Shown here one piece after another: positions 1 to 64,000 of a stretch of DNA of 64,000 nucleotides; the stretch's first letter is position 1, and each line of letters begins with the position of its first letter. Source of the stretch: Muricea muricata. Taxonomy: Eukaryota > Cnidaria > Anthozoa > Malacalcyonacea > Plexauridae. Location of the stretch: NCBI GenBank assembly GCA_963855995.1, contig OY979725.1, positions 12,504,383-12,568,382 on the forward strand. The letters run 5' to 3'. The notes beneath the pieces are model-generated. The model had not been told where the DNA came from. It saw only the letters and a program-made list of their open reading frames with translations, and searched no databases. The position numbers and the translations under genes were made by a program.

Positions 1-215
1 GAGCAAAGCCACTTCGATTCCTTTGTAATGAAGGAATACGGATTTTGTCCAAGAAAACGTACGCGAATGTCGTCCCTCGTTCTTAACTTGCACGCTAAAG
101 TTGTTCGTTGCACAGTCCTTCGCGAAAATGTACTTGCACTTTCCCTGGTAGTTGTACATGCGGTTGTCGAATGTTTGGTAATGAGGGTCGCCAAACGACG
201 TGCACATTGCGGTTT
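1..215 (-). CDS. BMPER: BMPER-like VWD exon (partial, continues beyond position 1)
   Basis: After the acceptor gatttttacag the phase-1 frame reads [19 protein letters not shown], then a [13 protein letters not shown] segment and [15 protein letters not shown]. This is the N-terminal half of a von Willebrand D domain, with the GDPH motif that is the acid-catalysed self-cleavage site in BMPER and related proteins. The SWTKSV block is close to vertebrate BMPER. The exon is cut by the window edge. Confidence 0.9.
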
Positions 216-3200
216 CTGTAAAAATCGTGAAAGAGTACGAACGTTATACCGAGCGTTATACGACCTGCTGAATCTGCACACACAATAATTTCGCATGAAT
301 TTTGCAACAAGTTGGACCCGAACATTCGAACAATCTGGAACAACTTGCCGCAATCTTGTACGTATGTATGTGTGTATGTAAAACTTTATTTAATTACGAT
401 AGCTTTATCTGCAGATGCTGGTTTCCGTGGAGGTATAAGTTTATCCTAAGTTTTAACATTGCATGGGGCCGGTAACCCGCCGGTTGTTCAAGCGTCTGTT
501 AGCGTAGCCCAAGGTTAGCGGGAAGATTGAAGGTGATTTCAGAGCTGCTTGTTTGTAAGTTTGGAAGTATTTTTACAATAGTCTTGTCTGGATCAATAGT
601 AGTTTTGTTATCTAATGTTTCGAAGCAAATGGAGGGGTAGAGAGACAGAAACCAGTACAGTGACTTAATCTTTTATCAGGGGTTTGCCCTAACCAAGCTT
701 TGAACAACTGGCCCTAAGTGGATACAAATTTCCACAAAATTATAGCGATTAATCTTGGTAATGTTATCAGACTTTTTACAACGTTGCTTGTTTCGTAACA
801 GGCTTGTAACATTTTTAACAACTAGTTTCAAAGCTGTTGAAACAAACGATGAACAAACTTACGACAAGCATTGCAAACATAACTTAGTAAGTAATCAAAC
901 TCTCCTCCCACAGGGAAAGTTGACAAGGTGGGTTAGAATAAACAACGTTAAGACGGTAATGTCACAATTGTTATACAGATAGAATGCTCTCTATTCTTGG
1001 GATTCAGCTAATAATACCTGAATGTTAATCCTGAAGTCTTATTGTTTAAAAACAATGTGTTCAGGATAATTCCAAATACGGTAAACTCCTGCCTCGCAGA
1101 CACCTCGTTATTAAGGGCACTTTTGAACTCCCTGGCCGAAACTAGTATATTTCTGTTCAGTGGCATTTTGAATTTGCACCCGTTTATCAAGTGCTTAAAG
1201 TTAGAATGAACTAGCAAAAATCACTACTACTTTGTGCTGACATTGCACACCCTGCAATTGGGAAATTTTGTTTGGGAAATTCTGCAGACTCTCACTATGG
1301 CACCAAAGGACGTCGCTCCGTTATAACCAGAGTTATCAATTTAGCAATGTTTCACCGTACAAAACACGAAAATTCGACGTTATACCTTCTACGCATGATT
1401 CACAACAAGCACCGGGCCTCAAGCCTTTCTTCATTCCCTGGTATAGAAAGAAAGATGAGATTTACCATTAAATATTATAGAGGATGCAATGATGCAATGT
1501 AATTTCTAGACTGCACCTCTGAGCCCCCTATGTATACCTGGATTTAAGAACTTCAGTCATTTAGCCTAAGGACTTTAATCTCAGTCTTGTGTGGTCAACA
1601 TTGCAGCATGTATCACTGTGTTGACCTTGCACAGGACTATGATTGGCTCCTAGACATCTTTCGCTTCAATTTTTCGCTCTAGTTCCGACTCCAGATGTAC
1701 ATATGGAGATCACTGTTACAATATTTCATCATCGTACTATTACAAATCCTATTTTCTGCGTTACATGGCCCCCAGGAAGCCGTAATAGCAGGACGCTAAA
1801 AGCTTTAAGTAATTGGTTTTATTCTTCTTACGCAGTAAAGTACGTTTTTCTACTGTATCTTTATGTGCTTAAGGCTATTTGGCGGTGGTTTAATTTAGTT
1901 CCATTGTCTTAAGCGAGGTAACTTAAAGGACCGCATAGGAGGTTAAACCTTTGGATAAAACCAGATAAAAATGGCGGTATGAGATGTTGTCCAAGGTCAC
2001 GGAATAGGATTAATTAACACAAGATTGAATAATACTTAATAAATTTAAGCCTTGTTGTTCCTCATGTGAATACATGTTGCCATGGAACTTGCACAACAAA
2101 TATAGATTAAATCCTGCAAAGCGAAACGCAAGGAATTTTCTAGCCTTTAGCCTTAAGGCTGTGTTCCATTTGCACGTTTTTTAAATGCAGTTGCTCGCAC
2201 GTCTAAATCAATGTAATGTTGTTACATTGGAAATACACAAATAATTCAATTGAGAGAAATCAGCATTTCCTAAGATTTAACGTGCTTCATTAATTCCATT
2301 TGTTAAATAGGAACTGTTAGTAATTGCCAGAAGAAATTAGAGTCTAAGATGAGCGAGATTGGAATGTCGCTCTTACATGTATCTCGATTAAGATTTCTTC
2401 ATTGCCATCTAATGTATCTTCTTTTAATGATGCAAACAGAAGACTTCAAAATTTCAACAATGGATTCAAGTACGCATGCTCTTACCGTTGGACACTGAAG
2501 ATTTGTCTCGCAGACCTGATCTTTGCATGTCGTGCGGCCTTTATCGCAAGTGCATTTCGTACATTTGTGACCAAACCACGTGTCTCCATTCTGAAATGAA
2601 ATGAAAGGCATTCATTTATATGCCTAGTTTTCACACAGCAAAAAACGTCACGGACGTGTTGCAAGTTGTCAATTTTACTTGCTGACGAGTTGCAACAAAC
2701 TTGTCAATGTCATCCAGTTTTGCAACGAGTCTGTTAAAACCAGACTTGTTGCAACGAGTCGTCGCTTGTTCGCTTGTTACAACATGTTGAAACAACTTGC
2801 AACAAGATTGTGGATGGCAGGTTTTGACCATTAACGTCCAACAAGTCTGCTCGACAACTTGAGACAGACTTGTGGAGAACGATCTGTGGCAAGCGATGGG
2901 GATATATAACCTGCATGATATCGACTTGTTGATGAGCAAGTCTGTCGACTGTCGATGTCAACGAACTTGTTGCAACTTGCGCATTTTGGGCTGTGGTTGT
3001 GTGTGTGTGAAAGATTTTATCAAGATGCTGCAACTCTGGTCAAACAGAAGTGGAACGCACACGTATGATTTATAACTGTAAAAATGTTGAAAACATCGGT
3101 CGGCATCCAGCATACCGTATATAATAGATGCAGACGGCGCGGCGCTCAAATTGTTAACAATTTGCCACCACCTTGTCAAGCTTGTAAACACAATTTGTTT

Positions 3201-6200
3201 ACTTGATAAATAACCAAAAACACACATGCCGTTCTAGTAAACTCGATGGCGTGCAGTCGATGGCTGGCGAGCTTGGGCATTGACCTGTTGCGATGATGCT
3301 TATACAGCTTTTACAATTTAACGTTGTCTTTCCAAAACTGTGAACTCTGAACGCGCAAGGGATGATGGATTGTTGTTTATTCAGGCTCTGATACTCACGG
3401 AATTAGCTTTTTATCAAGTAAATTTTCTGCCGTAAGGTTGAAACTATCTTCAATGATTGCAACATTGAAATGAAACAAAGTAAGAACGAGGATTTCCTGC
3501 CCCCTGTCGCTCTATCTTTTCTAAACATCCAGTTACAACATACAATCCCTGCTGGAAGCATTGCAAACAATTATCAGGCAGTCAATGTGTCTTATCTCGC
3601 GCGGTGTTGAATAAACGCGGTTATTTAAGTGATAAAGCAGCGTTTCGAATTTTGCAACTGCCTTTCGTTTATCGCGAGATTCAAATAATAAGATAGAAAA
3701 TAATTCAATTGTACGTGGTCTGTTCAGATAAAATGTTTTGATATCAGATGAAATCAGAGCAGACGAACTTGCAGAAGGTCTTTGTGTTGTTGCCTTCATG
3801 ATTGTGATAGCTTAGAAATATAGAAAAAAATTCTCTTATACTTGCATTTCTCTCAATCTAATGCTGGACTGAAACAATTGCGCTATGACTTCATTTCCAT
3901 CTTATTCAATTCAATGTCATTGATCGATAAGGAGAAACCCCAATACTGGCTTTGCTTTAAGGCGCGCGGTTCCAAATAAGTCAATTGTATGAGTCCCTTA
4001 CCTCGTAGATTTTGCCTTGATACAAACAGTGGTCGCCTTCTAAAAAGGTAAAGAACCAATGCATATAAGGGCACGCACATTGTTCAACTCCTAACTACAT
4101 GCGCGCCGCATTGTGTGTCAAAATCGCATGCTGACTTTGTCCTTTTACAGGGAAAGTTTATGTTGGCATTGCGTCACCCCATCACGAAAAATACTTCTGT
4201 TTGTTTGATAAGGGATAACCCTTTTTCCTGTAGCATCGGCTCTACGGACAATGCACACGGTTTTAGCGCGAAATTGTAGACAATATTTGTGCATGATTGT
4301 TTGGCGTATGGCGACAATTTGACATTTCCTGATCGAGTATGATTATGGCCTGCAAGGTTCTTGTAGTACACCCGTAATTGTAATGCTTGAGCTTTACAAA
4401 AGTATCGAACCCGCGCAAACCTCGTTCAATGTAATCAGCAAGAGATCAAACGTACTATTGAGCGCACATGTTGCTTCTAGCATATGTTGTGCTCGACAGG
4501 TCTTCACACATGACCATATTAAGGTCATAGAACTGCCATTTGCTCGATTACATTAGACTGCTGTTTAGCACGTTGTTCTAACTGTGTTACTCTTGTTATC
4601 TACAGCAGGTAAACGCCAGGCGTGCCAAGAATTAGCCCGTTTTGCATATTGTATTGTAGAGCGAATCGATACGAAATATCGATTCATCTGATCATTAGGT
4701 GACTAGACGAAGCTTCAAGCATGGGGAAGCCTGAAGAATATCAGAACCTAGTTCAATATTTCAAAGACCTTTAATAACATTTTTCAGGCAGTGTATCCCT
4801 GGCGAGTTTTGTCAAGCTTTGATGTTGGTCACCCCTAGCAAGGCTCGTATGCAAGATGCATGCTTCTCCTCTAATAAACCGAACCCCTCTTGTTAACTGA
4901 CGGCGTCGCTTATCAGTTTACGATATATTTCCTTAAACTTGTAATTGCACGGCAAGTTCCGGCACTGATTGGCTGATTACACACAACGTTTTCGGCAGAT
5001 ATCGTAATCAGTAGATTGCCCTTCTCCATAACGTTAAAGAGCAAAGACAAGTTACCATACCTTGGCACTCTTGACAGCATGCGCCCGGCTTCTTCACAAC
5101 GATTCCCCTGCATTGTTCCATCGAGAGACACACTTGTTTTTTACAGCCCACAACACCGCCCTGAATTGAAGAAAAACATCCGATTGAAATCGCGATCGCG
5201 AAAAGCCACCTGATCGAGGACATGATTGCGTTCAAAATGCGAGATTTCTTCACCACTGTGCGCTGGCGCCGGCCAGATAAAAGGCTAATTGTACAATGCC
5301 TTCTACTAGTTAGATTGTCTAGTGCCGTGCCATTGTTCACATGACATTTGAAACTTATCGCTTTGACCAAAAAGAGGCAGGCGTTAAATGTAAATTTTCA
5401 AAGGGTGTTTAGAAAACTGCTGTATTAGGGCAACGCAAATTTAGATTTGGAACCGCAGTTCAACATTGAATTCGTGTTTGACATTTGCAAATTCTGTTTT
5501 TGCATTGATATTCTACTTGCAATGTATGGCTTTGAGCCTATCGCTGACAAGCGTATTAAGTCCTTGACGTTAAGGGTACATGTACTTAGTGTATTTCCTA
5601 CTTCACATAAATCATTAGAAGGAAATCACTGCGAAAGATACATTTGGAATTTACGCATTCACCAGAAGCGCGAATGAGTTTGATTTTAGTGCTTCATCGG
5701 CGCCGCGGAATTGTGATTATCTGATTAGCATGTGGTCCGGACTTCCTCGCACTTAGGTTTAAAAATTTACTAACTAACGATCCGAAAATTTCATAATTCG
5801 GAAGGAAAGGTGTTGTCAGGCGATGGTGGGTTTAGGAAAATGTATACATTGCTTACATTCCGATAGCATCAGCAAGAAATGTTGTTAATAACATTATTAA
5901 ATATTTATGTTTAACGTGATTGATTAGGTTCGCAATGTTTTAGTAATCAGTTGTATTAGCACCTTGCCGCTGTTTCTCCTTGGGGTTTTATCTAAGAATC
6001 TGCTGTGTCATTAGCATTCAAAAATTTTGTTTAGGGTATAGTTTGTTGCTAATATTATTTCGTCTTGCTCTGAGCACAGGTGGCCGGGGCGCAGAATTAG
6101 CACATTGCTATTGCTATCGATGAAAAAACACGTCACGTGGAAGATCGTGTCTCCTAATTGCTTCAAATCATTTACTGGGTTGCTTCTGCGAGTTGGAACT

Positions 6201-9200
6201 ATTCTATACATATTCGCCATGCAAGCGAACAAGGAACTTAGTTGTCAACAATTATTGAACAGTATTGACTATTGTCGGGTTTGAATAAGGTGTAACAATG
6301 CTCAGCAATGTTGTTGACGACATTTAACAATGTAGTCAGCAAAACATTGTTCAAGTTTGTTTTCAATAACATTGCAACGAATTGTTTGTGTTTTGCTGCG
6401 TAGAACACAGACTCCAGTCCTCTTAACAGATAGAACTTAGACTCCAGTCCTCTCAACACATAGAACACGGACTCTTTCGAGTATTTACATTTGGCCGCAG
6501 AGGTGGAAAGCGTATTTGCTGCGAAGCTCTGTACCCCCGCCTGCGCTCACTGGCTGTTTTCTCAGCGGTCTTAATAGTAGTGTCACTTGTATATGCCTCC
6601 AGCCGGACAAACTCCAGAACATAGGACCTAAAATTGGGGACGCGGGGAAATTGATAATTGAAAGAGAGCAGATATTCATATTCGTGTTAGGTAGCCCACT
6701 AACTCGTGAGAAATTTTCTACGAGTGTCCTCAGTTTTCAAGATGCCAAAATTATGTTATGAATGAGCGCAATCACAAACAACCATACGATAGTTTTCATA
6801 ACCCATTGTGTCAAGTAACAGACTAGTTGGCTGCTGTGTTCAAATTAAAACGTGTAACAGCTTAATTAATTAATTAATTAGTCTCTCTAATTTTGTACGA
6901 AAAAAAATTGGTGAAAATATGCGTGTGAACCTACGAACTCAAAATAAAAAAGTTGTGAAATAGACAAAATGTGATTTCACCTCCCCCCCCCCCCATGCTA
7001 TATCGCCGTCTGCTTGACGACTAACGATTGAGTACTTTCTTGAAAATAACATCTTGAAAATAAGCGACAGTTATTAAGGGTTTCTCGAAACATTTCTCTT
7101 CTACAAGCAGATGGTATGTTGATGATAACATGTGGAAAATAACGATACCCGCTTCCACAACTGGGGAAGGGAAAGGATCCTTTCACTTTCAAATACTTTT
7201 CATGTCATTTCCCGTGTACGGGAAACAACAACAAGCAAACAAGACCACCTTCTTATAGTCAGACTGCTATTAAACTACTGGTGTTGGTATTGGTATTATT
7301 CAAATGGCTAAAAATTCCAAACATGCCATTTCAATGGCACAGCCTTGCATGGATTGCATTTGTGCATAATGTGCACTTCTTCGATGCAGTCACCCACTCC
7401 ATATCCTAATAATAAGCCTGACACGACCTGCTGAACTTGCTCGCTAATTTTGATCTCCTCGCAAACAATTAAAATCGCAGCAATTCCTGCAGTAATCCGG
7501 CGCCATCGAAAGTTACTTACATTTTTTTCGAATAAATATAGTAATATGTATCTAAACATGGATATGTAATTATTACTGCTATATTTCACTTCGGTGTATT
7601 TCACTTGCATTTTTTATTTCTAATTTTTGGAATTTTGGCCTTCAGATGCTTTGCACAAAGAAGTGAAGTGTAAGTTCCATTGCAGTTTACATGAGGCATT
7701 ATTGGCAATTAAAGCCCAGGTGTGATATGTCTATCTTTTTCGAATCTACCTTTTTCAAATTAGCCATAGTAAATGTAGTTCGACGTGCACGCTCTATCAC
7801 ATCAGTCATTTTGAAATATTCAAGACACAGCCAAATGGAATCTAGGCTTGGGGATGTACAGTATAGATCTTTGGAACATTTCTGAACTGGAGCAACTTAA
7901 ATTTTACTCGAGACCACCCAAAAATGTTTCTCACATTTCCCTAAAAATAGCAAATGTTGATATTCAATTTTGCACGTAAGGAATTTGACCGGATTATGAT
8001 GATGGCGCATGCGTATCTTGAAGCGGCGCAAATTCTTCAATAAAATGATTTGAACTGTGAAATTCCTTTGCGTGAAAAGCGTAGGCGTTTGTAATCGAAT
8101 TGTCTCAATCGATTCATCTTTTAGTCAATTAAAATATCATCAGCGCTTTTTTTCAAGATTTAGGTAGTTTGGTGAATTGAAAGACGCGATTAAGAATGCC
8201 ATGCTTTGTCTTTTAAACATCTGAGCGAGAGATTTGGAAATTTGAAAATAGGAGACCTTTTGAAATTTCTCCACTGGCAAATGTATTCTTTTTAAAACTG
8301 GAGCATATTTCTTGGACCTTGTTGCTATTTAATTTGTAAAGTTATCTGCCCCATGAGCATTATATACTTCAGTATAGTTTGGCCCGAGCTAAAGATCATA
8401 AACTTATCGAATGACTGTAACGGTATTAGAATGCTCTACGAATTTTTTTGACGAAAATGTTGTCAAATGTTTAAGCGCTGTCTCGCACGTGTCTTTGATC
8501 ATTGAAGTCCAGCCTCCCTGACGCACAACGAAATATTTCACGAGCCACAAGCGCATTTTTCTTCTCATTCATCTATCCTAATTTAATTCCGTTTAAGAAG
8601 TATAATTACTATAAAAGGTACATGACTATCTAATAAGAGATTGCTCAGTGGTCTTCCAGAATTTAACTGCTTATTTATACTATTCTACGTATCGAGCACT
8701 CATTTTTTGTCCACAAAACGCATGATTAACCATCAAACTTACAACTTTTGGCATTTTTTATGCCTGTTAATTACCGCCTCTAGCGTTTATTCAAACATTA
8801 GAACAGAACCCAAGGCCAAACGTACAGGGGTACTGAAATACTGTTCATGAATGTTAACTTTTATACAACTTGGCTCGCACGATGGTCATGGGTTTAGGCA
8901 GAAATAACTGCAAATGTCTCGATTAGTTTCAATGAACTTTGAATTTGTTCAATCTCAGAAGCTTTGGTAATGTTTTAAGAGGCTCAAACAATAAACATAT
9001 CAATTCTAGCACTGTATATTTAATATACTTGATATGTTTTGAAAGATGCCATCAATAAAACATTTATAAAAAAACAAGTAGGTCATTGTTTTAAGCTCAA
9101 AAGAATATTGCTTTATGTGGATTATAACGAACAATGTGTCACTCGCAAGGAGATAAGACATATTGTTAGTTTTGGCGATTTTTTTTTAAACCTCGTCGAT

Positions 9201-12200
9201 TTTGGATAATTTATAGTATATATCGGTATGTCGTTACTGCAACTGACCGCTTTGGTAAAGAGGACCAATTGTATACAGAGAGGAAGTGACATGAAAACAC
9301 CAGTTTGTTTTTTCAGTTCTAATAAACTTGATACCACTTGGAATTTTTCCAATTTCTGTTTGTCCTGACGTAAACACGTCGCATCAGAGGGCTGCTAAGC
9401 AGGGATTATTTCTCTCTCGTGCTTTCATATGCCGGCAATTTTCACAAATAGCTTCTTACAACTACTTTTATGCCATACATATAGAGATTTACGCGAGGTA
9501 AACGGGTAAAATAAAAATCGTATCTTCATTGTGGAGAAGCGAATAAGCGTTTTCATTGGCCGTACGATTTTTTTCACTAGTGAAAATTTATCGTATCAGC
9601 ATTTTGATTGGCTATACGGTTTTTCTCACTGGTGAAGAAAATCGTATTGTTATTTTTCTCACAACATGACCGCCGTGTTGGGGAAGGAGCGAACGGGTAT
9701 TTGGCTTTTATGTCTAAAAGAAGAAGAGTTTCCCCAATAAACATGAAACGGAAAGAAGAACAGCTTTGACTCACTATTTAGGCCAAATAACGGAGAAACA
9801 AATGGTATGATTCTGTTTTGAGAGTTCAATATTTTGTTCCGACATTGTTCGCCTTTGACAGGTTTCCAGTTTTAAAACAATCTCTATATGTTTGGCATAA
9901 ACAAATTACTGCATGGTTGGCGAGTGCGTACGATTTTTATTATGCACGAGTTGTGAAAGATTGCTAAACTCACTCGTTCGCTGCGCTCACTCGTTCGTTT
10001 AGCAATCTTTCACAACTCGTGCATAAAAATCGTACGCACTCGCCAACCATGCAGTAATCTCTATTTAGGGCAAATATGTCTTGTGAAGACGATGTTTAAG
10101 TACGTCAAGCAATTCTATTTGAATAGCCACATCTTTGAGGGTGAACAGACGAGCAAATAAGGAAATATGCATGAAGTTGAGTTGGTGAAACTATTCCAGA
10201 CTTTAAGATATCAAAAAATTTCCGAAAGCGAAATCTTTGCCCTTGACTTATGATACACGCAATGATCTTTCCTGAATCTTGATTCAAGGATTAATATATT
10301 ATATGTAAAGTTGCGGTTTGTAATACGATTATGTTGTATGGCTTTTCCGTAATCATTGGCACTGTTCTCACTTTGCGCCGTGTTGTAAACGATACTTAAT
10401 GATAAACGCACGCTACGGCCCGCTCTACTGGAGTTCAGATCAACTGGAACATTGCGATGGAGTGTGGAGCTACAGAGGGCTCTATCAGACGTTCCTGGGG
10501 GTTAGGATGAACAATATGAGATTACAACGAGCACTAGCGTTTATCAATGAAGTTGTTCCAGACGTTTGGCGTGTTTCGTCCTTTGACCTTGGAAAGACTA
10601 ATTCTTCTGAGTATCCATGGTAATAAAGTCCAGCAAAGAAAAGTTTTCGAAACACCTCGAAGAGCGTTGTGAATTGTTATTACAAGAAAGTGGATTAAAA
10701 TGAGTAGAGAAGCGCGAAATAAAACATGCACACATTTTTCATGAATTGCATGTTTGTAAACATCTCTATATATGGTGAGGAGGGGGAATGGGGTCAACAA
10801 TACGTCATGCAGGAGAAATAGAGTTATCGAGTGTAAATTAAATCAATTTGCGGCAATTATAATGTGCTTGGAAATTAGGCTGTGTTAATGCGTGTACTTT
10901 GAGCGTGAAAGGTCTCGTCAACAAACTCCTTCGCTTATTACTAGTTGATGAAATCTTGTAAAAACAGTGAAAGGTCAATGTTTTTCGAAACACAATCACA
11001 GGGAAATATAAATCAAAAACCTGAATTGACATAATATATGATAATGGCAGCCAAGAACAACACACAGACACGAAAATATTATCATTCATTAATGTTATAA
11101 CTGCAAATCTGAATTGGTTGGATAAATTGAATTTATCAAATATTCTAGCTATCTTAGTTGTGGCGTTTATAACAGAACAATTGAAATGACCGTTCCCGAA
11201 GTGAAAATCTTTGGTTTGCTTGCGAATTTTTGTGGTTGCATTTAAGTGATGCTTCCCCAACTCATAGCTGTACATTTGTACAATCTCATATACAACCTTC
11301 GGCCGGGAGAAATGTGTTTCTGTTCAGTGTCGCACGGATGAATCGATTGCAGAACTCAGTTCAGAGTACTAGATTGTCATCTTCCCAACGAGCTGTTGAC
11401 GACGGTTGATAACTAAGCTTATAATTAATACCATTTCACATGACGAGCGTAAGCAGCAACATTGCTAGCTTATAATGGTGTAAATTGGATGAAAAAACTC
11501 TAAGCAAACATAAGAATTTGTTTCGGAAGTGCGAATATTGAACATTTTGCCAATGTGCAAACAGGAAGTTGAAAATGCGCATTGAAAACCGAACGATGTA
11601 GATTTATATTGTAAACCATGTAGATCGTGACCAGCTTATTTTTGAGTTGAACCAGTGAGTAATTTGTTCGGCGTCTCGCCTGAACGATTGTACAAAGAGT
11701 GCTGCTTGAAACCACTTAATTAAAATCTCAATCTTTGCATTTTTCTATATAGGTTATTGAGTTGAGTGCGTCTAAGCATGTCATCCTCACATCACAGTGA
11801 AAGGAGAGAAGTATGATGGCTTTTGCTAAGCTTTACTTTTCAAATTCAGTCCTACATAGCTGGTACACACACACACACAACTACATACACTGGATTCTTA
11901 CAGTACATATACTCTGTTGTTATAGGAAACATATAAAACAATATAGCGACGGCACTCTATTAATTCAAACGATTGAAAATTCAATCTAATGGATTAAATT
12001 TTCGATCGTTTTTGGATTGTTTTCAGGGATCATACGTTTTCTATTGAAAAATAATCTAATTGAGTGACATATTTCAATTAATTGGAACACTGAAAGAGTA
12101 TCCCTCAATCTATATTCAATCTATTAGATTAAAAAATAGTCCATTAGATTGAAAAATTCCTCAAAGTTTTGAAAGATTGAAAACAATCCCTCAAACCAAT

Positions 12201-13527
12201 GTTTTAAATTAAGAGAGTACAATTTACGATGCATATTACGACCCCAAGTTACACTGGAATTCAGTTCAAGCCTCAAAGTTTACCTAAGCATTCCATTTAT
12301 GTCATTATATTTACTTTATCTGCATCCTAATGTTTGTCTCCCGAAGGTCAAATCGCATATTTGTAAAAACTCGTTTTTGTTTTAAGCATATAATTATATA
12401 TCGCGATTGCTATATTTAATTTGCTTTATTTATATATTTTGCGGTCGGTAATCGATAGAAAAAATAGATTGATGGACTAGAAAAGTCGTTAAGGGCAAGG
12501 GGAAATCAAAGAGATTCATTGGCGACCATTAGCGTCAGCGTGTATAGTTGTTAGTTTGACATGAAAAAGCCATAATTACTTTCAATGTATACAGAGAAAC
12601 GGATGCTCCGTAAGATAACAACACGATTAAGGGGAGTGTTGGTCAAGCAGGGACGCAGGACGCTATTTAGACGTTGAAATCCTCACAGACAAAGCGTTTA
12701 AGTTCACAGCCACGCGCTCTGCTCTCATTTACCCCCTGCAGGTACGTTAAACTTATGGGAGTGCGAAAAAATAAGGCAGAAGAGAGTTATCGAGTGTTTT
12801 CTTATACAAATACTTCACCATAATTTGTTTGAAGTGTTTGTTTGAGTAAGTAGGCTCGTCTTCAAGTGCTGTGTTGCTATTTTTAAACTCGAACTGTTTG
12901 AACAAGACCAAGTCTTGACCTACCTTGCAAATACATTTCAAACAGGGGATGGGAAACGCACGGATCTCGGATCCTTCTTGATCTTTTTTGCACTTTATTT
13001 TGTGACCTATAGTGGAGGAAAGCACAAATAATTAGAGAAAGGACTAAATACGAACAAGGTAGACTGGAATTCTAGCAATTTGTGTAGTTGTTTATGTTGA
13101 TTTTGCCGAGCCCACTAACATTGTTGGTATATAGCGTTGGGTAATATCTGTTGAAAGCACCTTGAAAATATAAAACGATGTAGGTTTTCAAGCAAAAAGT
13201 TAAACTCGGTTACAGTAACGTTAATATCAGCTGTAGAAGTCTGTTTGATCTACACGATTTAGAACTATTAGCCGAACGGAAAGCATGCATTAGAGACATG
13301 TGCATACACGAAATCCTTCTGTAATATTTGTGGGAACAAGGCGGTTCGCGTTTGGCCAAGCCCATTCCTAGCCCGTTCCTGTTTACCGGAAGATGAAATT
13401 TTGAACATTTACCTCCACTAATTGGGCCGGGCCAACTTGGACGGTCGCTGCGTTGAGGTAGTAAAAATCCACACGCTTGTCGTGTTATCGTAAAGATTAG
13501 GAACGTTAATACTGCCCTGTGGGCCAT
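1..13527 (-). CDS. BMPER: BMPER/Crossveinless-2-like secreted BMP regulator (5' part, multi-exon, runs off left edge)
   Basis: Secreted modulator of BMP signalling in the CV2/BMPER family, which binds BMP ligands through VWC domains and is processed in a VWD domain. Exons in transcript order: 13527-13413 (start, phase 1 out), 13006-12924 (1 to 0), 5160-5061 (0 to 1), 4039-4002 (1 to 0), 2590-2486 (0 to 0), then 215-1 (phase 1 in). Visible product: signal peptide starting [12 protein letters not shown]; a complete VWC1 split over exons 2 and 3, ending in the ACCQECQ cysteine cluster; the first half of a second VWC (exons 4 and 5, start [12 protein letters not shown]); and a VWD beginning with CTSFGDPHY. 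The order signal-VWC-VWC-VWD matches BMPER. Vertebrate BMPER has five VWC domains, and only two are seen here. A small exon joining phase 0 to phase 1 and carrying the last VWC cysteines should lie between 2485 and 216 but was not recognised. The 3' end (rest of VWD, TIL) is outside the window. Confidence 0.88.
216..2485 (-). other. BMPER-like intron (2.3 kb), one coding exon apparently unrecognised
   Basis: A phase-0 exon lies on one side and a phase-1 exon on the other, so at least one more exon should be here. I looked on the minus strand for a CCxxC-encoding stretch and saw none. About 465-715 shows weak terminal inverted repeats (ggggccgg..ggttgttcaa near 465; ttgaacaactggccct near 715) resembling the element at 57026-57266. 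Confidence 0.4.
2486..2590 (-). CDS. BMPER: BMPER-like exon 5: core of second VWC
   Basis: The acceptor ends tttcatttcag and the donor is GTAAGA. The 35 codons run [20 protein letters not shown] and then [15 protein letters not shown]. Joined to exon 4 this gives a canonical GDxW...CxxCxC...C...C VWC core, most like the last VWC of BMPER, the one just before VWD. The closing CCxxC cluster is not in this exon. Confidence 0.87.
2640..3190. repeat. Degenerate repeats of a GTTGCAAC core (caacttgttgcaac type)
   Basis: Within about 550 bases the words cttgttgcaac, gttgcaacaag, caacatgttgaaacaac and their complements recur many times in both orientations, on an intron background. This is short palindromic satellite-like sequence with no coding content. 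Confidence 0.55.
4002..4039 (-). CDS. BMPER: BMPER-like exon 4: 38-nt exon, start of second VWC
   Basis: A small exon between a ctttttag acceptor and a GTAAGG donor. It encodes [13 protein letters not shown], the CxYxGxxY start of a VWC domain. It enters in phase 1 and leaves in phase 0, fitting exons 3 and 5 exactly. Confidence 0.8.
5061..5160 (-). CDS. BMPER: BMPER-like exon 3: second half of VWC1
   Basis: The acceptor ends tcttcaattcag. The exon encodes [17 protein letters not shown] and ends [11 protein letters not shown], the CC..C cluster that closes a VWC domain and is very close to the same position in vertebrate BMPER. The donor is GTATGG in phase 1. The frame is also open upstream through the intron to an ATG at 5223 (see findings). 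Confidence 0.88.
6240..6400. repeat. AACAATG/CATTGTT repeat cluster
   Basis: Repeated words such as acaatgctcagcaatgttgttga, aacaatgtagtca and aaaacattgttcaa form overlapping small palindromes. They resemble the Gttgcaac cluster at 2640-3190 in style but differ in core word. Confidence 0.45.
6401..6475. repeat. Tandem repeat, about 33-bp unit, 2.3 copies
   Basis: The unit tagaacacagactccagtcc followed by tctcaacaca is repeated, with a third partial copy tagaacacggactc. The copies differ by a few bases. Confidence 0.6.
9905..10058. repeat. Long near-perfect palindrome (foldback element, arms about 62-65 bp)
   Basis: The left arm 9905-9969 (attactgcatggttggcgag...ttgctaaac) is repeated in reverse complement at 9997-10058, with one 3-base difference. 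The 27-base centre, rich in ctcactcg/tcgttcg, is itself palindromic. Short related words (cgtacgattttt, tcactagtga) occur upstream at 9510-9650, which suggests a family. It is probably a non-autonomous foldback or MITE element. Confidence 0.8.
11960..12205. repeat. AT-rich self-complementary repeat block
   Basis: Multiple copies of attcaatctaatggatta, tctattagatt and gattgaaaa in both orientations make a stem-rich AT block. It is probably a decayed MITE. No coding frame. Confidence 0.5.
12924..13006 (-). CDS. BMPER: BMPER-like exon 2: first half of VWC1
   Basis: The acceptor ends ctatag and the donor is GTAGGT. The exon encodes [12 protein letters not shown] and then a PCLKCICK end, the Cys...CxxCxC core of the first VWC sub-domain. 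It enters in phase 1 and leaves in phase 0, and joins without a shift to 5160-5061. Confidence 0.85.
13413..13527 (-). CDS. BMPER: BMPER-like exon 1: start codon and signal peptide
   Basis: ATG at 13527-13525 opens a frame beginning [20 protein letters not shown], a typical signal peptide, followed by a short Pro/Ser/Arg linker ending ISG. The exon stops at a GTAAAT donor after one base of a codon, which matches the phase of the exon at 13006. An open frame continues 15 bases upstream, but only to a TTG, so the ATG is preferred. Confidence 0.85.
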
Positions 13528-13648
13528 TTTTCTAAGCCACAATAAAGATAGCTTTATTCTCTAAGATTCTTTGAATGACGGAGCTTCCTTTTCGCCGTTG
13601 GACGTGAACTCGAAAAGAAACTTTGTTGGGGAACTTCTTTGATTTTCA

Positions 13649-13858
13649 ATGAAAAAATCTACCAGGTTCTATAACAGTACGATGTGCTGTAGGTTTCCAG
13701 CAAGTGCTCTTGTTTTGTCGTGTGTAGTGGTGGTGATTTCGTCCGAAGCTCTGGTGTTCGCGATTCCTCTGGTTGTGCCTCAAACTTTCCAGTCCCAAAT
13801 ATACGCGCTGACTCGACGCACGCCGATGTTGCCAGTTCGACGTCTTCGTGGGAAATGA
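13649..13858 (+). CDS. Short open frame with signal-peptide-like N terminus, doubtful
   Basis: An ATG at 13649 opens 69 codons. The frame has a hydrophobic stretch (ALVLSCVVVVISSEALVFAI) and a basic C terminus ending RRLRGK. It lies 122 bases from the BMPER-like start, on the opposite strand, so it could be expressed from the same promoter region. No family is recognised and no codon evidence separates it from chance. Confidence 0.15.
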   Translation: MKKSTRFYNSTMCCRFPASALVLSCVVVVISSEALVFAIPLVVPQTFQSQIYALTRRTPMLPVRRLRGK

Positions 13859-14800
13859 TGCGCGTCAGCTGACGCTGCCGATTATAAAGTACAGGCTTAT
13901 CTCAGCTATGTGACGAGGATATCTCGCTTTAAATCTGTGCTTTGTTACACGTCGGAAAGCATGTACTTCGGGATTTCCTTTCATACTCACGTAATCCGTC
14001 AACGTTGACACGGGCCTTATAAAACCAGTTTAGCGTTCGTCTATCAACAACCGATAATGCGGTCTACATTGCGAACTCCACAATCGAATTCTCAAAAAAA
14101 TCTCCAAAAATATTCAATGAGTTTGATCTGCTTAATGCAATTATTTTCCAGCCCCAATTCCATTGTAGAGGAGCCCAGTTAACCCAAAGCAAATTTCATT
14201 AAATCAAGCGTAATTGTCTTGTACACCGTCTGGAAGGCGCCGAGTGCTGTATGCTTATTAAAATCTGGTAATCATGTTCTTGTTTGTGTAACATTTAGGA
14301 AAGTGTGAATACCGGGTATACGATAAACTCATAAACGACACTAGCAGGTGACAGCGTGTTTGGTTTTGTCTAGAGCGCCGCCGCGGAGTGATGTGCAATG
14401 TTTAAAGCCTATAGGACGCGAACCTATAGACTATCTGGCGTTTAAAATTTGTTGCGCCTTTGCGCGGGCTGACCAGCTTGCTACGAGTGTGCGTGATTGC
14501 CCGCCCCGGAGACAGACAACGACGCGAAATGTGGCAAAATAAGATAAGATTGTTTGCACTGGCATGAAGGACACAAAAACTGGATTGCATGTGGAGTCGG
14601 TGAAAGTTGTGCGAACTCCAATGAGCTTACTGCATGCGAGAGAACGGCAGTTTATCTGGTAAACTCAGTTTTAAATTCTTGTTGGCGGCTTTCTGCACGA
14701 ACTGAAAAAAGATAACGTGTTAACTAGAATGGGGTACAATGAGGTGAAAGTTAAGCCTCTAATGCCAAGAAATAAGTGCATAAACTCTGCTAGACTAAAT

Positions 14801-15115
14801 TAAATTTAGCATATTGGCGCCACGCAACACGAGGTACTTGTGGCTTAAGTACATGTGAGATGCCATTGTTGCAGAGAACTTGTTTACTCCGCCAGAAAGT
14901 GTGTATGAGTTCTTTTAATACACTTAAAAAATCCAGGTAGATGTACTCGAAACTACCATAAATTTAGCATATTGGCGCCACGAAACACGAGGTACTTGTA
15001 GCTTAAGTACATGTGAGATGCCATTGTTGCAGAGAACTTGTTTACTCCGCCAGAAAGTGTGTATAAGTTCTTTTAATATACTTAAAAAATCCAGGTAGAT
15101 GTACTCGAAACTTAT
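14801..15115. repeat. 158-bp tandem duplication
   Basis: The block from taaatttagcatattggcgc to gatgtactcgaaact occurs twice in direct orientation (14801-14958 and 14959-15115). There are only a handful of differences (for example cgcaacacg versus cgaaacacg), so the duplication is young. Confidence 0.9.
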
Positions 15116-18100
15116 TAAATTTTATAAAAAATCACACTCTTAACACCTCAGACTCTCATGACTATAAATATATCAAAAACCTGGTTCACGTATGTGAAAT
15201 ATGCCATCTGCTAACTCATTTCGCTGTGAGAAATCTGTCCCCTGTTTAGCAGAAAATGGCCTTTAGTTTCTTGTGTAAACTAGTACAAAGAAACAGCTAC
15301 AAACCACCGCAAGGTACAATCAAAATACTTAAAACAATCAGAAACTTCTACTGCTATAAATGAGAATTCGACGTTTTGACAATCTTTCCAAGGGCCTTCG
15401 CTCGAAGGGTTGAGTTCTGTTCACATCATTCCAGGCAGTGAAAGATGTTTTAATTTGTGGCAGCATTGTCATTCCGTCTATCGTCTTGGTTGCTGGTCTT
15501 GGTCTGACTGCTCAAATAATAATAAGACTTTTTGTGGCTTATTAAAAATTGAGAGTCATGGAATTTTCTAGCTATATTAAGCAGCCACTCGATAACTGTG
15601 ACCACAACCGGACATTGAGCAAACTTAGTTTATTTTGATAAGTGCCAGGTCATTGCTATTTAGGCGAAGTCTCCAAATGAAGGGCAATGAGTCCGGTAAA
15701 TAACTGGTCCAGTCTTTTTCAAGACTGTTAGCGAGCGAGTGGGAAGAGGCCGTTTGGGCGTGTCTTTTTTGGTTTTCATTGATAAACATCTCACCAGCAC
15801 ATGAGCACGAGAGGTGGGCTTGTTTCAACCTAGACCGAGCAGGTTGGTCCCAGACCAGCTTAAGGCTATTATTCGCGCCGACTTCTTTTGGAAACAGCGA
15901 AGCAGAACTAAATCCAAGCATTAATCCGACAAACGGAAGATTGTAAGAAATTCCAAGCTAATCTCTTTGTGCCGACTGCATTTCTTCTTAACATTAACAC
16001 AGTTATAGTAAATAAATTTCAATTGCAAACTTGGAACGATAAAGCTCGCTTTTTCAAAATTGGTCGCAGATGGACGCCGGACCTACCCGCGAGTCTGGTA
16101 TTAAAATGTCAACTTTGTCTTGTGTATGTAACGTAACTAATTTTCTAATTAGAGAACTTCAATCATCTTATTTGGCATTGGTTTGTTTCATCAGCTCAAA
16201 AACGTTATCCAGTTGACTCCAGTATGTCTAATGTTGAGATGTAACCGTACGAAGGTAATCGAGACCGAACCATTTTTTACGCTGTAATCATTTCTAAGCT
16301 GTGAGTTCCAGTACAGATTAATCTCTTATATCAGTCAACTCTGATATAGGTCATAAACTAACAGTTGTTTACTCGTTGTATGGCAGATAATACTAGATAC
16401 CCAGCAGTTCTTAACGTTTTTCTTTAGAGGTCCCGCAAGGATCATCTCTTATTATCCTATCAGTAAATACAGGATGAAACCAGGACTAAATTTATCGTAT
16501 TTGTTACAGATATCAAATTTTTGACACTGTAGATCCGTAGAGTTCAAGGGACATTGATCTTGCTGACTGAACGCAATTAAACTACGCCTGCTTTTAATTT
16601 CTTTTCTCTTGGAATTCCCCAGCATAAAGAGGTCTGCAGAAAACTAATGCATTTCAATCGTGAATCAAAGCAGGGATGTATAGTAGAAATCCTACGCTAT
16701 AAGGAAGAGCTTTTCTTGCACACACCGATGGCGTGATGCAAACGTGAAGAATACCATGTCACCCAAAGAGGATTTTGTGTTTTTTAATCCTTTTTGAAAT
16801 TTAGCAAATGCAGTACTAGCAGTATCCCTCGAGCCCAGACGCAAGGGTTTACTTGCAAATATGTACAACTCCTTAAAATCTCAGGTATTTTACCAAAAAT
16901 GGAATGCCTTCTACGACATTGAGAGTTTTCTAGTCAACCACACCTTAAATGTGCCTCTGACTCTATTTAATTATCTTGCATGACGTCAAGGACGAATGGG
17001 ATCAGTAAAAATCAACCTATACACCCACCCATCAGATTGCTGTTTTATCATGTGAAAATGAGTTGTCTTTGTAATCATGCAATTGCTTTAATTAAAAGCT
17101 GAGAATAATCTGTTATGCCATCGGCCTGGCTAGACTGCGAATTAATTTGAGCTTTCCTTGATTGTATATTCTTCGATAATAGATTTAGGCATTTCCTGTC
17201 GTTCGTACATCTTAACCAGTCATTTACCCTAACAAGATTAAGCTAGTTAAACAAATAGATCGACTGAAAAAGTCGAGAAAGAGAGGCATATTTGATTAAA
17301 AATGATTATTCCAATACACTAGCCTGTCATTTTCTCTTTTTGTTTTTGTTGGCTTAGTTCAAACAATAATGTTCACGTTTTTTCTTCTATTATTTCGGAT
17401 TCCATGCCTTAAAACCCTTTTTTTGACTAGAAAAGAATGCTACAAAACGTGGTTTTGTTTGTGTTAGCTGTCGTAGTAGAGTCAAATTGTAGTAGAGCAT
17501 TGACCTTGCTGTGTAATGTGTTGAAGAGCTCGTTTTCGTTTGCTGAAGTGTGATTTTAATCACATGAAATTTCAGTTGTTTATTTAGTAAGAAATCAGTC
17601 AAGTATCCACCCTATTTGGTCTCTTATCGCGTCATCGTACTGATTCTTCAATGTAAAATTTCATTTTATCTTCATGTGATCATTGTAGACTCATCTTGTC
17701 CAGTGTGATTGTCTTTAAAGCAGAATTACATTAGCAGAAGTGCGTTGACAGTCGTTACCCGTTAGTTAAGTAATAGCTTTGTTAAAATGTGCATATGTCA
17801 TCCATCTTACGTTTCCTTCTGTTCTTCATTAGATTGTTGCACTTAATCGGCCTTAATTTATTTTTGAGTCGGTTGTCTTTGATGTTCCGAGGTATTTACC
17901 TCGGATAAATACCTTGAATAAATAATTGGAACAAATTTGTGGAACAATCTCGAAGAATCTCGACTTAAATTCTTTAAAGTCAAAAGACTGTGTTAGAAAA
18001 CGTTGTTAAATACCTCGAAAGTCGGGATTTATTTCATATAAATCGCACGCTCCGCGTTCTCCGGGTCTTTATATTACATATCCCTTCTTCTCAGTATTTA

Positions 18101-21100
18101 ACTCTAACATAATGACTTGATATTTTTGACGACAGAGATGAGAAAGGTGGAAACATACCACAAAAATTAGGCGTATACATATCTTTATAAAACAGGTTAA
18201 TATGCTTGAAACACGTACTTACAGAATAAGAAAATATCTGAATTTGTTTCATGATCAACTGATTTTGAAGAACGACGTTCAGTGCATATGTAGTACTCTT
18301 AAGCGAGTCAGCCTTTACTGGTAGTCCTAAACGTGTCTAAATACTAGTCCTAGAGCTGTCATCTTACTTGACGTTGATTAATCAAGCTTGCTGATTTTTT
18401 TCATCATAAGGAACTGTAAGGTGACATTGCTAAGAAAACTTTCCTCAATTATTGGAAGAGTTTTTGGTACTTAGATTGAAAAATAATTATCGTATGAATA
18501 ACATAAACCTAAATATTTTGGCTATATGACAAATGTTTATTTAGAGTTTCTCAATCGACATAAAAACTAAAGAAATCATATTGCTTATGTCTTGCAACCT
18601 CTATATAGATGCCTTTGAATGTGTGCCGTAATGATTTTGTGTTGTGAACGTTTTTAATTCAAATTGCGCGACATTAAAATAGCAGGACTCAAAAATGATC
18701 CTTGCAGCACGCCAGGTTGTGTGTTTTCTTTAGAAAGGCTTGTATAAGCCTGATTATAAGAACTTTACTCGATGTAAGAACAAATCAATACAAGTGGTTA
18801 TCCTAACTGTTTCCTGTCACTTCATAATGCCAGCTTATCGAACAGATTTTGTCTTAATCTTTGTCTGATTAACAAGTATACGGACGCACAAATCTCCCGA
18901 AAAATTTCCATCGAACGTCATTAATGTTCTAATTTAGGACATATCAGCCGCGAGGTGTTGAAATTAACGAGTTTATAATTTGCGTCTTGTGTGCAGCATC
19001 GAAACGGGCTTTATTTCGTGTTCTTAATGATTATTGTCGTGTAATTGTAAAAATACATTTAATTTAGCGTGAGTGATAATGTGGCAGGGGAGTTTACCTC
19101 CTAAAACTTTGCACTTCTTTGTGGGCCTTTCTGAGAGAATCAATTAAAGTGTTGCAATTAATCTGACTGATATATAGTTCGCCATTACTTGTTCATGCAC
19201 CAAGTCGTCCAGTAGCGGTTATACTCTATGATGGATACCTTCACTTTTTGTCAAACTGTTTCAACAAAGATCTAAGCTGTGTGGATCGAAGCTTACCACT
19301 GAACAGTTAAAACTCGGTTAAAGGGCTGTTTATATAAGATAGTATAGCCTGGTCAAACAGGCTACCTAGTTTGGTCTATACCTCAGTTACATGCACCAAC
19401 TTCTGGACTTTTCTAAGTTTCTGTTGTTGATAAGTGTCTCTTGTTAGAGAATGAAACTCTTCATGACAAAAGTCATCCCAGTGAACACCCTCTCAATTAA
19501 GCAGGCAAAATGCCTTACATGTGTTGCGACCAAGTTGTGATTTTTCTCACAATATTTTAGAGAGCTTAAGATCGTCAAGGGCTGAAGACCTGAAAAGCCC
19601 TAAAGATATTTGATCAAAATATGCATATAAGCTTAGGTTTTTTTTATATATATTTTTGTGTTACACAATATTTATCATGGTGTTGCATATCAATCTTTTA
19701 GATTGTGAGTTGCATGTGAACCTTGGGGAGAAGTTTTCGAAATTATAAGTCTACCGCATTTCATTCGTGATAGTCGTTTCCATGGTTATCTATGCTAAAA
19801 TAGTCATCTGGTCTCTTGCACGACGAAAGATGTGTTTTTAATGTGACTATAACATGCTTTGATCTTGGAACCATTACGCGTGAATGTCATCAATGAATGA
19901 ATGCACTCAGCACCATCTTTGTACTTAATATCCACTTCTTTCAGAGTCCCTGACATGCCGACGAAAAGACCTTTACTTGATTGAAAGCCTGGTAAATATT
20001 TCTAGCTGAACAAACAAGATATTAGCATCAGCCATTTCTCGACCCTTTGGTGGAAAACATGAATGATCTTAAAATTCTTTGGTTTTAAACTAATTGGACA
20101 AAAGCAAAGCAATTTAAAGTATAACTTTCGTCTTACTCGGGGTTCGTACAAAACTGGATCGTACTTTAATATTCTTGAATTTGAAATAAATGTTCAAGGT
20201 CTAATTGTCTCTTGAATGGCCTTGAATTATAAATTCAGGCAGTGCTTGAAAGTCCTTGAATTCGTCTTGCTTTAGTTTCTGGACATTTTTTTGACATTGA
20301 AAATTCATTTTTTTGGTTCATCACTTTTAAGTATGTTTCCAATTTATCTAAGTTACAGTCAGAGCATTATTTGAAAACTCATTTTATTGCTTAAATTCCT
20401 TGATATTTGTCCTTGGATGTCCTAAAAACGGCCTTAAATTTACTCTTATTTACATGTTGGAATCCTGCCTACTGCCTTTGGCAAACACCTGTAAATTCAC
20501 AGTTATGCTTGCTCGAATTCCGTTGCCTTCACATTGATAAATGTTTCCTAAAGGAGCTCGCAAACTCGTCTCCAAATACGAGACGTTGTTAACACTTCCT
20601 CAGACCGCGCTCTCTTCGTACAACACTGTGGCTGGGCCAAAGGCGCCACGGAGAAAGCGGCGTTCCCTTTAACGTCTGCAGCATCGTCTACGACGCTTCC
20701 AGGCTGTCTCAGTCGATTTTTATATGACTCCATGTGACAAAGAAAAGCAAAAAAGAAAAAGCTAAACAAATGGGGAAACAGTTTCTATCACAATGTGGTC
20801 TGTTCAGGAAGAGGATTAAAGGATTATGGCTAATACTTGGCTGCGTGTACAGAGGCCTTGAATTTTTGAACGTGAATTTCGACATGCAACAGCTGATGTC
20901 ACTGTTGAGGTCGAAACCTTCTTAAGAAAAATTCCCCTTTATCATGTGAAGTTTTCTGTGACTTAATTCGTTGATTTCAAGGGTGAGATTGCTAATTTCG
21001 TATTTCAAAAATTTTACAAACGAAATTTGACATTCTCATATCGTCATGATCTCATTAGTACTTAGGTTTAATTTTTATGCGAAGAAACTGTATGTAGCTA

Positions 21101-22175
21101 TATGTTGTTCCATTTCACATTGTGTGTTGAACAATTGCGTTTTCAAATGTTATTTTATTTGCGTGCATGTACATTGAGACACAAATGGATTGACACACGT
21201 CTCAAGTATGTGCCGAGATGTGCTCTTACTTGTAATAACAGCATGTTTTTTTACGAGTATTGGAAATTTTGTTAGTTTGTCAAAGTGGGCTTGGCAAAAG
21301 GCTAGAATAAAATACTGTGTTGTGTCATTTAGTTTAAGTTCGTTAAAATTCGAACCGTTCGAATTTAGGAAAAGCTGGAGAGGATGGAAAATGATAACAG
21401 CTATGGCATTTGCTTGGTAAAGCAAAAAATTACATGGCAGTGGGGCAATTGTAATATAAAATAGCAACCAAACAAAATCTTGAAGTGAGTGCAATAAACC
21501 CTTCAGGCCATTCAAGTTGCATGTGAATTGCGTTTTAATCCCCACTCAATGTTTTAAGTGTTTTTGCCAAACTATTGAAAAAATATTTTTTCTGCCTAAT
21601 CTCTTAGGACTACTGATTTTAATTAAGTCATGAAAACCCTTATCCAGCTATAACGTAGTTGAGAATTAAGCTTTAAAACGATTTGACAAATTCAACGCTG
21701 ATATAGTGTGATTTTTTAATGAAAATGGTCAAGTACCAGTGGAACTATTTCCCCATGGCGGAATATTTCAAAGCATTTGGATGTCTTTCTGGTAACACTA
21801 AGCCCCACTCAATAGCTTTTCAGATTAACAAAAAAAAGAAGAGGCTGTGAGAAAGTGATAAGTAGAAGTGAGTGCTGATTTTATTTGTGACACAGATGCG
21901 TAAGATGTGTAAGACACTGATCTGATAAACTCGTATTAAGGAGCCATCTTTCGAAGCATATGATAGGTTAGATTGTTGTGATGACGCAGATGGGCTCACA
22001 GAGGCGAGTCTGGCTCGTTAAACTGGAGTGATAATCGCAAAGAATATTATGAGGATATCGCACTATGAGCATATCATTCACAGAAGATATATCCAAACTA
22101 GAAACTAAGTGATATTCTTAATGTGTGTCAGTCATTCATATAAAAAGGGGAAAAAATCTGAATAATAGATCTCAG

Positions 22176-22257
22176 CTGTAAATTTCGGCTTCATTTCGAA
22201 GTCATCATCATCACAATTGTTTGATGATGACTTTGAAATAATGTCAAAAATTTACAG
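22176..22257. repeat. Small foldback element (82 bp)
   Basis: The sequence ctgtaaatttcggcttcatt, with gtcatcatcatcac, pairs with gatgatgactttgaaataat and aaatttacag across a short centre. Typical of a short MITE. Confidence 0.6.
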
Positions 22258-24084
22258 TCTCACTTCCTTGTCTTGTTTTGTTCATATTTTGAATTACAAG
22301 ATGTCTCTGTTCTTCGGAATTTGTGTCTTTTTATACTTCTTTAACTGTCAACTTGCGCTGGTTTTCAGTTATTTATATTAGTATACAAGACATTATTTTA
22401 ATATTTTTGTGCATGGTCCTATTCTGAGTTTATATTCACATCAAATGAAACCATAGATCAATCTTTAACTTGCTGAAAATGCTCGTCACCATGTGTGATA
22501 AACAAGAATTATTACCTTAAAATTAGTTTGACGTAATTGGTGTTTAATAAAGTTTGGTGTCAGTTTGAAATTCTTGTGTCTCTTTCACGAGCGTAGCGAG
22601 ACGAGTGTTGGCTTGCCAGGTGTTTGAAAAAGGTCTTCATCGTATTCAATAATTAAATCAAGAAGACTATTACTGTACATAAATCATGTTAACAAAATAA
22701 CAAACTATGTTGATAGGTGATTGTTTATAGAAAACGTGTGAAATGCTGCTAGACTGAGTAGGTATAAAGTGGAAAACGGTATTAATGCCCCTAAAAATGC
22801 ACATACGTCGAGAAGGTGTTCATAAAAGGACATTAATTGTAATTAAAGAATGCTTGCTATTTATTGTAGAGTGATAGCTCATTTTGCCACATCCTTTCTC
22901 CAAGTTGATTCACTGTCAAACATTAGTCGTTCCAGTAAGTACAAGTGTAAAATGTGCTAATTGATCAAATATTTTGTTTGGTTTACAGATTTCACTGGAA
23001 AAAGTTTCAACTCCATAATGTGAAACCAGATTATGGATTAGTCGGAATTCAATGGAATGGATTTTGTCAGAATCCAAATCCATATATTTTCCAAGGTAGG
23101 AAAATATACAACTGTCATGCAAAATCAAAATCTGTTCTACTTCTAATGAAGGTTCGTGCATGGATTTCCAATTGTATCCCAGTTTTAACGCTTGCAGAAC
23201 TATACGCACACACGGTTCACGCAATGGAGTACTTTTTAATTCCATTCAAATTGAAAAATTGAAACAAATGTCTAAATGTTAAAAAGTTTAAAAGTCCTAC
23301 ACATGCTGGGTTTGCTGTTGCAATACAAGGATCTAGAATCTCATCTTCCGCCCCAAATTCTGCGGCAAAAAAAGGAAAGTGAGGAGACACTGATCTGCTC
23401 TTTTTACCTTTGTCTTGCTCTAAAATTTGAGCAGGATTCTTGCACCTTGTATTCGTTAGTGAAGCAAATAAGACCAAACAATGTTGAAAAATTACACCTG
23501 TTCAATGACTGCAAATGGTCTTGTAAAAGGGAAAACACAAAACGACTTTTGGCATGTCTGCTTGTCACATCTACGGTGTCCAAACCGGCGTCTTATCTTA
23601 TTTATATATACATCGTGCAAATTAAAACTTATACTCTAACAGTAAGACATTGTTGCAATCAACGTAGCAGCTGCGCAGAGCCAAATATTAAAGAGACTTC
23701 TGGATTTTGATGCGCTTCCTGTCGTATTTCCTGGATTTTCCGATTCACTCTGTGTCATGTCATTTTCTGAAATAGAAGTTAAGGATACGAATTTTTAGAA
23801 TGTTGCGTAGACTTCGTGCGGGTAAACAACAAACCAAAAAAGAATGATGCAGGCTTAATGAAAACTTCTTAATTAATTGTTCATCATACGTTTGTTTTTC
23901 GTTGCTATAACCAACCACTCACAAATCCTGTTGATTGGTGGGAATTCCTTAGTTTTATTATGTTGAGTTCTATGATCTGTTCCACATAACATTGTAGCTC
24001 ATTGTAGTTCTTTCTACTTTTCTACTCTCTCAAACCATGGATAGGTAATCGTGCTCCAACTCGGTATCCTTTGCTTTCAATTTT

Positions 24085-24178
24085 TGTCCTATCCCATCAT
24101 ATCAGATCCTATTCTATCCCATCCTTTTCCGTTCTATTCTGTCATATCCCATCTTATCACATCGTATTCTATCCTAGC
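24085..24178. repeat. Imperfect pentamer/decamer simple repeat (tcctatcccatc type)
   Basis: Repeated tcctatcccat, attctatcccat and tcatatcccat words form a low-complexity tract just 3' of the second Ig exon. Confidence 0.6.
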
Positions 24179-24235
24179 TTTCTATGCTAATCTTTTGCAT
24201 TCTGTTGTATTTTCGACTTAATAAGTTCAACCTAC

Positions 24236-24532
24236 CCATACACTTGTCTTTATCGGGTTGTGGGATAACAATTGTAGCTTTACGAACATCGAAATACATG
24301 AAACAAGTGTATGCACCAGCGTCGTCCTTAGAGAAATCACGAATATTCAAGCAGCACATTCTATCGTCACAGTAGTTCTCAGCGTTTATAGTTTGATTTT
24401 CTTTCTTCCATACGCATATCCCTCGGGTGTTGTTGTGGCTACACTTTAGCGTAACGTTTTTGTTCGTTGAGTTGCATGAACGTGGTGGTAACATCTCGAT
24501 TAAAGCGTCCTTGTAAAGTGACTCGGACTTTG
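24236..24532 (-). CDS. Ig domain exon 2
   Basis: 297 bases, phase 1 in and out. The true exon begins KSESLYKDALIEMLPPRSC rather than at the internal ATG, since the acceptor ttatttag gives the matching phase. An additional pair of cysteines (CDDRMCC) near strands D/E is unusual and could form an extra disulfide. The 3' splice boundary is less certain than the 5' one. Confidence 0.78.
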
Positions 24533-25189
24533 CTAAATAAGATTGTATCGTAGGATCTATCAGTTACAGTCTATTTTCATAAAATCTCACATTTTCCCAC
24601 CTTTTCTCGTTCCCTCCCCTTACCTTTTTTTGCATCCTCTTTCCCATTCTCTTCCCCAACTCTTCCTCTACCGGTTTCCGCTGCCCATTTCACCTCTTTT
24701 CTTACCCCGCCTCTTTTAACAACCCACCTCTCTTCCCACTTAGCCTCTTTCCTGTACTATTTTTTCCACCCTTTTCTCTTCCTCCACCTCACCTCTTCCC
24801 ACTCAAACATCATCCCCACCCCATCTCTCTCCTCATCCCACCTCTTTCCGCGTCTTATTCTCTTCTCACCCTCTTTCCCAGCTTACCTCTTAGCTGCACA
24901 GCAAGCGTAACATTTTTCGACCTTGTTTCGCCGAGCGAATTTCTGGCCATGCAACTGTATCTACCAGTATCCCGTAGTTCCGAGGCGAGTATGGTCAGCG
25001 TGGTGTTACAATCGCTATAAATGTACATATGACGTTTCCGTGGGCTTGTTGTGAAGCGAAGGAACACTCCTTCGTATAACCAGAAGATCTCCGCGCCAGG
25101 ATTGGCACGAACGTTACAAATAAGGATAATTCTATCGTCTACGTAGATGTTCTTATCCAATACTTCTACTTCAACTACAGCTGGTTTCC
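24236..25189 (-). CDS. Ig-superfamily protein, two consecutive Ig-domain exons (partial gene)
   Basis: Two exons, each encoding one Ig domain and each flanked by phase-1 splice sites, the usual module of extracellular Ig genes. Exon 25189-24887 (acceptor tattcttcag, donor GTAAGC) encodes an I-set-like domain: LICNV with the first Cys, FWLYEG with the core Trp, and LRDTGRYSCMARNSLGE with the DxGxYxC motif. Exon 24532-24236 (acceptor caatcttatttag, likely donor GTAGGT) encodes a second domain: VTLKCSH, CVWKKENQT, and KDDAGAYTCFMYF. It carries several N-glycosylation sequons (NST, NVT, NNT, NQT). The signal-peptide and membrane or tail exons were not identified. It could be an adhesion molecule or receptor; the partner is unknown. 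Confidence 0.85.
24580..24886. repeat. 300-bp polypyrimidine/polypurine tract filling the intron between the two Ig exons
   Basis: The plus strand is almost pure C/T (ttccctccccttacctttttt, ctcttcccactt and similar), so the transcript strand is purine-rich. It occupies nearly all of intron 24533-24886. Confidence 0.7.
24887..25189 (-). CDS. Ig domain exon 1 (I-set-like)
   Basis: 303 bases, phase 1 in and phase 1 out, encoding about 101 residues beginning GKPAVVEVEVLDKN. The conserved Cys-Trp-Cys triad and the DTGRYSC motif are present. The frame stays open upstream of the acceptor, but that sequence looks intronic. Confidence 0.85.
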
Positions 25190-27556
25190 CTGAAGAATAG
25201 AAAACAAGCATCTTATAACTCGTGGCTACATGATTACGGACCGTGGCTGCACCGGAAGAGTCAGTATAGCGTGCTAAGGATGGAAAAATGGCGAGAACCA
25301 GCTGGAATTTGCGACCTTTGCTACGAATATTGAATGATTTTTTCACCATGAGTGAACAACGAAAATCGAACCCACGATTTGGTGAAAGACATTTGTGCCT
25401 CATCACCGACTTGCCCTAGAAAACACGGATATAAGCAGTTTTTAGTTTAACCTCGTCTGACTCATCACCGATGGTGTTCCTTAGTAACACTGGAGCTTAC
25501 CCTGGAACAATTTAGATCTGATGAAGCCCCAGGGTGAGAAATTGTGATTGGCTAGTTGACAACATTTCAGACAACACGAAGGCGTATCTTAGACGTCGGT
25601 CAAATTAACATTTTGGCTATGTTTAGTTATCATGAAACAACGACACACTAAAAACTATACTAAGCTTTGCCTACCAATCAACCAGATCTTTGTTTTCTAT
25701 AGCCTTTTTAATGCCGCATAAGGCTCAATACTTAAGTCTCAAGGATTTTGCCGTCATAGTTCCTGCAGAGGATGTTTGCATTGGAAAATCATGTTACTAT
25801 ACACAAAACAAACACCTCTTAAAAACTTCCACATTTGCATACCTTCGCTGATATTGTTCGTCTTATATGCACCATTGATACACTTGTGACTGAAAATACC
25901 TAAAGCATAAAGTTTATAACATTACGAAACATGACAAGCGAATGTTGGGCATATGGTATGGTCAATGTGGAATCGATATCGAAACTCTTATTAGTTTGTT
26001 ATGCAGAATCGTTTATAACTTCATATGCATACCGTATGCCATTTGAGTGCATCCTAACCAGATTAGCACTACGTTTAACTTGATAAGGAAATAATACATG
26101 GTTAGCATATCGATATTGGTCTGTTTTCCAGGCGTCCTATGGATCTCCGTTTTGTGTTATTGTTCTGATCAACTATACGAACGATGTCCCTCGTCAATAA
26201 GGTACGAACGCTTCAATTATCAGTTTAATTTAAGCTAGTAATCCCAGGAATTGATAGCTGAAAAATTTCCGCGTAATTGTAGGATTAATATTTATTAACG
26301 CTTCTTGGAAGAGGTCGACATAACGATTGTTTTTAGCATTTGTGGCTTATTAAAGTGGACCTCATGTCAGTTCCTGTGGAAGACGCGATGCGTAAAAACG
26401 TTAAATTATAAAGATTGTATTCCATAACCGGATGTCGTATTGGTTTGAGTATTTTTATTTTCTGTGGAATCAAAAAATAAACGAAATAAGAGAGATGAGC
26501 CTAATTCATGGAACACTTACAGTATTGGCTTTTTGTTTGCGAAGTGGTTATACCGAATCGTATTTCAGAGTAAATTTACATTTGTGTACTTACGGGTACT
26601 TTGCCTCTTCGGATGCAATAATGTGAATATGAACCAATAAGTTTATCACCTGTCTATAAATCGTTAGTTCCGTTGCTGGAACTGGATTTAAGTTGGGCGT
26701 ATTAGTGTAGGTTTTACTGCAGTATACTCATGGCCGGCTCACTGGTTCACTGTTGGACATTGCAAGTGTGTGATAAGTCTGAACTGTTTGGTAGATCTGA
26801 AGAATGGCTTCTCTTGATTGACATGCATCATTTTTTGAATAAGCGTTGCAGACGTTTGACTATTGCGATCTTGCGAAAAATATCGGTATCGAAAAAAAAT
26901 TAACCGGTGACATCGATATTTTCGATATTTCTCTGCTTTGAAATATTTCGTATCAAAGCGGAATTTTTCTTTACGGGAAAACGTTAGATAAATGCACCGG
27001 CATTGAATTTACAGCTCGTACTTACAGAATACAAGCAGGCGTTCAACTTGTTGCTTTTTGTCTGGGGTTTTTTTCACTTGAAGAAATTGCATCGTGAAAA
27101 ATGCTCAAGTTTTCGGTCGTTCCAGAAAGCAACAATAGACATTTAAACGGTATTCTGACCTCAGAAAATGCTTCATTAAATATGCCATGTGGCGGCAGTG
27201 AGACCCCTACAACGAGCCGGAAGACAAACCATATCAGCCACGTCAACAGTTACAAATGTACATAGTTGTATACTATTTTTGTTTAAGTCACACTTCCCCC
27301 GTTTACCTTCGCACTGCAAGAAATATCCGGGACGGATTTGCTACAATTCCTATGTAATCTAGTGCAGTCACAACTCACAAGTACGAAAGGTATAGGTTCT
27401 TTCGCTACCTAAAACGATAAAACACAGTTTCACGTTTTAAAAAGGCCCTTTCTTACTGGTCAAAAAGTGTCAAAACGAATTCCGGTCTATCGTTCAGGTA
27501 GAGAAAGAAGTCGATAAACCTTAGCATATCGTATCTTTAGCAGTTTTCGTGTACGG

Positions 27557-27750
27557 AATATATAAGAAAAAACATTCTGCGAAGAACAACATCTTGTAAA
27601 CTCAAGATATGAGCTATTAACAATTAAGACAACAGTTTTGCGGTGATATTTCGACTCTATTTCACCGAAAAACTGTTGTCTTGTTGTCAATAGCTCATAT
27701 TTTGAGTTTACAAGATGTTGTTCTTCTGAGTAGGCTTTTTTCTTATATTT
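27557..27750. repeat. Foldback element with about 90-bp arms
   Basis: The left half (atataagaaaaaacattctg ... agacaacagttttgcggtg) is repeated in reverse complement on the right (caccgaaaaactgttgtctt ... ttcttatat). The arms differ by scattered substitutions. Confidence 0.75.
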
Positions 27751-28630
27751 TATTAATTAAATTGCAATTATTGTCTGCTGGTAAAGGTTTTTGTACTGGA
27801 TATTCTTGGGAACTTTATCTAGTTATGTTTCACTAAGAGAGGTGTGACAACATTTATAGTTCGAAGGCCCGAAAACCGACCGTTATGGCCAAATCTGAGA
27901 AGCAATTCAAGCAAAGGCGCCGTTTGATGGAAACATCGAAGGTTTTCCAAGGGTTTTTTTTCATTTTTTAGGTAAATATTTCATTTTCTAGACATTTTTG
28001 TTGACTTTCAGTATCACCTGGAAATAAACTCAATAGAAAACGAAGTATTCTCCTTGGTAGCTCTGTGGTAACTTTGTCGGTCGAAAATCCAGCTTCTAAA
28101 TTAACCTGACAGAGTCGGTCTCTATCTTCATTTGCTAGATAAAGTAAGGCTGATACTCAGGTTATCCCAAATTAGTATTTTTACTTTGGCTGGCTTTGGT
28201 TTTCGAACCGCTCTTTCCCCTCTTGTTTTCCACTTATTCTTTTGCTTTGAGAGGACTCCGAAAAGATTTATTATCCTTGTTTCACAACTATTTTACAGTA
28301 ACTACTACTAGTAGAAACGAAATATTACACTATTGTACTATTCCACATGCACAACAATGTAAATGTTAGTTCTTTTAAGCGAGATTGTAACATTGACGCA
28401 AGAAAATATGGAGGCTTTTAATGGACGTTTTGAAGTTTTTGATACATGATAAGGAGCAACTTTCAGTATAAACTTCTTATTTCGAGCAACATTTGTGTTT
28501 TCTTGCGAGTAACTTTCCTTTTTGGGAGAAACCTTTTTTTGGAAGCACAATCGCAGAAGCCATAACGTTCCACACTTAACAAGACGCCTGCTAAGGCGTT
28601 CACTCCGCCTGCCAAAACGAAAATGGGCAC

Positions 28631-28705
28631 AAGGCTGTAACTAGAGCGTTCATTTAGGGAAGGGTATATTCACTTATTTGCGTTCTGCCCAACGAACTCC
28701 TTTTT
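28631..28705. mobile_element. Partial copy of the hAT-like MITE family seen at 30282 and 61901
   Basis: The sequence aaggctgtaactagagcgtt, then gttctgcccaacgaactcc, matches the left half of the MITE at 61901-62081. The other terminus is missing, so this copy is truncated. Confidence 0.55.
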
Positions 28706-29398
28706 AAATCAGTTATTATTATTAGGGTACCTTCCAAGGCATTTTAAGACATTGCTAGCACATCTTATGTAATCACTAAGATAACCAAAAATCAATGTCT
28801 GAGTGACTTGCCAGGCACTCTTCCCAAAGTCCTAGTAATATTGCATTTTTTAGAATTTAATTCAAATTAAAGACTTTCATAGTACATATATTAAACAAGA
28901 TTCTTTTGCCATAATACCACCAACATATGGCTGTTTTATTTTTGGGTAGTTGCAAGTAAAGAAAATTTTACTAAAAGTGTATACAATGCATAAATATATT
29001 AACCAGATAGCATCATTTTAGTCAGTTCTGTAGCACACTGCCTGAAGTCTCCACGATATAATTTGTTGGGAACTTTAGACTAACATATGTATTTCTGGAA
29101 TTGGAATGTTAAATGTCTCTTACCTTTTGTAAATGTATGGGATCCCACAAGCAAATAAATCATTTTGCACGAAATATCAGCATCTCAACATAGGTATAGA
29201 AAACCAAGGAAAGAAATCACAACGAATACTTCGTGATAAGAATTAGGAGCACATTTCCTAGACTCACTCCTTGATCATGGAATGGAGTCTATCAAAATTT
29301 GCCGTTTTAAAACATTTCTGGAGCAATATTTTAATGTTTGCATGGTGATTATCAATCAAAGTATAATTTTGTAGAAACACCACGTAAATTTAGTATCT

Positions 29399-29489
29399 CA
29401 AAGCTTTCGATCCGTAAGCTGGGATCTTCATCAGTGCTAATCAAGATATGAGCTTACCACTGTTTGGAGCTTACGGATCTAAAGCTTTG
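29399..29489. repeat. Short inverted repeat (22-bp arms)
   Basis: The arms caaagctttcgatccgtaag and cttacggatctaaagctttg face each other across about 47 bases. Probably a MITE remnant. Confidence 0.6.
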
Positions 29490-30281
29490 CGATAATGACG
29501 TGAACACAAAATTCAACTTTGATTTCACACTTTGTCCAGTCTGATTTCATCGTGCAGTGGTGCATGTATTGCGCAATTCTCGGGTGGAAGAGTGGAAACG
29601 AGTTTGCTCGCGACTGACTTGTTTTGTGTCCTTTTGAATACGTGTAAAAATGTAAACCTTTGAAATTGCGTTGATTTCAGGCTGAAAATGGATCGACAAT
29701 GCTTCAGTAACGGTTAGAAGACTAAGTAAAATCACGCAGCTATAACTTTGCCCGTTTGTTGAAGCTGAAATCATCATAAAAAGGTAAAATTTTGGTCGAG
29801 TTTTCGTAGTGTCGACCTCGAACTTTATATAAATTGATACCAGTTGAATTACAAATCTTTGTTTTGTGAAATATATTGGCATTCGTACCAAATTTTATAA
29901 TATATTTATGAGCTTAGCTAGTAGATTTATAGATTTTATGTTTTATACTGTTAAATTATTCTCTGTAGCGAACACTAGTTGTCTTTGGACAATCAGTTTG
30001 TTGGTTTTTTAAATAGCTGTGTTTTCATGATCACATTTCTGGGCTAGCGAGATTTCAAATGATGAATATTTAATAAGAGGTCCTTATTTGCTTTAGCAAA
30101 ATAGTGTTTTGTTTTGACATGGTCAACTTTTGTTGAGAAATAACATTTTGTATATAAAAATGTTTTTGAATGTTTAATATTACAGATAAGATGTTGCCAT
30201 TTGGACATAATTATTAACTTTTCATTGTACTATACGTTTTTCATTCTAATTGTTGACTGTTTTCATTTGATTCACTTTTTA

Positions 30282-30458
30282 CAGGGCTGTAGCTAGAACA
30301 TTAATTGGGAGGGGGGGGGGATTGTATATTTATGTCATGCCAACAACTCCTCAAGTTTTTCTTCAAATTGATCAATTTGAATTTGATTTGAAAAGAAACT
30401 CATCAGGCAGAACATGAATATATGCACCTTCTCCCTCAACGCTCTAACTACGGCCCTG
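30282..30458. mobile_element. hAT-like MITE copy upstream of ICA1
   Basis: It begins cagggctgtagctagaac and ends ctctaactacggccctg, with a poly-G run and an internal palindrome around aaattgatcaatttgaatt. It has the same design and sequence as 61901-62081, but is more diverged, and no clear target-site duplication was seen. It sits 270 bp 5' of the ICA1 start codon. Confidence 0.75.
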
Positions 30459-30731
30459 TTTTTTTGGTATGAAATATTCTAATATTCTCATACAGAGCAT
30501 TGCACCAACATTGCGAAGGCATAGGCTCAATTCCTGCCAGAGGACCCATAATTTTTTCTTAACTCTTCCCAACATGAATTTGAAAACATCTATGATCTAC
30601 ATTTGACACGAGGATGCATTTATGATTTATCCTTGAGTAATTCTAGTTGGCTACTTTGCTTCTTCTGTATGTATCACAAAGATATTAACCCTTCCAGGTT
30701 GCTTTTGCATTTATCCTGCTAATTTACCATC

Positions 30732-33700
30732 ATGGGTGATTCTTACCAACCCGTGGCACAAGACCCTGAAGACAGGTATGGACTTATGTAAAAAAGATGC
30801 AAGTATTGTAGAAGCAGTACTTCCAGGGCTGTCAGTTTAGGCTGGCGAACGGCAAACTTTGCCAGACTTTTTCATTTAACCCCACCCAACTATGTGTATT
30901 TGCACATAGCTATGTTTTCTCTTTCACCATAAGCTTCATCACCATTGGCCAGAGCTGCACAAAAAACTAAAAACCCTCTACTTTTAGGCTGATTATAGTT
31001 TTAAAGTTGCCCAAGCACCGACCCCTCTCCCCATTGGTAATATGAATGAATATAATACTAGCTTAATGTTTACCTCTAGCTATGATCGACCATCGGACTA
31101 CCCAGATGATGAAAGCCTGATGGAACCAAGTTCCAATGGCTTCAACTACCGAGAGTACCGTAGGCCTGCAGATTCCTTCAAAGGTAAGGTTCAGCAGAAA
31201 TATTGGAAGGGAAAGCAAACGATGATCGAGAAACTTGGAAAACAACAAGATGTGTTCGTCGTGGCCGGTGATGCCGAGGTAGATGCGAGACTGGAGGCCT
31301 TTCGACAGATCCAGAAAACTTGTATTGATCTGCTAAGAGCAGTTGAAGTTTATCAAAAGAAGATATTTGGTAAGATCTAGAAATTTATATAGTGCATTAA
31401 ATTTTAATCTTCATACATGGACTAGATTTGCTGTTGTACTTTTCAAACCAAATCGCATTTACATCCTCTTCTCTGTAGCTTTATCCCAAGAGGAGAACGA
31501 GTATGGCCGGTTTTTACGCGAGAAAGGCTCGGTTGATAAAACGAAAGCTGGAAAAATGATGATCAGTGTTGGAAAGGCTCTCAGTTATACAGCACAGCAA
31601 AGGTATGGCAGTAATAATTCACATTTGTAAGTGTGGATAAGTTGGTACTAGTTTGGTGTTCTCCATAATGGCTTTGTGTACCAGTGGTCTACTGCAGTGC
31701 AGTTTGTAATTTAGGAGGTTCCTAGATTGGTGTAAGTTAGTAGGTTTCTGGGGCTGTTGTAGTTAGGTGATTTTGGTAAGTTGGCCAGTTTGTAAGTTAG
31801 TAGGTTCCTAGGTCGGTGTAGGTTAGTTAGTAGTTTCCGAGGCTGTTGCAGTTAGGTGACTTTGGTAAGTTGGCCAGTTTACAAGTTAGTAGGTTCCTAG
31901 GATGGTCTAGGTTTGTTGGTAGGTTCCTGGGCTATTGTAGTCAGGCAGTAATGGTAAGTTGGTCAGTTTGTAAGTTAGTACGTATGGTTTAGGTTTGTTA
32001 ATAGGTTCCTAGGTTGATCTAGGTTTGTTAATAGGTTCCTAGGTTGATCTAGGTTTGTTAATAGGTTCCTGGGCTGTTGTTAGACAGTAATGGTAGGTTG
32101 GTCAGTTTGTAATGTAGTTTGTTTGCAGGTTTCTACACAAATTCTGGTGTTACATTGATCAGTTAGCCAAATGACAGCTGGTTATTTAGTTGCATCATTG
32201 TATTTTCCACTCAGGTTGACCTTACGTGTTCCACTGGTACGCCTCTTCCAAGAGGTAGAAACATTTCGTCATCGGGCTATTGGGGATAGCTGGCAGACGG
32301 TCAATCGAATGGAAGCTTTACGAAGCGAGTACCGGGCAGCGCTATTGTGGATGGCCGACATTTCTAAGGAACTTGATCCAGAAGCTTACAGAAAGTTAGA
32401 CAAATATAGAGAGGTAAGCTCACTTAATATCTCTCCTTAACAGTGATCGCTTTTCTTACTATTGATGTTGTTGAATATATGGACAGTTATATAAACCTGA
32501 TTTTTGAGGGACTCGGTGTTTTTTTTTCAACGAAAACTACCCATAAAATCTTAAACTTTTATAGCTTTTTTGCATGTTTACCACTGAGAGCGTGAACTTC
32601 GCACAGAACAACAAGTGTATAATAAGCAATTTGCAATTGCAAAATCTCTGCTGCAATTACACGTTATCATGATGCGTTTTCCACATTTTCTTCATGCATT
32701 CTCCATTTCTCCTGTCGCCAAAAATATCCTTTTTAACTGTTGAACTTTGACGGACGTTTGAAGAATAAGATAATGTAATGCCATGAATTACTCTTAAGAC
32801 TGAAATCGATACATGGCGATGGGACCCGCTCGAAAATTTTGATCAAATTGTTGAAATCACTTGCACGTCTCGCGTTCACATTAATTATGTCACAATTTTT
32901 AAAAACATAGCTGCCGTACGTTTGATTTGGTACGATTCACAGCAACCCTACTCTGTTAACCTGACACAAGTTATGAAGTGTTTTCCATACATATTCTTTT
33001 TTGAGCTCAGGCATAAAATATGATTTTGGCTTAAAGATTAAATGCACTTGCAGAAAATTTTCCAGTTCTTGGTCGGTTCCCAGATAGCTAAAGCTACTTT
33101 TCTCCGATGGCGGCCTAGCACCGCGGCTTGCAAAATGTTTTATAACCAACGGTATGTTCGCGACAGGTTCAATCCGAAGTGAAAGTGACGAAGAAAAAAT
33201 TTGACAAATGTAAAGTGGATGTTATCCAGAAAGTAGACCTCTTGTCAGCCAGTCGTTGTAATCTTCTGTCGGCAACACTGGTCGCTTACCAACAGAGCTT
33301 GCTCAAGTTCTGGGAGAACACCTCGGGCTCCCTAACGAAGGTCTACGAGCAGTTCCGTGGCCATCCCACGTATCAGTTTCAAATGTTGAAACATATCATT
33401 CCCGACGATTCGTACACGCGTGAAAATGATATAGACGAGGAGGAGGAGGGTGAAGGAGGGACGGAGGGGATGAAAGAGGAACGCATTGAAGAAGCAGTAC
33501 ACATTGATGAAAAAGATGAGAATTCTAAAAAAGTTGAAGAGCAAGGCGCTGATGTCCTAGAAAATATGAACGATGACGATGACACTTTAATCTCATTGGA
33601 CAACCTTCCCGATAGAATGCCGCCACCTACGGCCGGCCAGAATCCAACGGCTGATCTTCTAGGGGGCTCACCAGCCAAACCGGGGGATGTCTCGTCTTCT

Positions 33701-35369
33701 GCGCTTGATCCGAGCTCCTCTGCTGTCATTCAGGGTAAGGATTTTGATTTTATAATTTTTAGGTATATCAGGTATTAACATGAATGTTCAAATGTGTTAA
33801 TGTTATTCGTGTGACTTTTGTGGAAGATTGTAATCTTGGAAAGCAACTGCTCTGTCGTTCTGTTAACATTTGAAGTATCTTCGTTTACCTTTAGTCTTCA
33901 TTTTTACCAATAGTACCACATGTCAATCGCCGTATTGTCATATTGTGTAAGTAACAATCTTTCAAATTATTTCCCAAGGAATTGATGATCTGCTAGGATT
34001 GTCTGGTTCCAACACAGAAAGTGGTGAGATGACAATGTCTGACTTCATGCTGAACAACACTGGCTCATCACTGGCCACCTTCAGCGGCGATAATGCAACA
34101 AACAATGGGGCAACAGGTACATAAAGATCAAATTTTTTTATCAAAGCAACAATTCCCTGGTGTATTTTTTTTTAATTTAAGGACAATTCGCAGTATTTTC
34201 GTACCGGTACCGAAATGGCTTAAAATATTTTTTATCTTTGACTGTACTAAAACAATTGCCCTCGATGTCTGGCTCAGGTCGACTCCGGCTTTTCGCCTTC
34301 AATTAACTATCCCATGGCCGAAATCTTGTTATCTACAGTATTTAACGGATTAACTTACTGACAACTGTATTACAGTATCCTTCATGCTAGCACAATATCG
34401 CCATTTTCGCAATCACCGTCAGAATTTTATTCACCATTATCAATGTCATTTCACTATTATCATTATCACAACCATCGTTATCACAGGAATAATCATCTTT
34501 TTTCATCCAAGGGAGTGCAATTTTCTTGCAACTTGCAATGCAATTCTGCTCTTGGCAGATGTAAAATTGGCAAATACAAGTTTCCATCAAAGTTTGCTAA
34601 TATATTTTTAACATACCAAACATTAGTCACAAATTTACATTTCTTAAGAGTAGAATTGTGTTGCAAGTTGCAAGAAAAATTGCAACGTGAGACAGGGCCT
34701 TAAGCTCGCCACGGCTCCATTCGCCACTCACTGTAAGCTTTTTTCCTGCTGTGGTATTTCACCATCATCCATGCATGATCTTCGCATCGCTTTCTTGGCC
34801 ACCCTCTCTTCCTTTTTCCTGTTCTGTTGGCAAACACTAAATTTCTATCTATTCTAAAACTCATCCCAGGAGGCCAAACTGCTCCCCAAGACTTGCTGAG
34901 TGCGGGCAGTGATCTACCGAGTACGGATGACTTGCTGTTTGGTGATCTATCTCAACCTGCAGAATCAGGAAACCCTGATGATGGCAGCAGCTTCACTGAA
35001 ACGTGGAACAAAATGTTCGGCAACGAACAACAAGCCAAGTTGCCCCCAAGCAACGACACGGCTGGCTCGCCGACGAAGTACATGCCTTCCGACTTGATCG
35101 ATGGCTTTGCAAGTCTGGACCCGTACGCACCGGCTGCTGCTGGCAACTTTATACCCGCACAGCAGGCAACCGGCGGGCTCAAACCTGTTGATTTACTGGG
35201 CTCCAGTGCTCCTGCACCCGCGGGACAACAGCCTGGCACGAGGCAGACGAAGCCTTCGGATGGAAACTTATCAACCTGGCTGAACTTGTTTTCAGACTTG
35301 GATCCACTTTCAAATCCCGATGCTATCGGGCAGGAAAATCAAGAAAATGACGCGAAGCGTTCTTGCTAA
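30732..35369 (+). CDS. ICA1: Islet cell autoantigen 1 (ICA69), arfaptin-homology/BAR-domain trafficking protein, complete
   Basis: Vesicle-trafficking adaptor; the ICA69 family binds Rab2 and PICK1 and acts at the Golgi and in dense-core vesicle formation (known for the family). Seven exons keep one frame: 30732-30775, 31080-31369, 31479-31602, 32215-32413, 33167-33734, 33979-34116 and 34870-35369. Together they make 620 codons plus TAA, longer than the roughly 480 aa of the human protein. An arfaptin-homology/BAR domain covers about residues 40-290, with strong matches such as LSQEENEYGRFLREKGSVDK, FQEVETFRHRA and KVDLLSASRCNLLS. A long acidic Glu/Asp stretch follows (about 303-360), then a low-complexity Ser/Pro/Asp linker that accounts for the extra length. 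The C terminus TWLNLFSDLDPLSNPDAIG is the conserved family tail. The start ATG lies in a catcATGG context. The neighbours are unrelated. Confidence 0.95.
31080..31369 (+). CDS. ICA1: ICA1 exon 2, start of arfaptin-homology domain
   Basis: Enters in phase 2 after ttacctctag and leaves in phase 1 at GTAAGA. It encodes KYWKGKQTMIEKLGKQQDVF and the IQKTCIDLLRAVEVYQKKI helix, the first BAR helix of the ICA69 fold. An upstream in-frame ATG at 31042 lies in the intron. Confidence 0.92.
31700..32130 (+). repeat. Minisatellite in ICA1 intron 3
   Basis: Repeated phrases aggttcctaggttgatctag, taagttggtcagtttgtaag and cctgggctgttgt recur four to six times with drift. The composite unit is roughly 100 bp and has a shorter 32-bp sub-repeat near 31990-32070. 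Confidence 0.75.
32414..33166 (+). other. ICA1 intron 4
   Basis: A phase-0 intron of 753 bp. No exon or repeat is recognised in it. Confidence 0.7.
33167..33734 (+). CDS. ICA1: ICA1 exon 5, end of BAR domain and acidic linker
   Basis: 568 bases, phase 0 in and phase 1 out. It begins VQSEVKVTKKKFDKCKVDVI, closing the arfaptin-homology helices, and continues into a Glu/Asp-rich segment (NDIDEEEEGEGGTEG, NDDDDTLISLDNL). The acidic part is probably disordered. Confidence 0.92.
34870..35369 (+). CDS. ICA1: ICA1 last exon with conserved C-terminal tail
   Basis: Phase-1 entry after tcatcccag, 166 codons, stop TAA at 35367. It includes repeated short acidic motifs (DDLLFGDLSQ, LIDGFASLDPY) and the family tail WLNLFSDLDPLSNPDAIG. 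Confidence 0.93.
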
Positions 35370-38300
35370 GTTGTACAAGACAAAATTTGTCCATTAGCTA
35401 ACACATAGATGATTTGGAAAATGTCTTCACTCTGTCAAATGGTGAAAGACAACTGCTACCTGGAAAACTCTATAAAGATAATGTTCTAAATATGAAATAA
35501 TACTGCTCAAAAAGAACATTTGGAACTTGGTTTCCGATAATTGTGTGTGTAAATTTGCCGAGTATGGCTGGCTTCGCTCGATATTTTTGAGTAGCATTAT
35601 TTTTTGGTAGTATAAGTCTTTGACTAAAATAACAAGATGTAAACTATTTATTTGAGTCTAATACTCATCTTTATCTTGTCTTAGTTTAATGAAGAGGTAC
35701 TATCTCTTCCCTAGGCTTTTGCCTAACATTCTTGGTACAGGCAGGCAGTGTATAAGATCGATGTCGTCTTCCCGTCGTCCAACACGCGCCTGCAATCACC
35801 TCTGTACTTTCACCGTACATGTACTAGGTGACGTAGGTGTTTCATACGATAGGGGACGAGGTAGTACCTTTCGTACAAGAGAGTTTCAGATTTCGCTTCC
35901 AATTACCTCGACCGTTACCTTAATCTATCTTTGAGCCAATCAGATGTGCTGGACCTATCCCATCAACCAATCGTATTGTTTAAAAATCGAGAAAAGGAAG
36001 CGGTAGTGGTAGAGGAAGTCAAATTTGAACCTCTCTAATTTTATGTACGTATATGAACAGTTTTGTTGAAGTCTGAAGCAAAAGCGTTCCTGCTTGTAGA
36101 TTGACAAAGTCACGAAATAACATTGTCATTGTCGGTAGTGCAGTATAAAAACCCACAAAAGCATTGGTTCTTTCACCACCTGAACGATGTGATAGAACTT
36201 CGGGAAGTGACTTCCTGACCGAAGGGCCTTCGCCTGAAGCATCGAAGTTCTCGTTGTGTGAGCAGTGAAAGATCTGTGTTTTTGTGTGTTTGTCTTTTGC
36301 TAAGTAGCTAAGCGATCAAAACTTGTTCATATAGGTTATCGTTGAGGGAAAAATCGTCGGAAAATGACGGTTTGGGGAAGGGGGAAAGGTCTTGTCCAAT
36401 AGAAAATTATTTCATTCAAGTTTCACGCAGTCTTGCGAGCGGATGTGGGACAAGCAGTGAGATCTGACACTCTTGTGAATTAAATGCACTCCATCTGCGT
36501 TCTACCTAACGTGACGAGACCACTTAAACCCACCTTGCCCTATTTGTAAACGTTGGTCTCTCAAGACAGGTCCTCGCCTCGACTCAAGTAGAAAACAAGG
36601 AAAAAACATGAGAAATGGAGTCAAGCTTACAACTTAACGGCTGTTTTCACCTGTATCGTAGCGAAATGTAGCGTATTTTAATAATTTAATTGTTTCGTGA
36701 AAACAGTCGAGACCAACTCGTACAGGAAAGTACGATACGGTTGAAGTGGTGAACGGCCTTGAGACATCCACTTACAGGCAAGCGTAAGGCCAAAAGAAAA
36801 AACCAGAAAATAAACGACCTCTTCAATTTGAAAAATCTTTGGTCCTCAATATAATGAACGTTAAGTTCAAAAGCTTGGTTTTTTTAACTGTAATTTTTGC
36901 TAATTGACCTGAAAATAATGAATTTATTAGGAGTTTTTTTTTTGTTTTTTTTTCGGTTTACTTGGGTCGTATGGAAGGCCTCGAATATTTAAGAATAAAG
37001 GTAATATTTTGCGATAGTATGTGCCCGTATTTTGAAGACTGTAAGTTTTGGTGTTATTTGCTAATTTAAAATCTAATTCATAATTAATCACAATAGTATA
37101 TGTATTGATTAAAATTTAAAAGATTAATTCAATAAATCTAATAAAGTTTTACAAGTGGTAGCTTTGGTGTATTGCCTCACGAGTCGAAATAGCGCAGTTG
37201 AGTTGTTCTTATAGATATGTGTGATAGATACTCGATCCAGTTAAATTTGGATGTCATTGGTTTAAGCTTGCGCGATCCAGTTAAATTTGGAGGTCCCTGG
37301 CTAGCGTTCACCAGCATGCGTCATCAGTCTAGCTTCGTCATTTCTCCTTTGGTATTTAATCTATCATTGTTTGTATTTCGGTGTTGTGTTGCATATCTCA
37401 AGCCAAAATGCTTAATACACAGTACTCTGTCTTGCAAAAGTCACAAGAATGGTTGTAACTCGCAAAAATTTTCTTGCGAATTCGCACTTACCAGAGTTCC
37501 AGGCAATATAATCCAACCGTCTGAGTTAATTGTGTGTCCTTCTCTTAACATTTGCAACTCGTACTCATGGATAGGCTTACAGGTGAAAATTCTCTCCTAC
37601 CCTCCCCCCCCACACACACACACACAGAGACTCAAAAGACAAAACTGCATATTGGTAGCTATCAGCTTATTTATAACGATAAATCTACCTGCCGGTTTCC
37701 TTCGTTCCCCTCCCTTCGCAGTAGCTAGTTGACCGTTGCTCATACTGGCCAGCATGTGTGGTCAAGCAAAGAGACCATGCACGTTCTAATTCTTTGTCAA
37801 ATCTCGTCTCAAGGTTGACATCAGTAAGTGCCAACTTTTTCGCTTCTTCTTGGTTAAGAGCGTTGAAATCACGCATCATCTATCAATTAGGCAGCTCAAT
37901 GGCGTTTTCTCAGAAATTGTCAGTGGATGACATCGCAGAAAAAACTAGATCTATAATCAAGTCTAAATAAACAACATCCACCAGTGTCAAAACCGTCATT
38001 CCTGTGGTCACGAGTCAGCAAAATAATTTCCTACTTTTCCCAGTGTGATATGCTGAATGTAAGAACATTTCTAACGTCAATTTTGCCTGCGCACGGCCAT
38101 CATGATCATTTAGCGGCATGCAGTTGATGGCACTTGTGTGTATTCAGTGGCTTATTGACATTGTGACCATCATGGGTTTTGATTTCATTTCAAAATGTTT
38201 CGTTTTTATTCTGTTCACCTTAAACTTTGACGTGGACCGCACGCTGCTATAAATGGGAAGGATTTATTGCTGAGAAATGATTGCGAAATGTCACATGATG

Positions 38301-40064
38301 CATGGATCACCCTCATCTACGTGGGCGTAGCTCAACTCTCAGATTATTGCGAAGCCATATTTTTGAGCTTGTCCGTTGAGGATGCAATAAACTTAATTCA
38401 AATAACATCACAAGCAACATTTTTACCCGAGCGCCAAGATACATAAAAATTACGATGTTCTGATGTGGGTATACGCGTTTGCCGTTTATTAACCATCGCA
38501 ATTCTGCGTGCAAAGATGCACAGTGCATTTCTAGCAAAACATGCTAGAAGACAGAAGTAGTTCCCCTTCCGTACGAGATGCGCGATTTCCTTTACTTTTA
38601 AGATGTGTGTGATACAACTGCTCCGTGTTTTGGTAATGTGTCGTTGATATTTTGCAGTGCATCAGGCGTGATAGCCAACTAGCGTCTTTAACTTACGTAA
38701 GTGGGCTTAGTTTTTCGTTATTCATTCATTTGAAGGTCCGGAGCTCTGGCAAAAGTCGCTTTGCTTTTCCGCTGTGATTCTCAGGTTTGCCAGCGAAAAC
38801 TTGACTGAGTGAGTTAGGGAGAAAACATGACTAATAAAAAAAAAACGAGTGTTTTATTAAGCGTTGAAAATGTACGGATTAAGTATGTTACTAGATTGTG
38901 GTAATATTCGCATGTATCATATGTAAATTTGCCCGATAAATTTGATCTAACTTAATCTTTTAGAATTTCCTCGACATCCTAGCATAATGCTACTAAATGT
39001 GGCAATAATTAAAGGAAAAAATTAAATAAAACGATGGTATTCTTTGAGTAATTATGACGCGATAGCACAGGATGTCATGGCAAACATTTCTTAAATTCTT
39101 ATAATATAAACTAAAAATCGAAAATATATACTTTTCAAGATAAGAAAATATATACTTTGTTGCCAGTGCAGGTAATGCATAAGCTTTTCGTTACTTGAAA
39201 CAATATAAGCCTAATTCCGTAATTCGACATTTGAGCGAAGGCCTTCGTATATTAAACTAACAGTTTATAGTTATATTAACATACAAGTCACTCGTCTGGG
39301 CAATTTCCAGCGGTCGGAAGTAACATGTGCCAAAGACAAACACAGCTAGAAATTCAGTTGCACTGGATTTCCTCAAATTAAAGAGGAAGTGTTTTTAGAA
39401 TGTTTGAGATTCGAGAAAAAGCAACAGTGATGCAATTGTGGTTGAATCTTGCTTTGACGCAGGATCCCTTGCAAAGTTGATGGGAGTTGATTAACCTTCC
39501 TTCAAGCCGGCTGAACAAAGAAATCAATCCAAATCGTGCTGCAACGATGCTCCAAGGAGACCACCAACTGTCAACACCTACATAATAAAGCAATAAACCT
39601 TTTAACTTAATCGATCACTAACTGGAATTCCTCTTCGTTTTCCTGGAACCATGAGTATAAGAAAGATTTATATCTTTAAACATCTACAGCTTTCGCTTTG
39701 TAAAAGACCACAATCATAAAAATTTGATGCAAGATACGTGGTTTGTACAACATCGTATACAAAAGTTGTTAAACTTTATGCATTTCAAGAACTTGATTCA
39801 AAAGCACTTAAAAATATTGGTTATGCACTTTAAAAACTACTCGACCGTTCAAGGTGAGGTGCTGTCTACAGTTGCAATCGTGTCCAATCGTGCAAACAAA
39901 TATTCTATTTATTTCGGTTTCACGGGTTGCTATTTTGAGTGCATTACGTATATAGTTTCTTTTATATATAAAACTTTTTCTAGTTGCTTTCTGCATTATT
40001 ATACGTTTTCTTTCTTTGAATCTGTGTCTATAGCTTAGCTGATGAACGAAGTATTATTTGGAAA
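35370..40064. other. 4.7-kb intergenic stretch, no gene recognised
   Basis: The 171-codon frame at 37217-37732 shows no domain, includes a direct repeat (gatccagttaaatttgga twice) and a (CA)n tract, and looks like chance. About 36200-36260 carries an imperfect inverted element around gaccgaagggccttcgcctg. I see no supported feature otherwise. Confidence 0.4.
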
Positions 40065-40140
40065 ATGGATATTTATTTTTCTATTTATTTTATTTTGTTG
40101 GCTGTACATGGTGCTTTTGCATTCGCCGAAGGAAAGCATG
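40065..40140 (+). CDS. Signal-peptide exon of the single-Ig gene
   Basis: 25 codons plus one base, with ATG in gaaaATGG context and a hydrophobic core ending GAFAFA. The phase-1 donor exactly matches the Ig exon 1 kb downstream. Confidence 0.7.
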
Positions 40141-41479
40141 GTATGTCCTTATATGTTTGTTTTTAACGCTTATGAGTAGGTTAAATTTATTTTTAGAATT
40201 TAGTGCAATAACTTTAAAGACGCGACGCTCTCTCTTTCACGTATACGCTATCACTGATTTAGAATGATTGACTGCAGCGTTTGAAAATCGTTATCAAGTA
40301 ATTACGAGTTTTGATCAGAATGTCTAGTACGTGCATAGCAACCCCGGGGATATATAAATCTCGGTTTAATATGGGCTACAAAAGGCTGGCTGAACGCCAA
40401 GTACCGAAATTCGTCTGGAGATCACAAAGCAGTCCTTGTAATTCTTACGAAATCTGCCCTCGAGACATTTTATTAGCTACTTGCGCGTTGGCAATCTCGC
40501 TGGTCTCATTTTTATTCGTCAAATTAACAAAACCATATCCTTACAGGAAAACTACTAGTACTATCCTCGTCGAAATTGCGTTTGTTTTTATTTGTTTTAC
40601 GATGCAACAGAAAGCTGTTGTTTCGAAAATGCTTTCGTTTGTGTTTGCCACGTCATCAGTCTTTGACTACAGGATTCAGTGACAGGATTTTACAATCAGG
40701 CGACTGAAAGAACCATTACTCAAATCCTAAATGGTGCCAAAAACTGCAGTGTGTTGGTGTGTGCCAGATGGTCGAAGCTACGATAACCTCCGACAAGACA
40801 GCTTGGAATATGTTTGTTCTTCGTATTTTGGGAGATTTAGTTTCGTTTTCATTGTGATTATAACTATAAGAGTTACATGTAACTTTCCAAAGCTACATAA
40901 CATCTGCTACTTCGAAACGTTTACATAGAAATAAGAAAATTTGAACACTGCTCACTGTTGTACTTTAAATAGTAATTAACTGGTGAGGATTAGAGCAAGA
41001 ATTAGGCATATATTCGAACGTTTTACCTTTCGATATATGTAGGTAGCTTCAATGTTCTTCGAACAAGAGTTCTGACAGAGAGTAATGCTTAGTCAACACC
41101 TTGGTAATTAGTACTTTTTTTGACCGGTTACCCAACTGATGCTCTAACGTGATTTTAGGAGGTAATCCTGCTAGCTCTTGTTCGCCAACGTTGAGCATCG
41201 AAGACTCCAAACATCCAGCGAGGACAGGCCAGGACGTCACTATAAAGTGCAGGATCTGTGATAAAAAGTATATATTTTGGTTCAAGGATGGTGAAAGACT
41301 TGACGAGACTGATCGTATCCGTTGGTTTCCCGCGAACCTCGTTTCATTCTTCCCTCGTGTTGTTTTCGAAGGGAAATTAAAAATAAAGAAACTGACGAAA
41401 AACGATCATGGGGTTTACACCTGTTATGCCCTGGATTTTTTCACCAGCATCATTGAACAGGGAGACATCAAATTAGCTG
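40065..41479 (+). CDS. Secreted or surface protein with signal peptide and single Ig domain (3' end not found)
   Basis: Exon 1 (40065-40140) encodes a signal peptide MDIYFSIYFILLAVHGAFAF followed by AEGKH and ends after one base of a codon at GTATGT. Exon 2 (41159-41479, acceptor taacgtgattttag) enters in phase 1 and encodes one Ig domain: VTIKCRICDKKY with the first Cys, IFWFKDGERLD with the core Trp, and KLTKNDHGVYTCYAL with the DxGxYxC-type motif. It leaves in phase 1 at GTAAAT. Without a further splice the protein would end seven residues later at a TGA (41497-41499), so either a short secreted single-Ig protein or further exons are possible. No membrane segment was found. It faces away from the other Ig gene at 24-25 kb. 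Confidence 0.78.
41159..41479 (+). CDS. Ig domain exon of the single-Ig gene
   Basis: 321 bases, phase 1 in and out, encoding 107 residues from GGNPASSCSPTLSIEDS to GDIKLAG. The extra cysteines at SSC and RIC are outside the canonical pair. Same modular design as the exons at 24236-25189. Confidence 0.83.
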
Positions 41480-44400
41480 GTAAATGGTCACGCATATGAT
41501 ATGTATTGGTACTTGTTGTTTCCTGTATAGGAAACTATGTTTTCATCTTTACAAAGTGTTTATTTCTTGTTTGATTCGCTACCTGTTTCCCTGTCTATCT
41601 GACTTCTGTTAAATCGGGAGGTACGGTCTTCGGAGATGGCAGAGCTCGATCCGATCCAGTCGAAAGCTTTCTAAAGAACGCCTCTGGCATGCAGCCATCT
41701 AAGCTTCACTAAGGACCACTTGAATACGTCCAGAGCTATTTCTAACTCTTACCCCGGCATTATTCACCGAGGAAAGGGACCTGAGAAAACTAACTTCTTT
41801 TACTTGAGCTTTTAAAAGTTCGTACATATATGAGAGGCTCCCAGGGGGGAGGGTGAAAAGTTTATCATGCGCCCTTAAACACTATGTACTCTTGTTGGCT
41901 TGTCCCCCTATATTTGGCGTTGCCTTGTTCTCCATTTTTTTTGCTTTATCCATTTCGTTTCCGTGTTTTCATTGTTCCCTCCAAACCTTTGCATGGGAGA
42001 CCTCGTGTATTGGTCATGGCTAAAGGGAATAGACGAGAGGTAGGTTCTCAAGATGACGGCTGTTTTTCAAGATTCTTAAAACTTGAACGAATCAACAACC
42101 AGACATTTATATCAATCCTAAAGCTTACCCTGACCCTAACCCTAAACCTAACCACAATTTAGGAATGCTATAAATGTATAATTGTTGATTCGTTCTCGTT
42201 TTAAGAATCTTGAAAAACAGCTGCCATCTTGAAAACCTACCTCTCGTCCATCCCCTTTAGCCATGACCCTCGTGTATTTGTGCTACGAGCCAGCGATGGT
42301 CCAGTGGCTGGAAGGTTGCAGTTACCTTAGGGCACCATCTACTTGATCTAGGCGACCACATTCTTGGTCACTCGCATGGGGAATGAGTACATTATAGAAA
42401 TAGTTAGGATTTCATAGTTAGGTTCTTCTATTGACGAAATTATCATTTTTTTTTTGTTATGTCCTAATGTCTCTCGTTCTTTTCGTTTTAGTTAAAGATC
42501 ATCATCGTAAAAATTTAGCAAGATTCTTACATCGAAATTAAAACTCTACGTAAACATTTTGTTTGAGAACGTCCTTTCACTATGAATTAATATAATTCAG
42601 AACATGGCAATGTCTAACATTTGTAAACTGTAATAACAAAATACTTTGGTAAAATATATTTGTCTAACTTTGTTATACATAATACACTTCTCAGAGGCTA
42701 ATATGCCATTCCACGTATTCATTAAGAATGATTTGCAATTTAAAAATGAGATGGACTTTAACTTGTTATATTCATTGTTTTTTTGCATTTGGCGTTGGCT
42801 TTGTCTCGTTTTTCATACATGTATAAATGCATAACGTTTCAAGACAACCTTCTAACTACTGCACTGACTTGCGTCGATTTTGTCAAGGCTAGAGAATGCA
42901 ATTAAATGTTTCTCAGTCATAATGTTAGAACGTGTTTACACATGAATTGTCTCTTGTTTGTCCAGCTTATTGCGTAAGACCTCTACATGCGATTAGTGAA
43001 TTTCAATAGTGACTTTGAGATCCCAATGACCCACAAGGCTATGAACAAATGTCATTTTCTTCTGGTTTTTCCACGATTGTAGTTACTTGTGGCCATTTCT
43101 GGAACAGCTATGTGCTGTACTCAGACTTGCATTGAATAAATGTTTAGTGAATGGGGTTTTAGAAGAATTCCCCACATCTAACAAGCCTGCCTTCTCAAGG
43201 TTATTTCTTTTGTCAAGAATTCAAAGGTCTCCATCATTTAGGCATATACTTCCATGGTCAATAAATTCGGATAATTAAATTGAACGACACAAAATACACA
43301 AAACGTATGAATTTAATAATTTATTGTAAGATCAGTAAACACAACAGACTGTGTAAAAAATGTTGTAGGACAAAAACAAAACACTTCTTGTAACAAACCT
43401 CAAAATGATAAGCGTGCATGAAGGAAGTTTAAAAATTAATTGGATTAAGATTCGCCAAAGGAAAGGTTACATAGGCTAAAAAACACTGTTAATAGTGGTT
43501 AGCACGTTTTAGGCTGTGTTAGAACTGGCTTTTCATGCTCTCCTTTTTTTGAACCTGCATGAGAACTGGCTCGTAAGGCATTTCATTTCCGTTTCTTGTT
43601 CGCGACATATCGACTTTTAATCAGTAAGCTGTCTCTCGGGATGCAATATTTGTCCCAAATCAGATTGCACGTTTTTTTAGCTTTTAACACCCACTGTTTT
43701 CTTGTCGCCATTTCAAAAGCTTTATTCACAAAGATATGTAGGTTATTTTACCACCTAAAACGATAAGAACCGAAGGTCTAGCTTCAGTTTTCGTCTACCA
43801 CGAACAGAATTTCCAACTGTTCGTTGAGGCATATCGTTCATTTCTTCGGGAAATGTTTCAGCAGTATCTTTCTGCTTCAAACTGTATTTACAGTGTTTTA
43901 TGAAGAGCATTGTTGCAGAAGTAACAGCCAGAATTGATTGTATTCCTATAAGATGTTCGTAAGATTTTTATTTCGCTACAAAATAACCTTTTCTCTACAA
44001 AATTTCAACATGTTTTCATCAGCCTAAAAGGAATATTCATGGTGAAAACGGCGCGAACAACTGAACTAACATAAACTAACGCGTACGCATGCAATTGTAA
44101 TTGTTATCAGCAAACAAATGGAAGTCTGCTCAAATATCTCATTGTGTTTATGTGAAAATTCCAACCACGAAATCACTTTGCGACTTATCTATATGTAATG
44201 TTTTTACCAACCGAAAAGAAGCCTTTTCGTGCACACAGCCATTTTATTTTTTCCGCTTATCAGTTCAGCCTTTGTCCTGCGGTGCAGGCCATCAAAGGTT
44301 AGTTCTAGATGTCAAAACGCTTTGGGACTTAACATGTTTGACCACTTTTAATGGGGGTGGAGTTGTGGCTCATATATGATAATTTCTATTTGTTCAATTA

Positions 44401-45030
44401 TTTATACATGCATCGCTTAATTCATCGCTGTGTTTATTCAGGCTGTGTAGTGTTTGAACTGCACGAGTAAATTTAATTTATGAATTGTCATGCATGCACT
44501 GGCCGTTTGCCTCCTTTGTTCGCTGATAAAACAATTCATTAATTGATTTAGAAGAAATAGTAGCCCAAGTTACATCACAACGAGATGTACTACTTAACTA
44601 CTAAACTATTCTTCCTGGAGAGCACATTTATTTCACCTTGCACCATTGACATGGCTTGATATCATTTCTACACCCTAACTCACTATAGCCATCCAGTATT
44701 AATGGAAATGTATGTTAAAACGATTCATTTTCTATATAGTGTGACGTTAAGTGAACGGACTTGAGACACAAAAAGAAACTATATACGATTTTGGGGTATT
44801 TTGTGTTAGTTGCAATCTATACTCTGTGAGCTACCATAAAAACTCATGAACTCCTGCATGAGAAATGGTCGATTGAAGCTTTACATGTTCTATTTTGCAA
44901 TTGCATGCGATTTTTCTACATAATTTCTTTTCAAGTATTTTTAATACTCTTGGTCACTATCGACTACTGGCATTCAGAACACCATCGTACATTTTCATTT
45001 ATAGCATTTCAAATGTAAATTTACGTGTAT
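41480..45030. other. 3.6-kb stretch without a recognised gene
   Basis: It holds a foldback with a telomere-like centre (42013-42267). Later exons of the single-Ig gene may lie here but none was convincing. Confidence 0.4.
42013..42267. repeat. Foldback element with telomere-like centre
   Basis: The left arm 42013-42096 (gtcatggctaaagggaatag ... gaacgaatcaac) is the reverse complement of 42184-42267, with a few mismatches. The centre includes ccctgaccctaaccctaaac at 42128-42150, two to three degenerate copies of the metazoan telomere hexamer. Confidence 0.78.
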
Positions 45031-45515
45031 CTAGGAACAGTAACGGTAGGCGAGGCCTGGATGGGAAGAGCATGCGTTGAATCTACTGTAGTATATCTGT
45101 TGGCTTGGCCATTGGTGCGTTCTGTTGTAGGCGGTCATGTTTCCACGATGTCCAACGGTACAACAAGGATAGTGTCTGTAGATTGGAAAATGTAACGGAA
45201 CGGCTCGGACTTGTGTTGCCGAAAAGAATTGCAGACGGTTCAGGGCATCGCTTTCTGTTCGCTGTCGCTTGAATTTGTAGCGGTGGTTTTGATACCATAT
45301 TTTGATCTGTGTCGGAGTCAGGTTGATAACCTTCGATAGTTCCTCGCGTTCTGGCGCCGAAAGGTAGCGTTGTTCGCGAAAACGTTTTTCGAGCTCTTGC
45401 GTTTGCGTTTTCGTGAAAAGGACGCGACGTCGGCGTTTTCGCATGGCCGGCTCGGTTTCTGCATCTTCCTCCGTGGAAGGAGTTTGGGTTAAATCGATTT
45501 CCACGATATCTTCAC
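45031..45515 (-). CDS. NK2 exon 2 with homeodomain
   Basis: Phase-1 entry, 161 codons including TAG at 45033-45031. An acidic stretch ([10 protein letters not shown]) precedes a basic RKRRRR run and the homeodomain. The C-terminal tail is short and rich in Tyr, His and Arg. Confidence 0.93.
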
Positions 45516-47280
45516 CTGAAATTGAATACCGAATATAAGGACTTAGAGTGTAGGCAGTCCCCCAACCATGCATATATTTTTTAAAGATAGATGTACCACG
45601 AATTAGTATTATAACTTTGTCTCCTGAAGATTGAAAGACCAGAAAACATTGTGTCCTAGTCTTGCTTTCCCAAAGTAGACTAGGCAGGAAACATTGTTCC
45701 CTAGTGAAGTTTCTCAAAATTAACCAAGTAAACATATTTACTCAAGGTGGACAAACCAGGGAACATTGTGCCGTGGTTATGTTTCGCAAATTGGTGAAGA
45801 AACCAGGAAACATTGCTCCTAGTCAACCTTCCACAAGGAGGAGTGGACAAACCACTGAGAAAACATTGTTTCCTAGACAAATTTAACCGAGAAGGGCAGA
45901 CGCAGGAAAGACTGTTCTCTAGTCGTGATTCCCTAACCGCAGGAAAAATTGTTTTCTCCTACAATGTGGGAATCGAAGAAACGTTTTGATACATTAGAAG
46001 GCGATACAACTATGGAATGGTTATCAATTGCTTTACTGATTACTCCTGCGTCCAATTCTAAGCCACCACGCATTTTCGACCGCAATGTTATAAAACACTG
46101 ATCGAAATTTGAGCCACATACATCCATACAAAACCAAGCACTTGAGAACGATAATAGCGATTATTAATTATTCGTCGCTGTGTCGAGAGAGACATAGTTT
46201 GTATCATTCAAGAGTTGACGTCGTGGTGCATGCAATGCCTGTAGTAAATTTGTACATTATGAGCTCGATGTAAAATTTCAAAACCATCCTCAGAGATATG
46301 AAAAACTAGATTCATATTATTCTGACACTGTCGAAAACAACAAAAAATTAACGGTCTCGATCTGGATTCGGTATTTCGGTCTAGAAACCCGAAGACGCGA
46401 GTTCAAATCCCGGTTGAGGCAACGAATTTTACGTTGTTCTCTGCAGCGTTAGATTAATATGAATCTAGTTTTATATACTCGATAAATCAAGTGACCGTTT
46501 TTGACACGAAAAATCCCCCTCCCGTCGACTCCAGAAAAGCAGGATCTAGAAAAAGCCATCGTGTTTCTAGGGTAAATACAGCTATTCGTTCTTAAGTACA
46601 TCGGGAATAAACTACAGGCTATTGTACCGAGTAGTTTTATGTCATGTAGTCATGCATGTCAAAGTAATGCACAGTCCTAAAGATAACTGCATTTGAACTG
46701 GACTGATAACCTCGTCTTTCTTATCAAAACTGTCCATGCAAGAGAGTGATTGGAGTGAAGGCATTTGTACAATTATTTCACGTGCAAATTTCTTCTAAAC
46801 GTAGACAAGTGAAAGAGTTGTATGTGCTCAAATATACAAGCACACATTTTCGGTACTCATCTATCATGCATCCGAAGAAAATCCACAAAAAAGTCATCTG
46901 TGTTCCTTATATCAATGTTCCCACATAAAGAAGAGGCCAGAATCCCGCATTGCTTCCCAGGTTTAATTATATAGTTGTTGCACCTCCAGCAAAGAAACCC
47001 CATATTCAACCTCAATTTTTGCAACATCCATATAGAATGGTATATATTATTTAAACCTACTTAAATGCTTGTCATCATTTCTCTTCCTTTCTTCATCTCC
47101 GATTTCCGATTCCACTTTTCTCAATTCCAACTTCTCGTTCCTTTGTTGATTTTGTACATGATTTGATCTTTCGCCCTCGAAAACGGCCTCCGCGTTTGCC
47201 GGACTGTCATCGCGAAGATCGAGCAGTTCGCGGACGGAAAATGACGATCCAATTGTGCTGTTTTTATCGAACCTCGTCAT
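45031..47280 (-). CDS. NK2-class homeobox transcription factor (two exons, complete)
   Basis: DNA-binding developmental regulator. Exon 1 (47280-47061) starts [20 protein letters not shown]. The [10 protein letters not shown] stretch is the TN/Eh1-type repressor motif found at the N terminus of NK2 proteins. The donor GTAGGT leaves in phase 1 and joins exon 2 (45515-45031, acceptor attcaatttcag). The product is 234 aa. The homeodomain is at about residues 100-159: [54 protein letters not shown]. Tyr54 (HRYK) is the NK2 hallmark, and Q50 and N51 are conserved. Position 49, nearly always Phe, is Tyr here. An NK2-specific domain is not seen after the homeodomain. Closest by feel to Nkx2.1/2.2-like genes, but orthology cannot be fixed without a tree. 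Confidence 0.93.
45638..45955 (-). repeat. Degenerate tandem repeat in NK2 intron (ggaaacattgttccctag type)
   Basis: About seven to eight units containing caggaaacattgttcctagt-like words spaced roughly 35-65 bp apart. The core ggaaacattgtttcc is nearly palindromic. Confidence 0.7.
46350..46425 (+). repeat. tRNA-like fragment (possible SINE head or tRNA relic)
   Basis: The sequence gcgagttcaaatcccggttg at 46397-46416 resembles the T-arm/B box of a tRNA gene. Upstream, ttcgg and ccgaa can form an anticodon-like stem with loop tctagaaac. There is no convincing A box or acceptor stem, so it is not a working tRNA. Confidence 0.3.
47061..47280 (-). CDS. NK2 exon 1 with TN motif
   Basis: The ATG at 47280-47278 is chosen because the TN motif follows within 13 codons; the open frame upstream of it lacks a nearer ATG. 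The rest of the exon is charged (Glu, Lys, Arg, Asn) and probably disordered. Confidence 0.85.
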
Positions 47281-49906
47281 CTTATGAGACACTTTCAAAT
47301 GTCGAGCAGTTTATAATAGTATATAGTGTTTCTTTTTTTTTAATACAACGCCGTTCTGAGCTTTGACCCTTTTGTGTCGTGGCTGTTTTGGCTCGCAAGT
47401 CAGTCGTGGCTGCTTGAGTATAGTTTTCGAAGTCGAAAGGTTCCCAAATAAATTGTGCACCGATCGTTCTGAACTTTGCTCTGGTCTTCACGTACTGCGT
47501 TGTACGCGAAAAGGTGACCTGTGTTTTATTTGTGGTAGTGTTTCGACATTTTCCCTGACATGAATTGTTCTCCATCAGAGGTTTACTCAAGTGTCCATTC
47601 TTATTGCTGATTGGCTGCACAAAGAGCAACAGCGTACTCGAATGAAAAATAATTAAATTAGATGATTAAAATGTTGAGTGAAGCAGACTGTATGCATGTA
47701 TACACATGTTATTACGACATGCTTTTTAACAGCTCGATATTTTGTGTAATCCTCTCAATATTTAGTTCGAGGCGTGCGTGCAATGAAGATATACGCCGAC
47801 TTCAGAATGTTCTTATTTTCAAAACAGAAACAAAGATGTCGCTTCTCCTTTAATTTCGAATTAAGAAATTATGGTTTAAATTGCTATTGTACTTGCGTTC
47901 CTGAAAGGCTCTTAACTTGGTAGACGTGCAATCTAGTATGTCAAGTGGCTTCTGAAAGCTTCAATCATTCACAAAGTGTTGCAATATGCCTTGCGGACGC
48001 TCGTTCCTCGTCTGAAGAGGTCTCACGTTTCGCATGCTGTCATTGCTCATTTTCTCTACTGAGTAATAAATCGATTAAACTGGTTGTCAGTGTTGAAAAT
48101 GGTAGGGGGAAAACACACATAAGAAAGCAAGTACAAAGGAAATGTTAGTGAATACTATGGTCTGCAGTGAAAGAAATGAAATGCAAACGACGTTAAAATT
48201 AACGGTATCTACACTTCTGTCTTTGTATGTCGGAATATAATAGAAGACTTGAACAGAAATTATATCAATGCGTAATTTTTCCATTTTCAACATATTAGCC
48301 ACTTTCCTTTGTATATAGCTGTGCTATAAAACCATATGAATACTCAGAACCACGACAGATGGGAATGGAATGACATTTAAAATTAATTAGAAGACTTTTA
48401 GTACAATTAAGATGATCATGAGGAAATTTAGCATAAAAGATGATCAAGCTAGCGGTTAAATGGATGGACTAAATGCATCTTTAATTTTCCAATTCAGACA
48501 AGTTTCCTAAAACGGTTTAAGAATCACCGCAATAACGATTTTCCATCGTTTAACAATTTTAGTGGTTTTCACTGGAAGCTTATCTTTCAACACTGACACT
48601 TCATATACGACGTGCATGTACATTAGCAAAACCGCGAAAAACGCCTCGTGTCAAACTAGTGCAGATCTTCGTACAAGTCTTCAAAGCTTATCTTTCGCAA
48701 AATGTCGTGGGGCTTTTTCAGCATTTGTTCAAATTGAGGTCGACCACAGAAAGCTGGATCGATGTTTAATCTGAGTAAATAAAGTTGAGCTAACGTTATG
48801 GTTTAATTTTATAGCTTTTTATCGATTGAAAAGTTCGACTTGTGTTTGAAATTTTAGAGGGTTGAGCAACGAAAAGTGTATAGCTCAGATGCGTTTCGCC
48901 ATACTGATAAAAAAGATGACAGCATGTCGACTCTACTACGATTCTTTGTGAATGTGATAAGCAGGCTTTGTATGTTCCAAGACTGGCAAGACACTCTGAA
49001 GGCTGATGTTCTAGGGTACCAAAATCAACGAGAAAAGTTTGATCATCAAAACTTATGTTGACAAGTTAAACGTCTCGGGTAGTTTTGATGGATCGGTAAA
49101 CGATTGGGCCAGTATTGAACCTTAAAGCTCCCTATCCAATAGCCCGCTAGCAGGTGGAATTCCTCCTTCAAATCTTCAGGCTGGTAGCCAGGTACCTCTT
49201 CAAAAGCCTTTCGAAAGTCTCGTGCAAATAACCTGGCATAAATATCTCACCATGCGGCCGAATCTATGAATGATTTACTCTAATGGCGATGATTGACAAC
49301 ATCCCTGCATAGTTTTCATAATGTGTGAAATGTAGCACTTACGGTTTTTGTAACAAGATTAAACCATTTTCGTAAAACCTCAAAATCACCTCTTCACATC
49401 ACAAGTGGTTGTGAACGGTCAGTAATCCTATAGACTACCAAATTAATAAAGATACTTGAGAGTTTTGTTAGCACTTCGGAATGTTTCAAATCTCGGCGAG
49501 GTCTGGTGATGGTTAAAGGACTTGAAAATGGTTGAACATGTCAATACTTAGCAATTATTTAGAAATTTACAGAATTACAATGGAGTCTTGTTTTGTTACA
49601 GAAATATATATTTTACACGCGCTGGTATAATGGTTTTTACATAGTATGATTTATCGTATATATATTAGTTTTAACGCAAGTTATCTTACGATATAAAACG
49701 TACAAAATGTACATTTATCAGAAAAATCGCCCGGGTCATTAATTGTTTTGATACCTTGCTTTATAGGGTCATCATATCGTGAGTGGTTATATCGACGATG
49801 ATTATGTGGATCAAAACTCGATCTATTGTTCCCACGCGCTGTCCTCGCCGAGATCAATTCCATGCAATCCATGCACCGTATCGATCAGTAAGTAATTGAG
49901 TGTAAT
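47281..49906. other. 2.6-kb intergenic stretch between NK2 and the CNG channel
   Basis: The right half is the 3' side of the channel gene and the left half the 5' side of NK2. Both genes are on the minus strand. A 63-codon minus frame at 49681-49872 just after the channel stop is basic and His/Asn-rich but has no splice connection I can support. Nothing else recognised. Confidence 0.4.
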
Positions 49907-50569
49907 TCAAACTGAGCTTCTGCGTCGAGTAGAATTCACTCGACCAATCGTAATATCTCTTTTTCCGTCCAGTGGATAAAACAATTCATCACTCAAATCT
50001 TCAACACCAGGGCTCGTTTCGTGTATTAGTTCATCTTTTGCTAAATTTCTCTCATGGTCTCCTAAACAAGTTCTGTTTTCATAGCCTTTGATACGAGTTT
50101 CGCTGTTGTTATTTGTGTCAAAGTTCAAGGACTTGTTTTTCTTCTCAAGGGAAGTATTTAAATTATTTTTGCGCTGATCGTGTACTTTGTTCGGGATTTC
50201 ATTTGGGTTATCTGTCATGTTTCGTTCGCCTAGATTAATAGTTTCTGTGAAGTTATGTGGTTCATTATCTCGTATGGGATTGCTCGTTCCTGTTTGGGTC
50301 GTTCTACCCGTATAGCTATGCACAGCCTTCTTTCTTGCGCGATTGGTTGTATGTACACGTGACTTATGGTCAAATGAATAATCTGTCATGGCATTGACTT
50401 TGGTGGTAAGTGAGTAGTCATCATATTCATCACCCATTTCAGATTGTCTTCTTGTGTTATAAATACCATTTGCTCTGTTCAACAACATTCCTTCCAACGT
50501 GAAAGACCTCTTTCTTGCTCTCTTCAGTTCATTCTCCATTTCTTCAACTTGCAGACGTAGAGCTTCGCA
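49907..50569 (-). CDS. CNG channel last exon: end of coiled coil and long polar tail
   Basis: Begins [20 protein letters not shown], continuing the heptad pattern of the preceding exon, followed by about 190 residues rich in Asn, Arg, Glu and Thr with no recognised domain. Stop TGA at 49909-49907. Confidence 0.88.
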   Translation of the reverse strand, partial: CEALRLQVEEMENELKRARKRSFTLEGMLLNRANGIYNTRRQSEMGDEYDDYSLTTKVNAMTDYSFDHKSRVHTTNRARKKAVHSYTGRTTQTGTSNPIRDNEPHNFTETINLGERNMTDNPNEIPNKVHDQRKNNLNTSLEKKNKSLNFDTNNNSETRIKGYENRTCLGDHERNLAKDELIHETSPGVEDLSDELFYPLDGKRDITIGRVNSTRRRSSV

Positions 50570-53500
50570 CTACAGAGACAGGATTGTGGGTGAATGAGTG
50601 TCCAGGATTTAGGATAAGAAGTGAAAGAAATGTTATTACCTGGTTTTGAAGTCGAGATGTATGAAGTTTTTCCTCCTAGAAATGTGGACGTTAAGTATTT
50701 CAGAGGTACTCGTAATTAAGCTAATGTGACAGATAAAATTGTGTTCTTATACTCTGATGTAGAATTTTTTAGGCGTCTTCAGTCTCCAACAGAAACATTG
50801 CGGAATATTATGTAAGCTGCACACTTATGTTTACCAGTTTGTCGAAGCATTTGAGTTGTTCTATGAGGCTTTTGAGTTCTTTCACTCCATCATCTGAGAA
50901 CGTAAACACACATCTTAGTATATTATAATTGATAAAGACACGGAGAAATTGACAACGAAAAAACACCCAACTAGTTTTACCGATACTGTTAATGTCTTCT
51001 TCCGCTGTGTTCCTGTTTTGAGATCGCAGTCTCATTGCGTTCTTTTCTGTCTTGGTTCGATGCAATCTAGTTCGGAACAAAAATTGAAAAAAAGTCTTGC
51101 AATGAAAATGAGACAAAAATGAGCCTTGCGTTATAACAAGAACCAGTCTACCTGTCTCTCCCTTGGTTTTCCAATATTTCTTGAGCCTCTGGATATTCTT
51201 TTAGTGCCTTTGAAGAAAATAACGTATTTTAGGAAGCAAAATATTATTTCTGATAAAATACGAAAATCGCCATACTTCCATTAAATCTTTCTTGGACAGA
51301 CAAAGCAACTCCGAGTAACCAACGGAACGAACATCAGCGGTCCTCCTATACAAAGGAATGTAATATATTTTCAAGTGAATTTTTCTGCTTTTTCAATACT
51401 TTATGTCCGTGATGCGTACCTATTTGTTCCTCCGTCCAGTCTGAGTAAACTTATTTCACCGAAGTAATTCCCATCTGAAAGTGATGCGACCACTATAGGA
51501 TCACCACTGCACGAGTCACGAACAACCACCTTAAGAGAAAATATTGGAACAAGTGTATAAACCTTTGTGAAATAGATAGTTCTAGCAAATCCAAACTGTT
51601 CTTCTTTCAAATGAATTTGAGGCTTGGGCATCAAGAGAATCAGAACTTACTTCGACTTTTCCATGGTTAATTATGTACATTTCTCGTCCTTGTAGGAAGA
51701 ATAAAAGAGATACGTATTATATAGGTCATGATAACTGATGAACTGGGACACAGAAAGTGTTAAAATTGTTGTCATGGCTGAAATCTTCCATGCGTGTACT
51801 TACCTATTTCGCCAATACGACAGATATAATCTTCTGGTGAAAATATTTGCGAACGAAGCTTTAAGACAAGCTCGCAAAGAAATCCTTGTTCGCAATCTTT
51901 GAATATCTTCACCTAACATTCCAACAACATTTTAGTAATAATATATAGGTTCAATATATTACATACAGTAATACGTTATCGTGAGGAAAGATAAAGGCAT
52001 GCGTTTCCCTTGTAATATTGTTCCCTCATTGTAAATCATCTCTCTTTCTTTCTTTACCCCCGCCTCCCCTTCTGTATCTCCCTTCCTGCTGGTTTTTGCT
52101 GGCCCAATAAAATTTCTACCTGATGTTACCTTCTTCAATGTCTCTAAATGTACATGGATTGCAATTTCTGTTCGTAATCGTTGCGGAAGAATTCCAAGAG
52201 TGGTTTCCTCTTCCAGTGCTTTTGTCCTTGAATGAAAAACTATTATTAACAAACATGGTCTAAATTATCCTGTGTAAAGGAATACTCCAAGTCAGGCAAA
52301 ATTTACTAATTGAAACCGGAATCCTCATGGATTCTTGTACATAAGACTACATATATGATGCAGGGGCTTACATTTTACTTGCACTGCCGTCACTATTACA
52401 CAGATATTAGCAAAACTATGCGTTTAATCTGTCTAGATAATCAATTAATAGTGCAAGTTACGCCCATACAGAGTTGGCGGTAATGTAGTTGAAAGTGATT
52501 ACCTGGACCATGAATATTGCAACCATCGTTTAACTCTATCTTGCAGTTGTTCCGGTATTTCGTGGTGTTCCATGTAACGTTTGATTCCGTCCATTCTAAT
52601 TGTAGCAAGAGTAAGAAGAAGGAATGTCGTTAGTTTTTACTTGTTATTAGATTTGTATTAATGATTACTTATGATTCGATCGCTTGATTCAATTTGTTGT
52701 TGAGACAGTGGGCACGATCGGCTCTTCCTTGTTGAATTTCTGGCCTTACAGGAACGACTTTGAATAGCCCACAAGGATACCTGAGCCTCAAGGAAACTAG
52801 AAGGCACCAAGATTGTGAAGACTGTCAACTCTACCTTTCTTGAAATTCTGCACGTGCAGCATTCATGCTACTGATGACGTCGCCCATATTTCCAACTATA
52901 GTAGCAAATAGCAAGACACCGATAAGAAAGGTACACCCTGTGAATACGTATTCCTGGAAAGAAAAAGATATCGAATAATTAGAAGAAATTATATAGAGTC
53001 CCATCCGGCATAAATAATGTTACTTCAGTTTAGGTTTCCCTCTGCAGTAGCACTGGATCAGTAAGAGATGATCGTTACTTGACCACTAGGAAGAATACTT
53101 AAGAACTGGTTAACCTATCCAGTATAAATAAAGTTAGTTTAGTTTAAGTTTTCTCCTGTGGTAACACTGGATCAACAAGAGATGATCCTTACTGGACCTC
53201 TGGGAAGAACAGTTGGGAACTTGTGGATCCATTCACTACAAAGCTTCCAAAGTGTAAATTACTTTAGTTTAGTATGGTGATTCAAAGTTCTTACCAAAGT
53301 AGTTTCAGGACTTTCATTTTCTCCAATTGTAGTCAACGTCAACGCTGCCCAAAACAACGACTTTATGTATTTCCTGGAGATAACAGATGTAATCATATAA
53401 CGTAAGTTCTATTACTTATGAAATTTTGTTTCCAACTTCATTACAAAGTGATAAACATGCGTCATAACCCATCCTAACAGGTTGCAGATGGGTTAAAAAT

Positions 53501-55563
53501 CGTGTCAGAACCGAATACCCTTTCACTCCTCATTTTATGACAGCACCCTAACAACATAATTGGAAGGATGAGTACCTTATAAAGCGATTCTCGTTGTCGT
53601 TCAGTTCAGGATAAGTCCATCCAGTGCTTCCAAATCCTTCGTATTCGCAGATCATGAAGTAGAAACATGCAAACCAGTGAACTATTATTGCCAGGTATAT
53701 GGTCAGCTTGAAAGCTCGTACTCCGTAAGGCTTGCTAGTGCGAGAATCACTCATTTCAAACATATTTGATATCGTGTGCCATTTAAGCAACCGAGGAACA
53801 CGCAAAACTTGAGAAATGAGAGAATCTAAGAATGGAAAATGCATTGATTCCCTAAAATAGGTTGGTTAATCTGACTGATAGGTTGGTGGCTGACTATACA
53901 AATTTAAAGGCCGATGTTAAACTGGATAGCTCTATCTGTTCTAGTTGAATGGTAGCTTAATGGAACTTAAAGGAATTTTACCGTTTTGTTCCCCAAACAT
54001 AACACCTTAAAAAGAAAGCAATAATATCAGTAAAAATATAATGGATTTGACATGGGAATGCTGAGTAATGTGCCTGACCTTGTAGAAAGGTGACGATGAA
54101 ACCGAGAGGCAGTATGGATAAAACGTCTGTTGCAAAATAAGACTTGTTTCTGTAATTGCTCCACAATTTTCCTCGGTCACGAACCTTAGCAAAAACGGAG
54201 CATAAAGTGATCTTAAAGTGATTAAATATGACGATTTGGAATTGAAATATAGATAACAAGTTTTACAAAATGTTAATTTTTGAACATAGGCAAAGATTGA
54301 TTGAAGAACCTACCAGAACTAAACTTCGTCATTCTTGGATTACTTACAGTAATTCCGTCTTCCAGGTAAGCAGTGTGGAACTGCACTACAATATCCAGGA
54401 GATACACTGAGTCTGCAATCAGGTCGCACAACACAAACACCCAAGCTATCATGGCATTCTGCAATCAACATTAAAACAAAACATTGTATGTTTCTCTTGC
54501 CCAACACACGTGGAAGATATTTTGGAGTTTTCTATTAGTGTCTCTCTTAAAATTTGGCTGGATAAAAAAACTCTTTAGGTGGTATAAATGTTTTAAAATT
54601 TTATATTGAAATTTTTCTCTACTCGTTAATTTTTACTTTGTGCATCTGGCAGTTAAAAATTTTTGAAACAAGTTGTCGTTTTTCCCCACCTCGTCTCGCA
54701 TTTCAAAGAAAGTCGCTCTTAAAATGATCACCCAAAAATTGTACAGTACAGCAAAGGCAACAGTCCCCTAAAAGAAAAAGAGTCATTGTCAATTGAACGA
54801 AATTGAGTCACTTCTTACTGTACTTTGAAACCAGTATACCTTCCATAACCTCTTTCAATCCCCTCTTCTGTATAACGTGGTATAATTATCAGTATATGCC
54901 TTCGTTTTATAGCTGTGCAACTAGCAACTCAATGGAGACTTTGTCTATAGAAGTCCTTACCGTCCAGAAGTAGTACAGATCACTTTCAGGATCGACGACC
55001 ACTTCGCGTAATCTTGAATACAATCTCTACAAGAATTTAGATCGCGCGTTAAATCATGTACTACTTCGTGGTGGAATTTCAAACTTCAATTTGCTTTACC
55101 GTAATTTCACTGAAAATTTTTCCAATGTAAGAATTTCCATTGAAAAAATAGCTGGTATTATTTGTTGCTTGTTCTGATGGTCCTCCGTTCATAGCGAACA
55201 CTGAATTTTGTCTGATCGTGTTGGCCATGCGACGTCTGACGGTTGACCATTTGTTTGTTCCCCTGGATCATGTCAAAACAGAAACCAAATTAGGCAAGTT
55301 GAATTTTTAGTTCCAAACCGATGACAAAACATTGACAGGAAACCGTAACAATGTTTCCTGGTTTGTGCAAGGAGGTCTTAACTTCCTAACGTATAATTTT
55401 AAAGCTAGTTGTTTTATAATTTTTAGGGTGTGCGTGATAATGCGAATTTTAGCTCTCGATAGTATCAAATAAATAATGAAGAAACAAAGATTGGTTTGCG
55501 CCAATTTAAGAAACGATTTCAGGTATCTATAACTTACTTTTCGCCTTGTCCATCATTGCTTTC
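49907..55563 (-). CDS. Cyclic-nucleotide-gated cation channel subunit, CNGA-like (21 exons; first exon missing)
   Basis: Six-transmembrane cGMP/cAMP-gated cation channel subunit. Exons: 55563-55538, 55262-55100, 55026-54961, 54767-54690, 54458-54348, 54184-54079, 54005-53982, 53825-53576, 53373-53295, 52953-52835, 52595-52503, 52226-52130, 51912-51804, 51688-51651, 51529-51420, 51345-51276, 51207-51152, 51066-50981, 50893-50835, 50675-50640 and 50569-49907. They keep one frame for 812 residues plus stop. Order: S1 ([16 protein letters not shown]), S2 ([16 protein letters not shown]), S3 ([15 protein letters not shown]), S4 (LRVPRLLKW), S5 ([15 protein letters not shown]), pore with TLTTIGEN, S6 ([20 protein letters not shown]), C-linker, cyclic-nucleotide-binding domain (about residues 405-515, [10 protein letters not shown] and RRTADVRS), a coiled-coil C-helix region and a 220-residue polar tail. 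The filter glutamate, as in alpha subunits, argues against a beta subunit. An upstream exon ending in phase 0 with the start codon remains unplaced. Confidence 0.93.
51276..51912 (-). CDS. CNG channel cyclic-nucleotide-binding domain exons
   Basis: Four exons (51912-51804, 51688-51651, 51529-51420, 51345-51276) encode [20 protein letters not shown], then [13 protein letters not shown], the phosphate-binding cassette [15 protein letters not shown], and [19 protein letters not shown]. The cassette Glu and the Arg-Thr pair that contact the cyclic phosphate and purine in known channels are present. Confidence 0.92.
53001..53245 (-). repeat. Two-copy tandem repeat (about 120 bp) in a CNG channel intron
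   Basis: The phrases ccagtataaataaagttagt/ggcataaataatgttacttc, cactggatca(g/a)(t/c)aagagatgatc and gggaagaa occur twice in the same order between 53001 and 53240. A partial third follows. Confidence 0.65.
53295..53373 (-). CDS. CNG channel exon with pore helix and selectivity filter
   Basis: Phase 2 in, phase 0 out. It encodes [20 protein letters not shown] and then ESPETTL. Alpha subunits carry TTIGET; here the residue after the glutamate is Asn. Confidence 0.93.
53982..54005 (-). CDS. CNG channel 24-nt micro-exon
   Basis: Lies between acceptor ctttttaag and donor GTAAAA, phase 1 on both sides. It encodes GVMFGEQN in the S3-S4 region. Because it is symmetric it could be skipped without a frame change. 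The next exon is taken to start at 53825 because an earlier acceptor (about 53852) gives a stop in this phase. Confidence 0.6.
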
Positions 55564-56179
55564 CTAAAGGATTTGAAACAGATTAGATTTGAAATTGTAT
55601 TTATCCACTGATTTTTATCTTGAGGTCAAAATTAGTTTCCAGCGAAACAGCTATAGTTTGTGATGAAACTGAAACTTGTTATTTATCAGTGATACAAACA
55701 TCTGACAAACAAACTGATATGTAAAATAATTACAAATGGACTATATCTTATTGTTAAACAAGCAGTGCATGATTGTGGGAATTTGGCCATGTTGGAGGTA
55801 CAACACAAAAGAATATGTTATTAGTTCCATTGTTGGATCCAGCCGGCCGCATCCCCAAAAATTGATTGCACACCAAAAATGTCCCAAAATTTAACAGTAA
55901 GTAATTTAACATGTGGTACATATATTAAAACGTAAAGTAAATGTAAAGGACACTTGAACAATTATTTGACAAACAGTTTTTATTTCATTGTCTCAGGCGT
56001 TTCTTATTTCTGTTGATATGATTCAGTCATCGAATCTTCTAGCCTGTGAACGCGATGAAGTGCAAAATGACCAGAACGCCTACTTTAATCAGACACTAAT
56101 GACTATAGTGTCTGTAATTGGTTGCAGATGCCATTAATTAACTGTGCTGGCATAAAATTCCATATATAAGGAGTAACTA
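55564..56179. other. 5' flank of the CNG channel exons, no exon recognised
   Basis: The first coding exon of the channel should lie here or beyond the transposon. I see no convincing ATG exon ending in phase 0. If it lies beyond the element, the transposon is inside the channel's first intron. Confidence 0.35.
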
Positions 56180-56400
56180 CACTGTAAATTTTAAGGGGTA
56201 GAATTTACTCCAAAATGGAGTAAATTTTACCTACGTTTGAGGTGAGAGAGTATTTGGAGTAATTTTTACTCCATTAATCGGGTGTAACTATTTTCATCCC
56301 GGATAAAAGTTACCCCCCATAATGGAGCAACTGCCCTGTTACCCGTCGCCACGGGTAAGAAATGCAATAGGTGCGAGAATTACACCTATGGATGGGGGCA
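56180..56400. repeat. Putative CACTA left terminus with sub-terminal repeats
   Basis: Words gaatttactcc, ggagtaaattttac, ggagtaatttttactcc and cataatggagcaac form alternating direct and inverted copies after the CACTGTAAA end. This arrangement serves as transposase binding sites in CACTA elements. It might instead be an independent short element. Confidence 0.6.
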
Positions 56401-57025
56401 ACGTATAACTAAATGCAAAATGGCCGCGTGGTTTTATCTTTTAGTCTTAAATATCTTTTGGTATTAATATTTTACTTTAGTTCACTGGAATTTAATCGTT
56501 GCCTCAAAAGCACTCAAAACTTTTGGCACTTTAATAATTATACGTTTGATATTATGTTACTCCTGGGGCGTGAAGTCCGGTAAAGTAAAAAACCCCGCCA
56601 GTGAGAGTCAGTGACGGAAAATAATGTTAACTGTCGTTGCTCGGTCGTTGATGTACTTTTGTGTATTTGTTTGACTTATTTCGTTGTTTTGTTGGAGAAA
56701 TTATATCGAAATGCACCAGAAAGCTCTGGTGTGATAACTAAAGGAGACTCAGGGCAAACGGAGACGCCAAAGAGGTAAGTTTTAGTTTACATAATAACAG
56801 TGTCTAAAACTCTATATAAAAGTAGAGTTTTGCTTATTTTGTCATTTAGTGCAGACATATATATCAGTAGACAATACAAGCAGCGTGGGTGACATAACCC
56901 ATTGTTAATATGGCTATTTATAAGCTATGAGCAAACAATAGGTCAAGCGATTGTAAACGTAAAGCAGTACCTTTATTGACAAGCAAATTTTAATTACTGT
57001 ATCGAGATGGTTTTTAAAAACGACA

Positions 57026-57266
57026 GGGGCCGATTGTTCAAAGCCATGTTAACGCTAACCCTCGATTAAAGTTTAAACCAGTGTTTTAGGCTGTGTATTT
57101 CTGTGCGTCTGTTTACTCCCAAACACCAAAGCAGAAAGCTTGTGTTGATTCAGACAAGATTTCCGAAAAAATATTTCTAAATTCATAAACAAGCTATTGG
57201 AAAATTCGCTTTTAATTTTGGGATGACCTGAGGCTTAAATTAACCGGCTTTTGAACAACTGGCCCC
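57026..57266. mobile_element. MITE with ggggccgattgttcaaa terminal inverted repeats
   Basis: Ends ggggccgattgttcaaa and ttgaacaactggcccc, 241 bp, no coding capacity. It has a weak relative at about 465-715. It lies 3' of the transposase gene inside the larger element, so it is probably a nested insertion. Confidence 0.7.
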
Positions 57267-57603
57267 AGGGTTATTAATTCTAGATTAGGTAAGGTGTGCA
57301 TACATTGCCAGCATAAACTTACTCATGATAATTGGCGAGTACTGAGGCCAAGGTAAATAATTGTTTCAGTATCAATTCACAGGTGATTTTGGGGGGAAAA
57401 CACCCCAGTAATGCATAAATGTGCATTACTGTACATGGCATCATGAGTTTATTGTATTTTCATCCACACAGATGATAGCTCAACGTTTTATTGCTTAGTT
57501 ATATCCAGGGCACGAATGTTAGGACTGGTCATGCATCCACCAATCATTCTCTAATAGGGTAACACAAAAGTCAACATTTTGACATATAAGATAGCTATAT
57601 ATA

Positions 57604-57618
57604 TTTATTATATTTATT
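57604..57618 (-). terminator. Polyadenylation signals of the transposase gene
   Basis: On the minus strand AATAAA occurs at 57618-57613 and again at 57609-57604, about 20 and 29 bases after the stop codon. Confidence 0.55.
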
Positions 57619-57637
57619 GTCTTGTGCAGTTGTATTG

Positions 57638-60600
57638 TTACACAGTTGGCACTTGGTACTTTGGGCAAACATGGGTTTTTACTTGTCCTTCATGCACCAC
57701 TTTAATTAAATGTAGAGGCATGCTGTATAGAAGGTGTTGTTGTTTGACCAACATCATGCTATTTGTCTCATTTACTTCATATGAGTTAAGGTGTCTGTTG
57801 AATATGGTTGTCAGGAGGCCTTCAGTGACCAACCATACATCATTCACATTCTTCTGTACCATGCATATGTCTTTTAAGACTGAAAATACTGGCATTTCTT
57901 CATCATCATTTTTAATCCAAAGAACACATCCACATTTAAATGTTGTTCCTTGAACTGAGATCCATTTTGGTCTAAAAAGATTATAAAACACTCCCCTGTA
58001 GTTATAAGAGCATTGTGAATATTTTTAAGTAAGAGGATTGCAGCGATGACTAAATCTAATATGATAATGATATCACTGACAATGATAATGATATCACTAC
58101 AAGTGCAATCATTCTAAGGTTGCGGAGTTTTCTAATTGTTTGTCTTGTTATAACTGCTTATAATATTCTTATTGAAATTAAGTCATGCATGATCATTCAA
58201 ATTGTCATTTGCATTAATGCACACCTTTACTTACTTTGTAATAATTGTTGTTTGTTGTAATGGCTCATGTTGTTCTTTTAGTTCTTGATAATATATCAAG
58301 TCACCAGCACTAGTGGTTGTACCTGCAGCATAGAGATGGAATGTGGTCAGTACATAAATTATATACAATTCATGTTTTGTTAGAGCTTTGCTTAGGCCTA
58401 ATTAATTGGTAAACATTTGGTGACTACAACTTGTTAAAATGCTTCAAAGACAAACATATTACTTTACTGGCTTCCTAATTATATTATCACTGAGTGAGAA
58501 TCAAAATAGGAGGCAGAATATGGGCTTCAATAGGGAACAACCTTTTTAAAAATAAGGCAGTTCAGTCCATACCTAACGTATACAAATTTTTAATTTATTG
58601 TAGCCTAAATTACAAAGACTATAGATAGGACAAATTTACCTGGTCCAATCTCAATACCCTTTTCCAAAAATGATGACTCATGATTCCCTAATGAATTCAT
58701 TTTGTAGCACATCCAACGTTGGTGACGCATTGATAGAGTATATGGCAGGTTAGTGAAGTTGCCAACTACAGTGCTCAATTTCTTAAAGTAATGATGTTTT
58801 GCTTCGTAGCGCATGCACCATGATCGAACAAGAGGGCCCAGCCTAAAAGTGATTGATTGTAAAATATTCAAATGGGTCATTCCAGAAATCATCTGACACC
58901 CCTCACATGATGGGGGGGGGGGGAGTTTTTGCTGTTCAGGGGATTAAGATAATTTTTTAATTATGGTATAGGTTATCAGGATATGAAATGGGGTAATGCT
59001 TCAAATTTCCTTCATGGGGAAGACTGGTACCTTTCAAAAAAGGTTATTGCTGTATCTAAAATACTGTATGCTAGAATTGTGGGTAATTATTTCAAAAGTT
59101 GGTAGCCAGGAATGATGGGAGCCTGTCTTACAATTTCTCCATGGTCCACTGGCTAAAAACATTGCAATCAATATGCATCTAGCTAGTGATATTGCTCTTA
59201 CATTACACATGGTAATTCCTTTTAATTTACCTTAAAATAATGCTAGGCATGTGGATCATAAAATGCATCTTAGGAATAATGGAGCATTGGGAGTAGAGGT
59301 TGCAAAACTCAGTGTGGTGATCCTCAATTAAAACCTGAAGGTATGCTATTTGCTCCTTTGACAATGTTGGGGAAAAGCAAATTGATGTGATTTCCAGCAA
59401 GGTCAAGTAAAGCTGCCACTTAGCATTTTCTGGAGGGATCAAATCACCTATGATCAATGGTAGATGGTTGGACAAGCACCACATCTGAACAGCTATAAAA
59501 AGATAGATGACTTCCCTCATTATCACTGAATTGCATTTGATGCGACGAAGCATAGATTGTTTGCAGTTAACTGAACACATTGACAATTTTGAAGGTACAA
59601 CAAATAAAGTTACTAAGGGCAGGGTTAGATTTGTATTCCTCTATTTGAAGGTTATCTGTGAGCTGACTATAAGGCAGGCTCATACCAGTGGGTCATTATC
59701 ACAGGTTTTTGAAAATTAAAACAGACTTTAAGCTCACCATGTTGTTTTAGGCTGTTGTCATTTGATGATAATTTTTGTTCTGTAATAGGTGAAGGTTTAT
59801 TCTTATCATTGTAATACCCAAAATCAAATTTGGCGATTCTAGTATTCAACTCCTCCAAGGTGAACAAACGATGCATTTTTACGAAATCTTTTAACATCTC
59901 TTTCATCTCATAGTGCAAGACTCCTTCCAAAATGTCATGCATAGCATCTGTAGGCAGGCCACCAACAACATGAAAAAATCTGCTTTTATTAAGAATAGAT
60001 CTTCTATTTATGCCATATGTTTTACTAAAGTGTTCGCCAAATGCCAAAACCTGGTCACAGCATTGTTCGTAGCCATCTCTTGTGCGCAGCACAAAATATT
60101 TTTCATGAAACTAAAAATTAAAGATAAGTGCTTAAAGTTTAGATAACCAATAATCTGCCAGCAATGTGCCAATTTACCTGCCTCACTTTTATCATATTTT
60201 CCTATAGTTGGAAGCCGATTTAATTTTTCTCTGTCTATAGAGCCAGATAATTTTACTCGCCACTGCCATTGTCGCCCTTGAACTATTTTAAGGGCATGCA
60301 TGGCAAAGGACTCAGAATAGATGCGCCCAACATAAATTTACTGTGTCTTAATGCAGGACAATATTTTGGTTAGAGTTAGCCTATCTTAAAATATTATCAC
60401 CTTAGATTTGATATCATCATCAATTCCGAGGCAGTGACGGCACTTACGATATGCCTGACAACCCTCTTTGAAACCTCCTAATAATTGAGATCCAGGATAA
60501 TCACCAGATGCATAGGCTATTGTTCCACGGAACCTCCTCACTGTGCCATTGATATGGAGTTCATGGCCTTCATCCTGAAGTGTGTTGATTGTGTAAATAA

Positions 60601-62586
60601 CTCTGTCTGATAATATATTCTGAAATTCTTTAATTATAACTTTGGCCATCCCTGGTAGGCTACATTTACTATTGCGAGAGGGGTGCCTATGTTCTGGTAG
60701 CAACAAGAATATAGTAGCTGAGAATAGTTGGTTATCTGACTACTTGAAAAACAAGGAAAGCACTTTCCCTGACGTTTTGAGCAAAAGCCCATCATCAAAA
60801 AGTTGGTTGTGGGGGATGGAAAAAAATAAATACACTGTACTCTACCTGTTCTAGCTTTTGTAAGTCTGCCATGAAAGGTTGAAGAACAGCATCTATCCCA
60901 TATTTTTTTATGTTCGATGTTTTGCAAAGGCATAGAAGTTGGATCGCCTTTTCTGATGACCTGTACATAGGTGCAATATTACCAAGAGTGTAGTAAAAGG
61001 CTCCTGAAAATATTCAATTATTTTAGTATTGGTACATGGAAATAGCGTTCATTCTCTGAACTACTACCCTTGATTTAAATTCCAAAGAGCGCATAGAATA
61101 TAACGAGCATAAGGAGTAGTTTTGTGCAAGTATATTAATTATGAATGCATTCTTAGATTACCAAGTTTATGTTTAGTTGCTCTTGATCCAAGGGGATTGC
61201 AGGTTTCTAGGTCATCATAATAAACCATGATTTGCAGTGCTTTTGAGTCAACGGAAAACAGCGGGTGATTTCGGAATTGTTCCCCATCGCAGTAGTCTCT
61301 AATAAGGCCATCAGAGCTCTTATGAGGATTTTCCACCTTCAAATAAGAAACATTATGTAACCCTAACCTAACTGGTTCTGCAGAAACTCTAGCAAGCAAG
61401 TTTCTCATCCTACCTGGTCAAACACAAACTCGTCATTTAGAAGTGATTCCAGGCTGTCAAGGATTGAAATGTAATAGGCATCATCAGTGGAATTGCATGG
61501 TTGCAGTACTCCTCTTTTCCTTTTGTATACTTCTTTTTCGCCTAGAACAATTTTTCGAGGTTCCTGTCAATTTGCAAAAATGTTATTAGTTTTTCTGAGC
61601 AAGAAAACAATACCAAGGGTTTGCATGTGGAGGCATGGGCGGGGAAGGGAGGGGGGGTCGGGCATGATTTGAAATATTATGTAAAACTGTATATGAAAGT
61701 AAGAGTTCTTACTTTTAAATTAAGTGTCTCTTTGTAATAGGCGATTTGTTGGGCTTCGGTCTCCAATTCGTTGAATGGATTTGTGGCAACGTTATCTTCC
61801 TCAAAAATCTCGCTCAAACCAGGAACAGTGTTAAAATTTACTTCGTTTTCGTATAGGCATTGCTGCACCTATACACAAGGAAGAACATGATAAATGTTGG
61901 CAGGGCCGAAACTAGAACGTTAATTGGGGGGGGGGGTGTATATTCATATATTCATGTTCTGCCCGACGGATTTCTTTTCAAATTGATCAATTTGAATTTC
62001 ATTTCAAAAGAAACTCGTCGGGCAGAACATGAATGTATGAATATACCCCCCCTCCCAATTAACGTTCTAGTTTCGGCCCTGAATGTTGGTACCATACATT
62101 GTGCTGTACATGCAAAACAACATTCTTGTTCTGCATGTATAATCATATAGAAGATTGTTGTACTTGTACCTGCGTTTTCACAATAGACAGCGTTTCTTGT
62201 ACGACGCTCTTTGTATTAGCCACAACACTTTGAACTGTTGATTTCGGCAGGCAACACTCTTCTTGCAGTTTTAGTAAATACAAAGCACTTGCCCTTTTTA
62301 CTTGGTCATGCTCTACGTCATTCCCAATCATGTCTGGATCAATATCCATGTTGGCGACTGGCTGCTGGTGGACGTGAACTGCGGGGTTGTCATTGGTGAT
62401 ATTTGCATGTTTTTTTTTTATATGCTTCCTCCACGTATAATATTTTTTAAATGTATTGGCACAACCATCTATACCACAGACACAATGAAAATTAGGATCA
62501 TTCCGATGGCATCTCCCAATATGATTTAAAAGTAGATTCACGCTATCTGCGGCGAACGCTCCACGCATACTGCAATGCCAAGGCAT
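57638..62586 (-). CDS. CACTA/EnSpm-like (tnp2-type) transposase with N-terminal C2H2 zinc finger, 11 exons, intact
   Basis: DDE-type DNA transposase of the CMC (CACTA/EnSpm) kind. Exons: 62586-62170, 61868-61713, 61563-61414, 61336-61162, 61003-60846, 60574-60401, 60110-59738, 59492-59231, 58842-58640, 58322-58235 and 57971-57638, one uninterrupted frame of 829 residues. Domains: a C2H2 finger (CGIDGCANTFKKYYTWRKHI, completed by KKKH) near residues 56-80; the core with YYDDLETCNPLG (about 281-292), YASGDYPGSQLLGGF (about 373-387) and DAMHDILEGVLHYE (about 455-468). Their D, D and E fit the D-D-E positions of tnp2 by pattern. After the core comes MHFMIHMPSIILRLGPLVRS and a WCMRYEAKHH block, like the DUF4218-type region of plant CACTA transposases. 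No stop or frameshift, so the gene may be active or domesticated. Animal proteins of this type are usually annotated only as uncharacterised. Confidence 0.88.
59738..60110 (-). CDS. Transposase exon 7: catalytic C-terminal block
   Basis: Phase 0 in, phase 1 out. It begins FHEKYFVLRTRDGYEQCCDQ and holds FFHVVGGLPTDAMHDILEGV, where the Glu is the probable third catalytic residue, followed by a helical segment EMLKDFVKMHRLFTLEEL. Confidence 0.87.
61901..62081. mobile_element. hAT-like MITE inside transposase intron 1
   Basis: A 181-bp element with terminal inverted repeats cagggccgaaactagaacgt and ctagtttcggccctg, poly-G/poly-C runs, and an internal palindrome around aaattgatcaatttgaatt. It is flanked by a perfect 8-bp duplication aatgttgg (61893-61900 and 62082-62089). 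An 8-bp duplication and CAGGG ends point to hAT. Confidence 0.9.
62170..62586 (-). CDS. Transposase exon 1: start and C2H2 zinc finger
   Basis: ATG at 62586, frame MPWHCSMRGAFAADSVNLLL. The finger has CVCGIDGC, then HIKKKH as His pair. A second Cys/His set (WHCSM...HIGRCH) comes earlier and may be another degenerate finger. The donor GTACAA leaves in phase 0. Confidence 0.87.
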
Positions 62587-63310
62587 TGCGATTTGTGAAT
62601 GATTTTCTGCAGCTAGCTGCAGACCTCAAATTGTCAAGATCACAGAATATGATTATTCTATTCTGTGTCAAGGTCAAGGCTCAAGACGAAGTGGATGCTA
62701 GCCAATCAGGATACTCATTTTAAATAACATGCTCATTTCAGCCAATAAGAGTTGATAAAATAAGGCTGGCGCGAAAACAATTGTTCTTGGCCTCTTGCTT
62801 CGGGTCGCTTCCTGGTCAAAACAGTTGTCGTCTTTTTTTCTGCCGGAGCCTTTGCAGTTTCTACGGATATTTTTATCAAATATGTAAGTAAATTGTATTA
62901 AGAACCTTAATATTTACTTGTAGTGTATTTTAGAAATTGTTGCCGGTTTTTAAAAGATTTATTTTACGTTCTTATTGAATCTTGTTGTTGTGATTTATTA
63001 TACTGTTTTGCCATATTTCTGTCGTATTTTAAGTCCTTTTTGTTGCCTTTGTCTCCAAGTCAGGTTAACGTTTATACTTTTTGACCAAAAGGAGTCAGGT
63101 TTATTAACTTCTTGCTTGATTTTATTAAAGGCAGCTGTTTTGACCCGTCATTTTTACGTCTTTTGTGCAGTTTTAATAATCCTATATCGTCCCTAAACCG
63201 GGCCTTAGCCTCACGTAATGACTTTTTTCGCATTTATTGTTGTGTGAAACATAGCTCGTATAAAAAACATTACCTAAATTTTAATATATTTGGGGTTTTT
63301 TCTGCGCAGG
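62587..63310. promoter_or_regulatory. Shared intergenic/5' region of the divergent transposase and SAM-like genes
   Basis: The two start codons are 724 bp apart on opposite strands. A 5' UTR exon for the plus gene probably ends at 62883, where GTAAGT follows, with the next acceptor ttctgcgcag at 63309. No clear TATA box can be assigned. Confidence 0.45.
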
Positions 63311-63742
63311 ATGGAAGAGAAGTTGAGAAAAGACCTTCTCGGGGCTGGTCTTGAAGAACGCGTAATAGCTGTCTTGCAAGATCAAAAGGCAAGTCGTCGT
63401 TCATTGTTGTTCATCAGTTGTTTCTTTTTGAGTTTTCGGAATAAGGAAATCTATTAAAAACTAGTGGAAACACTGCGTGCAGACACCACTGATATTAGAA
63501 ACCATATAGTAAAAACATAGAATTCAAAGTCGAATTGATGAGTTTTGTAATTTACTCGTGATATACACTGTCACTGCATATATACTTTTATTTAGTTGAC
63601 CGACTACTCAACACTGAAAGAGGTCGAATTTAGTGCCATGATATTGTGCGGGATAAAGGCAGGAGATGTTGTAAAAATTAAGAAGATTTGTGATAAACAA
63701 GATCAGGGTTTATCTTCTACAGACCAGGCTCTATGGCTGTAG
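63311..63742 (+). CDS. Short protein with SAM-like fold, divergent to the transposase
   Basis: Exon 63311-63388 encodes MEEKLRKDLLGAGLEERVIA and VLQDQK. Exon 63596-63742 encodes LTDYSTLKEVEFSAMILCGI, KAGDVVKIKKIC and then a polar tail to TAG at 63740-63742; total 74 residues. The pattern (LGAGLEE ... L ... LKEVEFSAMILCGIKAGDVVKI) resembles a SAM domain by helix spacing; this is a judgement by eye. The intron between them starts with GC (AAG then GCAAGT) and ends tttatttag, a GC-AG intron. A strong donor GTAAGT at 63769 lies after the stop, so an alternative splice form that extends the protein is possible. Its position suggests an accessory gene of the transposon. Confidence 0.55.
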
Positions 63743-64000
63743 ACATACCACTGATATCAGTGACTGAAGTAAGTAGTGATGCGATCTCAATTTAATGAAT
63801 ACTCATAGCGTACTTTACAACTTAAGTTTATGATTTAAAAACTATAGTTGAAATATGTTTCGACTATATGTAGATGACTGTAAGATCAGGTTGTCATGGC
63901 GACATAGACCTCCCTAGCTCACTAGCTGTGAGAAGTATTTTTATTTTTAATGGTATCACAGAATAAACACCATCTTGATTGTATGGGTCAAAGAAACCTA
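63743..64000 (+). other. 3' region of the SAM-like gene
   Basis: Contains a possible donor at 63769 and an AATAAA at 63962-63967, which could be the polyadenylation signal. No transposon right terminus was seen. Confidence 0.4.

Follow-up and report, generated by a model that had tools for sequence, protein, structure and literature searches.

The 13-kilobase element that begins at position 56180 of the window, by which we mean the whole 64,000-nucleotide stretch of the Muricea muricata genome analysed here (C10:12504383-12568382 of a 453-Mb genome), is a genuine, CACTA-like DNA transposon, and a chance pattern is ruled out. In the reading that we favour and hold to be fairly probable, it is a cut-and-paste, CACTA-related animal transposon of the CMCT clade with an element-encoded accessory protein, probably TnpA-like in role. 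Recent mobility in this genome, which the first-pass annotation of the window had proposed, is supported by near-identical copies in different flanks, by defined ends and by 2-bp target-site duplications.

Results

Extent, ends and copies of the element

The first-pass annotation had placed a CACTG left end at 56180, and comparison across the genome confirmed CACTGTAAA at this position as the left terminus of a repeated element; the bare 9-mer by itself is not significant (2 occurrences in the window against 1.0 expected). A 301-bp query starting at 56180 returned at least eight genome matches (these counts are lower bounds), six of them 96-100% identical over the full length and two 79% identical over 93 bp. 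Six near-identical copies of one element of about 13.29 kb, compared through 20-kb stretches, lie in flanks that all differ. Both ends were found in five of them, and for the copy at C1:25.6M the final ~760 bp could not be located. Identity to the window copy is 98.5-99.7% in long alignment blocks, the exception being a 414-bp block in C46 (95.9%), and three copies carry indels of at least 100 bp.

A search to the right of the window for an inverted end, as the annotation had proposed, located it at window-equivalent position 69472 (C10:12573854), 5.5 kb beyond the window. The window copy is thus 13,293 bp long, and does not close within 1-2 kb as a short element of its own. The inverted ends are about 21 bp long and follow the pattern CACTGTAAATTTTAAG[G/A]GGTA:

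56180-56200, plus strand: left terminal inverted repeat CACTGTAAATTTTAAGGGGTA; TA on both sides of the element, a 2-bp target duplication
C10:12573834-12573854, minus strand, beyond the window: right terminal inverted repeat CACTGTAAATTTTAAGAGGTA, from end comparison
56180-56509, unstranded: left sub-terminal region with GGRGTAA / TTACYCC motifs in both orientations

Sub-terminal repeats had also been claimed, and they are borne out by the distribution of GGRGTAA or TTACYCC, a motif picked after inspecting the ends, with 10 occurrences in the terminal 2 x 330 bp versus 4 in the 12.6 kb between.

Elsewhere in the window, Pfam matches comprise a homeodomain (45034-45741), an Arfaptin-like domain (33146-33775) and an Ig I-set domain (24858-25415), which fits an animal genome. 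Tandem repeats occur at 14801-15112 (158-bp unit, 2 copies, 97%) and at 31700-31980 (89-bp unit, 3.2 copies), and an Rfam search of the window gave no match.

Target-site duplications

A 2-bp duplication flanks seven of eight complete insertions across three families, where a dinucleotide would match by chance about once in 16 per insertion; a 3-bp duplication flanks none of the eight. Matching flanking dinucleotides were found in four of the five complete copies of the main family (TA, TG, TT and CA), in a sister element at C1:20668107-20690072 (TA), and in two copies of the more distant family B, whose ends are CACTGTTATTTTCA (TG and TA). The CTA duplication anticipated by the first-pass annotation was rejected on these eight insertions, CTA being TA plus one further base. 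The only complete insertion without a 2-bp duplication is the C46 copy (C46:52553-66151), flanked by gt/ca, yet with 'caagt' at both sides, which could represent a rare 5-bp duplication. Right ends of the C1:97.9M element and of a third family-B copy were not found in the stretches examined. The sister element is 22 kb long and has like ends and layout, with transposase exons 57-77% identical to those of the main family.

The transposase gene

The transposase model runs on the minus strand from 62586 to about 57638 in 11 exons and encodes 842 aa. The 11 phase-consistent exons of the earlier annotation were retained, and its length of 829 residues was replaced. All ten introns have GT/AG borders in each of the six copies.

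62170-62586, minus strand: exon 1 (MPWHC...), two C2H2-like fingers, start codon at 62586
62563-62565, minus strand: codon 8, CGT (Arg) in the window copy, from copy comparison
61901-62081, unstranded: palindromic stretch in intron 1, a self-inverted match in 6/6 copies
61713-61862, minus strand: exon 2
61414-61563, minus strand: exon 3
61162-61336, minus strand: exon 4, first catalytic Asp (residue 280)
60846-61003, minus strand: exon 5
60401-60619, minus strand: exon 6, second Asp in GDYPG, and CRHC, the C(2)C motif
59738-60110, minus strand: exon 7, MHDILEGV block
59231-59492, minus strand: exon 8, HFMIH, the H(3)H motif
58640-58842, minus strand: exon 9, catalytic Glu in MRYEAKH
58235-58322, minus strand: exon 10
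57638-57971, minus strand: exon 11, stop codon near 57638

Between exons 6 and 7, a candidate exon at 60310-60178 was discarded, since the phase of its donors mismatches the next acceptor and since exons 6 and 7 join in phase and align with relatives. The palindrome in intron 1 is near-perfect (41-bp arms 95% and 56-bp arms 89% complementary) and resembles a short foldback element; because the self-inverted match occurs there in all six copies, it predates their spread.

The motifs follow in the order D280, D390 (GDYPG), CRHC, HFMIH and E in MRYEAKH when aligned with four relatives (L021, L022, L053 and L054), the catalytic residues being assigned from the CMCT motif pattern. Among the relatives that cover each position, the first D is retained in 3/3, the second D and C(2)C in 4/4, H(3)H in 3/3 and E in 2/3. 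D, D, CRHC, H(3)H and E are, where covered, common to relatives down to about 30% identity. Together with the CACTG..CAGTG ends, these motifs bear out the CACTA/EnSpm-like kind first proposed for the element. Pfam gave weak matches to Transposase_21 (PF02992) in two distant members, both under the gathering score (E 0.0071 over residues 248-413, and E 0.015), and the best match of the N-terminal C2H2-like fingers lies under the cut-off (E 0.0062). No transposase relative was found in a scan of viral contigs. One relative, L054 (2111-4609, on C29), is 832 aa long and one of 31 intronless transposase loci, with Lys in place of the catalytic Glu; a search over 6.4 kb found no CAC-type ends at a threshold of 15 matching bases in 20.

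The transposase frame is open in the copies on C10 (the window), C46 and C13, shifted in C1:7.3M and C1:25.6M, and interrupted by a stop in C1:47.6M. The first-pass annotation had called the window element apparently intact and its transposase free of lesions; this does not stand, owing to codon 8 and to an 8-bp insertion in the partner gene. Codon 8 is Cys in all five other copies and in the three relatives, of four, that cover the position. As the second cysteine of the first finger, its change to Arg would cost the protein a zinc ligand.

The partner gene

The divergent two-gene layout was recovered as described: the partner gene begins at 63311, head to head with the transposase, and extends through 8 exons to window-equivalent position 69032. 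Its exon borders are those of a predicted model.

62587-63310, unstranded: space of 724 bp between the divergent start codons, from the gene models
63311-63388, plus strand: partner exon 1, followed by a GC-AG intron (GC donor in 6/6 copies)
63596-63768, plus strand: partner exon 2, frame-shifted in the window copy
63727-63738, plus strand: 8-bp insertion, its placement ambiguous inside this stretch; absent from 5/5 other copies
Window-equivalent 64511-69032, plus strand, beyond the window: partner exons 3-8

The 724-bp space presumably serves as a shared two-way promoter. An uninterrupted partner protein of 525 aa is encoded by four of the six copies; the copy at C1:25.6M is truncated, and in the window copy the 8-bp insertion shifts the frame and leads to a stop at 63740-63742.

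The first-pass annotation had labelled the partner SAM-like. The 525-aa protein matched no Pfam family at E up to 1, TET/JBP included, and among PDB chains no hit was better than E 0.26. Searches with the partner N-termini of three lineages, with one further exon and with an alignment of four gave no SAM family or SAM structure in Pfam or PDB, the N-termini having been searched in Pfam at E up to 10 with filters that remove most hits above about 0.1. Among the PDB profile hits of these searches, the best was 7dww, named msDPBB_sym2 (E 0.0032). The label is therefore unproven. The partner N-termini have L...L...G....V...L and CGIK in common, which by eye we take to resemble SAM domains.

Recurrent pairing of the two genes

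When the genome was searched with pieces of each gene, 105 stretches matched the partner and 136 the transposase, corresponding to 43 partner and 88 transposase loci. For pairing, 75 partner and 88 transposase entries were used; the remaining 30 and 48 are additional exons of loci already represented. Of 448 transposase candidates, 120 were scored, and the number of pairs may therefore be an underestimate. The transposase is not a single-copy gene lacking terminal repeats, a possibility that had been named at the outset.

A listed related transposase lies within 25 kb of at least 23 of the 43 partner loci, where about 0.4 would be expected under an even spread, a figure that is somewhat too low because contig C1 carries most loci of both genes. 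These 23 pairs comprise six of the window's family and 17 others, partly near copies (three of family B, two on C8). The arrangement is divergent in 22 of the 23 listed pairs, the exception being a cluster that spans its transposase, and in 15 of the 23 the gap between the matched stretches is 4.3-7.5 kb. Orientation is constant across the paired families, whose partner proteins are about 30-57% identical. The partner is, then, a standing component of the transposon system.

We considered whether the partner loci might instead be an independent repeat family that inserts near transposases, as the 20 of 43 partner loci without a listed transposase within 25 kb could suggest. Such a family would have to account for the near-uniform divergent orientation and the recurrent gap just described, and for the main family's enclosing both genes in one pair of ends; we regard it as very improbable.

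In L053, a diverged two-gene relative, the transposase exons lie between 4429 and 110 on the minus strand and those of the partner start at 6155 on the plus strand; the only two CAC-type end matches found there (at least 15 of 20 bases) do not enclose both genes. The two copies of a diverged two-gene member on C8 (C8:5158206-5165822 and C8:5190635-5198251) lie exactly 32,429 bp apart for both genes, and are possibly a segmental duplication rather than two insertions.

Selection and age of the copies

Within the family, pairwise dN/dS of the six copies rests on very few changes and scatters around 1, ranging from 0.26 to 2.07 for the transposase (median 0.74; defined in 14 of 15 pairs) and from 0.55 to 1.93 for the partner (median 1.01; 12 of 15 pairs); there may be weak constraint within the family. 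Between families, dN/dS of the transposase is 0.13 (L022, 764 codons) and 0.10 (L021, 457 codons), at dS 1.6-1.9, and partner dN is 0.30 and 0.41 with synonymous sites saturated (L035, 104 codons; L040, 108 codons). For L028, a close partner fragment of 118 codons, dN/dS is 0.92, which speaks against constraint in that copy. Both genes are thus constrained during family divergence, and single copies appear to decay after insertion.

The first-pass annotation had offered the stop-free frame as a possible sign of selection on the window copy. Given constraint between families and none clear within the family, open frames signal youth instead. The window copy is a young insertion that is now decaying, both of its genes probably damaged, and proteins of other copies could mobilise it.

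The open 842-aa frame of the window copy might also be expected if the two genes were a domesticated host pair merely lying beside transposon ends. We give this almost no credence: in five copies whose flanks differ, one and the same pair of inverted ends encloses both genes, the transposase carries a frameshift or stop in three of the six, and the within-family dN/dS values are those given above.

A more serious alternative keeps the same transposon and makes the partner a passenger, or a factor for evading silencing, that takes no part in the transposition reaction. The partner has no DNA-binding or catalytic domain recognised by Pfam or PDB, and among the matches listed none of the 31 intronless transposase loci (assigned to this class by hand on the ground that each matches in a single long stretch) has a partner nearby, so transposases of the wider family seem viable alone. 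Against this, pairing recurs in constant orientation across families whose partners have diverged to about 30-57% identity, for which one recent capture would not suffice, and between families the partner dN stays at 0.30-0.41 where synonymous sites are saturated. We consider a passenger role unlikely, though it deserves some weight, and retain an accessory role in transposition as the preferred reading.

Discussion

Under this preferred reading, the transposase would recognise the CACTG ends, excise the element and insert it elsewhere with a stagger of 2 bp, as its catalytic motifs, the ends and the duplications suggest. In plant En/Spm, TnpA binds sub-terminal repeats. The partner probably acts alongside the transposase at the repeated sub-terminal motifs in a like manner, and the simplest reading of its co-occurrence, layout and constraint would be that it aids assembly of the ends; the role suggested here draws on co-occurrence and on the plant analogy. 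More tentatively, and with rather less confidence than the general reading, we put forward that the element may represent a two-protein transposition lineage, in which a DDE transposase is joined by a head-to-head partner unrelated to known families, a separately arisen counterpart of TnpA that would read the GGRGTAA array.

The accessory protein is apparently undescribed so far: among the titles and abstracts listed in literature searches, none reported that animal CACTA elements have a conserved partner, of SAM type or otherwise, and Repbase or Dfam may list such elements. 'SAM-like' multigene proteins in animal annotations may be transposon rather than host genes. The family is young, each gene is open in some of its copies and its ends are exact, so that it would offer a direct test of whether an animal CACTA element needs two proteins, like En/Spm.

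Comparison with known systems

In the parts of PMC12730594 drawn on here, the CMCT clade (CACTA/EnSpm-Mirage-Chapaev-Transib) is characterised by a DD(E) transposase in which C(2)C and H(3-4)H separate the second D from E, by 5'-CA..TG-3' ends and by duplications of 2-5 bp. The present element has this motif set, ends of the form CACTG..CAGTG, and a duplication of 2 bp in seven of eight insertions, the eighth showing 5 matching bp. The subject of those parts of the source is fungal lineages with TET/JBP genes, whereas the partner described here has no TET/JBP match at the Pfam threshold given above.

Among animal elements, SmTRC1 is described in the consulted portion of PMC1636069 as 4.5 kb long, with a main ORF of 560 aa, alternatively spliced products and ends that begin with CCC, a core at the ends proposed by the TRC authors; 2-bp direct repeats are given there for 7 of 14 SmTRC1 copies and for Tribolium and Aedes elements. 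By these descriptions, our element has in common with the animal TRC group its CACTA-related nature and the 2-bp duplication, the transposase there being of the Transposase_21 type, and differs from SmTRC1 in its CACTG ends, its 13.3 kb and its two divergent multi-exon genes. Since TRC elements already give 2-bp duplications, this size is not new. Other animal genomes contain named EnSpm/CACTA repeats that carry terminal inverted repeats; according to the excerpts used, these include the zebrafish EnSpm-N6_DR, a 346-nt non-autonomous element (PMC3485254), and named Daphnia CACTA repeats with copy numbers given (PMC2884549).

Plant CACTA elements, in the portion of PMC4158355 cited here, have 3-bp duplications, CACTA ends, two ORFs and a multi-exon transposase (up to eleven exons in maize), and a title in its reference list states that En/Spm excision needs two element-encoded proteins. 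Shared with plant CACTA/En-Spm are CAC-type ends, two element ORFs, a multi-exon transposase and DDE chemistry. A second element protein is likewise present, in the form of the recurrently paired 525-aa partner, which is likened to TnpA by role alone and, unlike in plant CACTA, is divergently transcribed. The duplication is 2 bp rather than 3 bp and the ends are CACTG rather than CACTA; because the element departs from the plant type in these two respects, we file it as CACTA-related, within the CMCT clade, and not as CACTA sensu stricto.
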